Shown: in pieces, positions 1 to 64,000 of the stretch | Layout: the number at the start of each line of letters is the position of its first letter | Position numbering within the stretch: the first letter of the stretch is position 1 | NCBI GenBank assembly: GCA_014239155.1 | Contig: JAAZZQ010000003.1 | Coordinates: forward strand, 1-64,000 | Direction of reading: 5' to 3' | DNA from: Lachnospiraceae bacterium | GTDB taxonomy: Bacteria > Bacillota > Clostridia > Lachnospirales > Lachnospiraceae | DNA: 64,000 nt | Position numbers and translations under genes: made by a program | Notes under the pieces: generated by a model | The model's input: only the letters and a program-made list of their open reading frames with translations | Databases searched by the model: none | Told to the model about the DNA's origin: nothing

Positions 1-113
1 TCCCTCACAGAAGTGAATAAGACCCCTTGAAGACGACGAGGTAGATAGGATATAGATGGAAGTACAGTAATGTATGAAGTAGAATATTACTAATAGGTCG
101 AAGGCTTATCCTG
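1..113 (+). rRNA. 23S ribosomal RNA, 3' end (partial)
   Basis: The first bases carry the conserved 3'-terminal region of 23S rRNA: GACCCCTTGAAGACGACGAG near position 22 and the very conserved ACTAATAGGTCGAAGGCTTA near position 90. The gene enters from outside the window and its 3' boundary is estimated from the usual end a few bases after this motif. A tRNA-Glu gene and a terminator follow on the same strand. The roughly 78 bases between the 23S end and the tRNA are too short to hold a 5S gene. Confidence 0.93.
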
Positions 114-190
114 AGAGGTATGGAGAAGGAAATGTTGAAGAGAATTAATTTTTGTGTTCGGTTTTGAGGGAATACTTCAAAATTTTAATT

Positions 191-262
191 GGCTCCATGG
201 TCAAGCGGTTAAGACATCGCCCTTTCACGGCGGTAACACGGGTTCGATTCCCGTTGGAGTCA
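191..262 (+). tRNA. tRNA-Glu (anticodon TTC)
   Basis: A cloverleaf can be folded. The acceptor GGCTCCA pairs with TGGAGTC (one G-T pair), the D arm holds GGTCAAGCGGTTAAGAC, the anticodon loop CTTTCAC carries TTC, and the T arm has the GGTTCGATTCC motif. The CCA end is not encoded. It lies about 78 bases after the 23S rRNA end and just before a strong terminator, so it is the last gene of the rRNA operon. Confidence 0.95.
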
Positions 263-291
263 TTGTTAAGCTTGAACGTTTTATATTTTAG

Positions 292-319
292 AAGCAATGA
301 TATTTGTCATTGCTTTTTT
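292..319 (+). terminator. Rho-independent terminator of the rRNA operon
   Basis: Nine-base-pair stem AAGCAATGA / TCATTGCTT with a six-base loop, followed by a run of T. It directly follows tRNA-Glu and closes the rrn transcript. Confidence 0.85.
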
Positions 320-362
320 GAAGTATATTTCAAAATATAATATTATATCAGAGTCAAGAATA

Positions 363-391
363 TTGAACTTAATGATATCTTGTGTTATACT
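363..391 (+). promoter_or_regulatory. Promoter for metY
   Basis: TTGAAC at 363-368 and TATACT at 386-391 are 17 bases apart, with a TG extension before the -10. Transcription would start near 398, leaving a leader of about 30 bases, too short for a SAM riboswitch or T-box. Confidence 0.7.
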
Positions 392-426
392 ACATCAAAA
401 AGAATATGGGAAAAGGAGCATACAAC

Positions 427-1710
427 ATGAGTAAAGGATATTCTATTGAAACGAAATGTATTCAGTCAGGATGGCATCCCAAAAATGGAGAGCCAAGAGT
501 TTTACCAATTTATCAGTCAACGACCTATAAATATGAAACTTCTGATGAGATGGGAAAATTGTTTGATTTAGAGAAAGAAGGATATTTTTATACAAGATTG
601 CAGAATCCTACTAACGATATGGTTGCACAAAAAATTTGCGAGTTGGAAGGTGGTGTGGCAGCAATGTTGACTTCATCAGGCCAAGCAGCAAATTATTATG
701 CAGTATTTAATATCTGTGAAGCAGGAGATCATGTTGTTTTATCTTCAACAGTTTATGGTGGAACATTTAATCTTTTGACAGTTACTATGAAAAAGATGGG
801 AATTGAGTGTACGATTGTGGATCCTGATTCTGATGAAGAAACGTTAAATAAAGCATTTCAAGAGAATACAAAGTGTGTTTTGGCAGAATCAATTGCTAAT
901 CCAGCATTGGTTGTGCTAGATTTTGAGAAGTTTGCAAAAGTTGCACATACACATGGAGTTCCTTTGATTGTAGATAATACCTTTGCAACGCCAATCAACT
1001 GTCGTCCATTTGAATTTGGCGTAGATATTGTCACGCACTCTACGACAAAATATATGGATGGACATGCTATGTGTGTGGGTGGCGCTATTGTTGATTCAGG
1101 CAATTTTGACTGGATGAAATATGGTGATAAATTTCAAGGTTTAACAACACCAGATGAATCTTATCATGGTGTGACATATACAGAAAAATTTGGAAAGAAG
1201 GCTTATATTACAAAGGCAACTGTACAACTTATGAGAGATTTAGGTTCTATTCCTTCTCCAATGAATTCATTTTTACTTAATATTGGTCTTGAGACATTGC
1301 ATTTAAGGGTTCCAAGACATTGTGAGAATGCATTAAGGGTAGCAGAATGGCTTGAAGAAAATGAAAAAGTTGCGTGGGTAAATTATCCTGGATTGAAAGG
1401 AAATAAATATTATGAGCTGGCACAGAAATATATGCCAAGTGGTACTTGTGGGGTAATTTCCTTTGGACTTAAGGGAGGAAGAGATGTCAGTGTATCTTTT
1501 ATGGATCACTTACAGTTAGCTACAATTGCAACGCATGTTGCGGACGCAAGAACTTGTGTATTGCATCCAGCAAGCCATACACACAGACAAATGAATGACG
1601 AACAATTGATAGAAGCAGGTGTTCAGCCGGATTTGATTCGGTTTTCAGTAGGAATAGAAAACGCAGATGATATTATTGCCGATATAGAACAGGCATTTAT
1701 GCATATTTAA
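427..1710 (+). CDS. metY: O-acetylhomoserine aminocarboxypropyltransferase / sulfhydrylase (Cys/Met PLP family)
   Basis: PLP-dependent enzyme of the Cys/Met metabolism family, 427 residues, the usual length for O-acetylhomoserine sulfhydrylases, which make homocysteine (or methionine with methanethiol) from O-acetylhomoserine in the cytoplasm. Visible family motifs are YFYTRLQNPT near residue 55, the cofactor-stacking STVYGGTF, the aspartate in IVDNTFATP, and the Schiff-base lysine in THSTTKYMDGH near residue 205. The ATG at 427 is chosen because AAAAGGAG lies nine bases upstream; the reading frame is open further 5' but has no ribosome site there. A membrane-protein gene starts three bases after the stop, so the two are probably co-transcribed. 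Methionine gamma-lyase belongs to the same family and cannot be fully excluded, but motif spacing and length favour MetY. Confidence 0.88.
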   Translation: MSKGYSIETKCIQSGWHPKNGEPRVLPIYQSTTYKYETSDEMGKLFDLEKEGYFYTRLQNPTNDMVAQKICELEGGVAAMLTSSGQAANYYAVFNICEAGDHVVLSSTVYGGTFNLLTVTMKKMGIECTIVDPDSDEETLNKAFQENTKCVLAESIANPALVVLDFEKFAKVAHTHGVPLIVDNTFATPINCRPFEFGVDIVTHSTTKYMDGHAMCVGGAIVDSGNFDWMKYGDKFQGLTTPDESYHGVTYTEKFGKKAYITKATVQLMRDLGSIPSPMNSFLLNIGLETLHLRVPRHCENALRVAEWLEENEKVAWVNYPGLKGNKYYELAQKYMPSGTCGVISFGLKGGRDVSVSFMDHLQLATIATHVADARTCVLHPASHTHRQMNDEQLIEAGVQPDLIRFSVGIENADDIIADIEQAFMHI

Positions 1711-1712
1711 TT

Positions 1713-2483
1713 ATGAAAAAATACAGTTGGTTATCAGGTTTGTTTTTGCTGATTTTGTCAGGTATTGCAATTAGTGTAAGAATATATTATATTAATAATT
1801 TAATGACAGAGATAAATATCAACGAAGAAATCTATCTTGCTGCTAAGGTGCGTGCTGAAAATATAAGTTTGTCAATAATATTTTCAGATGGATTTGACAT
1901 AAAATCGTTATATATATCTAATTTATATTTGATGTTTTTGATTTTTGGAAACTTTACAGTGGCAGGAGTATACTTAAATATTTTATATCAGGTGGTAACA
2001 GTTATTTTGGTATATTCTATGGTAAAAATTGTGGCAAACAAGTATATTAGTTTTGCAGTAGGTTTAATAGCCGCTGTATTGCCAGGATATATTCATCATT
2101 TGTCAAAGGTCAATATTATTGATATGGAAATTTTTCTCTTAGTACTAATATTAAATTTAATTGTTTTTATCATTCATTTATTATATAGTAAGTTTTATGT
2201 TAAAAAATTGAGTTCATCAACAGTAGAGAGAAGTAAAACAGAGAACAAACAGACATTAGTTACAGAAATAGAGGAAAGTACAGGAGTTTTAATGGATCGC
2301 TCTATGAAAGAAATACATTATGATGATTTGGAGGAACATAAAGTGCAATATATTGAGAATCCACTTCCTGTTCCAAAACGAAAACAACATAAAGAAATGG
2401 ATTTTGCGTTTGAGCCGACTGACAGTAATGATGATTATGATTTAAAGGATATGACAAATAAAGATTTTTATGATATTGAGTAA
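1713..2483 (+). CDS. Hypothetical multi-pass membrane protein
   Basis: Product of 256 residues, not confidently recognised. It has a hydrophobic helix at about residues 5-25, several more between about 60 and 165, and then a hydrophilic, charged C-terminal tail of about 90 residues rich in Glu, Lys and Asp. The N-terminal half resembles the membrane portion of dolichyl-phosphate-mannose-type (GT39/PMT-like) glycosyltransferases, but it is far too short for one and no catalytic motif is clear. The ATG is three bases after the metY stop, which suggests translational coupling. A strong terminator follows. Function unknown. Confidence 0.7.
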   Translation: MKKYSWLSGLFLLILSGIAISVRIYYINNLMTEININEEIYLAAKVRAENISLSIIFSDGFDIKSLYISNLYLMFLIFGNFTVAGVYLNILYQVVTVILVYSMVKIVANKYISFAVGLIAAVLPGYIHHLSKVNIIDMEIFLLVLILNLIVFIIHLLYSKFYVKKLSSSTVERSKTENKQTLVTEIEESTGVLMDRSMKEIHYDDLEEHKVQYIENPLPVPKRKQHKEMDFAFEPTDSNDDYDLKDMTNKDFYDIE

Positions 2484-2512
2484 TAAAAATAAATTTGTGC
2501 ACATAATAAAAA

Positions 2513-2540
2513 GGACCCTAAATTGGAGGGTTCTTTTTTT
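2513..2540 (+). terminator. Terminator of the metY operon
   Basis: Stem GGACCCT / AGGGTTC (one G-T pair), loop of seven, then seven T. A family I hairpin element begins immediately after the T run. Confidence 0.85.
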
Positions 2541-2628
2541 ATGCACAGACCTGTACAGAGGAAATATGCCACTAACGTGGCGCACAGGTCGCGCGGCGAG
2601 TAGGGGAAGTAATTCTTCCGTACTCGAT
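2541..2628 (+). repeat. Family I multi-hairpin intergenic element, copy A
   Basis: About 88 bases homologous to the reverse complements of 56620-56706 and 63442-63530. Shared order: ATGCACA, an AAGGAAATATG-like block, a small hairpin GCCAC-taac-GTGGC, a GC-rich block, and a terminal hairpin made of GAGTAGGGGAAG and CTTCCGTACTC. It lies between the metY terminator and tepA. Bases 2631-2653 repeat the beginning of the element (GGGCACTCAAAGGAAAT), so a truncated second copy follows in tandem. Confidence 0.75.
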
Positions 2629-2678
2629 TACACACGGGCACTCAAAGGAAATTAGAAAGCCGTAGAAAGGAATGTGCT

Positions 2679-3398
2679 ATGAGTAACGAAAATGAAACAA
2701 AAAAACAAAATGATGGTGAGCTTGAAGCAAAAAAATATAAAGATGAAAAAATTGAAAAAGAAAGTCAAGTCACTTTAGATGAAAATAGTAGTAACCACAG
2801 AATTCATCTGATTACAATTATCGGTGAGATAGAAGGGCATGAAAATGCAGGAAATCAGTCTAAAGTGACAAAATATGAATTGCTTTTACCACAGCTTGCT
2901 TCTATAGAGGATAGCAATGAGGTTGACGGAGTATTATTGCTTTTAAATACAATGGGAGGAGATGTAGAGGCTGGGCTTGCAATAGCAGAGATGATTGCAT
3001 CACTTAGCAAACCTACTGTTTCATTGGTCCTAGGAGGAAGTCACAGCATTGGAGTTCCAATTGCAGTGAGTACAAATTATTCTTTTATTGTTCCAACAGG
3101 TACTATGGTTGTGCATCCAGTTAGGATGAATGGTATGGTAATAGGAGTGCCACAGACGTTTAATTATTTTAGAGAAGTACAGAATCGAATTACAAGTTTT
3201 GTATGTTCTCATTGTAATATAGAAAAGGAACGATATGAGGAATTGATGATGGAGACAGAAGTTCTCACCAAAGATGTAGGTAGTGTATTAGAAGGCAAGG
3301 AGGCAGTCAAAGAAGGGATCATCTGTGAAATCGGTGGTATATCTCAGGCGATTGCAAAATTGCATGAGTTGATTAACAAAAAGAAAAATAAAAAATAA
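2679..3398 (+). CDS. tepA: ClpP-fold serine peptidase, TepA/YmfB-like
   Basis: Product of 239 residues related to ClpP and to the translocation-enhancing peptidase TepA of Firmicutes. After a charged, low-complexity N-terminus of about 40 residues comes the crotonase/ClpP-like core: LLLNTMGGDVEAGLAIAEMI near residue 90, the nucleophile Ser in the GGSHSIGV loop near 118 and the catalytic His in VVHPVRMNG near 146. As in TepA, the loop sequence differs from canonical ClpP. The start has AAAGGAATG six to ten bases upstream. In many relatives tepA sits beside ftsK/spoIIIE; here it stands alone between a repeat and a kinase gene. Substrate unknown. Confidence 0.82.
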   Translation: MSNENETKKQNDGELEAKKYKDEKIEKESQVTLDENSSNHRIHLITIIGEIEGHENAGNQSKVTKYELLLPQLASIEDSNEVDGVLLLLNTMGGDVEAGLAIAEMIASLSKPTVSLVLGGSHSIGVPIAVSTNYSFIVPTGTMVVHPVRMNGMVIGVPQTFNYFREVQNRITSFVCSHCNIEKERYEELMMETEVLTKDVGSVLEGKEAVKEGIICEIGGISQAIAKLHELINKKKNKK

Positions 3399-3415
3399 TA
3401 CCAATTCACATAGAA

Positions 3416-3449
3416 AAGGACTACGCTATTGACATTGTGTAGTCCTTTG
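3416..3449 (+). terminator. Hairpin terminator after tepA
   Basis: Eleven-base-pair stem AAGGACTACGC / GTGTAGTCCTT with one G-T pair and a ten-base loop. The T tract is short, so termination strength is uncertain. Confidence 0.6.
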
Positions 3450-3501
3450 ATAAAATAGGAATAACAAGCGAAATTTACAGGACAGATAAAAGGAGAGAAA
3501 A

Positions 3502-4305
3502 ATGAATATAACAATTACAGGAAATCTTGGAAGTGGTAAGTCAAGTGTAGCAAAAATACTTAAAGAAAGAGGATATGAATATTCCTCGACAGGAAACATA
3601 TTTCGACAACTTGCTATGGAAAATGGACTTTCTGTTGAAGAATTTAATAAAAAGGTTAATGAAGCTGCGAGTCGTGGAGACCATTCTGTCGATAAGATGA
3701 TAGATGACACAACAACGAAAATTGGTGAAGAGCGGGACAATGTTGTTTTTGACTCCCGTCTTGCATGGTATTTTGCACCAAAGAGTTTTAAAGTGTTTAT
3801 TATCACAGATATTGACGAGGCAAGCCGTAGAGTATTTCATGATAGTTTGCGTACAAATTCAGAGTCTTATGAATCACAAGAAGCTTGTAAAAAAGCATTA
3901 ATTAACAGGCAGAAATTAGAGACTGTTCGTTATCAAGAAATATATCATATTGATTACTATGATATGAATAATTATAATTTGGTCATTGACAGTACATATG
4001 CAGCGCCTGTTGAAATTGCACAAGAAATTTTGGATAAGATGGCTGCATATCAGAATGGTGATTTTGAGAAAATGATGGAGTTGAATCCAAAATCTATAAA
4101 ATTCACAGAGGGAGCAGATTTGAATTTGTTAGACAGTGATATGGTAGAGGTTTTAGAGAAAGATGGGAATTTTATCCTCAGTGCTGGGAGAAGCAAGCTT
4201 GAAGCGATCTTGGCAAACAATGGAAGATTTGTAACTGTTAGAGTTTCTCGTTCAGAATTCGGTGGAGAAGATAGCTTTATGAATTTTACTAATATGGTTA
4301 AATAG
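3502..4305 (+). CDS. Cytidylate-kinase-like P-loop nucleotide kinase with C-terminal extension
   Basis: Product of 267 residues. The N-terminal 180 residues form a P-loop kinase of the cytidylate/adenylate kinase type: Walker A GNLGSGKSS at residues 7-15, a YEYSSTGNIFRQLA segment like the CMP-kinase substrate site, VVFDSRLAWYF near 78, and a lid-like stretch with several Arg. Residues from about 185 form an additional hydrophilic domain not seen in Cmk. Such proteins are annotated cytidylate kinase family in Clostridia; the actual phosphate acceptor is not known. The start has AGGAGAG six bases upstream. Stand-alone transcription unit with its own terminator. Confidence 0.75.
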   Translation: MNITITGNLGSGKSSVAKILKERGYEYSSTGNIFRQLAMENGLSVEEFNKKVNEAASRGDHSVDKMIDDTTTKIGEERDNVVFDSRLAWYFAPKSFKVFIITDIDEASRRVFHDSLRTNSESYESQEACKKALINRQKLETVRYQEIYHIDYYDMNNYNLVIDSTYAAPVEIAQEILDKMAAYQNGDFEKMMELNPKSIKFTEGADLNLLDSDMVEVLEKDGNFILSAGRSKLEAILANNGRFVTVRVSRSEFGGEDSFMNFTNMVK

Positions 4306-4322
4306 TAAGAGAATAGATTAAG

Positions 4323-4378
4323 AAACTGTTTGCAAATAACTGATACATTTTACAAAGTTAATTTGCGAACAGTTTTTA
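4323..4378 (+). terminator. Terminator after the P-loop kinase gene
   Basis: Fifteen-base-pair stem, left arm 4323-4337 and right arm 4361-4375, with one G-T pair, followed by TT. The hairpin also overlaps the 3' end of the CD3324-like pseudogene on the other strand, so it may act in both directions. Confidence 0.7.
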
Positions 4379-4598
4379 GTATCAATTTTGCCATAAGATG
4401 TTCTATAGTGGCACCGTTTTTGTATTTATTTCTGATATCACGATTGTGTTCTGACAGAAATTGATGATATTCTAATGTTTCACCTCATGATTTTCGCTTA
4501 CTTCTGGCTGGTATATAGATAATTTCACCTGAAACATAGCGCTGAATTTGTTTTAATAGGTTTTCGGGAAATATATCTTTTGCGTTTTTATATTTCAT
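4350..4598 (-). pseudogene. CD3324-family protein, interrupted by a stop codon
   Basis: Reading from 4598 on the minus strand gives MKYKNAKDIFPENLLKQIQR and then YVSGEIIYIPARSKRKS, followed by an in-frame TGA and GETLEYHQFLSEHNRDIRNK. This is the known small CD3324 family (about 85 residues), in which a Trp normally stands where the TGA is found; a TGG to TGA change explains the break. A GAGGTG ribosome site precedes the ATG. The downstream half remains open to 4350 and ends LILKTVRKLTL, so the lesion is recent or the result of a sequencing error. Function of the family is unknown. Confidence 0.75.
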
Positions 4599-4691
4599 CT
4601 TTCGCACCTCGCAATAGGATTTTATCATGTGTTTATACAAAAAAATATACACAAATTAGTTATAGGTATTTTTTACCCACACATAAAAATA

Positions 4692-5165
4692 TTAATTCAT
4701 CAGGTAAATCATAAAATTCAAATAGCCAGCGAAAGTTACCCATAATAGATAGGGAATCTGAAGATACGCGGCAAGCGTGTCTAGGTAACTAAATTTAAAA
4801 ATCATTTTGATAATGGCAGTCCACAATACAACAAGCCATATAAATGCAAATAAAAACGTAAGCATATTAAAAAAAATAATGGGCCAGAAGAAGTTTAAAA
4901 TTAGTTGTAACGCATAGCTAAGCAATGCATCTAGTACTTCATAAGAGGATTCCGCTTTCTGCAAATAGATACGAGCGCTTCCAATTCCCATCAATATATA
5001 TAAGAACGTCCAAACAATTGGAAATACAATTGCAGGAGGAGCAAGCGGAGGTTTATTTAGCATAGCATAAATTTTCATGTTGTTGTGTGTGAGAATGGTT
5101 GAGAGACTGCCAACGCCGAGTGCAATAAAGACAGAAATGAAATAGGGTTTTAATTTAGCCCACAT
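4692..5165 (-). CDS. tspO: TspO/MBR-family tryptophan-rich sensory membrane protein
   Basis: Product of 157 residues with five hydrophobic helices, typical of TspO, which binds porphyrins and related ligands in the membrane. The signature stretch NKPPLAPPAIVFPIVWTFLY follows the first helix, GIGSARIY marks helix 2, and the last helices have PYLLWVTFAGYLNF, matching the family pattern WxxFAxYLN. The ATG at 5165 is preferred over the upstream GTG/ATG codons because GAGG lies six bases before it. It is convergent with the upstream plus-strand kinase and follows tyrA on the same strand with an 85-base gap. Confidence 0.9.
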   Translation of the reverse strand: MWAKLKPYFISVFIALGVGSLSTILTHNNMKIYAMLNKPPLAPPAIVFPIVWTFLYILMGIGSARIYLQKAESSYEVLDALLSYALQLILNFFWPIIFFNMLTFLFAFIWLVVLWTAIIKMIFKFSYLDTLAAYLQIPYLLWVTFAGYLNFMIYLMN

Positions 5166-5250
5166 AGGAAACCTCATCACAGCGATAAATTCTATATAGT
5201 ATTCTATGCGATAATGAAATTTCCTATGAGATAAAATAGACAGTTATTCT

Positions 5251-6372
5251 TTATTTTCTTTGATGGGTGGAATAATGTAGGCTTTTAAGCAAGATAATAG
5301 CTTCTTCTAAGGAATTTTGTTCATAAAATTCTATACGCAGTACGCCTTCTTCAAAGTCCCGGTTATGTACAATTCCAATATTTTTGATAGAGATGTCTGC
5401 TTTGGCGAGTAGAGTGGCGAGGGAAGCAATTGCGCCTGCTTCATCAGGAATATCTACATAACACGCAAACACTTTGTTGATTGGTCCTCTTGGCAGGTCA
5501 GAAAAAGAATCTCGATATTCTTTAGAAGCTGTGAATAAGTCATAGGTAAATCCAGTTTGTTTTGTGCGTATAGCATTGCTGATTGACTGTAGCGAGCGAA
5601 TGTAATCGTCTAACAAATTGGCAATATTTTCTGTGTTTGACATGCAGATAGATTCCCACATGTCTGGGGAGGAGGAGGCAATGCGCGTAATGTCTTTGAA
5701 TCCGCCCGCAGCAATCATCTTCATAGTGCCTTCTGTGGAATCATGGTCATGTACTAGATTTGCGAGTGCAGCAGCGACAAGATGTGGAACATGACTGATG
5801 GCAGCAGTTACATAGTCGTGTTCTTGACTGTCTAAAATCATTGGAATAGCCCCCATTTTTTTTACAAGGGAATAATATTTAGCGACAGCTTCGCTGGAAA
5901 CCGTCTCTGTGGGGGTAAGAATATAGTATGCGTTTTCCAAAAGGAGGGGATTGGCATTTGAAAATCCTGTTTTTTCGCTGCCTGCCATTGGATGTCCGCC
6001 AATAAACTGATGTTCCAATCCAAGTTGTGAAACTGTTTTATGGATAGAACCTTTGACACTTCCAACATCAGTGATAATTGTATTTTTGGATAGAAAAGGT
6101 TTGAGTTGCTTTAAAAATTGATTATTTACAGAGACAGGACCGCATAGGAATATCATATCACAGCAAGAAAAGAGTTCGTTTATTTCAGTAGTGCCAATAT
6201 CAATTGCACTAGCGGCAATTGCTTCCTCTAAAGTGGATTGTCTGCGTGCGTACGCTATAATCTGAACATTAGAATAAATTTGTTTGATTGCAAGCGCAAT
6301 AGAGCCGCCAATTAATCCAAGGCTGAGAAAACCAAATTTGTTGTTTTTATTACTATCTATCATACAATTCAT
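5251..6372 (-). CDS. tyrA: Prephenate dehydrogenase with ACT domain
   Basis: Product of 373 residues. It oxidises and decarboxylates prephenate to 4-hydroxyphenylpyruvate in tyrosine synthesis. The N-terminal NAD-binding fold starts with FLSLGLIGGSIALAI; further motifs are DVGSVKG and the family block GGHPMAGSEKTGF near residue 122, containing the catalytic His region. The all-helical dimerisation domain follows (TAAISHVPHLVAAALAN). From about residue 300 an ACT domain (VFACYVDIPDEAGAIASLAT) suggests feedback control by tyrosine. The ribosome site before 6372 is weak and distant (AAGGGA). A good promoter lies at 6432-6460. Confidence 0.92.
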   Translation of the reverse strand: MNCMIDSNKNNKFGFLSLGLIGGSIALAIKQIYSNVQIIAYARRQSTLEEAIAASAIDIGTTEINELFSCCDMIFLCGPVSVNNQFLKQLKPFLSKNTIITDVGSVKGSIHKTVSQLGLEHQFIGGHPMAGSEKTGFSNANPLLLENAYYILTPTETVSSEAVAKYYSLVKKMGAIPMILDSQEHDYVTAAISHVPHLVAAALANLVHDHDSTEGTMKMIAAGGFKDITRIASSSPDMWESICMSNTENIANLLDDYIRSLQSISNAIRTKQTGFTYDLFTASKEYRDSFSDLPRGPINKVFACYVDIPDEAGAIASLATLLAKADISIKNIGIVHNRDFEEGVLRIEFYEQNSLEEAIILLKSLHYSTHQRK

Positions 6373-6431
6373 AATACAAAAATAATCCCTTTCAAAAATT
6401 GTTGTAAAGATTTTTTAATGTTTGCGAATCT

Positions 6432-6460
6432 ATTTTATCATTGTATTGAAAGTCTGTAAA
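6432..6460 (-). promoter_or_regulatory. Promoter for tyrA
   Basis: On the minus strand TTTACA (6455-6460) and TAAAAT (6432-6437) are separated by 17 bases, with a TG extension. Confidence 0.6.
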
Positions 6461-6609
6461 GCATATCAAAATTAATTTTGTAGCAATATGTATTAATACA
6501 AAATTTTTATACGTTTTTTATACATGTCAAGCGTAAAGTTTGGTCAATTCATATAAAATTTTTAAAAGTATTTTATGCAAATTGCTGTATACAAATTGCA
6601 CAAAAATGA

Positions 6610-6638
6610 TTGAATTGTCTGAAAATATATAGTAAAAT
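6610..6638 (+). promoter_or_regulatory. Promoter for the EF-G-like gene
   Basis: TTGAAT at 6610-6615 and TAAAAT at 6633-6638 with 17 bases between. The predicted leader to the start codon at 6842 is about 195 bases. Confidence 0.6.
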
Positions 6639-6644
6639 GTAATA

Positions 6645-6841
6645 GTTAAGCCATGCACAATTGATTGTAGAATCAATTCTATAAAATCTGTGTTTGACGA
6701 CAGAACAAATTGTTATAGGCAGCTTGAAACCGAATAAAATTGCTTTCGGTGACAGATTATAAATTGGCATGGATAATTATCATTAAATAAGAGTATTCTC
6801 AGGAGAATTGGGAAGGCTCTCTAAAATAGGAGGTAGCTGCA
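6645..6841 (+). promoter_or_regulatory. Structured 5' leader of the EF-G-like gene (candidate cis-regulatory RNA)
   Basis: The predicted leader can fold into nested stems. CCATGC near 6653 can pair with GCATGG near 6768; between them lie AATTGATT-gtag-AATCAATT and CCGAA...TTCGG. ATTCTC...GAGAAT follows at about 6793-6806. The ribosome site AGGAGGT precedes the ATG. No known riboswitch class is recognised. The structure is inferred by eye only. Confidence 0.35.
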
Positions 6842-8932
6842 ATGAATGTTTACACAACTGATAAGATCCGAAACATAGTATTGTTAGGTCATGGCGGGGC
6901 TGGAAAGACAAGTCTCGTGGAATCAATGGCGTATCTGTCAGGTATCACGTCGCGTATGGGACGTGTGGAGGACGGAAATACAGTCAGTGATTTTGGCAAA
7001 GAGGAACAGAAAAGAAAGATTTCAATTAGCACATCAGTCGTGCCAATTGAATGGGACGGCGTAAAGATTAATATTCTTGATACACCGGGGTATTTTGATT
7101 TTATTGGTGAGGTCGAAGAGGCGATTAGTGCGGCGGATGCGGCAGTCATTGTGGTATCAGGCAAGTCTGGTGTTGAAGCGGGTACAGAGAAGGCATGGGA
7201 GTTGTGTGAGAAATACAAGCTGCCAAGAATGATTTATGTGACTGGAATGGACGCGGACAATGCGTCGTTTAAGAATGTTGTGGAAAAACTTACAGAGATG
7301 TATGGCAAGAAGATTGCACCATTCCATTTTCCTATTAGAGAGAATGAGAAGTTTGTGGGTTATGTGAACGTTGTGAGTGAGACAGGAAACCGCTGGAAGG
7401 GCAAGGACGTTGAGCCGTGTGCGATACCAGATTATAGTATGGATAATTTGAATCTGTACAGAGATACGTTAATGGAAGCAGTTGCTGAGACGAGTGAGGA
7501 GTTTATGGATCGTTATTTTGGCGGTGAAACATTCTCCGAAAATGAGATTCGTGCAGCACTCCGTACAAACGTTATTGACAGTTCTATTGTTCCAATCAGT
7601 ATGGGTTCAAGTCTGTTATGTCAGGGTACATATACATTGTTGGATGATATTGTAAAATATATGCCAAGTCCTGAGAACAGACAGATCGCAGGCTTTAATA
7701 TGAAGACAAATGAGGTTTTTGAAGCGAACTATGATTTCTCAAAAGCAAAATCAGCTTATGTATTTAAGACAATTGTCGATCCATTTATTGGAAAATATTC
7801 TTTGATTAAAGTATGTTCTGGTGTGTTTAAGGCAGATGACACAATTTATAATAAGGATAAGGATGTTGAGGAAAAAGTTAATAAGCTTTATATATTACAG
7901 GGTAGCAAGCCAATTGAAATCAGTGAGCTTCATGCAGGTGATATTGGAGCAATTGCGAAACTTACCGCCGCGAGAACAGGAAATACCCTTTCCACAAAGG
8001 CGACTATAATTGAGTATGGTAAATTTGAAATTTCAAAGCCTTACACAGCAAAGCGCTATAAAGTACCCAACAAGGGTGACATTGATAAAGTATCACAGGC
8101 ATTGCAGAAGATGTCACATGAGGACCAAACTTTAAAGGTGGTCAATGATGTGGAAAACAGGCAAACTTTGCTCTATGGAATTGGTGATCAGCAACTTGAG
8201 ATTATTCAGAGTCGTCTGGCAAATGAATATAAGTGCGAGATTGAATTGAGTGATCCAAAGATTGCGTTTCGTGAGACAATTAAGAAGAAATCTGATGTGG
8301 AATATAAATATAAAAAACAATCTGGCGGACATGGACAGTATGGTCATGTTAAGATGCGTTTTGAGCCGTCTGGTGATTTAGAGAAAGCGTATGTGTTTGA
8401 GCAGGAGGTTGTCGGTGGTGCAGTTCCAAAGAATTATTTCCCTGCTGTCGAGAAGGGAATGCAAGAGTCAGTTTTGAAGGGACCTTTGGCAGCGTATCCA
8501 GTTGTTGGGGTGAAGGGTATTTTGTACGATGGTTCTTATCATGCTGTGGATTCTTCGGAGATGGCGTTTAAGACTGCTGCCATTCAGGCGTTTAAGAAAG
8601 GGTTTATGGAAGCAGGACCTGTACTTCTTGAGCCAATTGCGTCCCTTAAGGTAACAGCACCAGAGCGTTATACTGGTGATATTATGGGAGATTTAAACAA
8701 GCGGCGCGGCAGAGTGCTTGGCATGAATCCAGCTGGAAACGGCAAGCAGGTTATCGAAGCAGATATTCCAATGATGGAACTGACAGGGTACTGTACAGTA
8801 CTGCGTTCTATGACTGGTGGACGCGGAAACTTTGAGTATGAAATAACGAGGTATGAGCAGACTCCAAGTGATATTCAAGAGGCACAAGTGAAAGCAAGAG
8901 CAAACAAGGTGGCGGATTCTGCTGAGGCATAA
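6842..8932 (+). CDS. Elongation factor G-like translational GTPase (EF-G paralogue)
   Basis: Product of 696 residues with the full five-domain layout of EF-G: GTPase domain with P-loop GHGGAGKTS (16-24) and DTPGYFDF (about 80-87); a domain II from about 295; domains III-V with SGGHGQYGHVKMRFEP and the C-terminal GDIMGDLNKRRGRVLGM typical of domain V. The guanine-specificity element reads VTGMDAD where canonical EF-G has VNKMD, so it is a paralogue rather than the housekeeping FusA, whose gene normally lies in the str ribosomal operon. Such extra copies are common in Clostridia; roles in ribosome recycling or stress have been suggested for some EF-G paralogues but cannot be assigned here. Ribosome site AGGAGGT, own promoter and terminator. 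Confidence 0.85.
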   Translation: MNVYTTDKIRNIVLLGHGGAGKTSLVESMAYLSGITSRMGRVEDGNTVSDFGKEEQKRKISISTSVVPIEWDGVKINILDTPGYFDFIGEVEEAISAADAAVIVVSGKSGVEAGTEKAWELCEKYKLPRMIYVTGMDADNASFKNVVEKLTEMYGKKIAPFHFPIRENEKFVGYVNVVSETGNRWKGKDVEPCAIPDYSMDNLNLYRDTLMEAVAETSEEFMDRYFGGETFSENEIRAALRTNVIDSSIVPISMGSSLLCQGTYTLLDDIVKYMPSPENRQIAGFNMKTNEVFEANYDFSKAKSAYVFKTIVDPFIGKYSLIKVCSGVFKADDTIYNKDKDVEEKVNKLYILQGSKPIEISELHAGDIGAIAKLTAARTGNTLSTKATIIEYGKFEISKPYTAKRYKVPNKGDIDKVSQALQKMSHEDQTLKVVNDVENRQTLLYGIGDQQLEIIQSRLANEYKCEIELSDPKIAFRETIKKKSDVEYKYKKQSGGHGQYGHVKMRFEPSGDLEKAYVFEQEVVGGAVPKNYFPAVEKGMQESVLKGPLAAYPVVGVKGILYDGSYHAVDSSEMAFKTAAIQAFKKGFMEAGPVLLEPIASLKVTAPERYTGDIMGDLNKRRGRVLGMNPAGNGKQVIEADIPMMELTGYCTVLRSMTGGRGNFEYEITRYEQTPSDIQEAQVKARANKVADSAEA

Positions 8933-9008
8933 AATAGTGCAAGCTGAGCTTTATCCCAGCCAGAGAAGATGCCCGTTTTTATAAATGGCGGGTAAATAAG
9001 TATTTAAA

Positions 9009-9050
9009 AGAGTGCATCAAGCTATAATTTTGGCGGATGCGCTCTTTTTT
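9009..9050 (+). terminator. Terminator after the EF-G-like gene
   Basis: Ten-base-pair stem AGAGTGCATC / GATGCGCTCT with one G-T pair, then six T. Confidence 0.8.
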
Positions 9051-9098
9051 GCGATTTTAAATGAATTATGGGATTGTTTATATATAATGAAAAATTTT

Positions 9099-10424
9099 TT
9101 ATATATTAGATTTGGATTTAAATTGGTTGCGAAGTGTTATCACAAAAGTTGTACCACCACCCAGCGTATCAGTTACTTTAATATTTCCGTGGTGGGCAGT
9201 AATAATATCACAAGCAATGGATAATCCAAGCCCAAAGTGGTTTTTGTCGCTACGGGCCTTTTCACTGCGGTAAAAACGGTCAAATATTTTTGATTTTTCC
9301 TCATCGCTGATTCCCATACCTGTATCAGAAATTGTTATTTCAAAGTGCCTGTTTACATAGGCGACAGATAGACGGATAATACCACCTTTAGGGGTATAAC
9401 TAATGGCATTGTGGAGGAAAATTGTGAGTACTTGTATCATACGGTCGCTGTCACATATACAATCTGGAAGTGGGTTTTCAGGGAGCGAGGCAATAATTTT
9501 AATGTGCTTTACTGCCGCCATATATTCAAAAGTTTCACAGGCATTTAGCACTAAGGTGTCAAGTTGGGTGTGTACTGGTCTAATGTCGAGGTGTCCAGTA
9601 TCGCAACTTAATAGAGTGAGCATATCGTTTAAAAGCTTTGATGTACGAAGTGCTTCGTTTTTAATAGTGGTTAGTTCAGAACATATATTATTATTAAGTC
9701 CTACTTCGGCACAAGAAAGTATGACTGCAAGTGGTGTGCGAAGTTCGTGCGAAGCAGAAGCGATAAATTGATTCTGTCGGAGCCGGCTTGCTTCTATAGG
9801 GTTTAGTAATTTTCCTGTAAAAATCCATGCAAATATCCAGATAACAATAAGAGCAAGCGCAACAATACCAAAAAATAAAAAACGCTGCCTTACTACTTGG
9901 TTTTGGAGGTTCTCGAGTGGCGCAACCAACAAAATTTTTAGACTTGATGTATTTTTCTGCATATGAATTACAAAGCAGCAATATTTGGAGGAAGTTATTT
10001 TTGTGTTATTTTTGTATTCCAAAATAAAAGAGACATAATTACTTTTATAAGAAAGTGTATGTGGAGTTTTGGAGAAATTTTCATTTTGGTAATAGTGCCA
10101 AGCTTGTTCAAGCACTTGTTTTCTTTCTTGATTTTCATATAATTTATTGATATCATACAAAAACTCTGTGTTATTGTCCATTAGGGATACATAATATTTT
10201 TTGCCAGATTCTAGTTGTGACAACCATGTATTGCTGATAACGTCTTGTTGCTCAATATAGGAAACAATAGTGTAAATATCGCTCTGATAGGAATACATTT
10301 TGTTTTTCATCATACTGCTCTCAGATATAAACAAATAACCAAGAGTCATAATAACTAAAATTAGTGTGGTGATACCACCATTTAATAGTGTCAGTTGAAA
10401 GTGGGCTTTTTTTATGGTATTCAT
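9099..10424 (-). CDS. Two-component sensor histidine kinase
   Basis: Product of 441 residues: a transmembrane helix at about 14-33, an extracellular sensor region of about 140 residues, a second helix at about 178-202, then the cytoplasmic kinase. The phosphorylated His is in SASHELRTPLAV (about 228); the ATPase domain shows the N box FLHNAISYTPKGG, the G1 box DTGMGIS, an F-containing KIFDRFYRSE and the G2 box HFGLGLSIA. No clear HAMP domain. The response regulator gene lies 30 bases upstream on the same strand, so the two form an operon. The signal sensed is unknown; the C-terminus is rich in Lys, Ser and Asn. Confidence 0.9.
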   Translation of the reverse strand: MNTIKKAHFQLTLLNGGITTLILVIMTLGYLFISESSMMKNKMYSYQSDIYTIVSYIEQQDVISNTWLSQLESGKKYYVSLMDNNTEFLYDINKLYENQERKQVLEQAWHYYQNENFSKTPHTLSYKSNYVSFILEYKNNTKITSSKYCCFVIHMQKNTSSLKILLVAPLENLQNQVVRQRFLFFGIVALALIVIWIFAWIFTGKLLNPIEASRLRQNQFIASASHELRTPLAVILSCAEVGLNNNICSELTTIKNEALRTSKLLNDMLTLLSCDTGHLDIRPVHTQLDTLVLNACETFEYMAAVKHIKIIASLPENPLPDCICDSDRMIQVLTIFLHNAISYTPKGGIIRLSVAYVNRHFEITISDTGMGISDEEKSKIFDRFYRSEKARSDKNHFGLGLSIACDIITAHHGNIKVTDTLGGGTTFVITLRNQFKSKSNI

Positions 10425-10454
10425 AATAAAAAGTTTTCCTCCAAAATAAGCATT

Positions 10455-11129
10455 TTACTCTTCTAACAGACAATAACCAATACTGCGAATGGTTCTTAAT
10501 TTTAAACGACTACCAACTGTCTTAAGTCGTCTGCGGACAAAGTAAATATAATTGTCAAGATTTCCTTCTTCAACATCACTGTCAGGTCCCCAGATTTTTA
10601 ATAGAAGAGTGTTTCTAGAGAGTGTTTGCCCGCCATTTTTAATAAAAATTTCAAGCATTGTACCTTCACGTTTAGAACAAGTGCAACTACCATTTGGTCC
10701 TGTAAGTGTATTTGAAGTGTTGTCAAAGTAGATATCGCAGTAGGTGGGTAAAATTGTTTGATTGATGATAGGGGAACGCCTAGTGACGCATTGAATACGT
10801 GCTAATAATTCTTCAAATGCAAATGGTTTGACCAAATAATCGTCGGCGCCAAGGTTAAGCCCAGTTACCTTGTCATTTAAAGTTCCAAGGGCAGTAATTA
10901 GAATAATCGGAATATTGATCCCTTCTCTACGAAGTTTGGTTAGTACCATAGTGCCCTCCATATTGGGTAACATTCTATCAAGTAGTATAATGTCGTGAAT
11001 ATTTTGTGTAGCATAGTATAGCGCTTCTTCTCCGTCGTAGCAAGAGTCTACGCTAAATCCCTTTGAAATTAGTTGAGTTGTGAGTAATTCGTTCAATTTC
11101 TTATCATCTTCGGCAAGTAAGATACGCAT
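10455..11129 (-). CDS. OmpR/PhoB-family response regulator
   Basis: Product of 224 residues. The receiver domain has the acidic pocket (LLAEDDKKL), the phosphoacceptor Asp in IILLDRMLPNMEG (about 51) and the conserved Lys in DDYLVKPF. A winged-helix DNA-binding domain follows from about 130, with NYIYFVRRRLKTVGSRLKLR and TIRSIGYCL at the end. The usual recognition-helix region is present, so it should bind direct repeats of DNA. Start supported by GGAGG six bases upstream. Paired with the histidine kinase that follows. Three direct repeats about 100-130 bases upstream are a likely autoregulatory site. Confidence 0.92.
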   Translation of the reverse strand: MRILLAEDDKKLNELLTTQLISKGFSVDSCYDGEEALYYATQNIHDIILLDRMLPNMEGTMVLTKLRREGINIPIILITALGTLNDKVTGLNLGADDYLVKPFAFEELLARIQCVTRRSPIINQTILPTYCDIYFDNTSNTLTGPNGSCTCSKREGTMLEIFIKNGGQTLSRNTLLLKIWGPDSDVEEGNLDNYIYFVRRRLKTVGSRLKLRTIRSIGYCLLEE

Positions 11130-11228
11130 AGTTGCTCCTCCATTTGGTATATTTAATATAAATAGTTTTTTGTATTAGTTTAAAGTCTAAAGATCGTTTC
11201 TAATGTAAGTTATATTTTACTTTATTTT

Positions 11229-11261
11229 TCTCTAAATTATCTCTAAATTTATCTTTAAGTT
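11229..11261 (-). promoter_or_regulatory. Three 11-bp direct repeats upstream of the response regulator gene
   Basis: On the plus strand TCTCTAAATTA, TCTCTAAATTT and ATCTTTAAGTT follow each other with exact 11-base spacing. This is the arrangement bound by OmpR/PhoB-type regulators. A TAAAAT -10 with no good -35 lies just downstream (minus-strand sense), as expected for an activated promoter. Binding is inferred. Confidence 0.5.
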
Positions 11262-11394
11262 AAATTACTCTCTTGGAGATTTTTGCGCAATTAGTAGTCT
11301 GTGTTTATTATAGGAAAACCATTGTGTATTATCAATAAGAATATTTTAACATTGATTTATAATCTATGTTGCAGATTAAGGTAGTATTGAGACT

Positions 11395-11556
11395 TTGGAA
11401 CAATGGATTGTAGAGCTTGATATACTATATTTGAATAATATTGTATTAGAAAATGGGGTTTATATTCAGAGCATAGAATATATTGAGAGAAGGCAAAGCA
11501 TTGATGAGACAGTGATGGTGATTTTGAAAAGTGTAGAAATATATCTGTACGAGTAA
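11395..11556 (+). CDS. Possible small ORF or gene remnant, unknown
   Basis: An open frame of about 53 residues, from a TTG codon to a TAA, encodes LEQWIVELDILYLNNIVLEN and then GVYIQSIEYIERRQSIDETV. The composition looks like protein-coding sequence, but no ATG start or good ribosome site is present and no family is recognised. It may be the 3' remnant of a lost gene. Confidence 0.25.
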   Translation: MEQWIVELDILYLNNIVLENGVYIQSIEYIERRQSIDETVMVILKSVEIYLYE

Positions 11557-11560
11557 ATTA

Positions 11561-11589
11561 TTGCAACTTTAATGGAAACATGATATGCT
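11561..11589 (+). promoter_or_regulatory. Promoter for the small zinc-ribbon gene
   Basis: TTGCAA at 11561-11566 and TATGCT at 11584-11589, 17 bases apart with a TG extension. Confidence 0.5.
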
Positions 11590-11644
11590 GAAAACACACC
11601 TAAAGGAAAAAAGATTGTTGATAGCTATAAACAGGTAAATAAAT

Positions 11645-11812
11645 ATGGGACGAAAAGCAAAAGATAAAAATACATTGGAATATATTTGTCCAAAGTGTAA
11701 AACAAAAATAGCTGTGGAAAAAGGGAAACGAGTGCCATCGTTATATTGTAAGAACTGTATGAAGTCGAAACAGTTGACTATGTTAAGGTTAATATATCAG
11801 AAAGTAGATTAA
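11645..11812 (+). CDS. Small zinc-ribbon protein, 55 residues
   Basis: ATG at 11645 opens a frame of 55 residues beginning MGRKAKDKNTLEYICPKCKT and ending at TAA 11812. Two CxxC pairs (CPKC at 15-18, CKNC at 35-38) with 16 residues between them form a likely four-Cys zinc ribbon; the rest is strongly basic. A consensus-like promoter lies about 50 bases upstream. The ribosome site (CAGGT) is weak. Function unknown; nucleic-acid or ribosome binding would be typical of such a protein but is only an inference. Confidence 0.5.
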   Translation: MGRKAKDKNTLEYICPKCKTKIAVEKGKRVPSLYCKNCMKSKQLTMLRLIYQKVD

Positions 11813-11851
11813 TTGACCGAAATAGTAAATAAAAATGTTTCATAGAGGGAT

Positions 11852-11886
11852 AAGCGATTAGGGAAGAGAAATTTCCCTAATCGCTT
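11852..11886 (-). terminator. 14-bp perfect hairpin at the end of the ABC transporter operon
   Basis: AAGCGATTAGGGAA (11852-11865) is perfectly repeated in reverse at 11873-11886, with a seven-base loop. It overlaps the stop codon of the permease gene on the minus strand. The T tract is poor on both sides. Confidence 0.55.
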
Positions 11887-12719
11887 TGTTCCATTTTCTT
11901 TTCCAAAAGATTTAGAAGACCATAAATGCCCATTGCAATAATGCAGAGAATAACAATACTTAAAATAACCATATCCAGTTTAAAAACTTGACTTCCATAG
12001 ATAATTAGATATCCTAAGCCTCTTCTTCCTGCAAGAAACTCTCCAATAATTACACCTACTAATGCGAGACCGATATTGACTTTTGATAGAGAAATAAAGG
12101 TAGGAATATTTCCCGGAAATACAACCTTGGTAAAAGCTTGCAGTTTTGTGCCACCCAATGTCTCAATGAGTTTTAATCGTTCTGGATCGGTTTGTGCGAA
12201 TGATTGATATAAGTTTAAAATACAACCAAATATACCGACTGATATTCCACATAAGATAATCGTGCGGGGACCTGTGCCTAGCCATACAATAATTAGTGGT
12301 GCCAGCGCAGATTTTGGAAGACTATTTAGCACAATTAAAAATGGTTCAAACAGTTCTCCAAGTGAAGGATAGAACCAGAAAAAGGTAGCCATCAGCATGG
12401 AGAGAATGATAATTAGCAAAAAACTTATTCCTGATTCTAAAAGAGTAATGCCAATATGATTTAATAAAGACATATCTTTTATGTCATACCAGAATAATTG
12501 TGCAATTGCAATAGGGGAGCTAAAGTAAAAACGGTCAATCCAGCCTAAATCAGAGGATACCTGCCAAAGCATTATAAAAACAACAAACAGCAAGATTCGG
12601 CTCCAAAAAATATATAGTTTCTGTAATTTCTGACGGCGGAGAAAGTTTTTTTGCCCAGTTGTCAGTGTAGCCGCTTTGTTTTTGTCTTTAAATTTACGAC
12701 TATAATCCGGTATTTTCAT
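11877..12719 (-). CDS. ABC transporter permease, SsuC/TauC-like
   Basis: Product of 280 residues with about six membrane helices and the BPD_transp_1 coupling signature: ETLGGTKLQAFTKVVFPGNI near residue 190 corresponds to the EAA loop that docks with the ATPase. It belongs to the nitrate/sulfonate/taurine/thiamine-precursor group. The start at 12719 is chosen because GGAGGG lies nine bases before it; the open frame extends upstream without a ribosome site. It overlaps the ATPase gene by 20 bases, so the two are translated from one mRNA. No substrate-binding protein gene lies next to them, so the substrate cannot be inferred. Confidence 0.85.
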   Translation of the reverse strand: MKIPDYSRKFKDKNKAATLTTGQKNFLRRQKLQKLYIFWSRILLFVVFIMLWQVSSDLGWIDRFYFSSPIAIAQLFWYDIKDMSLLNHIGITLLESGISFLLIIILSMLMATFFWFYPSLGELFEPFLIVLNSLPKSALAPLIIVWLGTGPRTIILCGISVGIFGCILNLYQSFAQTDPERLKLIETLGGTKLQAFTKVVFPGNIPTFISLSKVNIGLALVGVIIGEFLAGRRGLGYLIIYGSQVFKLDMVILSIVILCIIAMGIYGLLNLLEKKMEQSD

Positions 12720-13488
12720 TTTGCATTTCCCTCCATATTTTATCAAAATATTCTTGAAAAAGACTTGATTTTCTTATGTTGTCTCTCTCAATTCCATTTG
12801 CTTCAAATTCGATTGGAATGATATCTTTTACAGTGCAAGGCGATTTTGTAAGTACAAAAATGATATCTGCCATAGATATTGCCTCGGAGATATCATGTGT
12901 TACAAGAATGGCTGTTTTCTGTTCAGATTTAATAATATCATGTACATCTTTCGACACATTGAGTCTAGTTTGATAGTCTAGTGCACTGAATGGCTCATCA
13001 AGTAGGAGAAGGTCGGGACGGATAGCGAGCGTTCGAATTAGAGCAATTCTTTGGCGCATACCGCCAGACAACGCAGATGGTTTTTGATTTTTTACATTCG
13101 ATAGGTGATATTTTTCTAACAAACTGTCCACTAATTCTAAATTTTCTGCTGTTTTCCTTTTTTGTATCTCAAGACCAAGTGTAATATTCTGGTATACTGT
13201 GCGCCACTCTAACAAGTGGTCATGCTGTAACATATATCCCACACGTGGAGCATTAAAATCTTCAGAGTAAAATGTAATAAAGCCGCTTACGGGTTTAAGT
13301 AGATTTGCAATTAAAGAGAGAACTGTAGATTTGCCGCAACCGCTTGGACCGACTAGGGCTGCAAAAACACCTTTCTCAATTAAAAAATTTATGTCATTAA
13401 GAACCTTTACTTCACCGAGATTGCTGTAATAGGAAAAATTTACGTGATCTAGACGGAGAAAAGGTTTTTTATGAAGATTTTGGGACAT
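12700..13488 (-). CDS. ABC transporter ATP-binding protein, SsuB/TauB-like
   Basis: Product of 262 residues: Walker A GPSGCGKST, Q-loop YMLQHDHLLEWRTVYQN, signature SALSGGMRQR, Walker B LLLLDEPFSALD and the switch His in ILVTHDISEA. The Q-loop sequence (DHLLEWRTVYQNI) is characteristic of the nitrate/sulfonate/taurine importers. The ATG at 13488 is chosen over an upstream one 126 bases earlier because the product then begins MSQNLHKKPFLRLDHVNFSY, the normal length, and AAAGGCGG precedes it. First gene of a two-gene operon with the permease. Confidence 0.88.
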   Translation of the reverse strand: MSQNLHKKPFLRLDHVNFSYYSNLGEVKVLNDINFLIEKGVFAALVGPSGCGKSTVLSLIANLLKPVSGFITFYSEDFNAPRVGYMLQHDHLLEWRTVYQNITLGLEIQKRKTAENLELVDSLLEKYHLSNVKNQKPSALSGGMRQRIALIRTLAIRPDLLLLDEPFSALDYQTRLNVSKDVHDIIKSEQKTAILVTHDISEAISMADIIFVLTKSPCTVKDIIPIEFEANGIERDNIRKSSLFQEYFDKIWREMQNENTGL

Positions 13489-13746
13489 ATTGTAACCGCC
13501 GCCTTTCTGCGCTGCATTTCTGTATAGGATAATATATGAAAAAATATCATAAAAGTGATATGCATCTGAAAATGTAAAAAACAATAAACGCAGAACATTA
13601 GTTTGATAACACATAAAAATAAATATAGAAAATTATTATGATGGACATCTTTTGTCTATGCTCTTTGATATACTTTTATTCATAGTAATGGAAATGAAAG
13701 TGTTTAGATTTTTGGATAATCTCATGATTATGAAGGAGGACAAGAG

Positions 13747-15411
13747 ATGTTTTGTGCAAACTGTGGAAGGGAAATGAAAGAAAGTATTAAATTTTGCCCG
13801 GAGTGTGGTGCTCCTGTGGATATGACTCCGAATTTGAATACAAATATGGACACAAATTTAAACATGGCAGCAGAAAATATTTTTTCTGAGCGAAAACTTT
13901 ACGGTACTGGGAATTATGAAACACTTAGACAGATGACAGGAAAGGCAGAAAAGGTTAGAAAGATTTTTAATGTCATTATGACAATATTGTTGATTATGTA
14001 TGCGTATTTAATGATACGAGGACTTTCGGGAATGCTGGCTTCTGTACTAGAAGGTCAAGATACAATCTTACATTTTGCATTTAATGTGTTTGCAGTAATT
14101 CTTTTTACATGTGCTCTGTTGCATATCGGACTAGACATTGTTCTTCCAATTTTACAGAAAACAAAAATGATTCATGCAGAAGAATATTTAAAATGTATTG
14201 TAGCTAATGATAGGAGAGCACTGATGCATGCGTTAGGACAGATGAAATGTTCCGTTGTAAAAAGTGTCTATATGGACGAGCATGGAGAGGTATGTGCTGC
14301 GGGAAAGAAAAGCAAACATATATTTACAATTGAGAATGAAACATTAATGATGACTTCTCAAAAGGATAATTACAAGGCGGCGCTAGAACGAGAAACCATT
14401 GCGGCATGTTTGTTAAAATTTTTGGTTCCAGAAGCACCAATTAATGCGCTTGCAAATGAAAAGAGCAATCTTCGGCTATCGAGAATGAAATTGCTGCTTT
14501 CGATTGTTGCTTTCGTATGTGGAATTATAGCGGTCGTGATTGCCATTATTTATGGAACTGGAAACAATTATATTAATATGGTAAAAAATGGTTCGCCAGA
14601 AGCATATTCCAATATTACATATGGTGATGCATTTGATGCTTTTTTCCATAATTGTGAATGGCAATATTTTGAGTCGGAAGATAAAAGAAATGTAGTGGAA
14701 TTTCATGGAGATTGTATGTATGGTGACAATAAGGTTAAAGTATTGATACAATTTGTTGTAAATAAAGAACAGGGAACTTTTCATGTTTGGACTGCTGCGA
14801 TTGATGGCGAGGAACAGCCGGAATTGATTTATTCTTTGATGTTATTGAGCATATTTGAAAATTATGGAGAGGACAGCCAAAAGGGATATTTGCAGTTAGA
14901 TGATAATTTATTAACTGAAAAAGAAATGCAATCTTACAAGGGCGAAGCTTATTTGCAGTTAGATAGCGATTTATCAAATGAAAAAGATACGCAATTGTAT
15001 GAAGATGAGGTTTATAAGGGCGAAGAGTCTGTCTATAACAATGATTTTGATGATGATTGGAGTGTAGAAGAATTTGTTGAGAATAATGTTATCGCGTGGG
15101 AAGATGTTAAAGGATTGGCTGGGCGATGGAGTGATGGAACTATCGAAATTTCCATTAGTATATATACAGATGCAGATACGTATTATGTCTATAGTGAAGT
15201 GGGAACTTTTTTCTATGGTGAGATTTTGGGGACCTTATATTTTTTAGAAGGTGATGAAAATAGTTGGTATCTAATAGGAGAGTTAGCACAGGGAGACGAG
15301 TTTACTTTGCAGTATTGGGGTGGTGATGAATTTAAGATTATTGAGGCTTCTGAGGGATTGCGTTCTGTTATTGGCACTACATTATATTGTCAAGAACGTT
15401 ATGAGTCTTAG
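13747..15411 (+). CDS. Zinc-ribbon membrane protein of unknown function
   Basis: Product of 554 residues, not recognised beyond its domains. Residues 1-25 form a double CxxC zinc ribbon (MFCANCGREM, FCPECGAP). Two hydrophobic segments near 75-130 and one near 245-270 indicate membrane anchoring. The region after the last helix is acidic and probably extracellular. Around residues 380-422 a 21-residue segment beginning YLQL is tandemly repeated, and a beta-rich C-terminal domain follows. Ribosome site GGAGG is seven bases upstream. It is divergent from the ABC transporter operon and is followed by a hairpin. Confidence 0.75.
   Translation: MFCANCGREMKESIKFCPECGAPVDMTPNLNTNMDTNLNMAAENIFSERKLYGTGNYETLRQMTGKAEKVRKIFNVIMTILLIMYAYLMIRGLSGMLASVLEGQDTILHFAFNVFAVILFTCALLHIGLDIVLPILQKTKMIHAEEYLKCIVANDRRALMHALGQMKCSVVKSVYMDEHGEVCAAGKKSKHIFTIENETLMMTSQKDNYKAALERETIAACLLKFLVPEAPINALANEKSNLRLSRMKLLLSIVAFVCGIIAVVIAIIYGTGNNYINMVKNGSPEAYSNITYGDAFDAFFHNCEWQYFESEDKRNVVEFHGDCMYGDNKVKVLIQFVVNKEQGTFHVWTAAIDGEEQPELIYSLMLLSIFENYGEDSQKGYLQLDDNLLTEKEMQSYKGEAYLQLDSDLSNEKDTQLYEDEVYKGEESVYNNDFDDDWSVEEFVENNVIAWEDVKGLAGRWSDGTIEISISIYTDADTYYVYSEVGTFFYGEILGTLYFLEGDENSWYLIGELAQGDEFTLQYWGGDEFKIIEASEGLRSVIGTTLYCQERYES
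14887..15012 (+). repeat. 63-bp tandem duplication within the zinc-ribbon protein gene
   Basis: TATTTGCAGTTAGAT begins at both 14887 and 14950; each unit is 63 bases and encodes 21 acidic residues, so the frame is kept. The copies have diverged at several codons. Confidence 0.7.
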
Positions 15412-15437
15412 AGTATGTTTGAAAAATGCAACTTAAA

Positions 15438-15471
15438 AAGGTGTTCACTGCATTACTACAGTGAACACCTT
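15438..15471. terminator. 13-bp perfect hairpin after the zinc-ribbon protein gene
   Basis: AAGGTGTTCACTG / CAGTGAACACCTT with an eight-base loop. A run of five T follows only when read on the minus strand; on the plus strand the hairpin may stop transcription less well. The remaining bases to 15652 are A-rich without visible genes. Confidence 0.6.
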
Positions 15472-15652
15472 ACAAAAAGTATTAGTTGATTAGTTATTGT
15501 ATTATGTTATATGATGAAATTAGCTTATCATTTATAGCGTAATATGTTAAGAATCTACGCAAAAATAAAATTCCCTTCCCACCAAAAAAACAAACCTTAA
15601 AAAAATCCCATTATAAAAGCAAAAAACCTCTAAAAAAGAAAGGAATACTTTA

Positions 15653-15682
15653 TTGAACAAAATCTATTAATCATGTTATACT
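15653..15682 (+). promoter_or_regulatory. Promoter for the degenerate recombinase gene
   Basis: TTGAAC at 15653-15658 and TATACT at 15677-15682, 18 bases apart, with a TG extension. Confidence 0.6.
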
Positions 15683-15718
15683 ATTTCTATATTGCACCTA
15701 TAGAAAGGAGTGAATTTA

Positions 15719-16666
15719 ATGGATTGTCCAATTAACACTAAAATTAATGATTCTTATTTTACAAAATTATTAGCGGAGTATAAAACGACCCCCCAAGGGA
15801 AGAAGAATACAATTTCCGCGTTACGAAAACTGGTAAATAGAAGCGGAAAAGAAATCTTTTATATTACACAAAACGATGCAAAAATTTTCTATGATTCTTG
15901 TATGAATGATATTCTTAATGGCACTTACAAACCTTTGTATATTAAAACATTAATACACTCTTTAAAAGCTTTTTATAAATATATAAATGAACTCTCTGCA
16001 AAAAACGAATTGGAGGGATCATCTTTTCCCTGCTGCTGTAATGGAAACCCATTTGAAAGCATTATTATAGCTATTCCTGATAAATTGGAATACCATGAAG
16101 CTGATTTTCCTTCTATGGAGAACGTTGATACTTTATTGTCGTTATGTTCCACACCAAGTTTAAAAGCGGCGGTGTGTCTTGCATTTAGAATGTGTTTAAC
16201 AATTAGTGATATTTCTAAATTAAAAAAGAAACAAATTGTTATAGACAATGATAAGATGTATATTAAAATTGTATGTAAAAATGACTTAGGCGAATATCCG
16301 CGTTATCTAGCGGTTCCAGATGATTTATATACGATGCTCCAACAACTCTGCAACAATACAGAACCTACGTATGAATATCTGCTAATATCTAAACGTCACA
16401 CCCCCTGCGCTGTTCGTACTTTGGAACACGCGTTAAATAAAATTGTTACAGAAAATAATCTTGGGAATAACTTAACGTTTTCTTCTCTTAGAAATATGGG
16501 AATACGAATTTTACTTAATAATGGTGCATTTCCACGAGAAGTTGCGGATTATCTAGGAATACAAGGCAAATGGCTTAGCCGATATGAAAATGTTCCTCGA
16601 TACCTAATAAAAGATGTCAATAAATTTTCTAATATTGAAATTAAACAGACTCTATTTGAACAATAA
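15719..16666 (+). CDS. Tyrosine recombinase/integrase-like protein, catalytic residues mostly lost
   Basis: Product of 315 residues with the two-domain layout of phage integrases: an N-terminal SAM-like DNA-binding domain (about 10-110) and a C-terminal catalytic fold. Where active enzymes have TGLRISEL this protein has MCLTISDI (first Arg replaced by Thr); where they have HxLRH it has SSLRN (His lost, second Arg kept); the GH motif reads GI; the nucleophile position is kept in LSRYENV. Catalysis is therefore doubtful and a DNA-binding or regulatory role is possible. The ATG at 15719 has AAAGGAG eight bases upstream. It has its own promoter and no phage genes nearby. argH lies downstream but has its own promoter. 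Confidence 0.7.
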   Translation: MDCPINTKINDSYFTKLLAEYKTTPQGKKNTISALRKLVNRSGKEIFYITQNDAKIFYDSCMNDILNGTYKPLYIKTLIHSLKAFYKYINELSAKNELEGSSFPCCCNGNPFESIIIAIPDKLEYHEADFPSMENVDTLLSLCSTPSLKAAVCLAFRMCLTISDISKLKKKQIVIDNDKMYIKIVCKNDLGEYPRYLAVPDDLYTMLQQLCNNTEPTYEYLLISKRHTPCAVRTLEHALNKIVTENNLGNNLTFSSLRNMGIRILLNNGAFPREVADYLGIQGKWLSRYENVPRYLIKDVNKFSNIEIKQTLFEQ

Positions 16667-16832
16667 CGCTTTTTACAAACGCACTGAAACAGATTTTTAT
16701 TAAAAAATATTCTTTTGTAACAGTCTTCGGCTTTTTGTTGCAAGCATCAAACCGTGTAAAACCATAATTTGCAGTAAACGCAGAGTTCTAGATTAAATTG
16801 TAACAGTCTTTTTCATGCACTTGATTTTTTTA

Positions 16833-16861
16833 TTGCATCGATTCCAAAATTATGCTATTAT
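16833..16861 (+). promoter_or_regulatory. Promoter for argH
   Basis: TTGCAT at 16833-16838 and TATTAT at 16856-16861, 17 bases apart, with TGC just before the -10. Confidence 0.65.
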
Positions 16862-16917
16862 TACTAATATTTATCAAGTACTAGAAATTCTGAAGAGAGC
16901 AGGGGGCGAGACTTAAG

Positions 16918-18297
16918 ATGGCACAACTTTGGGGTGGCAGATTTACTAAGGAAACAGATAAGCTTGTCTATAATTTTAATGCGTCTATTTCATTTGACCA
17001 AAAGTTTTTTCGTCAGGATATAGAAGGTAGTATTGCGCATGTAAAAATGTTAGCAAAACAAAAGATATTATCAGAGATTGAAAAAAAACAGATTTTATCA
17101 GGATTGGAAAGTATTTTAACAGACGTTGAAAATGGCAAACTTACAATAACAGAGGAATATGAAGATATTCATAGTTTTGTGGAAGCAAATCTAATTAATA
17201 GAATCGGTGATGCAGGTAAAAAATTGCACACTGGCAGAAGTCGAAATGATCAGGTAGCACTTGATATGAAGCTTTACACAAGACATGAAGTGATAGAGAT
17301 TAATGCGTTGCTAAAATGTCTCCTTGAAAATATCCTAATGATAATGGAACAAAATACAGAGACGTATATGCCTGGATTTACCCATTTGCAAAAAGCGCAG
17401 CCAATTACGCTTGCACATCATATGGGAGCATATTTTGAGATGTTTAAGCGCGACAGGCAACGACTTGATGATATTTATAATAGAATGAATTATTGTCCAT
17501 TAGGCTCTGGTGCTTTGGCAGGAACTACGTATCCATTAGATAGGAATTATACGGCACAATTGCTTGATTTTGATGGTCCAACATTAAATAGTATGGATTC
17601 TGTGGCAGATAGAGATTATATTATTGAGTTGTTATCTGCATTATCTACGATTATGATGCATCTCAGCCGTTTTAGTGAGGAAATTATTCTATGGAATTCC
17701 AATGAATATCATTTTGTTGAAATTGATGATGCATATTCAACTGGAAGTAGTATTATGCCACAAAAAAAGAATCCAGATATTGCAGAGCTTGTGCGTGGCA
17801 AAACTGGGCGTGTATATGGTGCATTAATGTCAATTCTCACAACAATGAAGGGAATCCCCCTTGCCTACAACAAGGATATGCAAGAGGATAAAGAATTGAC
17901 TTTTGATGCGATTGACACAGTAAAGGGTTGTGTAGCACTATTTACAGGCATGTTAAAGACTCTTAAATTTAATAAAGATGTTATGAAGACAAGTGCAATG
18001 AAAGGCTTTACAAATGCTACTGATGCAGCAGATTATCTTGTAAATCATGGTGTGCCATTTCGCGATGCACATCGTATTATTGGAAGCCTAGTATTGTATT
18101 GTATAGAGAAAGATAAGGCAATTGATGCGTTATCTCTTGATGAATTAAAAGCAATTAGTCCGGTATTTGAGCAAGATATTTACGAAGCAGTAAGTCTTGA
18201 AACTTGTGTAAATAAACGTATGACTATTGGCGCGCCGGGACCAGATGCTATGAAAGAGGTTATTCAAATTTATAAGAAGTATGTTGCTATTAATTAA
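16918..18297 (+). CDS. argH: Argininosuccinate lyase
   Basis: Product of 459 residues, the normal length. It splits argininosuccinate into arginine and fumarate, the last step of arginine synthesis. It begins MAQLWGGRFTKETD, has HTGRSRNDQVALDMKLYTR near residue 105, the catalytic His region TPG-type loop FTHLQKAQPITLAHH near 155, and the superfamily signature GSSIMPQKKNPD near 280 with the catalytic Ser. Ribosome site GGGGGCG nine bases upstream. argG is not adjacent. asd follows after 69 bases on the same strand. Confidence 0.95.
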   Translation: MAQLWGGRFTKETDKLVYNFNASISFDQKFFRQDIEGSIAHVKMLAKQKILSEIEKKQILSGLESILTDVENGKLTITEEYEDIHSFVEANLINRIGDAGKKLHTGRSRNDQVALDMKLYTRHEVIEINALLKCLLENILMIMEQNTETYMPGFTHLQKAQPITLAHHMGAYFEMFKRDRQRLDDIYNRMNYCPLGSGALAGTTYPLDRNYTAQLLDFDGPTLNSMDSVADRDYIIELLSALSTIMMHLSRFSEEIILWNSNEYHFVEIDDAYSTGSSIMPQKKNPDIAELVRGKTGRVYGALMSILTTMKGIPLAYNKDMQEDKELTFDAIDTVKGCVALFTGMLKTLKFNKDVMKTSAMKGFTNATDAADYLVNHGVPFRDAHRIIGSLVLYCIEKDKAIDALSLDELKAISPVFEQDIYEAVSLETCVNKRMTIGAPGPDAMKEVIQIYKKYVAIN

Positions 18298-18366
18298 AAT
18301 ATAGAATAAATATAGAAATTCATAAAACAGATACTGATATTTATATTAGTAGAATGGAGGATAAAA

Positions 18367-19452
18367 ATGAGTGAAAAATTAAAAGTGGGTATTCTTGGTG
18401 GTACAGGAATGGTGGGGCAGAGATTTATTTCTCTTTTGGAGAATCATCCGTGGTTTGAGGTTACAACAATTGCCGCAAGTCCTCGTTCTGCCGGAAAGAC
18501 ATATATGGAAGCAGTTGGCGATAGATGGAAAATGACAACACCAATACCACAATCTGTAAAGAACATTATTGTTATGAATGTGAATGAAGTAGAAGAAGTG
18601 GCTTCCGAAGTTGATTTTGTATTTTCCGCGGTTGATATGACAAAAGAGGAAATTAAGAAAATTGAAGAAGATTACGCCAAAACAGAAACCCCAGTAGTTA
18701 GCAATAATTCTGCCCATAGATGGACACCAGATGTGCCAATGGTTGTGCCCGAGATTAATCCTGAACATATGAAAGTGATTGATTTTCAGAAAAAACGTCT
18801 TGGCACTACAAGAGGATTTGTTGCTGTAAAGCCAAATTGTTCTATTCAGAGCTATGCTCCTGTTTTAACAGCGTGGAAAGAATTTGAGCCTTATGAAGTT
18901 GTGGCAACTACTTATCAGGCTATTTCTGGTGCAGGAAAGACCTTTAAGGATTGGCCAGAAATGGAAGGTAATATTATTCCATATATTGGCGGTGAAGAAG
19001 AAAAAAGCGAGAGAGAACCACTTAGAATCTGGGGCGAGATTAAAGATGGCGTAATTGTTCCGGCAACTACTCCTGTTATAACATGTCAATGTATTCGTGT
19101 ACCAGTGTTAAACGGTCATACTGCTGCCGTATTTGTTAAATTCAGGAAACAGCCTACCAAGGAACAGTTAATAGAGAAACTAGTAAATTTTAAAGGGGTT
19201 CCGCAGGAATTACAGCTTCCTAGTGCGCCAAAACAGTTTATTCAGTATCTTGAAGAAGATAACAGACCTCAGGTGAATCTTGATGTTGATTATGAAAATG
19301 GTATGGGGATTTCTGTAGGGCGTATTCGTGAAGATAGTGTATATGACTGGAAATTTATAGGGCTTTCACACAACACAGTGCGTGGCGCGGCTGGTGGTGC
19401 TGTACTCTGTGCAGAACTTCTCAAAGTGCAAGGCTATATCACTAAGAAATAA
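18367..19452 (+). CDS. asd: Aspartate-semialdehyde dehydrogenase
   Basis: Product of 361 residues of the archaeal/fungal-type ASADH subfamily. It reduces aspartyl phosphate to aspartate semialdehyde for lysine, threonine and methionine synthesis. The NADP-binding loop is GILGGTGMVGQRF at the N-terminus, the catalytic Cys lies in VKPNCSIQSY near 158, and the substrate region is ISGAGKTFKDWPEMEGNIIP. The acid/base His is probably that in VPVLNGHTAAV near 250. GGAGG precedes the ATG by six bases. A strong terminator follows. Confidence 0.93.
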   Translation: MSEKLKVGILGGTGMVGQRFISLLENHPWFEVTTIAASPRSAGKTYMEAVGDRWKMTTPIPQSVKNIIVMNVNEVEEVASEVDFVFSAVDMTKEEIKKIEEDYAKTETPVVSNNSAHRWTPDVPMVVPEINPEHMKVIDFQKKRLGTTRGFVAVKPNCSIQSYAPVLTAWKEFEPYEVVATTYQAISGAGKTFKDWPEMEGNIIPYIGGEEEKSEREPLRIWGEIKDGVIVPATTPVITCQCIRVPVLNGHTAAVFVKFRKQPTKEQLIEKLVNFKGVPQELQLPSAPKQFIQYLEEDNRPQVNLDVDYENGMGISVGRIREDSVYDWKFIGLSHNTVRGAAGGAVLCAELLKVQGYITKK

Positions 19453-19468
19453 AATAATGACATAAATG

Positions 19469-19497
19469 AAAAAGAGCGGTATATTGCTGCTCTTTTT
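19469..19497 (+). terminator. Terminator after asd
   Basis: Stem AAAAAGAGC / GCTCTTTTT with an 11-base loop; the right arm ends in five T. Confidence 0.85.
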
Positions 19498-19539
19498 GAC
19501 GTATCTATCATTTATTGTTATTGAAACAACCAAAGAAGA

Positions 19540-20100
19540 ATGGAAGAAATTAATGTGAGAGAGCTTATTGAAGATAATATTTATACAATTTTAGCAAATG
19601 AATATAATGAGCTTTTGCTTGATTACGTTTTGCTTTCCTTTAATGATGAGTATTGCGGACAAGAATCTCATAAAAAAGTTGTGATTGAGGCAATATTAAT
19701 TTTTAATACAAGAAAGCGTGTTGGAAATTCTCTTGAACACCCTTATTTTTATGTAGATGAAAATAAAATGTGTTGTGTGAAATATAGTGTAGAAGATTTT
19801 TTCTGTAATAGTGAACTCTGGGGAAGTATTACATCTTCTTTTTCGGAATCTTATATGACATATTGGGGAGCATTTTCAGACCAACCTTACCCCACAACAT
19901 ATTCAAAAGAAGATTTTTATAGAATCAATGATTTGCTCTTTCCGATTCAATTTAGAAATGAACTTGAAATTTATATTTGGAATGATGAATTTTCTAATTA
20001 TTTTGATGATGGAAAAGACTGGTGGGGTACTGCACTTTGGAGTGTTTATGATAAACAGATGAATCGTTTTGTTATAATAGGAGCTTCGTTAAGTGATTAG
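19540..20100 (+). CDS. Hypothetical protein, 186 residues
   Basis: Not recognised. The product is acidic and rich in aromatic residues (Tyr, Phe, Trp), without signal peptide or membrane helix, for example YWGAFSDQPYPTTYSKEDFY and DDGKDWWGTALWSVY near the C-terminus. These features resemble small immunity or SMI1-like proteins, but no motif fixes this. Ribosome site weak (AAGAAG). The topoisomerase gene starts 38 bases after the stop. Confidence 0.6.
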   Translation: MEEINVRELIEDNIYTILANEYNELLLDYVLLSFNDEYCGQESHKKVVIEAILIFNTRKRVGNSLEHPYFYVDENKMCCVKYSVEDFFCNSELWGSITSSFSESYMTYWGAFSDQPYPTTYSKEDFYRINDLLFPIQFRNELEIYIWNDEFSNYFDDGKDWWGTALWSVYDKQMNRFVIIGASLSD

Positions 20101-20138
20101 ATTGGAATACCTTGAAACAAAAAGGAGGAGAAAAAAAT

Positions 20139-23100
20139 TTGGGAAAGAAACTGATTATAACTGAAAAGCCTTCTGTTGCACAGGAATATGCGAAAGTTTT
20201 TCAGGTATCAGGAAAACATAATGGATATATTGAAAATAATACTTATGTTGTAACATGGTGTGTTGGGCATTTGGTGGAGATGGTTTATCCCGAGGAATAT
20301 GATGATCGGTACAAAAAATGGGTATTACAAGATTTGCCATTTTTACCAGAAAAATATAAATATGGTGTCATTAAAAATGTGAAACAACAATATGATATTG
20401 TTCATACATTGCTACAACGCGAGGATATTGATGCAGTGTACTGGGCAGGGGACTCTGGAAAAGAAGGACAAACAATCGAGGAAAATATTCGCAATTTTGG
20501 TGGCGTTCGTCAAGGAATGCAAGAATTTCGTGTATGGATTGACTCGCAGACAGAAGCAGAGATTAAACGAGGAATGGCACAAGCAAAGCCAATGTCTGCC
20601 TATGAAAATTTAGGAAAATCTGGTATTATGCGCTCTATAGAAGACTATGCTATGGGAATTAATTTTTCGCGTGTTATGTCTGTTAAATATGGAAAACTTT
20701 TAAACGATGCTGCAGCGACAAAAAATTATACAGCAATTGCAATTGGGAGAGTAATGACTTGTGTTCTTGGTATGGTTGTTAATAGAGAACGCGAAATACG
20801 TAATTTTCAGGAAACTTTTTTTTATAGAGTAGTTGGAGATTTCACTGATGCTAATATTGAAGCAGAATGGAAAGCAGTAGAAGGTTCTATGTATTTTGAA
20901 TCTACAAAACTTTATAAAGAAAATGGTTTTAAAGAAAGAGAAGACGCAGAAGCTCTAATTTCTTCACTTGATGGAAAAGAAGCGATTGTCAAGACTTTAG
21001 AGAAAGGTATTTCTAAGAAAAAAGCTCCTTTATTATTTAATTTGGCAGAATTGCAGGCAGAGTGTACCAAACGTTTTAAAATTAGTCCCGATCAAACATT
21101 ACAGATTGCACAAGATTTATATGAAAAAAAGTTAACGACATATCCTCGAACAGATGCAAGAGTATTGACTACTGCAGTTGCAAATGAGATTGATAAAAAT
21201 TTAAGTCAATTAAAAGGTTATACGCCAACACAACAATTTACTGACCATATTTTGTCTCATAAACTTTATGCAAAGATTGCAAAGACGCAATATACAGATG
21301 ACAATAAAGTTACTGACCATTATGCTATTATTCCAACAGGGCAATTAACAGAATTAGGAACATTGACACCGCTTCAAAGTAAAGTTTTTGAGCTAATTGT
21401 GCGGCGTTTTCTAAGTATTTTTTATCCTCCAGCGGAATATCAAACATTAAAGCTTGTTATAGGCATAGAAAAAGAATCTTTGTTTGCTTCTGCAAAGGTA
21501 CTTAAAGTTCTTGGATTTCTTGAAGTTATGGGAAAAACGCTTGAAGATGCCGATGAAGACGAAAATACTGATAGTTCCAATAAGGCAGCTCAAACTAAAC
21601 CAGATGAAACTGTAGAAGATACGAATAAGGAAAAGAAAAATTATTCTAAAAAATTACTTGCGTTGGCAGATACACTAAAACAAGGTGATATCCTAAGTGT
21701 CAATGCTTTTGAAGTGAGAGATAGCAAAACTTCTCCACCAAAAAGATATACATCTGGGTCTATGATTCTTGCGATGGAAAATGCAGGGCAACTTATTGAA
21801 GATGAAGAGCTTCGCGCTCAGATAAAAGGCTCTGGTATTGGTACAAGTGCGACGCGTGCGGAGATTATTAAGAAACTTATTCGTATTGGCTATCTAAATC
21901 TTAATCAAAAAACACAGATTATTACACCACAAAATTTTGGCGAAATGGTATATGAGGTTGTCGCAATAACGGTTCCTACGCTTTTAAATCCGCAGATGAC
22001 TGCTTCTTGGGAAAAAGGATTAGATGGCATTACAAATGGAACAGTAGATATCAATGATTATCGTGCGAAATTAGAAGATTTTATTAGAAAAGAAACAATA
22101 CAGATACGCGATAAAGATTTAACAAATCAAATTGCTGCCCAAATTAGCCAGTTTACTGGAAAAGGCGCAAAAGGATTAGGAGCGCGACGAAAATTAGATG
22201 TTCAATGTCCGTTATGCGGTGGAGATATTGTGACAACTTCGTTTGGATATGGTTGTTCTAATTATCAGAAAGATGGAAACGGCTGTAATTTTGCAATTGG
22301 AACAATTGCTGGAAAAGATTTATCCGACGAGGAATGTATTGCATTGATTAAAGAAGGACATACAGCGGTATTAAGTGGCTTTGTATCAAAACAAAAGAAA
22401 AAGTTTGATGCAGCGTTAGTTTTGCATAAAAATGAAGATGGAAAAACTGAAATTAACTTTGATTTTTCTCAAATAGAACCGCAAATATTAGAAGATGTGG
22501 TTTGTCCAGATTGTGGTGGACAGATTATGATAAAGGGTTTTGGCTATGGTTGTGCAAATTATGATTCACAAGTACCAGATAGCTGTAAATTTGCGATTGG
22601 GAAAATTGCAGAGAAAGAACTCACACCAGCGCAGGTGAAAGACCTTATAAATAATGGTATTACTGAGACAATACGAGGTTTTAAAGGAAAATCGGGCAAA
22701 AAATTTGATGCAGTTTTAGTTTTAGAAAAAGATGATACTGGAAAACATACTGTTAATTTTAATTTTGAAAAGGTAGAAGTTAAAAAAATCAAAGATGTAG
22801 TTTGCCCTTTGTGTGGTGGAGAGATTGTTCAGACATCTTTTGGCTATGGCTGTGCAAATTATAATAAATTAGAGGAAAACAGTTGTAAATTTTCTATTGG
22901 TAAAATGGCAGGAAAAGATATTTCTGAGACACAAATTAAGGAACTGTTAACAAATGGAAAAACTTCAACAATACGAGGATTTAAATCTAAATCAGGGAAA
23001 AAGTTTGATGCACGCATTATTTTCAATCATGATAAAACGGGCAAGATTACAGGCTTGAAATTTGATTTTGATGATATTGAACAGCAAAAGTTAAAAGATG

Positions 23101-23762
23101 TGGTTTGTCCGTTATGTGGTGGGGAAGTTGTTAAGACTCCATTTGGTTATGGTTGTTCTAACTATAATAAAAATGATGTAGAGCATAGCTGTCGTTTTTT
23201 TATTAATAATAAGATTGCTGGTGTTAAAATTTCAGATACGATTGTTAAACAATTGCTGAATCAGAAAAGAACTGATATAATAGAAGGTTTTCTATCAAAG
23301 AGTGGTAGTAAATTTAATGCTGTACTTAAACTTGTTGAGAATGGACAAGTAATATTTGATTTTCCAGATAGACCAGAACCAATCGATACAAATCTTGCAT
23401 GTCCAAGATGTAATGCGCATAGACTAAAAAAGAGTCAATGGTATTATGAATGTGTGTGTGGATTTAGAATTGGGCATACGATTGCACAACTTCCGCTTAC
23501 AGAAGAAATTATGCAGGAGTTATTTACAGACGGAAAAACGAAGGATAAATTAACGGGCTTTATATCAAAAACAGGCAATCCATTTGATGCTTATTTAAAA
23601 TATATTGATGAAAAAATACAATTTGACTTTGATAATCTAAATTCATCAACAGCAGAAAGTACATTGTCTATATCACAGTCATGGCTTGATGATGAGCCTG
23701 TGTCAGACGAATATTGGGCATCTTTGATGGCTGGGGCAGTAGAAGAATCAATAGAATCCTAA
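20139..23762 (+). CDS. topB: DNA topoisomerase III-type (type IA) with five C-terminal zinc repeats
   Basis: Product of 1207 residues, much longer than TopB (about 650-730). The Toprim domain starts KKLIITEKPSVAQEYAKVF and has the metal site AGDSGKEGQ; the nucleophilic Tyr lies in LTTYPRTDARVL near residue 340; GIGTSATRAEIIKKL near 570 completes the core. After about residue 685 five units of about 100 residues follow, each opening with CPxCGG and a GYGCxNY block (units begin near 22205, 22504, 22804, 23104 and 23399; the fifth is degenerate). These match the topoisomerase C-terminal repeat that binds single-stranded DNA. The TTG at 20139 is chosen because AAAGGAGG lies ten bases upstream; an in-frame TTG at 20112 lacks a site. 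In Gram-positive genomes such topB copies can be chromosomal or on mobile elements; here no conjugation gene is near. Confidence 0.9.
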   Translation: MGKKLIITEKPSVAQEYAKVFQVSGKHNGYIENNTYVVTWCVGHLVEMVYPEEYDDRYKKWVLQDLPFLPEKYKYGVIKNVKQQYDIVHTLLQREDIDAVYWAGDSGKEGQTIEENIRNFGGVRQGMQEFRVWIDSQTEAEIKRGMAQAKPMSAYENLGKSGIMRSIEDYAMGINFSRVMSVKYGKLLNDAAATKNYTAIAIGRVMTCVLGMVVNREREIRNFQETFFYRVVGDFTDANIEAEWKAVEGSMYFESTKLYKENGFKEREDAEALISSLDGKEAIVKTLEKGISKKKAPLLFNLAELQAECTKRFKISPDQTLQIAQDLYEKKLTTYPRTDARVLTTAVANEIDKNLSQLKGYTPTQQFTDHILSHKLYAKIAKTQYTDDNKVTDHYAIIPTGQLTELGTLTPLQSKVFELIVRRFLSIFYPPAEYQTLKLVIGIEKESLFASAKVLKVLGFLEVMGKTLEDADEDENTDSSNKAAQTKPDETVEDTNKEKKNYSKKLLALADTLKQGDILSVNAFEVRDSKTSPPKRYTSGSMILAMENAGQLIEDEELRAQIKGSGIGTSATRAEIIKKLIRIGYLNLNQKTQIITPQNFGEMVYEVVAITVPTLLNPQMTASWEKGLDGITNGTVDINDYRAKLEDFIRKETIQIRDKDLTNQIAAQISQFTGKGAKGLGARRKLDVQCPLCGGDIVTTSFGYGCSNYQKDGNGCNFAIGTIAGKDLSDEECIALIKEGHTAVLSGFVSKQKKKFDAALVLHKNEDGKTEINFDFSQIEPQILEDVVCPDCGGQIMIKGFGYGCANYDSQVPDSCKFAIGKIAEKELTPAQVKDLINNGITETIRGFKGKSGKKFDAVLVLEKDDTGKHTVNFNFEKVEVKKIKDVVCPLCGGEIVQTSFGYGCANYNKLEENSCKFSIGKMAGKDISETQIKELLTNGKTSTIRGFKSKSGKKFDARIIFNHDKTGKITGLKFDFDDIEQQKLKDVVCPLCGGEVVKTPFGYGCSNYNKNDVEHSCRFFINNKIAGVKISDTIVKQLLNQKRTDIIEGFLSKSGSKFNAVLKLVENGQVIFDFPDRPEPIDTNLACPRCNAHRLKKSQWYYECVCGFRIGHTIAQLPLTEEIMQELFTDGKTKDKLTGFISKTGNPFDAYLKYIDEKIQFDFDNLNSSTAESTLSISQSWLDDEPVSDEYWASLMAGAVEESIES
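22204..23640 (+). repeat. Five ~300-bp in-frame repeats encoding topoisomerase zinc units
   Basis: The TGTCC(G/A)xxxTGTGGTGG-like start recurs near 22205, 22504, 22804, 23104 and 23399, a period close to 300 bases. The coding copies are diverged, so this is an old protein-level expansion. Confidence 0.75.
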
Positions 23763-23821
23763 TTTACGATTTCTAAAAAACAAGACTTTAAATTATATGT
23801 ATATAAAGGAGAATCAAAACA

Positions 23822-24487
23822 ATGGAACAATTGCAAATCAAAAATCTTTACAATTTAGAGGAAACATTAGCGGCATCGCTTTTTCAAGGAGCTGTTTATC
23901 CGTGGGAACTATTGCCTAAAATTGGAGCATATATTGTAGCGTTGGGAGAAACACTTTCTGCTGACAAATATGAAAAACGTGGCGAGAATATTTGGATTGC
24001 AAGATCTGCAATAGTTGCACCAACTGCGTATATTAATGGACCATGTATTATTGACGAAGAAGCGGAAATTCGCCATTGCGCATTTATTAGAGGCAATGCT
24101 ATTGTTGGAAAAGGTGCTGTTGTTGGAAATTCTACAGAGTTAAAGAATGTAATTTTGTTTAATAAGGTTCAAGTACCACATTATAATTATGTAGGGGATA
24201 GCATTCTTGGTTATAAATCGCATATGGGTGCTGGTTCTATTACTTCTAATGTAAAAAGTGACAAGACGCTGGTCGTTGTAAAATCTCCTTATGGAAATAT
24301 AGAAACTGGATTAAAAAAGATGGGTGCAATGCTTGGCGATAATGTGGAAGTTGGCTGTAACAGTGTACTGAATCCAGGAACGGTAATTGGACGCAATTCT
24401 AACATTTATCCAACTTCTATGGTTAGAGGATATATTGAGGCAAATAGTATTTATAAAAATCAGGGAGAAATTGTAGCAAAAAAATAA
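23822..24487 (+). CDS. Left-handed beta-helix (hexapeptide repeat) acyltransferase-like protein
   Basis: Product of 221 residues. A short helical N-terminus (about 55 residues) precedes hexapeptide repeats such as IWIARSAIVAPTAYINGPCI and IVGKGAVVGNSTELKNVILF, the coil type of the GlmU C-terminal acetyltransferase domain. The block YVGDSILGYKSHMGAGSITS matches the GlmU-type active-site coil (GNFVEVK.../GAGTIT). It lacks the pyrophosphorylase domain of GlmU, so it is annotated in Clostridia as a UDP-N-acetylglucosamine pyrophosphorylase-like protein, but the acyl acceptor is unknown. AAAGGAG precedes the ATG. It follows topB after 59 bases and may be co-transcribed. Confidence 0.75.
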   Translation: MEQLQIKNLYNLEETLAASLFQGAVYPWELLPKIGAYIVALGETLSADKYEKRGENIWIARSAIVAPTAYINGPCIIDEEAEIRHCAFIRGNAIVGKGAVVGNSTELKNVILFNKVQVPHYNYVGDSILGYKSHMGAGSITSNVKSDKTLVVVKSPYGNIETGLKKMGAMLGDNVEVGCNSVLNPGTVIGRNSNIYPTSMVRGYIEANSIYKNQGEIVAKK

Positions 24488-24729
24488 AATAATGTGTTTT
24501 TGTTTTTTCTTATTGCCACTTTTGACAATTTTTTGACAAAATTACGAATTTTTAATTGCTATTTTTCCAAAAATGTGCGAAAATATCAATATGTAGGTAA
24601 TATTTCAAAGCAGCTTTTACAAAATGCAAAAAATGTTTGTTAAGATTCCTATACAGTTTTTGTGTCAGAAATGTGAGACTTATGTCACACATTCAAAATA
24701 AAAGTTAAGTAATCGAAAGGAGTTTTCAC

Positions 24730-25434
24730 ATGATTTATTCAAAAGAAATTGAAGAAATGTGTGTAGTAGCACGCGACGGTAATCATGGTTGTGCACCAAT
24801 TCCAGAAGAGGCGAAATGGGTAAAGGCTAAGGAAGTAAAAGACATCTCTGGCTTTACACATGGCGTAGGTTGGTGTGCGCCACAGCAAGGTGCTTGTAAG
24901 TTGTCCCTGAATGTAAAAGAAGGCATTATTCAGGAAGCGTTAGTTGAGACGATTGGATGCTCAGGTATGACACATTCTGCAGCGATGGCAGCAGAGCTGC
25001 TTCCGGGCAGAACGGTTATGGAGGCATTAAATACAGACCTTGTGTGCGATGCGATCAATACGGCTATGAGAGAACTGTTTTTGCAAATTGTATACGGACG
25101 TTCTCAGTCCGCTTTCTCGGAAGAAGGACTTCCTGTAGGTGCAGGACTTGAAGATTTAGGTAAAGGTTTAAGAAGTCAGGTTGGTACAATGTATGGTACT
25201 TTGAAGAAAGGTCCTCGTTATCTTGAGATGGCAGAAGGTTATGTTACAGGTATCGCTCTTGACGCTGATGATAAGATTATTGGTTACAAGTTTGTAAGTC
25301 TTGGCAAGATGACTGATTTTATTAAGAAGGGTGATGACCCAAATACAGCATGGGAGAAGGCTTCAGGTCAGTATGGGCGTGTTGCAGATGCTGTTAAGAT
25401 TATTGATCCTAGAACAGATAAGGAGGTAAAATAA
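24730..25434 (+). CDS. Iron-sulfur cluster assembly scaffold-like protein, partner of the GGGtGRT protein
   Basis: Product of 234 residues. The N-terminal half is NifU/IscU-like: WCAPQQGACKLSLNVKEGII and VETIGCSGMTHSAAMAAELL place Cys residues where scaffold proteins bind clusters, and CDAINTAMREL may supply a third. The C-terminal part has no recognised fold. It starts after AAAGGAG and ends three bases before the GGGtGRT gene, whose ribosome site overlaps its end, so the two products are likely made in equal amount. This gene pair recurs in anaerobic bacteria; its function has not been established to my knowledge. Confidence 0.8.
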   Translation: MIYSKEIEEMCVVARDGNHGCAPIPEEAKWVKAKEVKDISGFTHGVGWCAPQQGACKLSLNVKEGIIQEALVETIGCSGMTHSAAMAAELLPGRTVMEALNTDLVCDAINTAMRELFLQIVYGRSQSAFSEEGLPVGAGLEDLGKGLRSQVGTMYGTLKKGPRYLEMAEGYVTGIALDADDKIIGYKFVSLGKMTDFIKKGDDPNTAWEKASGQYGRVADAVKIIDPRTDKEVK

Positions 25435-25436
25435 TT

Positions 25437-26453
25437 ATGGCATTATTCGAGTCCTATGAAAGAAGAATAGATAAAATTACCGAAGTTTTAAAGAGCTATG
25501 GTATTAATTCCATTGAAGAGGCTGAAAAGATTACAAAAGACGCAGGTCTTGATGTGTATGATCAAGTTAAGAAAATTCAGCCAATTTGTTTTGAAAATGC
25601 TTGCTGGGCTTATACAGTAGGTGCAGCAATCGCAATTAAAAAAGGTTGCAGAAAGGCAGCAGATGCGGCAGCAGCAATTGGAGAAGGACTTCAAGCATTC
25701 TGTATTCCTGGATCTGTAGCAGATAACCGCAAAGTAGGCCTTGGACATGGAAATTTAGGAAAAATGCTTTTGGAAGAAGAAACAGATTGTTTTTGTTTCC
25801 TAGCTGGACATGAGTCCTTTGCGGCTGCTGAAGGCGCTATTGGAATTGCTGAGAAGGCAAACAAAGTTCGTCAAAAACCGCTTCGCGTCATTTTAAATGG
25901 TCTTGGAAAAGATGCAGCGGAAATTATTGCACGTATTAATGGATTTACTTTTGTAGAGACAGAGTATGATCCTTATACAAATACAGTAAAAGAAGTATTT
26001 AGAAAATCTTACTCTGATCCAGAGGGACCTCGTGGTAAAGTAAACTGCTATGGTGCAAATGATGTTTGTGAAGGCGTTGCAATTATGTGGAAAGAGAACG
26101 TTGATGTATCCATTACAGGAAATTCAACCAATCCTACAAGATTCCAGCACCCAGTTGCAGGTACATACAAAAAAGAAAGAGTAGAAGCTGGCAAGAAGTA
26201 TTTCTCAGTGGCTTCTGGCGGTGGTACAGGCCGTACACTTCACCCAGATAATATGGCAGCAGGTCCGGCTTCTTATGGTATGACAGATACATTGGGTCGT
26301 ATGCATTCTGATGCACAGTTTGCAGGTTCTTCATCTGTTCCAGCGCATGTCGAAATGATGGGACTTATCGGTATGGGTAATAATCCTATGGTTGGCGCTA
26401 CAGTTGCAGTTGCAGTTTCGATAGAGGAAGCAGCGAAAGAAAATCGTTTCTAA
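25437..26453 (+). CDS. GGGtGRT protein
   Basis: Product of 338 residues with the name-giving motif ASGGGTGRTLHPDN near residue 262. Other conserved-looking blocks are GLGHGNLGKMLLEEETDCF, AGHESFAAAEGAIGIAEKAN, and the C-terminal MIGMGNNPMVGATVAVAVSI. No membrane helix or signal. The glycine-rich loops suggest nucleotide or cofactor binding, but this is inference. AAGGAGG lies nine bases before the ATG. It forms a two-gene operon with the scaffold-like protein and ends at a strong terminator. Confidence 0.88.
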   Translation: MALFESYERRIDKITEVLKSYGINSIEEAEKITKDAGLDVYDQVKKIQPICFENACWAYTVGAAIAIKKGCRKAADAAAAIGEGLQAFCIPGSVADNRKVGLGHGNLGKMLLEEETDCFCFLAGHESFAAAEGAIGIAEKANKVRQKPLRVILNGLGKDAAEIIARINGFTFVETEYDPYTNTVKEVFRKSYSDPEGPRGKVNCYGANDVCEGVAIMWKENVDVSITGNSTNPTRFQHPVAGTYKKERVEAGKKYFSVASGGGTGRTLHPDNMAAGPASYGMTDTLGRMHSDAQFAGSSSVPAHVEMMGLIGMGNNPMVGATVAVAVSIEEAAKENRF

Positions 26454-26481
26454 ATTATCAGAAATTTAAAAGTTCAAGTAG

Positions 26482-26521
26482 AAAAGGCTATCGTAACAAT
26501 GCAGTTAACGATAGCCTTTTT
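26482..26521 (+). terminator. Terminator after the GGGtGRT gene
   Basis: Stem AAAGGCTATCGT / ACGATAGCCTTT (12 bp) with a 13-base loop and a T run. Confidence 0.88.
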
Positions 26522-26575
26522 AATATAAATCACATTGGTGTCTGAAATAAATAATATATAGAAAGGTACAAAGAA

Positions 26576-27133
26576 ATGAATAATGAAATACGAGCATTGT
26601 ATACCAATAATACAATAAGAGTGTATCAGGCGTATAATGCAATGATTGCAAAAGAAGCAATTAAAAAAGGTACTTTTGGAAATAATTTTAAAATGGACCG
26701 AATGACTTGGATTAAACCGTCATTTTTATGGATGATGTATCGATGTGGTTGGGGAACAAAAGAAAATCAGGAATGTGTACTTGCGATTGATATAAAACGA
26801 GAAGCATTTGATTATATTGTTGAAAATGCAGTTCTTTCTACATATAAAGAAAGTTTAGGAATTAGTTTTTTAGAATGGAAAACATTAATAAAACATTCAA
26901 CAATAAGATGTCAATGGGACCCAGAACGGGACATTTATGGTAATCCATTAGAATATCGTTCAATACAGCTTGGACTTCGAGGAGCAGCAGTACATAAATT
27001 TGTAAATGAATGGATTGTACAAATAACAGATATTTCAAAATTTGTAGAAGATTTGCGCGAACAAAAAAATGCAAGAAAAGATATTCAGCATTTACTTCCA
27101 CAAGAAAAAATTTATAAAGTGTGTGATTCTTAA
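26576..27133 (+). CDS. DUF4291 family protein
   Basis: Product of 185 residues matching the DUF4291 family along its length: IRVYQAYNAMIAKEAIKKG at the start, then the hallmark DRMTWIKPSFLWMMYRCGWG (residues 42-61), VLAIDIKREAF, VRCQWDPERD-like IRCQWDPERDIYGNPLEYRS, and IQLGLRGAAVHKFVNEWIV. No biochemical role is known for the family. GAAAGG precedes the ATG by nine bases. It borders a gene-poor stretch containing a transposase remnant. Confidence 0.88.
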   Translation: MNNEIRALYTNNTIRVYQAYNAMIAKEAIKKGTFGNNFKMDRMTWIKPSFLWMMYRCGWGTKENQECVLAIDIKREAFDYIVENAVLSTYKESLGISFLEWKTLIKHSTIRCQWDPERDIYGNPLEYRSIQLGLRGAAVHKFVNEWIVQITDISKFVEDLREQKNARKDIQHLLPQEKIYKVCDS

Positions 27134-27252
27134 AAAGTTAATTTTTTAAAGCTACCTAAGTGAAATTAGATATAAAATAATAAGGCATTGATGAATAAAA
27201 AAATAGATTTCTAATCCAAAAATAGATTTTTTTGTGAATAGAAGTGATATTC

Positions 27253-27293
27253 AACTATTCGCAAAAGCATACTTTAACGAATAGTTATGTTTT
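27253..27293 (+). terminator. Possible terminator downstream of the DUF4291 gene
   Basis: AACTATTCG / CGAATAGTT (9 bp) with a 16-base loop, followed by ATGTTTTTT. It is 120 bases after the stop codon. Confidence 0.4.
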
Positions 27294-27472
27294 TTGGTTT
27301 TGCTTTTTGATTATTATATTAAATTTTATGCCTAAATTACAACTATACAATTTCATATTAAGTATCCTTTCATTATAAAGCTAGAATAAGCTAAATATTT
27401 GTGACTCTGAAAAATTTTTAAATTCCTGAAGTCTTATAGATATTAGCTGAAATAATTTTTATAACAATTATT

Positions 27473-27733
27473 CTATGATAATAGACGTATTAGTTTCGAC
27501 CAATCTGTTTTGCTGTTAGAGTGCTTCAAAGTCATAAGGCAAATTTCTTTTTCCGAAATCTCTCGCGAAAATCTTTCTCCAGCATAACCTTTATCGCCAA
27601 GAATTGCAAGATTGGGCTGTGCTTCAACAATATCACACAGACTTTCCCTTTCATCGGTGGAAGCCAGCGTTATTTCAAAGATAGTAATAAATGAAACGAC
27701 AATGCCGCGCTCTTCCGAATTTTTGTTGAAGTT
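27473..27733 (-). pseudogene. IS982-family transposase remnant
   Basis: The minus strand encodes about 85 residues including ASTDERESLCDIVEAQPNLA, ILGDKGYAGERFSREISEKE and ICLMTLKHSNSKTDWSKLIR, ending at TAG. This matches the central catalytic region of IS982 transposases (DDRE..., GDKGY..., K.SNSK). The N-terminal part and the usual C-terminal third are missing, and no terminal inverted repeats could be matched, so it is an old fragment. Confidence 0.75.
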
Positions 27734-28489
27734 TTTTTAATTTAATTTTATTTAGCATAATAGGTTGATTTATATAATTTTTTATTTACAATTATACTAT
27801 TTGATAACGCATGATATTTAATTTAAATTTTTTAAAGTTTATTTTTGTTATAAATTTTGGTGTTATTTATGGTATTTTTTTGAATTTTTGTGTAGGTGGT
27901 GGGAAGCGTGTTTTTTATTTCGTACTTCTAAACATATTACGTTATTTCTTTATATAAATTATTTTTATGTAAATTAAATCTCACATCTAATAAAAATATT
28001 ATATAACTCTAATGAAAAAACATAACTAAATTATTCAAATAAAAATATCTATCACTTTTCTAATACTTATTACCAAAATTTCATAATACCATTATAATAT
28101 CATGTGTTTTTACAGATGATATTATAATGGTATTAATTACTACTATCCTATCTATTGTTAAGACTATAATTTCTTATAAAAAGCAATGTTTCAATCAATC
28201 ATATTGTATACTTTACCACATTCATATTACATGATGTAATTGACTATTACTTATTAAAACTTTACGGCAAACGCATGTCTATGTTTTATTTAAAGTGCCA
28301 AAATCACATATCAAGGATATCTGTTTATAAAATCTTTACAAAACTTGTGCTTACCATAATTAAAACTTCATCAATTATTGATTTTATTTTTAAACTATTC
28401 TAAAATAATGCTTATAGAACTCATTTTTCAATGATACCTTTTTGCCCTTAACATTACAATATTAAGATTTTAATAGGAGTTGAAATAAA
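27734..28489. other. AT-rich region without recognisable genes
   Basis: More than 700 bases with no open frame that looks coding on either strand. The only clear structure is the 20-bp inverted repeat at 28084-28135. The final bases carry the AGGAG ribosome site of the next gene. Confidence 0.6.
28084..28135. repeat. 20-bp perfect inverted repeat
   Basis: Left arm 28084-28103 begins TAATACCATTATAATATCAT; its exact reverse complement stands at 28116-28135, with a 12-base loop. No T run follows on either side, so it is not a typical terminator. Confidence 0.75.
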
Positions 28490-28948
28490 ATGGAAAAAAT
28501 TTTAGATATCATGTTAAATCAAGTACGTCTTGATGCGATCACTAAATTAAGAAATGCAGGACAAACAATGCAATCAGAAAATCAAATAATTCGCGCAGCA
28601 AAAGATATTATGGCTCTTGCCGATCTTGCGCGCAGAGAAGGACTTCTTGCACTGGAAGATAAAGTTCAAAATATATCATCAGATTTCTTGCAACATCTTA
28701 TCATACTAGTTGTAGATGGCAATTGCCCAGAAATCATTGCCGAAATTGCAACAAATATCTATTGGACCAAGGCTCCAAATGGAGCAGATGCTATGACAGA
28801 TTATATGTTTATGAGAGGCATTCTTGGTATTCAAGACGGAATAAATCCTAGAACTCTCGAAGATATCCTTCTAAGCCTAATGCCTATTGAACAACAGCAA
28901 AAATATCAAATACAAATGAAGGAATTTGGAAATCTATTCATTATTTAG
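28490..28948 (+). CDS. MotA-like segment of a frameshifted MotA/FliG-like protein
   Basis: Product of 152 residues. The block LADLARREGLLALEDKVQNI followed by LVVDGNCPEIIAEI closely resembles the cytoplasmic core of MotA, but no membrane helix is present. The final residues (after about 145, FGNLFII) look like out-of-frame reading. In the -1 frame the sequence goes on at once as a FliG-like C-terminal part (next entry). Related Lachnospiraceae proteins, as I recall them, join these two parts in one chain with a longer linker, so this ORF is probably the first half of a broken gene. AGGAG lies ten bases before the ATG. No other flagellar gene is in the window. Confidence 0.6.
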   Translation: MEKILDIMLNQVRLDAITKLRNAGQTMQSENQIIRAAKDIMALADLARREGLLALEDKVQNISSDFLQHLIILVVDGNCPEIIAEIATNIYWTKAPNGADAMTDYMFMRGILGIQDGINPRTLEDILLSLMPIEQQQKYQIQMKEFGNLFII

Positions 28949-29226
28949 AAAAAACAATTAGCGAATTACCAAACCGATGCATACAACGATTATTGCGTGA
29001 ATTAGAAAATCGAGATTTAACCATCTGCATCTATGTATTCCAACAAGAGATTCGAAAAAAAATATTAGATAACCTCAGTACGGGACTGGCACAGGCTATT
29101 ATGGAAGATGTTTCACTCTGTGCATCAATCAGCGAGCAAGATGTATCAGCAAGTATTTTGAAAACACTTGATACTATTGGTTTCCTACAAAATTCAGGAG
29201 AAATTTATGTGCCACATAATATATAA
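28921..29226 (+). pseudogene. FliG C-terminal-like segment, out of frame with the upstream MotA-like part
   Basis: The -1 frame relative to the preceding ORF encodes HYLEKTISELPNRCIQRLLR, then ELENRDLTICIYVFQQEIRK and KILDNLSTGLAQAIMEDVSL. LRELENRDLTICIYVF and RKKILDNLS match the FliG middle/C-terminal motifs (LRELDNRDL..AL, REKILSNMS). It ends at TAA after GEIYVPHNI. No ribosome site or ATG is present; a TTG at 28993 could only start a shorter product. No slippery heptamer precedes the upstream stop, so a mutation (or sequence error) is likelier than programmed frameshifting. A strong terminator follows. Confidence 0.6.
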
Positions 29227-29275
29227 CCACTACCCCCTACAAACTGTATTTTTTGTAGGGGGTAGTGGTTTATTT
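29225..29275 (+). terminator. Strong terminator between the FliG-like and AI-2E transporter genes
   Basis: Nineteen-base-pair stem, left arm 29225-29243 and right arm 29252-29270, containing CCACTACCCCCTAC, then TATTTCTTTT. The AI-2E transporter gene converges on it from the other side. Confidence 0.88.
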
Positions 29276-30646
29276 CTTTTGTGATTTTTCTTCATTTTTA
29301 TTAATAAATTTTTTTTCATGCCCTTTTACCAGTATTTTGGTAATCTCGGGAAAAGGCTTTTTCGCATTTATAGGAAATTCAACATATTCCTTAGACCCTG
29401 TGTCAATATACAATAATCTTAAATATTTTCCTGTTTCTGGAGACAAATTTCTGGCGGAAAGACGTGTCTCAATTAGAGACTTTGTAAAAGCAAACAAAAT
29501 TGCAAATATTGGAACCCCAACTATCATACCTAAGATTCCCCAAATTCCTCCAAAAAAAGTAATAGAAAAAATAACCCAGAAACTTGATAAGCCAGTTGAG
29601 CTTCCAAGAATCTTTGGTCCAATAATATTTCCATCTACCTGTTGAAGAATGATAACGAAGATTGCAAAATAAACAGCCTTCAATGGATCAACAAAAAGAA
29701 TTAATAATATGGATGGAATAGCCCCCAAAAACGGTCCAAAAAAAGGAATAATATTTGTCACACCTATAATTACACTAATTAATACACAAAACGGCATACC
29801 TAGTATGCTCGTAATTACAAAGCAAATAATTCCAATAATAATAGAATCTAATATTTTTCCCACAAAAAATCCGCCAAAAGTTTTATGCGCAAATCGAACA
29901 TTACTGATAAAACGATTTGCACTTTCTACAGAACAAACAGCATAAATAATTTTTTTCGCTTGCGCAGCAAATAATTCCTTACTTGCCAACAAATAAATCG
30001 ATATAATAAAACCAATCAGCAAATTCCAAATAGCCTTAAAAATAGAGTAAACACTCATTGACACAGATGTTATTACATTAATAACATTACCTAACTGTGA
30101 CAACATTTTTGTAACATTATTGACACTATTGAGCTGCGGAAGCACTGTTGTATTGATGAAAGTTGTCAAATCCATAGACGATTGATTGATAAATTCAATA
30201 ACACTCTTTTCAAATTCTGGATTATCACCTAGAACTTTTGATATCCACAATATAATCGTATTAATATAATTTGGAAACTGTTCTAATATAGTGCGAATAC
30301 TATTATAAATCTGAGGAATTACAATTGAGAAGAAAGCGTATATCGCCCACAATACAAACACTTCTGTTATTATAATAGATAGAAAACGCTTCGGACCTTT
30401 TTTATGACTGATATTAAAAAATTCAAATATTGGAGTTGTTAGATTGCGTTCCGTTGCATTTACAAGTGGCGCAATTAAATATGCAAGTATAAATCCGTCA
30501 ATAACCGGCATTAAAACCACAAACAATTTTTTTAATGTCAATGACAAACTGTCCAAATGGAAAATGACATAATAACTTGCAAATCCTCCTAAAACCACAA
30601 AAAAGGCTGTCAATCCCCACTTCATATAGTCTTTATTGTTTTTCAT
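29270..30646 (-). CDS. AI-2E family transporter (YtvI/PerM-like)
   Basis: Product of 458 residues with about eight membrane helices. Family landmarks are LMPVIDGFILAYLIAPLVN near residue 45, AHKTFGGFFVGKILDSIIIG near 255, and the C-terminal GVTNIIPFFGPFLGAIPSIL and LQQVDGNIIGPKILG. Members have been linked to autoinducer export, sodium/proton exchange or, in sporeformers, sporulation; the cargo here is unknown. A charged Lys-rich tail ends the protein. It is convergent with the FliG-like gene and shares its terminator. Confidence 0.88.
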   Translation of the reverse strand: MKNNKDYMKWGLTAFFVVLGGFASYYVIFHLDSLSLTLKKLFVVLMPVIDGFILAYLIAPLVNATERNLTTPIFEFFNISHKKGPKRFLSIIITEVFVLWAIYAFFSIVIPQIYNSIRTILEQFPNYINTIILWISKVLGDNPEFEKSVIEFINQSSMDLTTFINTTVLPQLNSVNNVTKMLSQLGNVINVITSVSMSVYSIFKAIWNLLIGFIISIYLLASKELFAAQAKKIIYAVCSVESANRFISNVRFAHKTFGGFFVGKILDSIIIGIICFVITSILGMPFCVLISVIIGVTNIIPFFGPFLGAIPSILLILFVDPLKAVYFAIFVIILQQVDGNIIGPKILGSSTGLSSFWVIFSITFFGGIWGILGMIVGVPIFAILFAFTKSLIETRLSARNLSPETGKYLRLLYIDTGSKEYVEFPINAKKPFPEITKILVKGHEKKFINKNEEKSQKK

Positions 30647-30821
30647 TTCTGCACTACTCTCCTATCCTTCTAGATAAAAAATTAATTTATTCTTTTGTTG
30701 GAAAATATTGAAAAGTGTTATAAAATGATTATAGCATAATCTATAAGATAATTATACTAAAGTTTTGTAAAATAAGCAGAAAATAAAAGCAAACAGTTGT
30801 AATAAAAGGAGTTATAATAAA

Positions 30822-31892
30822 TTGGATAGAACAAACAAATCGACCCCCACCTACCATGATGAAGTAAATAAAAAAAATATTATGCATCTACGAGAACTGC
30901 TAAATACGCTTCCTTCCTTTTGTAGCCAATATTTCAGAGGAATACAGGAATATACATCAAGCAGAACAAGAGTTGCTTACGCTTATGATATTCGTATTTT
31001 CTTTGAATACCTTCATGACAGTAACCCTGTTTTAAAAAAAATACCAATTAAGGAATACCACCTTGAAATTCTTGATCAGATTACAAGAATAGATATTGAA
31101 GAATATTTAGAACACTGCGCCTATTATACAAAAGACGGCAAAGAATATATGAATGACGAACGAGGTAAAGCAAGAAAACTTGCTTCATTACGAAGCTTTT
31201 ATAATTATTTTTCTAAAAATGAAATGATTGAAAAAAATCCAGCAGCGCTCGTTCAAATGCCTAAGCTTCACGAAAAAGAAATTATTCGTCTTGACCCAGA
31301 CGAAGTTGCAATTCTACTTGAGACAGTTGAAACAGGAGAAAAATTAACTAAAAAACAATTACAATATCATGAAAAAAACAAACTGCGTGATATAGCGCTC
31401 CTCACATTGATGTTAGGAACAGGTATACGCGTCTCTGAATGTGTTGGTATTGATATTCCAGATGTAGACTTCAAAAATAACGGTGTAAAAATACGACGCA
31501 AAGGAGGATATGAAGCTGTAATCTACTTTGGTGAGGAGGTAGAGCTGGCTCTGCTTGATTATCTGGAACAACGCTCCACCATAACACCTGTAAAAGGATA
31601 CGAAAATGCATTCTTTTTATCAATGCAAAACAAGCGAATCACCGTGCGTGCTGTAGAAAATCTAGTGAAAAAATATGCTTCCGTGGTTACAACACTAAAA
31701 AAAATAACTCCACACAAGTTAAGAAGTACTTATGGCACTACGCTATATCGAGAAACTGGAGACATTTACCTTGTAGCAGACGTATTAGGGCATAAAGACG
31801 TCAATACCACTCGAAAGCACTATGCCGCACTTGAGGAAGACAGACGCCGCCAAGCCGCAAAAGCTGTTACATTAAGAGAAAAACGAGAATGA
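30822..31892 (+). CDS. Tyrosine recombinase, XerC/XerD-like
   Basis: Product of 356 residues starting at TTG with AAAAGGAG upstream. N-terminal core-binding domain to about residue 140; the catalytic domain keeps every key residue: Arg in LGTGIRVSECVGI, Lys in RRKGGYEAV, His and Arg in TPHKLRSTYGTTLY, His in VLGHKDVNTTRKHY and the nucleophile Tyr in KHYAAL. It is longer than XerC/XerD (about 300) because of an N-terminal extension and an insert near 165-185. It lies directly upstream of lexA, an arrangement also found in relatives. A role in dimer resolution or as an integrase cannot be told apart; no att sites or phage genes are seen. Confidence 0.85.
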   Translation: MDRTNKSTPTYHDEVNKKNIMHLRELLNTLPSFCSQYFRGIQEYTSSRTRVAYAYDIRIFFEYLHDSNPVLKKIPIKEYHLEILDQITRIDIEEYLEHCAYYTKDGKEYMNDERGKARKLASLRSFYNYFSKNEMIEKNPAALVQMPKLHEKEIIRLDPDEVAILLETVETGEKLTKKQLQYHEKNKLRDIALLTLMLGTGIRVSECVGIDIPDVDFKNNGVKIRRKGGYEAVIYFGEEVELALLDYLEQRSTITPVKGYENAFFLSMQNKRITVRAVENLVKKYASVVTTLKKITPHKLRSTYGTTLYRETGDIYLVADVLGHKDVNTTRKHYAALEEDRRRQAAKAVTLREKRE

Positions 31893-31951
31893 ATATTGGT
31901 TCCTATTTAATAATCTAAATACAATAATCAAAAAATTCCAAACAATTTTTC

Positions 31952-31991
31952 GGAATATACGTTTGAATTTTTTTGTATTATGTGTTATGAT
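31952..31991 (+). promoter_or_regulatory. lexA promoter with overlapping SOS-box-like operator
   Basis: TTGAAT at 31963-31968 and TATGAT at 31986-31991 are 17 bases apart, with a TG extension. GGAATATACGTTTG at 31952-31965 overlaps the -35 and matches the Gram-positive LexA site CGAACRNRYGTTYG at all but positions 1 and 5. This fits autorepression of lexA. Confidence 0.6.
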
Positions 31992-32044
31992 GATATAGAA
32001 CAAATTAATCCATATTGTAGTTACAAAAAAAGGAGGCAAACTTT

Positions 32045-32662
32045 ATGGCATATGGAAAAATAACAGTAAAGCAAAAAGAAATTTTAGAATTTATCAAAGC
32101 AGAAATTCTTAGAAAAGGTTATCCACCATCAGTTCGAGAAATTTGCGAGGCTGTCAATCTCAAGTCTACTTCTTCTGTCCATTCACATCTGGAAACTCTT
32201 GAGAAAAACGGTTATATTAGAAGAGACCCAACGAAACCTCGCGCAATTGAAATTATGGATGACAGTTTCCAGATGGTAAGGCATGAAATGACAAGTGTTC
32301 CTATTATTGGAACTGTTGCTGCTGGTGTTCCCATTCTTGCAGAACAAAATATCGAGGGGTACTTCCCTATTCCTGCGGATATGGTTCCTGCAGGAGACTC
32401 TTTCGTATTGAAAGTAAAGGGAGATAGCATGATTAAAGCAGGCATTTTTAATGGAGACAGTATTTTTATACATGCGTGCAATACAGCTGAAAATGGTGAC
32501 ACTGTTGTCGCTTTAGTTGATGATTCTGCAACAGTAAAAACTTATTACAAAGAAGATGGGCATTACAGGCTTCAGCCGGAAAATGATTCTATGGAACCAA
32601 TTATTTTAGATGATGTAGAAATATTAGGCAAAGTTTTCGGTATTTTTCGTTTATATCATTAA
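32045..32662 (+). CDS. lexA: LexA repressor
   Basis: Product of 205 residues. The N-terminal winged helix has GYPPSVREICEAVNLKSTSS and VHSHLETLEKNGYIRRDP; the C-terminal S24 peptidase domain has the self-cleavage site in GTVAAGVPILA (Ala-Gly), the nucleophile Ser in KVKGDSMIKAGIFNGD and the general-base Lys in DSATVKTYYKE. It represses SOS genes until RecA filaments trigger cleavage. AAAGGAGG is nine bases before the ATG. Operator overlaps its own promoter. Confidence 0.96.
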   Translation: MAYGKITVKQKEILEFIKAEILRKGYPPSVREICEAVNLKSTSSVHSHLETLEKNGYIRRDPTKPRAIEIMDDSFQMVRHEMTSVPIIGTVAAGVPILAEQNIEGYFPIPADMVPAGDSFVLKVKGDSMIKAGIFNGDSIFIHACNTAENGDTVVALVDDSATVKTYYKEDGHYRLQPENDSMEPIILDDVEILGKVFGIFRLYH

Positions 32663-32697
32663 AATCTACAAACAATTAAATACCCTGGTCTATAAAC

Positions 32698-32736
32698 AAA
32701 ACAATGCATTAGTATTTCATACTAATGCATTGTTTT
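32698..32736. terminator. Bidirectional terminator between lexA and rsfS
   Basis: Seventeen-base-pair perfect stem, arms 32698-32714 and 32720-32736, five-base loop, with A and T runs at the two ends so that it can serve both converging genes. Confidence 0.85.
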
Positions 32737-32749
32737 GAATGAAATATCA

Positions 32750-33100
32750 CTATAATGAATGTACATCAATCACTTTTCCATCGCGCCAAATTCGCTCTAA
32801 ATCATAGAATCCCCTGCTTTCTCGATCAAAAATATGCACGAGGAAATCATTGTAATCCATTAATATCCAATTTGCAGTATTATATCCTTCAATACTTCTT
32901 GGACGGATTCCATCAACAGCAAGTTTATCCTCCACATTATCCGATAATGCCTGAATCTGGCTTATATTGATTCCATTTGCAATCACAAAATAATCAGCAA
33001 CTGTAGACACCTCACTGATATCAATTAACTGAATATTTTCTGCTTTTTTATCTTCAAGAGCATTGACTATTTTTTTCAAAGTACTATTTATTGTATTCAA
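32750..33100 (-). CDS. rsfS: Ribosome silencing factor RsfS
   Basis: Product of 116 residues (RsfS/YbeB/Iojap family), which binds ribosomal protein L14 and blocks subunit joining. Motifs: ALEDKKAENIQLIDISEVST, VADYFVIANGINISQIQALS, and the conserved end NWILMDYNDFLVHIFDRESR GFYDLERIW. The TTG at 33100 is taken as start because AAGGAGGG lies seven bases upstream; the longer open frame has no site. Last gene of the nadD-yqeK-rsfS string, a common arrangement. Confidence 0.92.
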   Translation of the reverse strand: MNTINSTLKKIVNALEDKKAENIQLIDISEVSTVADYFVIANGINISQIQALSDNVEDKLAVDGIRPRSIEGYNTANWILMDYNDFLVHIFDRESRGFYDLERIWRDGKVIDVHSL

Positions 33101-33262
33101 GCAAAGTCCCTCCTTTTTACACGTTGTACTTAAAATCTGTAGAAAAATAACTGACATATTTTGACTTGTCTATTTCTTCAAGAGTGTATGTCAAAGAAAT
33201 ATCCTGCACAATTTGTATCACTTATTTTCCTATAACTTCTTAATGCTTTATTGTAAAAAATA

Positions 33263-33877
33263 CTAACGATTCAAAGCTGTTGTTTTATATGGTATTGTCA
33301 CAGCAGGTCCCACATAACTATCATAGGTAATCTGTGTCATCTTATCAATAGGATTTCCTTTTGATTCCAGAAATTTTAATGTGTTCGACAATATCTTCTC
33401 CATAGCCTTATCAACATCAATAAATGCAAGCTGCCGAATAAAATCAAGTTCTGGTATTGGATTGCGAGCAGGTTCAATATAATCTGCTATAAAAATAATT
33501 TTTTCAAGAAGTGACATATTTGGTCGCCCTGTTGTATGCCATGTAATAGCCTGAAGAATCTCTTCATCATCAATATCAAATTTTGTTTTGGCAATATAAG
33601 CACCTACTTTGCCATGTAATAAATATGGATGACTTATTTCAAAACTACTACAGGGAAGTTTATTTTTTTCACAGATACGAAGTTTTTTATCATTATCCAT
33701 ACATTTCGCGCAATCGTGTAAGAGTCCTGCGATTTCAGCTCTCTTTATAAAATCAGAATTACTTGGATTAGGATTGTACCGCATAGCCATTGCGATAGCG
33801 GTATATGCTACGTTGAGCGTATGATGATAGCGGTCCTTTGTCAGATGTTTCTTTAAATACTTCTTAATCTTCTTCAT
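33263..33877 (-). CDS. yqeK: YqeK-like HD-domain hydrolase (Ap4A hydrolase family)
   Basis: Product of 204 residues. Metal-binding HD motifs are visible: RYHHTLNVAYTAIAMA, AGLLHDCAKCMD (HD), SHPYLLHGKVGAYIAK and ITWHTTGRPNMSLLEKIIFI ADYIEPAR. The family splits diadenosine tetraphosphate symmetrically. It overlaps nadD by 14 bases and has AGGAG before its ATG, so they are co-translated. Confidence 0.92.
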   Translation of the reverse strand: MKKIKKYLKKHLTKDRYHHTLNVAYTAIAMAMRYNPNPSNSDFIKRAEIAGLLHDCAKCMDNDKKLRICEKNKLPCSSFEISHPYLLHGKVGAYIAKTKFDIDDEEILQAITWHTTGRPNMSLLEKIIFIADYIEPARNPIPELDFIRQLAFIDVDKAMEKILSNTLKFLESKGNPIDKMTQITYDSYVGPAVTIPYKTTALNR

Positions 33878-34475
33878 AATATAAATGCTCCTGTTCTATA
33901 TAATGTGCGACCTCTAGCGGAACTAACCCATGAATTGATATCCCGCTCCTAACTTTTGCCCTTATATCTGTAGATGAAATATCCCATTTAGGGGTATTAA
34001 GATAAATAATGTCTGCCCCAAACTCTGCCAAAATATCTCCTTTTTCGCGTATAGCGTCAAAATCATAATCATCTCTAATTGCACAAATTAATATCGCGAA
34101 TTGAAAGATTTGCTCTGGACTCTTCCACTGCTCTATTTGAAATAAGGAATCTGCTCCAATAATAAAATAATATTGCGTGTTTGGATTTATTCTTGTCAAA
34201 TACTGCAATGTTTCACAAGTATAGGTATTACCCGTTTTCTGTGCTTCAATCAGTGATAATTCAAACCGAGAATAATGTTTAATCGCCAATGCCGTCATCT
34301 CAACTCTTTTTTTGGTATCCAGAACATTTTTTTTCATATAAGAATTTCCACTTGGCATAAAAAGAACTTTATCAAGCAATATCTGTTTTTGTGCTTCCTG
34401 TGCTAAATGTAAATGTCCATAATGAATTGGGTTGAAAGTCCCTCCCATAATGCCAACGCGCCTTTTATTTTCCAT
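33864..34475 (-). CDS. nadD: Nicotinate-nucleotide adenylyltransferase
   Basis: Product of 203 residues. It makes deamido-NAD from nicotinate mononucleotide and ATP. The nucleotidyltransferase motif GGTFNPIHYGHL is at residues 11-22; FIIGADSLFQIEQWKSPEQI and the terminal ISSTDIRAKVRSGISIHGLV (ISST-IR motif) are typical. GGAGG lies six bases before the ATG. Follows yhbY by 15 bases and overlaps yqeK. Confidence 0.95.
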   Translation of the reverse strand: MENKRRVGIMGGTFNPIHYGHLHLAQEAQKQILLDKVLFMPSGNSYMKKNVLDTKKRVEMTALAIKHYSRFELSLIEAQKTGNTYTCETLQYLTRINPNTQYYFIIGADSLFQIEQWKSPEQIFQFAILICAIRDDYDFDAIREKGDILAEFGADIIYLNTPKWDISSTDIRAKVRSGISIHGLVPLEVAHYIEQEHLYYEED

Positions 34476-34490
34476 AGAAATCCTCCAACT

Positions 34491-34781
34491 TTATTTTGGC
34501 AATATAATTTTGGGATTTTCTTTAAAAGGTTTATAGAGAACAAACTTTTTCCCGATAACCTGAACAACTTGAGAACGTGTACGCTCCGCAACAACTGTTG
34601 CAATTTCTTTGGGATTATCAATACAGTTTTTTAATACAGCGATCTTCACAAGTTCATGTGTATTAAAAACCTCTGAAATCGCCTCAACATTCTCCGGTGT
34701 GACAGACGATTTTCCAATCTGAAATAAAGGCTCTAAGTTCATTGCCAATCCTTTTAAATAAGCTCTTTGTTTACTTGTCAT
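34491..34781 (-). CDS. yhbY: CRS1-YhbY (KH-like) RNA-binding protein
   Basis: Product of 96 residues, the usual size of YhbY, which binds pre-50S particles. It begins MTSKQRAYLKGLAMNLEPLF QIGKSSVTPENV and carries the family GxxG-like loop region and VVAERTRSQVVQVIGKKFVL YKP. No strong ribosome site precedes the ATG. It lies between obgE and nadD, the common Firmicutes order. Confidence 0.92.
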   Translation of the reverse strand: MTSKQRAYLKGLAMNLEPLFQIGKSSVTPENVEAISEVFNTHELVKIAVLKNCIDNPKEIATVVAERTRSQVVQVIGKKFVLYKPFKENPKIILPK

Positions 34782-34852
34782 ATTTTATATCATTTAGCAG
34801 TTATTTTTTATAGAGAACTGTAAAGAAATAACTACGCTTTCCTTTCCTAAAT

Positions 34853-36148
34853 TTATTCTTTGTAGTAACTAAATGCAAAGCCATACATTCGCACAGTATC
34901 GCCTTCCTGAACACCAAGGGACTCCAATTCTTCTAATATTCCATTATCTTTAATAAACTGTTGAAAAAACTTAAATCCACGCTCAGACTCTAAATTTGTA
35001 TAACCAAGCATCTTTTCAATACGAGGTCCCTCAACAATATATACCTGATTTTTCTTGTCATATTCAACCGTAAACGGTTCATTTCCTACAACAATATCTG
35101 TATCTGGATTAAATTCAGGCGCAAATATAATGGGGGGCTCCTCAATTTGAGAAAGCATATCTGCTACATAATATAAAAGTTCTTTTATTCCTTGTCCAGA
35201 TACCGCCGATATTGGAAACACCCGAATCCCTTTTGATTCAAACTCTTTTTTGATCCTATCAATTGGATTTTCTTCTTCCGCAATATAGATTGCATCTATC
35301 TTATTTGCCGCAATTACTTGCGGTTTCTTAGCAATATCTGCATTGTAAGCTTCCAGCTCCTTATTGATTGCATAGATATCTGCAATAGGGTCTCTCCCTT
35401 CTGTAGAAGCCGCATCCACAAGATGAATAAGAACTTTTGTTCGTTCAATATGTCTTAAAAACTCATGTCCAAGTCCAACGCCCTCAGAAGCACCTTCAAT
35501 TAACCCTGGAATATCCGCAATCACAAATCCCTTTCCACTTTCAAGGTCTACGACACCAAGGTTGGGATTCAATGTTGTAAAATGATAGTTCGCAATCTTT
35601 GGTTGTGCATTTGTAACCCGAGATAACAGTGTAGACTTTCCAACATTGGGGAACCCAACTAATCCTACATCTGCTATAACTTTTAATTCCAGAAAAAGAT
35701 TTAATTCCTTTGACGGTTGTCCTGGTTGAGCATATTTGGGTGCCTGCATTGTTGCAGTGGCGTAATGTTGATTTCCATTACCACCTTTCCCACCGCTCAA
35801 AATTGTTCGTCTGCAATTTTCACCGGACATATCAGCGATAATCTTGCCAGACTCCAACTCTCTTATAACAGTCCCCTCTGGTACTTTTACAATGATATCC
35901 GAACCATTTTTTCCACGACAATTTCTTTTCCCGCCCTGCTCGCCATCCTGCGCACAGTATTTTCTAATATGCCGAAAATCAGTCAATGTATTTAGGCCTT
36001 TGTCAACCTCAAAAATCACACTTCCACCATCGCCGCCATCACCGCCATCTGGTCCACCATTTGGTACGTATTTTTCCCGCCGAAAGGATACATGTCCATC
36101 TCCGCCTTTTCCACTTCTAATGTATATTTTGGCTCTATCTGCAAACAT
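34853..36148 (-). CDS. obgE: Obg GTPase
   Basis: Product of 431 residues. The glycine-rich Obg fold (RSGKGGDGHVSFRREKYVPN, GGDGGDGGSV) fills residues 1-158; the GTPase domain has the P-loop GFPNVGKSTLLS, switch II DIPGLIEGASEGVGLGHEFL and the specificity motif ANKID; a C-terminal OCT domain follows from about 350. It acts in 50S assembly and stress control. AAAGG precedes the ATG by nine bases. It is separated from rpmA by a hairpin terminator. Confidence 0.96.
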   Translation of the reverse strand: MFADRAKIYIRSGKGGDGHVSFRREKYVPNGGPDGGDGGDGGSVIFEVDKGLNTLTDFRHIRKYCAQDGEQGGKRNCRGKNGSDIIVKVPEGTVIRELESGKIIADMSGENCRRTILSGGKGGNGNQHYATATMQAPKYAQPGQPSKELNLFLELKVIADVGLVGFPNVGKSTLLSRVTNAQPKIANYHFTTLNPNLGVVDLESGKGFVIADIPGLIEGASEGVGLGHEFLRHIERTKVLIHLVDAASTEGRDPIADIYAINKELEAYNADIAKKPQVIAANKIDAIYIAEEENPIDRIKKEFESKGIRVFPISAVSGQGIKELLYYVADMLSQIEEPPIIFAPEFNPDTDIVVGNEPFTVEYDKKNQVYIVEGPRIEKMLGYTNLESERGFKFFQQFIKDNGILEELESLGVQEGDTVRMYGFAFSYYKE

Positions 36149-36196
36149 TTATTTCAACCTTTCTTTTTTGATAATCTTATTGACGATTATATGCAA

Positions 36197-36223
36197 AAGG
36201 CTTCAGGTGAAACCTGAAGCCTT
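36197..36223 (-). terminator. Terminator of the rplU-prp-rpmA operon
   Basis: Perfect 12-bp stem AAGGCTTCAGGT / ACCTGAAGCCTT with a three-base loop, followed on the minus strand by TTTTGC. It lies between rpmA and obgE and may be partly read through. Confidence 0.75.
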
Positions 36224-36244
36224 AGTAAATCCGTAAATATTACA

Positions 36245-36532
36245 CTATTTCTTCTCTACAGGATAAACGGAAGCCTGTTTTCTATCTCTTCCTTTTCTCT
36301 CGAATCTGAGTACACCATCTACTAATGCAAACAATGTATCATCTCCTCCGATCCCAACATTTACACCCGGATGAATCTTTGTTCCGCGCTGTCTAAACAA
36401 AATGTTGCCTGCTTTTACGAACTGACCATCTGCTCTCTTTGCACCTAATCTCTTAGATTCAGAGTCTCTACCATTCTTTGTAGAACCAACTCCCTTTTTA
36501 TGCGCAAAAAACTGAAGATTTAACTTCATCAT
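36245..36532 (-). CDS. rpmA: 50S ribosomal protein L27
   Basis: Product of 95 residues. It starts with the Firmicutes-specific extension [20 protein letters not shown], in which Prp cleaves after the Phe-Phe pair to expose the mature AHKKG N-terminus that reaches the peptidyl transferase centre. The rest ([20 protein letters not shown]) is standard L27. GGAGGTG precedes the start. The prp gene lies four bases upstream, giving the protease and its substrate in one operon. Confidence 0.97.
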
Positions 36533-36536
36533 GGTA

Positions 36537-36890
36537 TTACACCTCCTTGATTATGAGCTCGAAATAACGCTTTTCTTTAAAAAAAAGCCGTTTTCTTTTG
36601 CCGTAATTCTGTTCGATTTCTTTTAAACCCATCACCAAAGAATCCATTAGCAGCTTTGTTTTATCATTAATTTCATCAGGAAACTGACATTCGATATATC
36701 CTTCTTTCTCATCACTCTCTGTAATCATATGCTCATTTGCCAACACTTCAATTGCATTGAGTGTATTAATTACTAAAATAGAAATAGAAGCACATACAAT
36801 ATCTTTTCCAGACCGTCCAAAGCCCGCATGTCCCATACAGGTAAATCCTTTATAACCATCGTTGGATTTAAAAATTACAATCGTAGTCAT
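36537..36890 (-). CDS. prp: Ribosomal-processing cysteine protease Prp
   Basis: Product of 117 residues of the YsxB/DUF464 family. It removes the N-terminal extension of L27. The active site is visible as [20 protein letters not shown]: the catalytic His near residue 21 and Cys near 33. Lies between rplU and rpmA as in other Firmicutes. A weak ribosome site is compensated by the short 22-base gap after rplU. Confidence 0.93.
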
Positions 36891-36912
36891 ATTATTTCAC
36901 TAACAACATCTA

Positions 36913-37218
36913 TTAAGCGTTGATCTTATCAATCTTAACCTGTGTGTATGCTTGTCTATGACCGTTTTTCTTGTGATAGCCTGTCTTTCTCTTATATTTG
37001 TAGACGATAACCTTTTTGCCTCTGCCCTGCTCCATAACGGTAGCAGAAACAGTTGCGTTTGCTACATCAGCGCCCACTTTAAGAGACTCATTGCTAACAG
37101 CGATAACATTGTCAAAAGTCACAGTGTTTCCTGTCTCTGCATCAAGCTTTTCTACCTTGATGACATCTCCCTCGGAAACCTTGTACTGCTTTCCACCTGT
37201 TGCAATAATTGCGTACAT
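36913..37218 (-). CDS. rplU: 50S ribosomal protein L21
   Basis: Product of 101 residues: [25 protein letters not shown] at the start and [25 protein letters not shown] at the end, both diagnostic of L21. First gene of the rplU-prp-rpmA operon, with AGGAGGTG before the ATG and a near-consensus promoter 80-110 bases upstream. Confidence 0.97.
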
Positions 37219-37294
37219 ATTGCACCTCCTAAATAATTACTCGCTAACTTTGGTAGTATCTTTTTATACATTTAAACCTAGTTATGCGGCATAC
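37219..37294 (-). ncRNA. Candidate L21 leader RNA
   Basis: The 5' untranslated region of rplU contains, on the minus strand, CTAGGTTTAAATG and CTACCAAAGTTAGCGAG, which resemble conserved blocks of the Firmicutes L21 leader thought to bind the operon's ribosomal proteins. It occupies the right place, between the promoter and the AGGAGGTG site. Assignment rests on memory of the family pattern, not on a model search. Confidence 0.5.
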
Positions 37295-37300
37295 TCATAT

Positions 37301-37329
37301 ATATTAACATTGCTGTAAGTTCTTGTCAA
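37301..37329 (-). promoter_or_regulatory. Promoter for rplU-prp-rpmA
   Basis: On the minus strand TTGACA (37324-37329) and TAATAT (37301-37306) are 17 bases apart, close to the sigma-A consensus. Confidence 0.8.
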
Positions 37330-37368
37330 TGTTTTTTCCATCTTAATTTCATATCTGAAACGAAAGAG

Positions 37369-37518
37369 GTTACAGTTCAGTCTAGGACTTTGCACTGTGC
37401 TGCAAATTATGGCTTATATAAGCCACGTAAGAAAACGTAGTGGTTGAGATGCATCAAGCCATGCAAAATCGCTTCGCAATGGCTTGATGCGTTACAGTTC
37501 AGCAAGGCTGAACTGTAA
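37369..37518. mobile_element. Family III MITE-like element with 11-bp flanking direct repeats
   Basis: The element begins GTTACAGTTCAG and ends CTGAACTGTAA, an 11-bp terminal inverted repeat (37370-37380 and 37508-37518). AAACGAAAGAG stands on both sides (37358-37368 and 37517-37527) as a target duplication, overlapping the last two bases of the repeat. Inside are TTTGCA...TGCAAA, the perfect palindrome TGGCTTATATAAGCCA, a long hairpin at 37451-37490, and the terminal hairpin 37492-37518. It has no coding capacity. Its right end supplies the last codons and stop of the neighbouring membrane-protein gene. Confidence 0.75.
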
Positions 37519-37993
37519 ACGAAAGAGAAAATGCCGTTCCTTTTTCACAGACAATCTTTATTTTATTTCGACCTTTCTTTAAATCCAACCTACACTTCTG
37601 TTCCATTGTAGCGCTATCTATTTGTTGATTATCTATTGAATTGCTTTCTTGTTCTGTCAACGTAACAATCGTATTATCTGGCTGTACTAATACTAATTTT
37701 GCCTTTCCACTTGTCACATGTAAAGAATACTGCATCTGTAACGTTATATTTTCCAATACATTATTTTTCCAGATGGTCTCCATACCTGTCATTTTTTCAC
37801 AAGTAATTGTTGTTATTCCATTTTGTTTCTCTTTTTTATAGTTCTTTTTATTGGCAGTATTCAATTCTTTAGAAAGAAGCTGTTTATTATTATATACCTG
37901 AGAAGGTAAAATCAATGTCCCTAACAAAATCACTGTAAATACTGCTACATAAAAGGCTGCAATACCGCCAAAAATAAGAATTTTCTTTTTCAT
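37499..37993 (-). CDS. Membrane-anchored hypothetical protein
   Basis: Product of 164 residues: an N-terminal helix (about 5-30) anchors a soluble domain of about 130 residues, predicted outside the cell and rich in beta-prone residues (LQMQYSLHVTSGKAKLVLVQ PDNTIVTL, then GRNKIKIVCEKGTAFSLSF). Not a recognised family; there is no lipobox. Its final residues TVQPC and stop are encoded by the inserted family III element; beyond the element the old frame would read FQI-stop, so only the tail has changed. It starts two bases after the HEPN gene stop, whose end provides the GGAG site, so the pair is co-translated. Confidence 0.7.
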   Translation of the reverse strand: MKKKILIFGGIAAFYVAVFTVILLGTLILPSQVYNNKQLLSKELNTANKKNYKKEKQNGITTITCEKMTGMETIWKNNVLENITLQMQYSLHVTSGKAKLVLVQPDNTIVTLTEQESNSIDNQQIDSATMEQKCRLDLKKGRNKIKIVCEKGTAFSLSFTVQPC

Positions 37994-37995
37994 TT

Positions 37996-38475
37996 TTAAG
38001 ATTCTCCAAGAACTGTCTCTTTTCTTTCAATGATAGTTGTTAAAATATTCTCCAGTTCTGGATACATTTCTTTCCAAAGTCTTTCTGCTTCCAAATAATC
38101 TTCCTCGTCTACATATCTTTCCTTATAATCATATTGGTCACGAAGCACGAAAAGTCTATCTAGTCCAGCTCGAAAGGAATCATTCAAAATTATTCCATCT
38201 AAAAAACTACTTTTGCGACTTTCACGATTAAAATAGCTAATAAGTGCATGATGTGAATGATACTCTTTGCCAGTATCAATTATAGATATTCCTTTCACTA
38301 AATGATAAATACTATAATAAAAATTCTTAATTAACTGATTCTCATCTGATTCTAACTGTCGAGATTGATATATTTGATGTGTAATGTCACTGGCCATACC
38401 CAACTCAATCTTTGCCGCAGAAATTCTATCCGAAATATTTTTATATACAATATTCTGATCCTTTATAATTGTCAT
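37996..38475 (-). CDS. HEPN-domain-like protein
   Basis: Product of 159 residues. The order and spacing of IKNFYYSIYHLVKGISIIDT, HSHHALISYFNRES and FRAGLDRLFVLRDQYDYKER matches the HEPN/COG1895 pattern (A-Y-Y-A-x-F ... K.H.G.I..F ... R...DY). The RxxxxH of RNase-active HEPN toxins is not evident, so a non-catalytic role is possible. No MNT-type antitoxin is adjacent; the partner is the membrane-anchored protein that follows. AAGGGG lies seven bases before the ATG. The pair sits inside an otherwise conserved rng-rplU neighbourhood. Confidence 0.65.
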   Translation of the reverse strand: MTIIKDQNIVYKNISDRISAAKIELGMASDITHQIYQSRQLESDENQLIKNFYYSIYHLVKGISIIDTGKEYHSHHALISYFNRESRKSSFLDGIILNDSFRAGLDRLFVLRDQYDYKERYVDEEDYLEAERLWKEMYPELENILTTIIERKETVLGES

Positions 38476-38553
38476 TTTCTATCCCCTTTCTTGAAATAAG
38501 AAATGCTGCCACCGAACATACAAATTATCCTTAAGAACTGTAAAGTAATTATT

Positions 38554-38622
38554 TTACAGTTCCTTAGTGCGCAAGCTCCTACGTACAATTTGCACAATCA
38601 ATTCTGCATGGCCGAACTGTAA
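38554..38622. repeat. Divergent family III-like hairpin element at the end of rng
   Basis: TTACAGTTC at 38554-38562 and GAACTGTAA at 38614-38622 are inverted. Between them lies GTGCGCAAGCTC...GCAC, like family II. A further hairpin (AAGAACTGTAAA...TTTACAGTTC) extends to about 38533. The right end supplies the last codons and stop of rng. No clear target duplication was found. Confidence 0.5.
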
Positions 38623-39854
38623 CAACCAAACTGCTCCGCTAATGATTTCGTTGTCTTCTTGCGTGTAATTTCCACAAGTCCAAGTGGAGTCATATCAACA
38701 ATTGTAGTCTGAACATGGTCCTTTTTTGCCAAAACTCTTAATTCTTGTAAAAGTGCATTTGTTTTTTCATTCTCTTCCATATTAATAAAATCAACTAATA
38801 TCATTCCTGTAAGATTTCTTAAACGAATCTGTCGCATAATTTCATTTGCTGCCTCAATATTAATCTCATAAATATATGCAGCAGATTCTTTTTTCACAAT
38901 ATTTTTTCCAGAATTAACATCTATCACATACATTGCCTCTGTTTTCTCTATAATAAGATAGGCACCCGATTTTAGCCATACCTTTCTCGAAAGCAATTCC
39001 GAAATCTGCGTCTCCACACGGTAGAGTTTCTGTAACGGATAAGAATCATCTTGATACATAGAAATATTTGCAATCTGTTCTGGCATATAAAGTGCTACAA
39101 AATCCTTTAATTCCTGATATAGTTTACTGTTGTCTGTAAGAATTTGCTGATAAACAATACCTTCATCTCGCATTGCTGTCAGATAACTTGGCGCCGACTG
39201 CCATATACGACTATAACATGTTCTATGAATCCCTTCTTGAATCAACAAAGACATTCGCTGATTTAGATAATGAATCTCATCTGTCACAGGCTTTAACATA
39301 TCAGGGGATTGCTTCTTGTCTAGCTTTGATAAAAGTGACGCGGCATTGGTACGCACCACAACACCAAAATCAATCTCTTGTGGAATTGCAGCGCGAAGTT
39401 GTTCTCTCTCTAATTTGGTACATTTCTTTGAAACACCTTTATAGGTATTTGCATAAGAAACCACACTGTATTTACCTGCCAAAGACAAATTCATAGTAAA
39501 TACAGGCTCTTTTGTTCGCACTGCCTCTTTTTCAAGCTGAACAATCATTTCATCTCCGGCTAAAATTCTACCATCATATTTACGATTTATAATAATTGGT
39601 GTGTACTCCGCATGAATTGGCAAATATCCTTTTTTATTCGGAGCATACAAAATAAATGCTGCGTTCATTTGCTTTACAACATTTGTTACTTTTGCTACAA
39701 AAATATCACCAAGCGCTGCAATATTATCCTTTTGCATAAAAGGCGTAAAATTTACAGATGCCATTGTTCCCGTCTTCCTGTCTAAAGAAAACGCAAGAAC
39801 GCCTTTTGTATCACGAAACGAATACTCTGTAAGAATATAACGCGTGTTATTCAT
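38598..39854 (-). CDS. rng: Ribonuclease G/E family endoribonuclease
   Basis: Product of 418 residues of the Rne/Rng family, involved in rRNA and mRNA processing. An S1-like RNA-binding region is near the N-terminus (GDIFVAKVTNVVKQMNAAFI); the DNase I-like catalytic part holds AMYVIDVNSGKNIVKKESAA, with the metal-binding Asp, and GMILVDFINMEENEKTNALL. The Cys pair that binds zinc in RNase E (CPxCxGxG) is not visible. ATG 39854 overlaps the upstream stop. Its last residues GCYSSAMQN come from the intergenic hairpin element at 38554-38622, so the natural C-terminus has been altered. Lies in the conserved radical SAM-rng-rplU cluster. Confidence 0.88.
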   Translation of the reverse strand: MNNTRYILTEYSFRDTKGVLAFSLDRKTGTMASVNFTPFMQKDNIAALGDIFVAKVTNVVKQMNAAFILYAPNKKGYLPIHAEYTPIIINRKYDGRILAGDEMIVQLEKEAVRTKEPVFTMNLSLAGKYSVVSYANTYKGVSKKCTKLEREQLRAAIPQEIDFGVVVRTNAASLLSKLDKKQSPDMLKPVTDEIHYLNQRMSLLIQEGIHRTCYSRIWQSAPSYLTAMRDEGIVYQQILTDNSKLYQELKDFVALYMPEQIANISMYQDDSYPLQKLYRVETQISELLSRKVWLKSGAYLIIEKTEAMYVIDVNSGKNIVKKESAAYIYEINIEAANEIMRQIRLRNLTGMILVDFINMEENEKTNALLQELRVLAKKDHVQTTIVDMTPLGLVEITRKKTTKSLAEQFGCYSSAMQN

Positions 39855-40560
39855 CAATATTCACTCCCACTGCCCCGAGAGGTTTTAGCTGTACTGCATC
39901 TGCTGTGCCAACATTGGTATAGGTCTCTTCCCTTGTAATGAAAAGTCCAAAATCATCAAATTCCTGCTTGTTTGCCTCGTACAGAGCCCGAACCACAAGT
40001 GACGGTTTTAAATTATTTGCGCTGCTTGCATCGACAGTCATTGTGATAGAGCAATTTTCTTTCTGAAACAAACATTCAAAAATATAAGGTTTCATATCAA
40101 AAGTTGACTCACTTTTCTTTGTTTTTTTTGTCACAATAATCTGCTCTTGACTCATAAAATTATCAACAACTGACGAGTTCAAAAAAAATGGGTAATACTC
40201 TTTGCGAAATGCAACAGTGTAGCGCGCTGCTGCCACACTTGCCATTGCATTTCCAGCATTGTCTGGAAGAAGTTTGACTTCCAAAACTTTAATCCCATCT
40301 GCCATCTGTGCATTGAGCGCATCAACAAATTCTTGCGTGCTTGTTAACGAGCAAACTTCAATATCCATATATTCTCCATTGCTCTCAAGTCCCACCCCAA
40401 GCGGCGCTGCAAAAGACATTATCTGATGTGGGCTAAATCCTGTTGAATAGGCAATATCAATTCCTGCGCGACGTATTGCTTTCTGAAAATATCGCATCAC
40501 ATCAAGATGCCCTATAAATCGAAGCGCACCATGTTTTGAAAATTTTACCCGTAATTTCAC
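39847..40560 (-). CDS. TIGR03936 family radical SAM-associated protein (DUF2344)
   Basis: Product of 237 residues starting at GTG. It begins KLRVKFSKHGALRFIGHLDV MRYFQKAIRRAGI and continues YSTGFSPHQIMSFAAPLGVG, hallmarks of DUF2344, which normally sits directly beside the TIGR03960 radical SAM protein or is fused to it. GTG overlaps the TIGR03960 stop (GTGA), and its own end overlaps rng by eight bases. tRNA or ribosome-related modification is suspected from context only. Confidence 0.88.
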   Translation of the reverse strand: MKLRVKFSKHGALRFIGHLDVMRYFQKAIRRAGIDIAYSTGFSPHQIMSFAAPLGVGLESNGEYMDIEVCSLTSTQEFVDALNAQMADGIKVLEVKLLPDNAGNAMASVAAARYTVAFRKEYYPFFLNSSVVDNFMSQEQIIVTKKTKKSESTFDMKPYIFECLFQKENCSITMTVDASSANNLKPSLVVRALYEANKQEFDDFGLFITREETYTNVGTADAVQLKPLGAVGVNIDE

Positions 40561-42437
40561 AGAGAGCCTCCTTCCTTTTTGGCGCTACATATCCCACATT
40601 GAAATCTAGCCGCACCGCAAGCATTACACTGCTGCTGACAATTTGGAGTTACTTGTTCTTCTAACGCGCGCTGCCATTCTTTTTTTAAAAATGTTTTGGA
40701 GACACCACAGTCAATAAAATCCCAGGGAAAAACTTCGTCAAGACTGCGCTCGCGCGTTGTATAAAAAGCAATATCAATTCCACATTCCGCAAAGGTTTCC
40801 ATCCATATATCATGTTTGTAATACTCTCCCCATGCATCAAAGATACATCCCTTTTGATATGCTTTTAATATCGGTTTGCTCAAGCGCCTGTCACCACGCG
40901 CAAAAATTCCCTCCATCACACTTGCATCTGCCTCATGCCAATTATACTTAATACTCTTTTGATTCAGTTGTTCCAAAATCGCTCTGCGCGTTTTATACGC
41001 TTTCTCTAAAAACTGCTCTTTTGTGCACTGTGGTGCCCACTGAAACGGCGTAAATGGCTTTGGAATAAAAAATGATGTGCTGGCGACAATCTGCACCTTA
41101 CCAGTTCTTTTTTCTTTGGGCACTGTATCATAAAAAGCAACTGCAATCTTGTTAGAAAGCTCCGCAATTCCGTGAATATCCTCCTCTGTCTCCGTTGGCA
41201 ATCCCAACATAAAATAGAGTTTCACTCGATTCCATCCACCCTCAAATGCCAAAGTGGCACCTTTAATAATATCCTCTTCCATCAACCCTTTGTTAATAAC
41301 ATTTCTCAGACGTTGACTTCCTGCCTCTGGTGCAAATGTCAAACTACTTTTTCGGACATCTTGCACTTTTTCCATCACATCAAGAGAAAAGGCATCAATG
41401 CGAAGAGATGGCAAGGATATATTAACTTTCTTTTCTTTACATTTGTCAATTAAAAAGTTTATAAGTTCTTCCAGATGTGTATAATCACTAGAACTTAAAG
41501 AACTGAGCGAGATTTCATCATAGCCAGTATTATCTAGCATTTTTATTGCATAGCTCTTAAGCATCTCCACGTCGCGTTCTCGCACAGGCCGATACAATTG
41601 TCCTGCTTGACAAAAACGACATCCGCGAATACACCCTCTTTGAATTTCAAGAACAACTCTGTCCTGCGTACATTTGATAAAAGGCACCACTGGCTTTTCA
41701 GGATAATAGGTGTTCGACACATCTGTCACAATTTCTTTCAAAATCGTTCTAGGAATATCTGCACGCGTGGGTTCAAAAGATTTTATTGTGCCATCTTCAT
41801 AGTATGTCACTTCATAAAACCGCGGTACATACATTCCGGGAAGTTTCGCAGCCTCCACAAGAAACGCTTCTCTGGACTCCCCACTTTCTCGACATTTTTT
41901 ATACAAATCCAAAAGTGCACGATACTGTGTCTCACCCTCTCCAATATAAAAAATATCAAAAAACGCTGCAATTGGTTCTGGATTATAACTACAAGGACCA
42001 CCGCCAATCACAATTGGGCTCTCCCATGTCCGTTCTGTAGCAATCAAAGGAATCTGTGATAAATCCAATATCTGCAAAATATTGGTATAACACATTTCAT
42101 ATTGAATTGTAATCCCTAAAAAATCAAACTCCTTAATTGGATCTTGTGATTCCAATGCAAACAAAGGGATTTTCTTCTCTCGCATAATCGCATCCAAATC
42201 TGGCCACGGAGAGTAGACACGCTCACACCAAGTATCGTCAAAACGATTCAACATATCATAGAGAATTTGAATCCCAAGATGGGACATACCAATTTCATAG
42301 ACGTCTGGAAAACACATTGCAAACCTGACAGAAATGTCAGGTTTGCTTTTCATTACACTATTTACTTCATTTCCAATATAACGAGCAGGTTTTTCAACCT
42401 TCATTAAAATATCGTCGCTCAATGCTAAATTTCTCAT
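40557..42437 (-). CDS. TIGR03960 family B12-binding/radical SAM protein
   Basis: Product of 626 residues. An N-terminal B12-binding-like domain (FAMCFPDVYEIGMSHLGIQI) precedes the radical SAM core with the cluster motif CIRGCRFCQAGQLYRPVRER near residue 268. At the C-terminus CNACGAARFQCGICSAKKEG forms an extra Cys-rich ribbon. First gene of the radical SAM-DUF2344-rng cluster, whose products are thought to act on RNA; no reaction has been assigned to this family that I can name. Confidence 0.9.
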   Translation of the reverse strand: MRNLALSDDILMKVEKPARYIGNEVNSVMKSKPDISVRFAMCFPDVYEIGMSHLGIQILYDMLNRFDDTWCERVYSPWPDLDAIMREKKIPLFALESQDPIKEFDFLGITIQYEMCYTNILQILDLSQIPLIATERTWESPIVIGGGPCSYNPEPIAAFFDIFYIGEGETQYRALLDLYKKCRESGESREAFLVEAAKLPGMYVPRFYEVTYYEDGTIKSFEPTRADIPRTILKEIVTDVSNTYYPEKPVVPFIKCTQDRVVLEIQRGCIRGCRFCQAGQLYRPVRERDVEMLKSYAIKMLDNTGYDEISLSSLSSSDYTHLEELINFLIDKCKEKKVNISLPSLRIDAFSLDVMEKVQDVRKSSLTFAPEAGSQRLRNVINKGLMEEDIIKGATLAFEGGWNRVKLYFMLGLPTETEEDIHGIAELSNKIAVAFYDTVPKEKRTGKVQIVASTSFFIPKPFTPFQWAPQCTKEQFLEKAYKTRRAILEQLNQKSIKYNWHEADASVMEGIFARGDRRLSKPILKAYQKGCIFDAWGEYYKHDIWMETFAECGIDIAFYTTRERSLDEVFPWDFIDCGVSKTFLKKEWQRALEEQVTPNCQQQCNACGAARFQCGICSAKKEGGSL

Positions 42438-42470
42438 ATTATACCTATCCTATTGTGGAAGTTGTTGTTT

Positions 42471-42605
42471 GTAACAGTTCAGACAAGCTGATCTGTTACT
42501 GCAAAAATCCATTGAAAATCGCCTTTGGCGATGGGATTTTTGCTCTCAGGCTTTATGTTTTTGTACGGTCTTCGCAGGTCTTGCGAAGACCTGTCTGGAC
42601 TGTTA
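42471..42605. repeat. Family III multi-hairpin element between TIGR03960 and the GH25 lysozyme genes
   Basis: Its reverse complement is colinear with the element at 37369: TAACAGTCCAGAC end, GGTCTTCGCA / TGCGAAGACC hairpin (42567-42591), long hairpin GCAAAAATCCAT ... ATGGGATTTTTGC (42501-42543), and terminal hairpin TAACAGTTCAG ... CTGATCTGTTA. The long-stem sequences differ between the copies but stay paired. The end at 42603-42605 provides the stop codon of the lysozyme gene. Flanks are CAA-rich, and no exact target duplication can be read. Confidence 0.7.
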
Positions 42606-44174
42606 TTGCTGTTGCTGCTGTTGCAGTAAAATCTGTTGCAGTAACTCTTGTGGCAGCATCTTTCCATCCACATCAAACAGATAAGGCACGCCATCAATCT
42701 CAACAATTCCTGTCTGCATATTTCCATTTATATCAAAATAATATACATCTTCACCAATTGTTGTTAGACCAACTGCCATATGTCCATCTGTCTCATAGTA
42801 TTTCGCAGAAACACCATCATTAAACCAACCTGTAATCATAGATCCGTCGGCTGCAAACAGATAAGAAAGACCATTTAGTGTTACCACACCAGTCATCATG
42901 CGACCAGATTCATCAAAAAGATATGTTTTTCCATCTATTATCTGCCAACCGTTGACTCTGTGCCCATCTTCCATAGATAAATAATAACGATCTGTGCCAT
43001 CATTAAACCAACCGCGCACCATTGGTCCATCCATTGCAAAAAGAAATGTCTGATCGCCAATTGTCTGCCAACCTGTCTGTAAATACCCTTCTGCATCAAA
43101 ATAGTAGAAATTATCATTGATTGTATTCAATCCAACCAACATATGCCCATCTGTTGTGAAAAACCGCTTTCCATCTGGAAAATCAAGGAATCCAGTGTAC
43201 ATTACACCATCTTCCGCAAAATAGTAAAAGAGACCATCTAAATTCTGAAATCCGGTCAACATTTTTCCATCAATGCCAAAACAATACATTCCTAAACCAA
43301 TTGGCGTAAATCCAACTGCCATAACACCATCTGGCTGTAAATAATACAGTCCATCCTCCAATGAAAGCCAGCCAGTTACCATTCGACCAGCCGGATCAAG
43401 ATAATATTTTGCAGTGCCTAAATCAAGCCATCCGCGCTGCATTTTATAATTGATATAGTAATACAAAAATCCTTTTCGCGGAACCCACCCAGTATTTACA
43501 ATACTTGTAGAAAAATCCTTAAGAGCATAGTCCAAGTCAACATCGCCTTTAATTCCAGGAATCCTACCCTTGCAAGAATACTGCCATATAGCAGCATCTG
43601 GAATCTCACATACCTCTGCCCACTGTGCAACCCATTTGTCATAAAACACTGGACCAATCCGGTCACGATACCAATTGGTACTAGAATAAACCATTGGATA
43701 GTATCCTTCCGCCTCCAATGTTGCACAAAATGTATTCGCCATCAAGGACAATGTTTCTGGCGAAAGAGACTTATGAACATTATCCTCAACATCCCATACC
43801 ACAGGATAAGACACTTGTACATTCTGTATCGCATCCAGTACAAACTGTGCCTCTATTGCAGCCTCTTGTACATTGGTAGCATAGGAATAAATATACACAC
43901 CTGTTTTAATGCCAGCCTGCTGTGCAGCAAGCATATTATAATAAAAATATTCGTCAATTCCTTTCTTTGTCGAACCTACTCGAATAAAAGCAAATGTAAC
44001 ACCGCTCTGTGCCACTTCTTGCCAGTTAATCGCTCCCTGCCATTTTGAGACGTCAATTCCGGTCTCCACAACTGCTGCCTTTGCTGATACAGCAGGCACA
44101 CTACTCAAAATGCAGATGGCAATCAATGTACAAAAGATTCGCCTCACTTTATTCATTAATTTCTGTCCTCTCAT
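42603..44174 (-). CDS. Secreted GH25 lysozyme with choline-binding-like cell-wall repeats
   Basis: Product of 523 residues. Signal peptide about residues 1-34 (LIAICILSSVPAVSAKA). The GH25 domain (about 36-225) has the catalytic acids in GIDVSKWQG and PVVWDVEDN, and WQYSCKGRIPGIKGDVDLDY at its end. From about 240 come some thirteen repeats of about 21 residues of the pattern YYFxxDGxMxTGW, which bind cell-wall polymers. The C-terminus ends in six Gln, encoded by CAG/CAA codons, and the stop codon belongs to the family III element. It starts three bases after hisB, so it is co-transcribed with the his genes although unrelated in function. Confidence 0.92.
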   Translation of the reverse strand: MRGQKLMNKVRRIFCTLIAICILSSVPAVSAKAAVVETGIDVSKWQGAINWQEVAQSGVTFAFIRVGSTKKGIDEYFYYNMLAAQQAGIKTGVYIYSYATNVQEAAIEAQFVLDAIQNVQVSYPVVWDVEDNVHKSLSPETLSLMANTFCATLEAEGYYPMVYSSTNWYRDRIGPVFYDKWVAQWAEVCEIPDAAIWQYSCKGRIPGIKGDVDLDYALKDFSTSIVNTGWVPRKGFLYYYINYKMQRGWLDLGTAKYYLDPAGRMVTGWLSLEDGLYYLQPDGVMAVGFTPIGLGMYCFGIDGKMLTGFQNLDGLFYYFAEDGVMYTGFLDFPDGKRFFTTDGHMLVGLNTINDNFYYFDAEGYLQTGWQTIGDQTFLFAMDGPMVRGWFNDGTDRYYLSMEDGHRVNGWQIIDGKTYLFDESGRMMTGVVTLNGLSYLFAADGSMITGWFNDGVSAKYYETDGHMAVGLTTIGEDVYYFDINGNMQTGIVEIDGVPYLFDVDGKMLPQELLQQILLQQQQQQ

Positions 44175-44177
44175 GTA

Positions 44178-44765
44178 TTATAAACTCCCTTTCGTTGAAA
44201 GCACATCTTTAATGCGTTCGTCTATAGAGACCGCCTCATCAAGTGCTTTTGCAAATGCCTTAAACACAGCTTCAATCATATGGTGACTGTTCTCGCCGCT
44301 AAGCATCTTAATATGTATATTCATAGCTGCACTATAGGAAACTGCATAGAAAAATTCTTTCACAAGTGCAGTGTCAAAAGCTCCAACCATATTTTGAGGA
44401 AAACTACAATCAAACTGCAAATATGGTCGGCCGCACAAGTCAACAGCGCACAACGCTAGAGCATCATCCATTGGCAAAATAAAATAGCCATATCGTTTAA
44501 TTCCTTTTTTATCGCCAATTGCCTCCCGAATCGCATTCCCAAGTACAATGCCTGCATCCTCAACAGTATGATGCCCGTCAACTTGCAAATCTCCAACAAT
44601 ATTGACTTCTAAATCAAAAAAGCCATGTTTAGAAAATCCTTCAAGCATATGGTCAAAAAATCCGATTCCTGTATTGACAACCGATTTTCCCTCCCCATCC
44701 AGATTTAATTTTATATCAATATCCGTTTCTTTCGTCTTTCTTTTTATTTCTGCAATTCTTTTCAT
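44178..44765 (-). CDS. hisB: Imidazoleglycerol-phosphate dehydratase
   Basis: Product of 195 residues, sixth step of histidine synthesis. Metal-binding His motifs are GIGFFDHMLEGFSKHGFFD, DGHHTVEDAGIVLG and HIKMLSGENSHHMIEAVFKA. It lacks the phosphatase domain found in enterobacterial HisB. Last his gene of the hisZ-hisG-hisD-hisB run. Confidence 0.96.
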   Translation of the reverse strand: MKRIAEIKRKTKETDIDIKLNLDGEGKSVVNTGIGFFDHMLEGFSKHGFFDLEVNIVGDLQVDGHHTVEDAGIVLGNAIREAIGDKKGIKRYGYFILPMDDALALCAVDLCGRPYLQFDCSFPQNMVGAFDTALVKEFFYAVSYSAAMNIHIKMLSGENSHHMIEAVFKAFAKALDEAVSIDERIKDVLSTKGSL

Positions 44766-44783
44766 GGTGATATTCCTTCCAAG

Positions 44784-46076
44784 CTATTCCCCAAAACGCA
44801 CACGAATTGAATTGGCATGTGCAGTCAACCCTTCTTTCTCTGCAAAAAGTTCAATATCTTTATGAACTTTTTCAAGCGCCTCTTTTGAATAACAAATTAT
44901 ACTTGACTTCTTTATATAATCGTCTACATTTAATGGCGAGAAAAACTTTGCAGTGCCATTTGTTGGCAAGACATGATTTGGACCTGCATAATAATCCCCC
45001 AACGGTTCTGAAGAATATTCTCCAAGAAAAATTGCGCCCGCATTTCGGATTTTTGTCATTGTGTCAAATGGATTTTTGGTCAAAATCTCAAGATGCTCTG
45101 AAGCAATCTCATTTGCTGCATCAATGGCAGTATCCATATCAGGTGCCACAAGAATATATCCATAATTATCAAGCGATTTCTGAATAATTTCCCTGCGCTC
45201 AAGAACCGCAACAAAACGATCAATCTCATCGGAAACCTTTTGCGCCAACGCTTCACTTGTCGTAATTAAAATCGCAGAAGCCAACTCATCATGCTCCGCT
45301 TGAGACAAAAGGTCTGCTGCCACATATCTTGGTGTAGCACTCTCATCAGCAAGCACAAGAATTTCTGAGGGTCCTGCAATAGAGTCAATGCTGACATGAC
45401 CGTACACTGCACGTTTTGCCAATGCCACAAAAATATTTCCTGGCCCTACAATCTTATCAACTTTTGGTATCATTTCTGTGCCATATGCAAGCGCTGCAAT
45501 CGCCTGTGCGCCACCTACCTTGTAAATAACATCTACCCCCGCAATATCTGCTGCAACAAGCGTTGCCGGATTCACTTTTCCATCTGCACTGGCAGGTGTT
45601 GTCATAATAATATTCGGAACACCCGCAACCTTTGCCGGAATCACATTCATCAATGTCGTTGATGGATAAGCCGCCTTTCCACCCGGAACATAGACGCCAA
45701 CCTTCTGCATAGGGGTAATCTTCTGTCCTAGTATCGTTCCATCTTCTTTGGCATCAAACCAACTATTTCTTTTTTGCTTTTCATGATAAGCACGAATATT
45801 CGCCGCAGAATCTTTCATTACCTGTATAAAATGTGCATCTAACGCTTGATACGCTGACGCAATCTCTTCTTTCGTAACTTTAAAATTCTCTTTTGTTATC
45901 ATACAATTATCAAATTTTAAGGAATACTCAAATATAGCTTCCTCTTTTCTTTCCTTTACATTTGAAATAATATCAGCTACCACATTCTCATACTCACCGT
46001 AATCATTTGTACTTCGCTTTAACAAATTTTCAAGTAAATTCGCTCTAGTATCCTTTGTCAATTTTACAATTCGCAC
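44784..46076 (-). CDS. hisD: Histidinol dehydrogenase
   Basis: Product of 430 residues starting at GTG with AAAGGAGG ten bases upstream. It carries out the last two oxidations of histidine synthesis. Visible motifs are VYVPGGKAAYPSTTLMNVIP, VGGAQAIAALAYGT, DSIAGPSEILVLADESATP, and the zinc ligand region LLSQAEHDELASA and GPNHVLPTNGTAKFFSPLNV. Overlaps hisG by 13 bases. Confidence 0.96.
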   Translation of the reverse strand: MRIVKLTKDTRANLLENLLKRSTNDYGEYENVVADIISNVKERKEEAIFEYSLKFDNCMITKENFKVTKEEIASAYQALDAHFIQVMKDSAANIRAYHEKQKRNSWFDAKEDGTILGQKITPMQKVGVYVPGGKAAYPSTTLMNVIPAKVAGVPNIIMTTPASADGKVNPATLVAADIAGVDVIYKVGGAQAIAALAYGTEMIPKVDKIVGPGNIFVALAKRAVYGHVSIDSIAGPSEILVLADESATPRYVAADLLSQAEHDELASAILITTSEALAQKVSDEIDRFVAVLERREIIQKSLDNYGYILVAPDMDTAIDAANEIASEHLEILTKNPFDTMTKIRNAGAIFLGEYSSEPLGDYYAGPNHVLPTNGTAKFFSPLNVDDYIKKSSIICYSKEALEKVHKDIELFAEKEGLTAHANSIRVRFGE

Positions 46077-46714
46077 TTTTTTAACGCCTCCTTTAACGCC
46101 TGTAAAATTTTCTTAATGCGCTCCGCTTCCATCTTCATACTGACCTGATTAACAATCATTCGCGCAGAGAGCGGACAAATTTCTTCCAAAACTTCCAACC
46201 CATTTTCCTTTAATGTAGAACCTGTCTCAACAATATCCACAATCACATCGCTCAGTCCCACAATTGGTCCAAGTTCAACAGAACCATTTAACTTGATAAT
46301 ATCGACTGTTTGATGTTTCTGATTATAAAAATAATCCTTTGCAATCTTTGGATATTTACTAGCCACACGTATCATCTCATGATGCTGCAAAAGCTCTTTT
46401 GCGAAAGCCGGACCGCAAACACACATTCGACATTTTCCAAATCCCAAATCCAAAACTTCATACACTCTTCGATTCTCTTCCAAAATGGTATCACTTCCCA
46501 CCACGCCAATATCCGCGGCACCGTATTCTACATAAGTAGGCACATCTGGACCTTTTGACAAAAAAAACTTCAATTTTAACTCCTCATTGACAAAAATTAG
46601 TTTCCGCGAAGATTTATCCTTCATTTCCTCACAGGTAATCCCTATCTGTTCCAGAAGTTCCAGCGTTTTCGCAGCCAGTCTCCCCTTAGCGAGTGCAAAC
46701 GTAAGATACTCCAT
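46064..46714 (-). CDS. hisG: ATP phosphoribosyltransferase, catalytic subunit (short form)
   Basis: Product of 216 residues, the short HisG that needs HisZ for activity and feedback control. It starts MEYLTFALAKGRLAAKTLEL and has ADIGVVGSDTILEE and IVDIVETGSTLKENGLEVLE, the phosphoribosyl-binding region. The ATG at 46714 is one base after the hisZ stop and follows GGAAGGGG, which decides it against an upstream in-frame codon. Confidence 0.95.
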   Translation of the reverse strand: MEYLTFALAKGRLAAKTLELLEQIGITCEEMKDKSSRKLIFVNEELKLKFFLSKGPDVPTYVEYGAADIGVVGSDTILEENRRVYEVLDLGFGKCRMCVCGPAFAKELLQHHEMIRVASKYPKIAKDYFYNQKHQTVDIIKLNGSVELGPIVGLSDVIVDIVETGSTLKENGLEVLEEICPLSARMIVNQVSMKMEAERIKKILQALKEALKKCEL

Positions 46715-46715
46715 A

Positions 46716-47924
46716 TCAATCCCCTTCCTTTCCAGCAGAGCTATCCACATATACAATCTCAGAAAAGTGATTGTCCGCTGCAAATTTTTTATAATGTTCT
46801 TCCGAATGTTCCTTTTTCATCAACACTGCAGCATATCCTTGTTCTCGATACGCTTTTGCACATTCCAACGCCTCACAAAACGCACTATTATATAAAAGCA
46901 AAATATTTTTTGTCGTAGAGACAGGACAACGTTTTTGTCTTGTAAGCGCCGTTACAAGCTCATCAATCATTACAACAAAACCAGTTGCCGGTGCATATTT
47001 ACCAAATTTCTCCAAAAGGTTGTCATATCTGCCCCCCTTTGCAATGGCACTTCCCGCTTGATATGTATATGCACTAAAAATAACACCTGTATAATAATTA
47101 TATTTGCTAACCATTGCAAGATCAAAAGAAATATATTGCTCCACGCCATATATTTTTAGTAATTTATAAACTTCCTGCAATCGTTCAAGCGCCTTACGAG
47201 AACGCGTGTTATTTACAGATTCCAATGCTTTGTCTAAGACTTCACAAGACCCAAACAAACTATTGACATTTAAAAGCATGTCTATCGTCTTAGTAGGTAT
47301 ATTCTTATCCAACAAAAGTTCCTGCGCACCAAATTCATTTCTGTTGGAAATATATTCGCGCAGTGCAAACTCCGTGTCCTCATCCAATTCTGCTTCGGCA
47401 CACAGTCCCTTAAAATACTCAATCTGACCGACAGAAATCTGGAAATCTTTTAATCCAGAATTACAAAGGGCTTCGACAAGCAAGGCAATCATCTCTGCAT
47501 CCGCCTCTGGAGAAGCATCTCCAATCAACTCGGCTCCCATCTGCGTTGTCTCTTTTAACTTTCCCTGCAAATCATTTGTATTGATAAAATTATTGCCAGA
47601 ATAGCAAAAGCGAAGCGGAATTGTCTCATCCATAAAATACTTGGCTGCACATCGCGCTATTGATGGCGTAAAATCTGGCCTTAACACCAGTGTATTTCCT
47701 TCCTTATCAAAAAACTTATAAAGTTCTTTTGATGGTGTTGTACCAATTTCACGGCTAAAAACATCAAAAAATTCAAAAGTAGGTGTCTGAATATTCTGAT
47801 AACCATAACTGTATAATTTATCACCCAAAAGCTTCTGAACCATCTGCTTGCTTGCATACTCCCTGCCATAAATATCTCGCACGCCCTCCGGCGTGTGCAG
47901 AAGTCTTTTTCCACTAACCCCCAT
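46716..47924 (-). CDS. hisZ: ATP phosphoribosyltransferase regulatory subunit HisZ
   Basis: Product of 402 residues, a catalytically inactive relative of histidyl-tRNA synthetase that forms a complex with short HisG. It has TPEGVRDIYGREYASKQMVQ, class II motif 2-like LVLRPDFTPSIARCAAKYF and the histidine-site-like SAIAKGGRYDNLLEKFGKYA, but lacks the anticodon-binding domain of HisS. First gene of the his cluster. GAGGGG precedes the ATG; the palindrome AAACCGCGGTTT lies 17 bases upstream of it. Confidence 0.93.
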   Translation of the reverse strand: MGVSGKRLLHTPEGVRDIYGREYASKQMVQKLLGDKLYSYGYQNIQTPTFEFFDVFSREIGTTPSKELYKFFDKEGNTLVLRPDFTPSIARCAAKYFMDETIPLRFCYSGNNFINTNDLQGKLKETTQMGAELIGDASPEADAEMIALLVEALCNSGLKDFQISVGQIEYFKGLCAEAELDEDTEFALREYISNRNEFGAQELLLDKNIPTKTIDMLLNVNSLFGSCEVLDKALESVNNTRSRKALERLQEVYKLLKIYGVEQYISFDLAMVSKYNYYTGVIFSAYTYQAGSAIAKGGRYDNLLEKFGKYAPATGFVVMIDELVTALTRQKRCPVSTTKNILLLYNSAFCEALECAKAYREQGYAAVLMKKEHSEEHYKKFAADNHFSEIVYVDSSAGKEGD

Positions 47925-47940
47925 TGTAAATCCCCTCTCT

Positions 47941-47952
47941 AAACCGCGGTTT
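47941..47952 (-). promoter_or_regulatory. Palindrome AAACCGCGGTTT upstream of hisZ (candidate operator)
   Basis: A perfect 12-base palindrome with a CG centre, 17 bases before the hisZ start codon and downstream of a possible TATACT -10 (about 47993-47998). The form resembles LacI-family operators. Function inferred from place and symmetry only. Confidence 0.35.
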
Positions 47953-48021
47953 TTATCACTTTAACGTGCTAATCTATCACCGAATTAATGTAGTATATTA
48001 TCGAAGTATACACACTTTTTG

Positions 48022-48573
48022 TTATAATGTCAACTCATCTTGAGCCCTATCATTTAAGTCCATCTGAATCATATCCAAATACGGCACCATCTGCCCGCCC
48101 TTATGCTTCATAAAATACTTATCCTTTAACTCCTCATATCGAAAGCTTTTTCTACCGCCTTGTTTCATTCTATCCCAAAAAACATTTAACTCATGTATAC
48201 GCATATAATACATAATGTCACGCGCTGTAAAATAAATTAGGAAAAAAGCAATGCCACCTTGTTTGTCAAAATCCTGCATAAACTGAACTTGATGTGGGTG
48301 TATTTTCTGAAGCGTAAACAAATCAACTGCGCACTCTTTCGCATCAAAGCAAACAGGAATCCCCTGCACTGCACCTATGTAATCTACTGTGCTTTTCTGA
48401 TCAAAATAAGCAAGTGTAATATGTCTTGTTTTCTTGTCAATTGTAATTGGCGTGATTGGCGTCGGAACCTTTTGAATCAGTGCCAACCCACTTTCTCGAT
48501 ATTTTTCATTTGTCATATTAATCATTTCTTCCAAAAGCGAACCGCGCAGTCCACGAGATTTCCATGTGGGCAT
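48022..48573 (-). CDS. recU: Holliday junction resolvase RecU
   Basis: Product of 183 residues with the RecU nuclease core: STVDYIGAVQGIPVCFDAKE holds the metal-binding Asp and the D/E-x-K pair, and KIHPHQVQFMQDFDKQGGIA FFLIYF follows as in Bacillus RecU. The N-terminus MPTWKSRGLRGSLLEEMINM corresponds to the conserved start of the fold. AGGAGG is six bases before the ATG. It follows the RluA-type gene after two bases. Confidence 0.88.
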   Translation of the reverse strand: MPTWKSRGLRGSLLEEMINMTNEKYRESGLALIQKVPTPITPITIDKKTRHITLAYFDQKSTVDYIGAVQGIPVCFDAKECAVDLFTLQKIHPHQVQFMQDFDKQGGIAFFLIYFTARDIMYYMRIHELNVFWDRMKQGGRKSFRYEELKDKYFMKHKGGQMVPYLDMIQMDLNDRAQDELTL

Positions 48574-48575
48574 AA

Positions 48576-49589
48576 CTATTCCTCCTGCAAAAGTTTACAA
48601 AAAATCATAGGTGCAGGACATTCTAATACACTACCTGAAACCTGTTCAAAATCTTTCTGTGTCGAAACAGGAAAAATCAGTTTATGCGCATGAAGAAGTT
48701 GACTTTTTACGCCTTTTTGCGCATAGAATTGATTTGTTTTCGCATTGCCATATTTCAAATCTCCTATAATTGGATACCCCAATGTAGCTAGCTGCGCGCG
48801 AATCTGATGCGACTTGCCTGTAAAGAGCTGTACTTCTAACAGTGTAATGTTGTTTGCGATACGAACCGTATGATATGCGGTATCAATAAAAGCAGCTTTT
48901 TGTTGAAACGCTTCTGGAATATCGTTTTTGTTCGGATAGATTATCACTTTATTCTGCATAGAATCTTTGTACAAATAGCCTGTCACACGCTCTGTCACTA
49001 CAAATTCTCCAGAAACCAGACAATAATAATATTTCTCTAAAGATTTCTCTTGAATAATATGACTTAAATACTGACTTCCTATTAAAGTCTTTCCACAGAC
49101 TACCATTCCAGAAGTATTTCTGTCTAATCGATTACAGACAGAAGGGCGAAACGTTGCAAGCGATTCCTTAGACACACTTTTCTGTGTCAACAAATAACCA
49201 ATCAACCACTCATTCACACTTATATCTTCTGGCTTTGATTTTTGTGTTAAAATTCCGGAAGGCTTGTTGACCACTAAAATATGTTTATCTTCATATACAA
49301 TTTCTAAGTCACGCAATTTATAATATGCCTGTTGAAACAGCGCAATATTTACAGAGCAGTCCTGTGTTTTTCCACAAAACGTTTCAAACGTTTCATCTGC
49401 TAAGAAAAATTTTATCTCATCATTAACAGAAAGCTTCTCTTTGCCATCTGCTTTTTTTCCATTTAAGACAATATTCTTTTTGCGAAGCATTTTATAAAGA
49501 AAGCTGTCTGGCGCCTCCCTTAACAGCTTTTTCAAATACTTATCAAACCGCTGCCCTGCTTCATTGGAAGAAATCTTTTTTAAAATCAT
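48576..49589 (-). CDS. RluA-family pseudouridine synthase
   Basis: Product of 337 residues. An S4-like N-terminal domain (residues 1-75, AGQRFDKYLKKLLREAPDSF) precedes the synthase domain: IVYEDKHILVVNKPSGILTQ, catalytic Asp in CNRLDRNTSGMVVCGKT, and the C-terminal LFTGKSHQIRAQLATLGYPI IGDLKYG. Size and S4 domain fit RluC/RluD-type enzymes acting on 23S rRNA. Ribosome site weak. Confidence 0.9.
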   Translation of the reverse strand: MILKKISSNEAGQRFDKYLKKLLREAPDSFLYKMLRKKNIVLNGKKADGKEKLSVNDEIKFFLADETFETFCGKTQDCSVNIALFQQAYYKLRDLEIVYEDKHILVVNKPSGILTQKSKPEDISVNEWLIGYLLTQKSVSKESLATFRPSVCNRLDRNTSGMVVCGKTLIGSQYLSHIIQEKSLEKYYYCLVSGEFVVTERVTGYLYKDSMQNKVIIYPNKNDIPEAFQQKAAFIDTAYHTVRIANNITLLEVQLFTGKSHQIRAQLATLGYPIIGDLKYGNAKTNQFYAQKGVKSQLLHAHKLIFPVSTQKDFEQVSGSVLECPAPMIFCKLLQEE

Positions 49590-49617
49590 AAGAGCTGTCC
49601 TTTTTTATCTCAATATT

Positions 49618-50184
49618 TTATAAAGAAATATCACATAAAAGTTCCAAAATCTCCATCTCTTTTTTTCCAGGTTCCAATGCCTGTAACTGTACCAATCGAT
49701 CTATAAAGCGCGCCTTCTCCGTAAAAATTTTGACAGTTATATTCTGCAATCTATTTTGTTTTAAAATGCCTTGAATATGCTGTTCACACGCAGACACATC
49801 ACAATTTGCAAACTCTGTATATCCAATTAGATTACTGCCGCGCACAACAAAACAGTTTATCGGGAAATTTAATTGATATGAGGTCAAATACATGCTATAT
49901 AAAGCAGGCACAGTTCCTTGCTGCACAGAAATTTCCTGATAAACCTTCTCACTAAATTTTGGAATTTTAAAGTACATTACAACTGACACTAAGCTTTTGC
50001 TAGAAGGCAGCATTCCCAAAACAGCAACAATTGTTAGAAGATTGTTTGTTTTTCCCGTTGAAAAATACCCCAGCAAAAATACTGAAATCGAAATCAAAAA
50101 ATAGATTGCTGTGCGAATGATTACTCTTTTTCGCTCATAAGGAGGATATTCAAAATCTCCTTTTTTTTGCTTTTGCGCCTTCAT
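49618..50184 (-). CDS. Hypothetical membrane protein with two helices
   Basis: Product of about 188 residues, not recognised. A basic N-terminus (KAQKQKKGDFEYPPYERKR) leads into two hydrophobic helices at about residues 24-42 and 49-68, followed by a soluble domain of about 120 residues. The ATG at 50184 has GGGAG nine bases upstream; an in-frame TTG at 50208 is an alternative start. It lies between the SDR and RluA-type genes on the same strand, with 42 bases to the SDR gene. Confidence 0.6.
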   Translation of the reverse strand: MKAQKQKKGDFEYPPYERKRVIIRTAIYFLISISVFLLGYFSTGKTNNLLTIVAVLGMLPSSKSLVSVVMYFKIPKFSEKVYQEISVQQGTVPALYSMYLTSYQLNFPINCFVVRGSNLIGYTEFANCDVSACEQHIQGILKQNRLQNITVKIFTEKARFIDRLVQLQALEPGKKEMEILELLCDISL

Positions 50185-50226
50185 CTGCTGTCTCTCCCGC
50201 TTTAACAAACTCTCAAATATCTTACC

Positions 50227-50988
50227 TTATTTTAAAAATCGCATTCCCTTTAATAGAATTCCATGTGGAATCATTTTCGCCAAAATCTCAAAACTCTTTA
50301 TCCACTTCCCATAAACAGACCGCTCTCGTTTATAATAAGAATCCTCAATTGCCTTCTCCACGACTTGATCCGCGCGCACTAATGTGAGTTTTTTCACGGC
50401 AAGACTGCTGCCAGTCTTCTCTGCAATATCAAAAAAAGGCGTGTCTACTGGTCCTGGACACACAGCGGTCACATAAATTTTCTTATGACGTAATTCCTGA
50501 TTCAACGCCCTAGAAAAACTATAAACATAAGCTTTTGTTGCTGCATAAACTGCAAAATTAGGTTGTGGCAAAAAAGCTGCGCTAGACGCAAGCTGAATAA
50601 TCCGACTATTTTTCTTCATATAGGGCAGACATAGATGCGTCATCTGTGTCAATGCTTTGCAATTTACTTCTATCATACCAAGTTCTTCATGGATATTGGA
50701 AGCGGAAAAATCTCCCAAAATACCATATCCCGCACAATTGACAAGCATACGAATCACTGGCTTTTCATCCGCAAGCAGCTTCTTTAACCGCTCTATCTGT
50801 TCCTCTTTTGTGACATCCATATCTAGCACTCGCGTTGTGTGTTCCAAATGCTGTGCTATCTCCAACATTTCCTTTTTGCGGCGCGCAATCATCCATATTT
50901 CATCAATATTTTGAAAAACATTATCCAACTGCAATGCAAATTCTACTCCAATACCAGACGATGCCCCTGTGATAACAATAATATTCAT
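50227..50988 (-). CDS. Short-chain dehydrogenase/reductase
   Basis: Product of 253 residues. Cofactor loop ITGASSGIGVEFA at the N-terminus, NCAGYGILG near 86, catalytic Ser in IIQLASSAAFLPQP and the YxxxK pair in YAATKAYVYSFSRAL near 150, then PGPVDTPFF. The ATG at 50988 follows GAGGAAAGCT; an upstream ATG at 51000 is less well placed. Substrate unknown; the family (YqjQ-like) is often annotated as oxidoreductase of unspecified carbonyls. Confidence 0.88.
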   Translation of the reverse strand: MNIIVITGASSGIGVEFALQLDNVFQNIDEIWMIARRKKEMLEIAQHLEHTTRVLDMDVTKEEQIERLKKLLADEKPVIRMLVNCAGYGILGDFSASNIHEELGMIEVNCKALTQMTHLCLPYMKKNSRIIQLASSAAFLPQPNFAVYAATKAYVYSFSRALNQELRHKKIYVTAVCPGPVDTPFFDIAEKTGSSLAVKKLTLVRADQVVEKAIEDSYYKRERSVYGKWIKSFEILAKMIPHGILLKGMRFLK

Positions 50989-51086
50989 AGCTTTCCTCAT
51001 TTCTACAATAATACTTTTTAATCACTCAAAAATTATCTGTAGTCTTTCTTGGCTTCTTTATCCTTATTTTCATTTCATCAAACCAA

Positions 51087-53018
51087 TTAATGTCCTCTTG
51101 CAAAATTTTTCGTTTTATGAACATTACGAATTGTTTTTTTACTTTTCGTTTTTTGTGCTGATTCTTTGGGTCTTGCAATTTTACATTCTTTCTTTAAGCC
51201 ATATTCTCCTACTATTTTCCTTGGCTTTATCAGACACTTTTTATCAAATCCAATCAAGTCTTCACGACCCACAAGCTTTAATGCTTCCCGCACAAGACCA
51301 TAATTCTTGGGATTTCGATATTGTATCAGAGCGCGCTGCATCGCTTTTTCATGTGGGTTTTTGCAGACATAGACCGACTTCATCGTCGCAGGGTCTACTC
51401 CAGTATAGTACATTACTGTCGATATCGTTGATGGGGTCGGATAAAAATCCTGCACTTGTTCTGGCATATAGCCACCATCTCTCAAATACTCAGCAAGTGC
51501 CACTGCTTCTTTCAACGTAGAACCTGGGTGAGAGGACATTAAATAAGGAACTAAAAATTGATTTTTACCAATCTTTTGATTTAACCTGCGATATTTGTCT
51601 GTAAAAGACTTGTAGACAACATTGTCTGGCTTCCCCATCTTAGCCAAAACAGCATTACAAATATGTTCTGGTGCCACCTTGAGCTGCCCGCTAATGTGAT
51701 ATTCAACAAGTTCCCTAAAAAATGTATCGTCTTTATCCAACATTAAATAATCAAAACGTATACCAGAACGCACAAACACTTTCTTGACATTGGGAAGATT
51801 TCTTAGCTTACGCAAAAGTGACAAATAATTTGAGTGGTCCACTTCAAGGTTGGGACAAGGCTGCGGGCACAAGCACTGCCTATGTTTACATACACCAACC
51901 TGTAACTGCTTTGAGCAAGAAGGTTGTCTAAAATTTGCCGTTGGTCCTCCTACATCATGAATATAACCCTTAAAATCTTTATCTTGTATAATCTGCTTTG
52001 CTTCTTCTATAATAGACTCATGACTTCGCACTTGTACTGTTCTTCCTTGATGAAATGTAAGCGCGCAAAAATTACATCCCCCAAAGCATCCTCGATTACT
52101 AATCAGAGAAAACCTCACTTCTGATATCGCTGGCACTCCGCCTTGCACTTCATAAGAAGGGTGATATGCTCTCTGATAAGGCAGCGCATAAACATCATCC
52201 ATCTCTTGTGTGGAGAGTGGCTTCTGTGGTATATTCTGCACAATATACAATCCATTCGGATAAGGTTCTACCAAGGTATTTCCATTGAACGAATCTGTGT
52301 TACAATATTGTATTTGAAAGCTTTTGGCATACAACAACCTATCAGCTACCATATCATCATAAGAAGGTAACAATTTGTAATCATATAAATTAGAAATATC
52401 TCTTGTCTTGTACACTGTTCCCGCGATAAAAGATAAATCTTTTACAGAAATACCACTGTTAAGGGCATCTGCAATCTCTATAATGGACCTCTCCCCCATA
52501 CCATATGAAAGAATATCTGCCTGACTATCCAATAAGATTGAACGTTTAAAAGAATCTGACCAATAATCATAATGTGCCATGCGTCTAAGACTTGCCTCAA
52601 TTCCACCAATAATAATTGGAATATTCTTATATTTCTTACGAATGAGATTACTATACACAACTGTAGCGTGATCAGGTCTTTTGTATGCTGTACCCCCCGG
52701 CGTATAAGCGTCTGTCTCGCGGTGCTTTTTAGATACATAGTAATGGTTTACCATAGAATCCATATTTCCAGAAGACACCAAAAAACCAAGCCGCGGCATG
52801 CCTAACACTGCAATACTTTCATCATTTTTCCAATCTGGCTGAGAAATAATGCCGACATAATATCCATTCGCTTGCAAAACACGAGTGATAATTGCCGCAC
52901 CAAAAGATGGGTGATCTACATAGGCATCTCCTGTGACATAAATAAAATCCAACTGTTGAATACCAAGTTCCTGTACCTCTTCCATCGTCATGGGAAGAAA
53001 ACCATTCGCAAGTGACAA
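51087..53018 (-). CDS. YgiQ family radical SAM protein
   Basis: Product of 643 residues starting at TTG with AGGAGG upstream. It begins NGFLPMTMEEVQELGIQQLD FIYVTGDAYVDHPSFG, typical of YgiQ, has the cluster motif GCFGGCNFCALTFHQGRTVQ near residue 310 (CxxxCxxC) and, near 380, CKHRQCLCPQPCPNLEVDHS. A basic, Lys-rich tail of about 60 residues ends the protein. The reaction is unknown. Confidence 0.92.
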   Translation of the reverse strand: MSLANGFLPMTMEEVQELGIQQLDFIYVTGDAYVDHPSFGAAIITRVLQANGYYVGIISQPDWKNDESIAVLGMPRLGFLVSSGNMDSMVNHYYVSKKHRETDAYTPGGTAYKRPDHATVVYSNLIRKKYKNIPIIIGGIEASLRRMAHYDYWSDSFKRSILLDSQADILSYGMGERSIIEIADALNSGISVKDLSFIAGTVYKTRDISNLYDYKLLPSYDDMVADRLLYAKSFQIQYCNTDSFNGNTLVEPYPNGLYIVQNIPQKPLSTQEMDDVYALPYQRAYHPSYEVQGGVPAISEVRFSLISNRGCFGGCNFCALTFHQGRTVQVRSHESIIEEAKQIIQDKDFKGYIHDVGGPTANFRQPSCSKQLQVGVCKHRQCLCPQPCPNLEVDHSNYLSLLRKLRNLPNVKKVFVRSGIRFDYLMLDKDDTFFRELVEYHISGQLKVAPEHICNAVLAKMGKPDNVVYKSFTDKYRRLNQKIGKNQFLVPYLMSSHPGSTLKEAVALAEYLRDGGYMPEQVQDFYPTPSTISTVMYYTGVDPATMKSVYVCKNPHEKAMQRALIQYRNPKNYGLVREALKLVGREDLIGFDKKCLIKPRKIVGEYGLKKECKIARPKESAQKTKSKKTIRNVHKTKNFARGH

Positions 53019-53040
53019 CGCGCAATCCTCCTATATGAAA

Positions 53041-53748
53041 CTAATTATTCAAATCCATAATTTCCTGTTCTGTCAAGGGTCTATAGGCACCTTTTTGCAG
53101 AGTGGAATCCAAATACAATGTTCCCATTGAAAGACGCCTTAAATAAGTGACAGTGCCACCCACAGCCTGAATCATTCGTTTTACTTGATGAAAACGTCCC
53201 TCTATAATGGTCAATTCCATAGAATAGCGCCCTTTTGATTGTGACAAAAGATTTACCTTCGCTGGCAATGTCAGTGCAGTGTCTCCAATATCTACACCAA
53301 CCTCTAATTGTCTAATATTAGAATCTGTAATATCTCCCGCACATTCCACATAGTAGGTCTTATCCACATGTTTCCCGGGAGAAAGCAAATTATGTGCCAA
53401 TTCCCCATCATTTGTAATCAATAATAATCCCTCTGTGTCCTTATCCAACCTTCCAACTGGAAACAATCCTTTTCCGCGAGCATCCAATAACAAAGTCATC
53501 ACAGTTGGTTCCTGACTATCCTTTGTTGCAGTCACCACTCCAGCAGGTTTATAGAGCATATAATAATATAACTTCTGATAGCTTAAACTTTGTCCCATAT
53601 AACAGACATTATCTTTTTCTTCATCTAATTGAAAATCCGATTTTTTGACAATAATGTCATTCACAGACACAAGCCCCTTTTTAATAAACCCTTTTACTTG
53701 GCTTCGTGTTCCAATCTGCATATCACATAGAAATTTATCCAGTCTCAT
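53041..53748 (-). CDS. RsuA/RluB-family pseudouridine synthase
   Basis: Product of 235 residues: an N-terminal S4 domain (MRLDKFLCDMQIGTRSQVKG) followed by the synthase core with LYKPAGVVTATKDSQEPTVM, the catalytic Asp in VGRLDKDTEGLLLITNDGEL, and IIEGRFHQVKRMIQAVGGTV. Typical of enzymes modifying 16S or 23S rRNA. The ATG at 53748 follows GGGAGTGG; an upstream in-frame ATG at 53772 lacks a site. YgiQ follows after 22 bases. Confidence 0.9.
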   Translation of the reverse strand: MRLDKFLCDMQIGTRSQVKGFIKKGLVSVNDIIVKKSDFQLDEEKDNVCYMGQSLSYQKLYYYMLYKPAGVVTATKDSQEPTVMTLLLDARGKGLFPVGRLDKDTEGLLLITNDGELAHNLLSPGKHVDKTYYVECAGDITDSNIRQLEVGVDIGDTALTLPAKVNLLSQSKGRYSMELTIIEGRFHQVKRMIQAVGGTVTYLRRLSMGTLYLDSTLQKGAYRPLTEQEIMDLNN

Positions 53749-53891
53749 AACCACTCCCACTACATATTGCATTTTAATTTATCGTTTCATAAAATGGTTT
53801 CTTTCCCTATAAAATATAATAATAGACTCTCAGAAAAATCTTTTGCCAAGATAAATATAAAAAATTCTGAGAAACAAACGTGGAGGTGTTT

Positions 53892-54839
53892 ATGCTGTTT
53901 AAAACCTTGGCATATTTATTGCTCATTATCATTATCTTAAGCCGACCCGATGCTGCATTTCAATATGCCTATGAAGGTCTATACCAATGGGCTGCCAAAA
54001 TGGTTCCCACACTCTTCCCGTTTATGATGATTAGTTCTATTATGGTTTACAGCGGTGCTGACCTCGCACTTGGACAGATGCTCAGCTATATCCTAAAGCG
54101 CATCTACCGATACAGCAATTATGGATTATATGCAATTTTTATGGGATTTTTCTGTGGATTTCCTATGGGCGCCAAAGTTGTAAGTGAACTGTATGAAAAT
54201 CAAAAACTTACAAAATCAGAAGCAGAAACTTTGCTTGCTTTCTGCAACAATATAGGACCAGCATACTTTATGGGAATCATTATCCCTATACTTCATACCA
54301 GCGGATATCATCATACACTGCCTTTTCTGTTTGGTATGTATGGAATCCCAGCACTTTATGGTCTTTTTATCGGAAATCTCACTGCTGCCAAAAGGCAGAC
54401 AAAAAAACCATGTTCTGTAATTCTTAACCAAAATACCTTTGAAGCACCAAAACTTTCTTTGGCAACAGCCCTTAAAAAATCCTGTATGGACAACACACAA
54501 TCTCTTATTATTTTAGGTGGCTATATTACATTTACAAATGCTTTTCGGATACTTCTTGATCTTGTACCACTATCAACCAACAGTAAAAACGTTTTATCCA
54601 GTTTTTTAGAAATTATTGGCGGGGTTCAGGCAATCCATACAACTGCTATTCCATCAGCACAAAAAATCTTCTGGATTATGACTGCACTTTGCTTTGGTGG
54701 TATTTCCTGTATCTTGCAAACAAGCAGCTTCTTAGAAAAGGCAGGATTGTCTATCACATATTACCTCAAACATAAACTTGTTATCACAGCCATCTCCGCA
54801 GGTTACTATTTTGTTATTACAAATTTTAGAAATTACTAA
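53892..54839 (+). CDS. YlbJ-like integral membrane protein (nucleoside-recognition domain)
   Basis: Product of 315 residues with about eight membrane helices. Motifs of the Gate/nucleoside-recognition family are AAKMVPTLFPFMMISSIMVY, GFFCGFPMGAKVVSELYENQ KLTKSEAETLLAFCNNIGPA YF, as in YlbJ and SpoIIIA/SpoVM-type sporulation proteins. In Bacillus, YlbJ is a mother-cell sporulation protein; this one is somewhat shorter. The ATG at 53892 is used because GGAGG lies five bases upstream; a GTG at 53880 lacks a site. Confidence 0.75.
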   Translation: MLFKTLAYLLLIIIILSRPDAAFQYAYEGLYQWAAKMVPTLFPFMMISSIMVYSGADLALGQMLSYILKRIYRYSNYGLYAIFMGFFCGFPMGAKVVSELYENQKLTKSEAETLLAFCNNIGPAYFMGIIIPILHTSGYHHTLPFLFGMYGIPALYGLFIGNLTAAKRQTKKPCSVILNQNTFEAPKLSLATALKKSCMDNTQSLIILGGYITFTNAFRILLDLVPLSTNSKNVLSSFLEIIGGVQAIHTTAIPSAQKIFWIMTALCFGGISCILQTSSFLEKAGLSITYYLKHKLVITAISAGYYFVITNFRNY

Positions 54840-54843
54840 AATT

Positions 54844-54920
54844 CAAGAATGCCATCAGTATTTTTGCTGCAATGTGCAAGTCAGCTCTACTGACATATTA
54901 CAGATTCACACACCTGTAAT
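54844..54920. repeat. Family II multi-hairpin intergenic element, copy D
   Basis: About 77 bases, roughly 80% identical to 62059-62134. Hairpin AAGAATGC / GTATTTTT is kept by G-T pairs; GTCAGctctaCTGAC lies inside an outer stem TGTG...CACA. It fills the space between converging ylbJ-like and amidase genes; the amidase stop codon follows at once. Confidence 0.7.
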
Positions 54921-55967
54921 TTAATTGGCACTGGTAAGCCTTATCACATTTGAATCTGCACTTTTATCATACAGATTATATGCCCTAAAAATTAGATTTT
55001 CTTTTTTGCCATACTCCATGCTGACAGATATTGTTATTGTCGGACTTCCTTTCGTCCACGGTTGAAGTACCGACCACGTCAAACCATTGTCATAAGAATA
55101 AGAATAATATTGAATTGGTGACTCTGCGTCCAGTGCTGTCAGTTCCACAGTTGCATACTTTCCTGTTTTGTCATAATTCAAAAGATTTGCACTTACATGG
55201 GTTGGCGCTGTCGTATCATTACATACGCGATTTGAGGGAACAGGAACAGCCAAAGGCGCATATCCACTGTAATCTGTCTTGCCGTCTTTTGATACAAGGC
55301 CAAAATATCTAGCAACCGCCTCTGCGTCGCGCACTCCAAACTCTTTTAGTTTTTCCGGTGATAGTATATAAAGCGCGTCATTATTGTGGTCTACATGACA
55401 ATGTTCCACAATCACTGCTGGAATATTTCGCAGAGCACACTGGCGTATAATGCCATAGTAATCTGTCCCTTTGCTTCCAATTCTGGTTTTAATGCCGCGA
55501 TTAAAAAGTCCCATGTCTTCAAATTGTGTCAAAAATTCGTTTGCCGCAGAGTATCCTTGACTATACAATGCACCTTCTGACGGTATCCAGACTTCACTTC
55601 CATAGAGAATATGGGAAATAGACATATTAAAGTGCAAAGAAAAAACAAAATCTGCGTTCACTTTGTCTGCAAATTCAGCTCTTTTTTCCAGAGACATATC
55701 TATATCCTCAGAATGGGTTAAAAACACCTGGACATTTTGATATTTTTCCAACTGTTCTTTCATATACAATGCGACTGCCATAGTATAGTTCTTTTCTGGG
55801 ATCGGCAGATAATCCGTGCCCAAATTAGAACCGCCATGCCCAGGATCAATCACAACCACAACTGGTTTTGACGCGTTTACACTGGGCATATGCACTGATG
55901 ACAATAGCATTGCTGTAATCGAAATGGATAAAATAACTGATGTTATCTTACATCTAAAAAATCTCAT
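54921..55967 (-). CDS. Secreted N-acetylmuramoyl-L-alanine amidase (Amidase_3)
   Basis: Product of 348 residues. Signal peptide about 1-32 (VILSISITAMLLSSVHMPSV NA). The Amidase_3 domain has the zinc ligands His in VVVIDPGHGGSNLG, Glu in PEKNYTMAVALY and His in FVFSLHFNMS, and the catalytic Glu in AVIVEHCHVD near 190. After about residue 235 a beta-sandwich-like domain of about 110 residues follows (VELTALDAESPIQYYSYSYD), probably for wall binding. Cuts the peptide from peptidoglycan glycans. Follows the coiled-coil protein gene by 20 bases. Confidence 0.92.
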   Translation of the reverse strand: MRFFRCKITSVILSISITAMLLSSVHMPSVNASKPVVVVIDPGHGGSNLGTDYLPIPEKNYTMAVALYMKEQLEKYQNVQVFLTHSEDIDMSLEKRAEFADKVNADFVFSLHFNMSISHILYGSEVWIPSEGALYSQGYSAANEFLTQFEDMGLFNRGIKTRIGSKGTDYYGIIRQCALRNIPAVIVEHCHVDHNNDALYILSPEKLKEFGVRDAEAVARYFGLVSKDGKTDYSGYAPLAVPVPSNRVCNDTTAPTHVSANLLNYDKTGKYATVELTALDAESPIQYYSYSYDNGLTWSVLQPWTKGSPTITISVSMEYGKKENLIFRAYNLYDKSADSNVIRLTSAN

Positions 55968-55987
55968 ACATTCTCTCCTTTAACTTG

Positions 55988-56590
55988 TTAAATCAATGCT
56001 ATATTCCCCGTATCTGTCTCAGTCACGGACTGCATTTCTCCCATCGACTCCTCTGATGGTACAAGTTCTGCACGGTTTGCGGTTACAATATTTTCTATTT
56101 CCTGAAGATTTCCTACCAAAGTGTTATAATCACGGGCAGCAGTCGCTATCGACTCTTTCAGAACACTCTCAAGATTTGCAAGCATACTGTCCGTATATTG
56201 CATTGCAGCAGATTTAACGGCATTTGCTTCTATTGTTGCATTATCCAAAATCTCTTGTGCTTGTCTGGTTGCCATCTCTACAATCTCATTTGCCTGTTCA
56301 TATGCCTGTTGCATAATCTGATGTTCACTGACCAATTCATTTGTTTGTACAGCTGCATTATTCAATAACTCTTGTGCTTTTTGTTTTGCATCATTTAAAA
56401 TCGCCTCTTTATTTGTAATAATCTTCTGATAGCGCTTGATTTCCTCTGGCGTTTTCATACGCAATTCACGGAGCAAATCATCAATTTCTGCCTTGTTTAC
56501 CATGATTACATCTGTTGAGAACGCCTTATACTTGCAGTTGTCTATGAACTCCTCTATTTCATCTATTAACTGCTCTATCCTGCTGCTCAT
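55988..56590 (-). CDS. Coiled-coil protein, V-ATPase subunit H/E- or DivIVA-like
   Basis: Product of 200 residues, nearly all predicted helix. The central part (about 55-150), with many Ala, Glu and Gln, e.g. AILNDAKQKAQELLNNAAVQ TNELV and IVEMATRQAQEILDNATIEA, is a long coiled coil like those annotated vacuolar H+-ATPase subunit H or ATP synthase b-like in Clostridia. The N-terminus MSSRIEQLIDEIEEFIDNCK YKAF is common to this family. Likely scaffold for cell division or wall synthesis, by analogy with DivIVA; unproven. GGAGG ten bases before the ATG at 56590 decides the start. Confidence 0.72.
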   Translation of the reverse strand: MSSRIEQLIDEIEEFIDNCKYKAFSTDVIMVNKAEIDDLLRELRMKTPEEIKRYQKIITNKEAILNDAKQKAQELLNNAAVQTNELVSEHQIMQQAYEQANEIVEMATRQAQEILDNATIEANAVKSAAMQYTDSMLANLESVLKESIATAARDYNTLVGNLQEIENIVTANRAELVPSEESMGEMQSVTETDTGNIALI

Positions 56591-56619
56591 GTATGTTATT
56601 CCTCCATAGCTCTGTTCCA

Positions 56620-56706
56620 ATTGAGTAGGAAGATTCTTCCCCTACTCGTCACACTACCCGTACGCCGCTTTAGCGGCTTACTCCCTTTGCACAGGTTTGT
56701 GCAATA
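56620..56706 (-). repeat. Family I multi-hairpin intergenic element, copy B
   Basis: On the minus strand it starts ATTGCACAAACCTGTGCA (perfect 6-bp hairpin), then GCCGCTAAAGCGGC and the terminal hairpin GAGTAGGGGAAG...CTTCCTACTC. Where copies A and C have GCCAC/GTGGC this copy has GCCGC/GCGGC, a paired change. It lies between coaD and the coiled-coil gene in the apparent operon. Confidence 0.75.
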
Positions 56707-56719
56707 AAAACAGAACATT

Positions 56720-57208
56720 TTATTCCACTACTCTAAATTTTTTGTATACAAGTTCTGCTACAAAATCAGGCACACACTGTGAGATATCTCCATGAAAAGC
56801 CGCAATTTCCTTTACACTTGACGAACTGAGATAAGCGTACTCAAGGCTCGTCGTCAAAAAAACAGTATCAAGCTCTCCATTTGACAGCTTTCTGTTTGTC
56901 TGTGCAATCTGCAATTCATATTCAAAGTCCGTAATTGCACGCAGTCCACGCACGGAAATATGAATATTTTTTTGTCTTGCATAGTCAATCAAGAGCCCAT
57001 TAAAAGAATCCACTGTCACATTCGGCAGCTTCTTTGTAGCTTCTTTTAATATACTAACACGTTCCTCAACAGAAAACAACGCATTCTTTGCCTTATTATC
57101 CAAAACACTTACCGTCAATTCATCAAACATTATGGACGCTCGTCTGATAATATCAAGGTGTCCAAGCGTCATTGGGTCAAAACTCCCCGGGTAAATTGCA
57201 GCATTCAT
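56720..57208 (-). CDS. coaD: Phosphopantetheine adenylyltransferase
   Basis: Product of 162 residues, penultimate step of coenzyme A synthesis. It starts MNAAIYPGSFDPMTLGHLDI IRRAS with the HxGH-type motif, and shows VSVLDNKAKNALFSVEERV, ISVRGLRAITDFEYELQIAQ and VFLTTSLEYAYLSSSSVKEI. The ATG at 57208 has GGAGG eleven bases upstream and gives the family's usual length. Follows rsmD by 29 bases, the normal pairing. Confidence 0.96.
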   Translation of the reverse strand: MNAAIYPGSFDPMTLGHLDIIRRASIMFDELTVSVLDNKAKNALFSVEERVSILKEATKKLPNVTVDSFNGLLIDYARQKNIHISVRGLRAITDFEYELQIAQTNRKLSNGELDTVFLTTSLEYAYLSSSSVKEIAAFHGDISQCVPDFVAELVYKKFRVVE

Positions 57209-57237
57209 GGCATCTATTTCCTCCAAATATTCTATTC

Positions 57238-57792
57238 TCACAATTCATCTTTTCTGATGAATACATGCTTACTCTTTCCGTATATTTTTTCTCTCTCAAC
57301 AACAAATCCCAATGTCTGGGCATAATCAAAAGAAGTTTGTGCAAAAGCCTCCACAACAATCAGCGTGTCCTCATTTACAAATGGAACATTTTGTATCAAC
57401 TCTAAAACCCGCTTGTCATAATCTTGATGATAAGGTGGGTCAAGAAAGATAATATCTGCTGTATCTTTTATCCCTCCTCGAAGCGCAGAAAAAACGTCTT
57501 GTCTTAACACAACAGATTTGTCCGTCAAATGCGTATGCTCTAAATTTTGTGTAATACATGCAATTGCCTTTTGATTGTTTTCCACAAAATATGCTTTTCG
57601 TGCTCCCCGGCTGAGCGCTTCAATGCCAATCCCGCCGCTGCCAGAAAAAAGATCCACAAACACTGCATCTGGTAACGCCGGCATTAATATATTAAAGAGC
57701 GTCTCTTTTATTCGGTCCGTTGTCGGACGTGTGTCTAATCCCTCTGGTGTTTTTAACAATAAGCGTCTGGCTGTCCCTGCAATTACTCTCAT
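57238..57792 (-). CDS. rsmD: 16S rRNA (guanine(966)-N(2))-methyltransferase RsmD
   Basis: Product of 184 residues. It begins MRVIAGTARRLLLKTPEGLD TRPTTDRIKETLFNIL, diagnostic of RsmD, has the SAM-binding loop DLFSGSGGIGIEALSRGARK and the catalytic DPPY in IIFLDPPYHQDYDK. GGAGG lies six bases before the ATG at 57792. It follows parC by 48 bases. Confidence 0.95.
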   Translation of the reverse strand: MRVIAGTARRLLLKTPEGLDTRPTTDRIKETLFNILMPALPDAVFVDLFSGSGGIGIEALSRGARKAYFVENNQKAIACITQNLEHTHLTDKSVVLRQDVFSALRGGIKDTADIIFLDPPYHQDYDKRVLELIQNVPFVNEDTLIVVEAFAQTSFDYAQTLGFVVEREKIYGKSKHVFIRKDEL

Positions 57793-57840
57793 AAAAATCC
57801 TCCAGTTATTTCTATCCCACCAATACAATGGATTATTTTA

Positions 57841-60078
57841 TTATACTCTAATCTTTGTCCCTTTTGTATCCCTTTTGTTTAGTTTTATTTTGCTAATTGG
57901 TACTTGTTTCTCTTTATATACAATCGAATCTTCTGTATCAGTTTGGCAATAGTACACATTTTCGATAACATCTTTCTCTCCAAGTCGCATTCCCCGCACA
58001 CCAATTGCCGTTTTCTTAAACTCTGCAATCTCATCTGTATCAAACCTTAGAAAATAGCCTTCTTTGCTCTGTAAAATTAAATGTTGATGTTCTGTTATCA
58101 GTTTAATACTAATCAATTCATCTTCCTCACCAAGCTTTGTCGCCGCAACTGTTCGCTTGGTTGCATCAAATTCTCCACCGCTTACAATCTTGCACATTCC
58201 TTGTCTGGTGACAAAAAGCAATCGATAAAGATTTAATTCTGACTGACTTGCAATATTAAGAATATCTTCTGTACTAGAACTATAATTGCTTATATTATCC
58301 ACTGGCAGGCCCTTATCCCTAAATTTTCCAAAGGGAATATCCGCCACCTTAATTGTATGCAGTTGCCCTGTGTTGGTAAACAGACAAATTCTGCCGGTGT
58401 TGCGACATTTCACAACATATTTAAACTCCGCGTGCGCTGCCTCTTTGTTTCTTTCATACGTAGTCATATCAATTGTTTTGCAGTAGCCAAATTTATCCAT
58501 AAGGAACATAATGTCCATCTCCTCAAGCTTCTTTTCCTCATAGACAGCCTCCTGCGCATTCTCTATCTGTGTCTTGCGCTTTTTTGCATATTCCTTTTTA
58601 AGCGCATCAAGGTCCTGTATAATAACCTGCGCCATAGAATCCCGTCTGTCAAGAATATCCTCATATCGATAAATATTGGCATTGGTTTCTTTATTCTCCT
58701 TGATAAGCGCATCAATTTCTAAACCGATTAATTTGTACAGGCGCATATCCAAGATTGCATTGGCCTGCCGCTCCGTAAAATTCAACTGTTGTGCCATAAC
58801 AGAGGACTCTTTAGAGCGAAATTGAATTCCATCTATCACACCGCTTGTCAAGCAATTCTTCACTGTATTTCTGTCTTTAGAACCGCGCAAAATCTCTATA
58901 ATCAAATCAATAATATTGCAGGCGCGAATCAAACCTTCCTGTATTTCTCGCTTTTCTAGTTCTTTGTTTAACAGCGTTGTATATTTTCTTGTAGTAATCT
59001 CGTATTGAAACGCCACATTGCGCGCAATAATACTCTTTAATCCCAACGTTTCTGGTCTACCGTCAGCAATTGCAATCATATTTACGCCAAAAGTATCCTC
59101 TAGGCGTGTCTTTTTATATAATAAATTCTTAAAATTCTCAACATCCGTATCTTTTTTTAGCTCAATAACAATGCGAATCCCTTCCTTTGAGGATTGATTT
59201 GAAATATCCAAAATTTCCGGCGCTTTTTTCTGCTCATACAAAGAAGCAATATCCTGCAGAAATTTTCCAATATTTGCCCCAATCATTGTATAAGGTATTT
59301 CTGTTATTATCAGATTCAGCTTTCCACCTTTTACCTTCTCCACTTCAACCTTACCGCGAAGCTTAATCTTTCCCATTCCGGTTTCATAAATAGACAAAAG
59401 GTCATCTTTGTTGCAGACAATCCCGCCAGTAGGAAAATCAGGACCTTTTATATACTTCATCAGCTCCTGTGTTGTAATATTCTCATTCATCATATAAGCT
59501 TTTGTCGCCTCAATCACTTCTCCTAGATTGTGCGGTGGAATGCTTGTCACCATGCCGACGGCAATTCCTTCAGAACCATTGACAAGCAAATTGGGAAACC
59601 GACAAGGCAAGACACTTGGCTCCTTTTCTGTCTCATCAAAATTGGGAACAAAATCCACAACGTCTTTGTCAAGGTCTGCTAAGATTGCTTCCTGCGAAAT
59701 CTTCTGAAGCCTTGCCTCAGTATAACGCATGGCAGCAGCACCGTCTCCTTCAATATTGCCAAAATTGCCATGCCCATCAATTAAGGGAATCCCCTTTTTA
59801 AAGTCTTGTGTGAGAACTACTAATGCATCATAAATAGAACTGTCTCCATGTGGGTGGTATTTACCCATTGTATCGCCAACAATACGGGCACTCTTTCTAT
59901 AAGGTCGGTCATATCGTATTCCCAGTTCATGCATATCATACAAAGTGCGCCGCTGCACGGGTTTTAATCCATCTCTGACATCTGGCAGCGCTCTTGCAAT
60001 AATGACACTCATAGCATAGTCAATAAATGACCGCTGCATGGTCTCCGAATACTCTGTTTTTATAATTCTCTCTTCCAT
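57841..60078 (-). CDS. parC: DNA topoisomerase IV subunit A (type IIA)
   Basis: Product of 745 residues. [27 protein letters not shown] near the N-terminus, [20 protein letters not shown], and the active-site Tyr in [15 protein letters not shown] near 119; the C-terminal part forms a reduced beta-pinwheel without the GyrA box (QRRGGxG), which argues for ParC over GyrA. The end is short (TKGTKIRV). Subunit B is immediately upstream. As in other Firmicutes, a separate gyrAB pair is expected elsewhere. Confidence 0.85.
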
Positions 60079-60097
60079 AAGTTCACTTACTCCTTAT

Positions 60098-62026
60098 TTA
60101 TATATCAAGTTCTGCCTCTGTCGCATGTTCATAGATAAAAGTTCTTCTAGGGAGTACATCGGTTCCCATTAACAATTCTGTAATCTCTGATGCCATGCGC
60201 GCATCTTCAATTTCAATCTGTTTTAGCATTCTTGTTTCTGGGTTTAAGGTTGTCTCCCAAAGCTGCTCGGCATCCATCTCACCAAGTCCTTTATATCGCT
60301 GCAAAGTAAAAGGTCCCTTGTGCTTTTTGCGATATTTTTCAAGCGCCTTGTCATCATACAAATACTCTTCTTTTCCCTTTGCAGGCATGGCTTTATATAG
60401 AGGAGGCATCGCAATATAAATATGCCCCTCATAGATAAGCTCTGGCATAAAACGATAAAAAAGCGTGAGCAGCAGATTGCTAATATGTGCTCCGTCCACA
60501 TCTGCATCCGCCATAATTACAATTTTATCATACCGAAGTTTAGAGATGTCAAAATCATTGCCATATCCTTCCGAAAATCCGCAGCCAAAAGCATTGATCA
60601 TAGTCTTAATCTCAGCATTTGCAAGAACTTTATCAATGCTTGCCTTCTCCACATTTAATATTTTTCCTCTGATTGGCAATATTGCCTGATAATTTCTATT
60701 GCGCGCAGTTTTTGCACTGCCGCCTGCAGAGTCCCCTTCCACAATAAAAATCTCACATTTGCTATAATCTTTTGATTCGCAGTTTGCCAGTTTTCCATTG
60801 GAATCAAAGGAAAATTTCTGTTTTGAGAGCATATTTGTCTTTGCCTTTTCCTCTGTCTTGCGAATTTTCGCTGCTTTTTCTGCGCAGGAGATTACATTTT
60901 TTAACACTTCAACATTTCTGTCAAAATAACGTGGAAGCTCATCACCTGTAACTTTGCTGACTGACTTTGCCGCATCCTGATTGTCGAGTTTTGTTTTGGT
61001 CTGCCCTTCAAATCTAGGTGCAGGGTGTTTGATAGACACAACTGCAGTCATGCCGTTACGCACATCAGCGCCTGTAAAGTTTACATCTTTTTCCTTTAGG
61101 ATATTCAACTCGCGCGCGTAATTATTAATAATTGTGGTAAACATCGTTTTAAAGCCTGTCAAATGTGTTCCACCCTCTGCATTGTAGATATTATTGCAAA
61201 AACCAAGCACATTTTCGTGAAATTCATTTACATACTGGAACGCACATTCCACAGTAATCTCTTCACTCACTCCCGTAAAATAAATAATATCATGTAATGC
61301 CTCTTTATTCTTGTTCAAATCTTTCACATATCCAATGATCCCCTCCGGTTCAGAATACGTGATTCTCTCTGGCTCTTCCCCGCGCAGATCAGAAAAAATA
61401 ATAGTAAGTTTTGGATTTAGATATGCGGTCTCGTGAAGTCGGCTTTTCACATCTTCTGCCTTAAATCGCGTCTTATCAAAAATAGAAGGATCTGGAGTAA
61501 AATTAATTGTTGTTCCTGTCTCCCTTGTCTTTCCAATTACAGGAAGAAGCCCATCAATCAATTCCACAACAGGATTTCCATATTCATACCTATCCTGATG
61601 AATCTGACCGCCACTTTTTACAGTGACAGTAAGTTGTGTAGAAAGCGCATTTACTACAGAAGAACCTACGCCATGCAAACCACCACTGGTCTTATATGCA
61701 TTATTATCAAATTTGCCTCCTGCATGAAGCGTTGTAAAAACAACACGCTCTGCACTGACCCCTTTCTGATGCATTCCCACCGGAATCCCTCTACCATTAT
61801 CTGATATGGTGGCGGAACCATCTTTTTCAAGCGTAACTCGAATCTCACTGCACACACCTGCAAGATGTTCATCCACAGAGTTATCAACAATTTCATATAT
61901 TAAGTGATTCAGTCCTTTTGTAGACACACTTCCTATGTACATGCCAGGTCTTTTCCTAACAGCCTCAAGCCCCTCCAAAACCGTAATGCTAGAGGCATCA
62001 TAAACATTTTTATCCGCTTTTGCCAT
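60098..62026 (-). CDS. parE: DNA topoisomerase IV subunit B (type IIA)
   Basis: Product of 642 residues. GHKL ATPase domain: GLEAVRKRPGMYIGSVSTKG, EIVDNSVDEHLAGVC, DNGRGIPVG, and TSGGLHGVGSSVVNALS. The Toprim domain shows EIFIVEGDSAGGSAKTARNR NYQA and VIMADADVDGAHISNLLL. The C-terminal GLGEMDAEQLWETTLNPETR completes the family. First gene of the parE-parC-rsmD-coaD series. The ribosome site AAAGG is distant, about 12 bases. Its predicted leader of about 170 bases contains a family II element and a 15-bp hairpin. Confidence 0.88.
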   Translation of the reverse strand: MAKADKNVYDASSITVLEGLEAVRKRPGMYIGSVSTKGLNHLIYEIVDNSVDEHLAGVCSEIRVTLEKDGSATISDNGRGIPVGMHQKGVSAERVVFTTLHAGGKFDNNAYKTSGGLHGVGSSVVNALSTQLTVTVKSGGQIHQDRYEYGNPVVELIDGLLPVIGKTRETGTTINFTPDPSIFDKTRFKAEDVKSRLHETAYLNPKLTIIFSDLRGEEPERITYSEPEGIIGYVKDLNKNKEALHDIIYFTGVSEEITVECAFQYVNEFHENVLGFCNNIYNAEGGTHLTGFKTMFTTIINNYARELNILKEKDVNFTGADVRNGMTAVVSIKHPAPRFEGQTKTKLDNQDAAKSVSKVTGDELPRYFDRNVEVLKNVISCAEKAAKIRKTEEKAKTNMLSKQKFSFDSNGKLANCESKDYSKCEIFIVEGDSAGGSAKTARNRNYQAILPIRGKILNVEKASIDKVLANAEIKTMINAFGCGFSEGYGNDFDISKLRYDKIVIMADADVDGAHISNLLLTLFYRFMPELIYEGHIYIAMPPLYKAMPAKGKEEYLYDDKALEKYRKKHKGPFTLQRYKGLGEMDAEQLWETTLNPETRMLKQIEIEDARMASEITELLMGTDVLPRRTFIYEHATEAELDI

Positions 62027-62058
62027 CGCGCAACCATGCCTTTCTTTCCTATTTTATT

Positions 62059-62134
62059 AAGAATGCTATCAGCATTCTTGCTGCGGCGTGCAAGTCAGCT
62101 CTGCTGACAGGTTACGGATTCGCACGCCTGCAAT
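62059..62134. repeat. Family II multi-hairpin intergenic element, copy E
   Basis: Hairpin AAGAATGC / GCATTCTT (8 bp), then outer stem GGCGTGC / GCACGCC (7 bp) enclosing GTCAGctctgCTGAC. Related to copy D at 54844. It falls within the predicted 5' leader of parE. Next to it, at 62147-62180, is a 15-bp perfect hairpin (TTATCTCAGTTGGAG and its complement around TTTT). Confidence 0.7.
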
Positions 62135-62146
62135 CCTGCCGGAAGC

Positions 62147-62180
62147 TTATCTCAGTTGGAGTTTTCTCCAACTGAGATAA
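62147..62180. repeat. 15-bp perfect inverted repeat in the parE leader
   Basis: TTATCTCAGTTGGAG (62147-62161), loop TTTT, exact complement at 62166-62180. No T run follows in the parE direction, so it is unlikely to be a simple terminator. Confidence 0.65.
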
Positions 62181-62201
62181 ATCAAAAAATTCGACTTTTA
62201 G

Positions 62202-62261
62202 AGTATACCACATTTTTACAACATTGCAAATACTTTTCAAAAAAGTTCAAACATACGTTTT
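62202..62261 (-). promoter_or_regulatory. parE promoter with possible upstream SOS-like box
   Basis: On the minus strand TTGCAA (62224-62229) and TATACT (62202-62207) are 16 bases apart. CAAACATACGTTTT at 62248-62261 matches the Gram-positive LexA consensus except at positions 2 and 14, but lies upstream of the -35. Confidence 0.45.
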
Positions 62262-62312
62262 TGTGCTATTTGAATAAAAATTATTTTTCCTGCATTATTT
62301 TTAATACAACCA

Positions 62313-62393
62313 TTGCAAATGAAAAAAATTTGTATACAATAGTAATTAGAAACATAATCGAGCCCTCTAAACATCATGGTGTAAACGCTTTCA
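62313..62393 (+). promoter_or_regulatory. pta promoter and CcpA cre site
   Basis: TTGCAA (62313-62318) and TACAAT (62335-62340), 16 bases apart. TGTAAACGCTTTCA at 62380-62393 is a perfect match to the catabolite-responsive element consensus. It lies downstream of the predicted start of transcription. Confidence 0.65.
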
Positions 62394-62442
62394 TAAACAG
62401 GCTACAAAACAAAAATTTTAAGAAAAAGGAAGGATTAAAACT

Positions 62443-63426
62443 ATGTACGGATTTGGAACAATGATTGACCAACTGAAAAAGAACCCCAAAACAATTGTCT
62501 TCACAGAAGGTACAGACCCACGTATTCTCGAAGCTGCTTCCCGTCTCTTAGCAAGCAGTTTCCTTCATCCCATTCTTGTCGGCAACGAAGAAGATGTTTT
62601 GAGTGCTGCGGAGGAAGCTGGCTACAATATCCGTGGCGCACAGATTATAGACAGCAATCATTATGACCGCTTTGACGAGATGGTAGAGCGCTTTTGTGAG
62701 CTTCGCAAGAGTAAAGGTATAACACCGGAAGATGCAAGAAAAATTTTATCCCAGCCAAACTACTTTGGCACAATGTTAGTGGAAATGGGCGTTGCGGATT
62801 CGCTTCTTGGCGGCGCAACATACTCCACAGCAGATACTGTTCGCCCTGCCCTTCAGATTATTAAGACAAAACCTGGCAACAACATTGTATCCTCCTGCTT
62901 TATTCTTGTGCGTCCCGGTGCAACAGGCGAAAATGAAGTACTTGCCATGAGTGACTGTGCCATCAATATCAATCCGACAGAAGATGAACTGGTTGAAATC
63001 TGTGGTGAGACAATTGAGTGTGCTAAAATTTTTGGCGTGGACCCAAAAGTTGCATTTTTAAGTTACTCCACGCTTGGATCCGGCAAAGGACCTGATGTAG
63101 AAAAAATGAGAAATGCAGCCTTAAAAGCGAAAGTAAAATATCCAATGACTCCAATCGAGGGCGAACTACAGTTTGATGCCGCCGTTTCTCCGCGTGTAGC
63201 ACGTACAAAATGTCCAAAATCCGCAGTAGCTGGCCATGCAAATACCTTCATCTTCCCAGACCTTAGCTCTGGAAATATGGGCTACAAAATTGCACAGAGA
63301 ATGGGTAACTTTGAAGCATATGGACCGATTCTTCTTGGACTAAATGCACCCGTCAATGACCTCTCCCGCGGCTGTAACGCGATTGAGGTGTACTCAATGG
63401 CAATTATTACAGCAGCGTTGGTGTAA
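62443..63426 (+). CDS. pta: Phosphate acetyltransferase
   Basis: Product of 327 residues, single-domain Pta. It converts acetyl-CoA and phosphate to acetyl phosphate in the acetate/ATP-forming path of fermentation. It has TIVFTEGTDPRILEAASRLL near the start, GVADSLLGGATYSTADTVRP ALQII in the middle and PVNDLSRGCNAIEVYSMAII TAAL at the end, all family marks. AAGGAAGG precedes the ATG. ackA is not adjacent. A cre site upstream suggests control by carbon supply. Confidence 0.95.
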   Translation: MYGFGTMIDQLKKNPKTIVFTEGTDPRILEAASRLLASSFLHPILVGNEEDVLSAAEEAGYNIRGAQIIDSNHYDRFDEMVERFCELRKSKGITPEDARKILSQPNYFGTMLVEMGVADSLLGGATYSTADTVRPALQIIKTKPGNNIVSSCFILVRPGATGENEVLAMSDCAININPTEDELVEICGETIECAKIFGVDPKVAFLSYSTLGSGKGPDVEKMRNAALKAKVKYPMTPIEGELQFDAAVSPRVARTKCPKSAVAGHANTFIFPDLSSGNMGYKIAQRMGNFEAYGPILLGLNAPVNDLSRGCNAIEVYSMAIITAALV

Positions 63427-63441
63427 TCATTATCTCTATCA

Positions 63442-63530
63442 ATCGAGTAGGGAAGTCTTATCTTCCCTACTTGTCGCGCGATCTGCGCGCCACTTTAGTG
63501 GCATATTTCCTTTGGGTGCCCATGTGCATA
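63442..63530 (-). repeat. Family I multi-hairpin intergenic element, copy C
   Basis: Read on the minus strand: ATGCACATGGGCACCCAAAGG, then GCCACTAAAGTGGC, GATCGCGCG and the terminal hairpin AAGTAGGGAAG...CTTCCCTACTCGAT. The same order as copies A (2541) and B (56620). As in copy A, a terminator lies directly before ATGCACA. Confidence 0.78.
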
Positions 63531-63558
63531 AAAAGCAGACCGATGGTCTGCTTTTTTT
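63531..63558. terminator. Bidirectional terminator between pta and degV
   Basis: GCAGACC / GGTCTGC with loop GAT, preceded by AAAAA and followed by TTTTTTT, suitable for both converging genes. Confidence 0.85.
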
Positions 63559-63566
63559 GTGCAATT

Positions 63567-64000
63567 CTATCTCAATTTCTTACAGCATGTCACTGCCAAG
63601 GAACCTGGTCCAATATGGCAGGAAACGCTTAACGATAACGGATCTACTGCAATAATTGGATAATCCGGAAGGTGTGCCTGAACTTCTTCCTGAAACACCT
63701 TTGCCGCCTCTTCATTCTGTGTATGCGCAATTGCCAGATAAATCTGATTCTCACGAGAAAGACCGCCAAAACGCTTCTCAATATCATTCTTAATGGCATT
63801 TATCATAATTGTTTTTGCCTGATTTACTGTTCTAGCCTTTGCAAAGGCGTCTAATTTTTCCCCCTGTATCTGCAATACAGGTTTTAGACGCAGCAATGTT
63901 CCAAGCGCAGCGGCTGCTGGCGTAATGCGTCCTCCCTTTTTCAAATAGTACAAAGTATCAATCATAATATAGATGCTGGAATTAAACTTGTCCGCCTCCA
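63567..64000 (-). CDS. DegV family fatty-acid-binding protein (partial, C-terminal part)
   Basis: The reading frame is open beyond the window end; 144 residues are visible. KFNSSIYIMIDTLYYLKKGG RITPAAAALGTLLRLKPVLQ matches the DegV signature (D.L.YLKKGGRI....LG..L.IKP.L), and the end SCHIGPGSLAVTCC the final His-Gly-Pro-Gly block. DegV proteins bind long-chain fatty acids, and some serve FakB-type fatty-acid activation. The start codon lies outside the window. Confidence 0.92.
   Translation of the reverse strand, partial: EADKFNSSIYIMIDTLYYLKKGGRITPAAAALGTLLRLKPVLQIQGEKLDAFAKARTVNQAKTIMINAIKNDIEKRFGGLSRENQIYLAIAHTQNEEAAKVFQEEVQAHLPDYPIIAVDPLSLSVSCHIGPGSLAVTCCKKLR

Follow-up and report, generated by a model that had tools for sequence, protein, structure and literature searches.

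Near the end of a small minus-strand gene, the window analyzed here (the whole stretch of 64,000 nucleotides from a Lachnospiraceae bacterium) carries a short segment with inverted termini between direct repeats, which raises the question of what this segment is, what may have moved it and how its folded interior is to be understood. The segment is a non-autonomous miniature transposon (MITE). Its family is probably, with odds of roughly three to one, moved by ISBst12-like transposases of the IS66 family.

Limits of the element and its insertion site

The element occupies positions 37369–37519 (151 bp, non-coding; the plus strand is the chosen orientation of the family). Its ends were fixed by comparison with 39 further loci of its own genome, in which the left ends read GTTACAGTTCAG or a near form; the right ends of complete copies read CTGAACTGTAAC, CTGAACTGTTAC, or something close to these, and a right end is missing from several copies (e.g., L018, L024, L033, L037, and L046). 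In the window, the left terminal inverted repeat GTTACAGTTCAG lies at 37369–37380 on the plus strand and the right one, CTGAACTGTAAA in place of the family form CTGAACTGTAAC or CTGAACTGTTAC, at 37508–37519 on the minus strand, the last base of the element being A where the family has C. The target duplication CGAAAGAG is found at 37361–37368, where its letters were checked, and again at 37520–37527, its length being taken from 125 copies. The letters thus contain the element, its inverted termini and the direct repeat on either side, as a preliminary description of the locus had stated. The same description gave a duplication of 11 bp and an element of ~148 bp; the duplication stands, but the sizes become 8 and 151 bp, since the extra AAA is host DNA on the left and element end on the right and hence a coincidence.

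The host gene (37499–37993, minus strand) encodes a small protein whose N-terminus looks hydrophobic by eye and which matches no Pfam family above its cut-off. Its open reading frame reads to the end FSLSFTVQPC, the last codons coming from the element, and the triplets CAG ATA TGA lie past the far duplication on the minus strand, both as first described. The next gene downstream (36913–37218, minus strand) we take to be rplU, encoding ribosomal protein L21, from its sequence and the gene order. It is preceded on the minus strand by a promoter-like site (TTGACA, 17 bp, TAATAT) at 37301–37329, 39 bp from the element. This site may act as a promoter of rplU; in a relative (L109), TTGACA, 17 bp and TATTAT are seen by eye.

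A neighborhood search returned 30 loci including that of the window, with the interrupted gene in five. Genome G016 carries the element at the same site between flanks nearly identical to those of the window; its right duplication reads CGCAAGAG and its element lacks the last base. The empty sites whose search had been proposed have diverged counterparts in all three more distant homologues found (L103, L105, and L109), which lack the element and in which FSLSF or FELSF runs on for three to five residues to a stop. At 51–56% protein identity these are not exact empty sites, although L109 retains the target letters AAACGAAAG. Because the homologous genes end in this way, the insertion altered only the last residues of the host protein, and its effect on the gene is small.

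Target duplications, copies and spread

Duplication of 8 bp of target is beyond chance in this family. It was measured on 125 elements of 120–200 bp, defined by their ends alone in the loci fetched and held distinct by sequence plus 20 bp of flank, so that orthologous copies and alternative end choices are counted apart. The 8-bp repeat is exact in 61 and has a single mismatch in 34, which gives 95 elements with at most one mismatch; the other 30 have two or more. Exact repeats of 7 and 9 bp occur in the same set only two and three times. Shuffling the flank partners yields a mean of 0.54 exact 8-bp repeats, as opposed to the 61 observed, and a shift of the right flank by one base leaves three elements with at most one mismatch. 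In the range of 100–200 bp, duplications with at most one mismatch accompany 33 of 49 elements in the window's own genome and 62 of 77 in other genomes. Across the 95 good cases, the duplication contains 72% A+T vs. 64% in the preceding 8 bases.

A search with the element gave 66 matches in its own genome, including some in which its palindrome is simply matched in reverse. The motif GTWACAGTTYRG occurs there 179 times as opposed to 15 times for the reversed control, and a 14-base end occurs 2 to 145 times in ten further genomes. By these motif counts, the further copies that were to be sought number from one or two to several dozen per genome, mostly with 8-bp duplications. Matches were obtained in 16 of 40 genomes, the window's own included, and all 16 are among the 24 genomes of the window's genus; none of the 16 genomes that represent other families of the order has a match. 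A 26-base left-end pattern was present in at least 115 stretches of genome contigs, most of them titled Lachnospiraceae; the remaining titles among the matches listed read Eubacterium sp., Clostridia, or name no group. Named strains represented include COE1, IMSAGC_002, Mediterraneibacter agrestimuris DSM 111629, Hominisplanchenecus murintestinalis NM72_1-8, and Parablautia muri. COE1 (G054) has the same match places as the genus member G010 and therefore belongs within the window's genus. To judge from their names, the named strains presumably come from the rodent gut.

Collections of phages and plasmids gave no match to the element; a copy is present on one viral contig. A crude call of open reading frames in loci of at least 4.5 kb places 50 of 56 elements with duplications between frames, three inside and three at an edge. 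Orientation relative to tandem neighbors shows no bias (23 vs. 14, p 0.19). Two copies of 141 bp in one metagenome-assembled genome (L151 and L181) are identical and lie at different sites with different duplications, which indicates recent movement in that genome. In IMSAGC_002, contigs end within tens of bases of the left end of the element at seven loci (L135, L141, L142, L152, L178, L189, and L203), a pattern to be expected where an assembly is interrupted by many near-identical copies.

Inverted termini, the 8-bp duplication, homologous sites without the element and many dispersed copies identify the element as a MITE. The initial suggestion of a transposed, MITE-like insertion is borne out by these observations, and a short, non-coding element that bears such ends, makes a duplication of constant length and is dispersed in many copies, none encoding a transposase, is a MITE in the usual sense.

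Shorter elements of 30–31, 42, 57, and 68–83 bp are also flanked by 8-bp duplications with at most one mismatch, and some of the short forms lack hairpin 2 or all internal hairpins (see below). The ends alone may thus be sufficient for movement, although later internal deletion would look alike. A second element type with GTTACAGTTCAG-like ends and another interior (CCCATTCATAAGTTG... or near) is seen at three loci of the own genome (L058, L064, and L066), with an 8-bp duplication of at most one mismatch at L066. At a further locus of this genome (L067), a MITE copy is split by an insert of ~180 bp and measures 314 bp in all. Composites of 342–395 bp, in which the MITE carries a second inverted-repeat element (CCAATGTCATTAAGTTAAG or near), are found in B91_16_CH_BP (L136, L166, and L180); each has an 8-bp duplication of its own, with one mismatch at L166, and may therefore have moved as a unit.

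Candidate transposases of the IS66 family

Elements of the IS66 family begin with GTAA and make 8-bp duplications, and this family was therefore tested as the source of the mobilizing enzyme. The own genome, which is 98% complete, has no match to PF03050 and none to the transposase of G003 described below. PF03050 matches occur in 16 of 22 other genome handles, among which two pairs represent the same genome by identical match places (G010/G054 and G007/G062). Canonical IS66 transposases of relatives were rejected as candidates, as MITE-like ends accompanied by a duplication of 8 bp are absent from the loci fetched for them; in 21 loci with such transposases, no convincing ends of any sequence were seen.

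Relatives also contain a remote group of single-ORF elements of the IS66 type. Four of them, each ~2.3 kb long, have an exact 8-bp duplication and ends of the form GTTAC[TA][GAT]TTCAC, namely, L255/L276 in G003 (2251 bp, duplication GCTGCTTT), L268 in IMSAGC_002 (2287 bp, AACGGTTC), L278 in G002 (2323 bp, TATCAATA, with a TAG within the transposase frame), and L289 in G023 (2304 bp, AAGAATAG). Compared with GTTACAGTTCAG, the ends of L276 and L268 match at 10 of 12 positions and those of L278 and L289 at 9; with GTAACAGTTCAG, a second MITE end that is common, the same four agree at 8–9 of 12. Ends of the same kind occur without a duplication at L256, L277, and L300, and two ends lacking a duplication (the left end of L256, and L269) match GTTACAGTTCAG at 11 of 12. 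A match of 10 of 12 has a chance probability of 4e-5, a value that serves as a guide only because the searches looked for MITE-like motifs or for ends starting GT[TA]A, so that the likeness is partly selected. In the terminal 90 bases of a few of these elements, inspected by eye, no clear likeness extends past ~12 bases. The proteins of L255, L256, and L268 match PF03050 with E-values of 3.9e-25, 7.5e-22, and 6.6e-18, respectively, and score below the NCBIfam cut-off for IS66. By eye, the ISBst12-like element of L268 (1298–3584 of that locus) sits inside sequence resembling a MITE terminal repeat.

Within the genus, 8 of 38 genomes match the G003 protein, several through fragments, and the L268 protein has matches in three of nine further handles, one by fragments; the copy-rich G010/G054 as well as G059 and G060 have no match to these transposase queries. 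The presence of the transposase does not track the abundance of the MITE. For this reason, and because the own genome has no detectable transposase, the mobilizer is one that we infer. The proposed search for a transposase gene bounded by the same terminal repeats succeeded in part: such genes exist in relatives between similar ends (9–10 of 12 where the ends are confirmed by a duplication), not between the same repeats and not in the own genome. Among the matches listed, no full-length element of 0.7–4 kb with exact MITE ends was recognized by eye, and the long pairs of ends in this size range otherwise consist of two short elements each. In the loci fetched, one long pair spanning 3933 bp (L229) has poor ends, is probably due to chance and was set aside.

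A published parallel exists in ISDge4, an active member of the ISBst12 group. According to the accessible text of its report, ISDge4 carries GTGACTACTCAGCA and GTAACTGCTCAGCA at its ends, with a repeat of 8 bp, CCTCGATG (PMC12898284); the terminal bases GTAACTGCTCAGCA resemble GTAACAGTTCAGCC of the MITE, and both elements duplicate 8 bp. ISDge4 contains a gene for a transposase of 449 residues (PMC12898284), whereas the MITE has none and shows no clear likeness in the interior. Two other IS66 elements have the value 8 in a table column that apparently lists direct repeats, in the consulted portion of a further report (PMC3281130), and IS66 transposition is still described as insufficiently characterized in the ISDge4 text (PMC12898284).

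In the preferred scheme, a full-length insertion sequence would supply in trans a DDE transposase that belongs to the ISBst12-like branch of IS66 with a single ORF; this enzyme would recognize ends of the GTTACAGTTCAG type and would join them to the target with a stagger of 8 bases, the repair of which by the host would leave the 8-bp duplication. In the window, the element would have landed in the last codons of the small gene, just outside the promoter-like site before rplU, and would thereby have replaced the last few residues.

The footprint could instead have been left by a transposase from a different family whose duplications are likewise 8 bp long, the likeness to IS66 ends then being convergent. 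The copy-rich genomes without a detectable ISBst12-like transposase would suit such an enzyme, as would an end match that covers only ~12 bases and is partly selected by the search; however, four insertion sequences of relatives combine similar ends with the same duplication length, as does the published ISDge4 in the text cited above (PMC12898284), and we regard a mobilizer from elsewhere as unlikely. Far less probable still is a fixed structured RNA or regulatory palindrome, of the attenuator or REP-like kind, that is no transposon at all. Such a reading would account for the covarying stems and for the strong folding of the window element, which with short flanks outperforms shuffled versions when either strand is folded as RNA (z −5.5 and −6.4) and, alone and folded as DNA, reaches z −6.7. 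Yet it fails as a complete explanation, since 95 of 125 copies show duplications with no more than one mismatch and homologous sites lack the element; moreover, the element has no match in Rfam. Rfam models matched only rRNA and tRNA in the window, and in five copy-bearing loci gave one weak match, to IMES-2 (23 bits, with 54.7 needed), outside the element.

Hairpins of the interior and known relatives in kind

On the plus strand of the window element, hairpin 1 (TTTGCA/TGCAAA, 37389–37406) is followed by an extra hairpin found in one subfamily only (GGCTTA/TAAGCC, 37411–37424) and by hairpin 2 (GCATCAAGCCAT/ATGGCTTGATGC, 37451–37490). The outer pairs of hairpin 1 are absent in the subfamily of the window copy; covariation of hairpin 1 was measured on relatives without the extra hairpin, and the stem of hairpin 2 likewise covaries in relatives, the window copy lying outside both alignments. 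A third occurrence of the terminal motif (37491–37502) adjoins the right end and could form with it a 3'-terminal hairpin (37491–37518, plus strand), whereas in the RNA fold of the plus strand the two ends of the element pair with each other.

Filtering 94 oriented elements to <92% identity left 66, and 46 of these were aligned (A1); two groups of 20 (A2 and A3) were drawn from the 46, excluding the window copy, members of the extra-hairpin subfamily and any copy in which hairpin 2 is branched. In A2, 96.4% of cells are paired and 13 of 38 pairs are changed on both sides; in A3, the values are 98.5% and 8 of 41, and in either group none of 500 shuffles was as high. Further pair types in A3 are not above shuffles (409/500). 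Slid structures leave 17–44% of cells paired, a comparison biased toward the named structures, each having been named from one member of its group. Across all 46 copies, RNAalifold retains only 23 pairs, seven of them changed on both sides, and nearly loses hairpin 2, since the stems do not align across groups. Between the groups, hairpin 2 differs in stem sequence and looks alike by eye in layout, down to a bulge on the 3' side.

Wobble pairs were counted for signs of RNA on one strand. In the internal helices of A2 and A3 there are 24 G.U vs. 4 A.C cells, a count that contains repeats by common descent and in which 8 of the 24 come from one column. A looser count gave 26 vs. 8 for hairpin 1 and, for hairpin 2, 53 vs. 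46 and 163 vs. 151, the latter two being discarded as noise from overlapping matches. With one match per element, the counts are 18 vs. 4, 15 vs. 9, and 5 vs. 4. We ascribe six G.U at the first position of hairpin 1 to the extra-hairpin subfamily with its lost outer pairs; without them, 32 vs. 17 remain (p 0.044), and hairpin 1 alone gives 12 vs. 4 (p 0.077). Evidence for RNA on one strand is therefore weak.

Over an aligned kilobase, the window and G016 show few differences, and within the element the chief one is an inverted 20-bp segment of the hairpin-2 loop (37461–37480), together with one further change. A loose classifier of loop orientation placed 61 of the 94 elements, 42 as usual only, 18 as both and one as inverted only; the last (L032) was not counted, its 3' arm being missing by eye. 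Among the 18 double fits, the window copy alone is better inverted (0 vs. 4 mismatches), L007 ties and the rest fit better in the usual orientation. Template switching at the hairpin would explain the inversion.

The interior admits two readings, the first of which is compatible with a MITE moved by an IS66 transposase. Somewhat better than even, in our judgment, are the chances that mutation alone, by template switching at quasi-palindromes, produced the covarying hairpins without any function: the loop of the window copy is inverted relative to its orthologue despite almost identical flanks, such events thus seem to occur, and the one-strand signal is as faint as described. Against this stand the layout of hairpin 2 with its 3'-side bulge, kept by eye in copies with quite different stems, and the raw wobble count in A2 and A3. 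That the hairpins are instead kept by selection as folded RNA, which would make the element a mobile, modular structured RNA whose layout is retained while stems are replaced between species, appears doubtful.

BOX and REPIN elements share hairpins, a modular build and many copies with this MITE. To our knowledge, REPINs make no target duplication and go with RAYT transposases, whereas the duplication of 8 bp is clear here. Among published MITEs, QMITE2 of Coxiella (PMC10969869), MITEPye1 (PMC11578231), and MITEPsy1 (PMC3189936) are, in the accessible parts of their reports, likewise short and non-coding with inverted ends and direct repeats, and transcript folding has been predicted for the first two, as here (PMC10969869; PMC11578231). 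Their ends differ from those of the present MITE and their parents belong to other IS families, with IS1182 named for MITEPye1 (PMC11578231) and ISPsy2 for MITEPsy1 (PMC3189936). Several covarying internal hairpins with stems that differ between the copies of different species set the present element apart from these three as far as those parts describe them. The literature surveyed yielded no MITE linked to IS66, and as far as that search shows, the family is new and of an ordinary kind.

The family provides numerous insertions whose footprint is clear, together with a transposase family as candidate mobilizer, and several of its hosts are named strains. Its covarying hairpins make selection and mutation-made palindromes testable against each other and, if selected as RNA, would perhaps protect host transcripts or aid the element's own mobilization.
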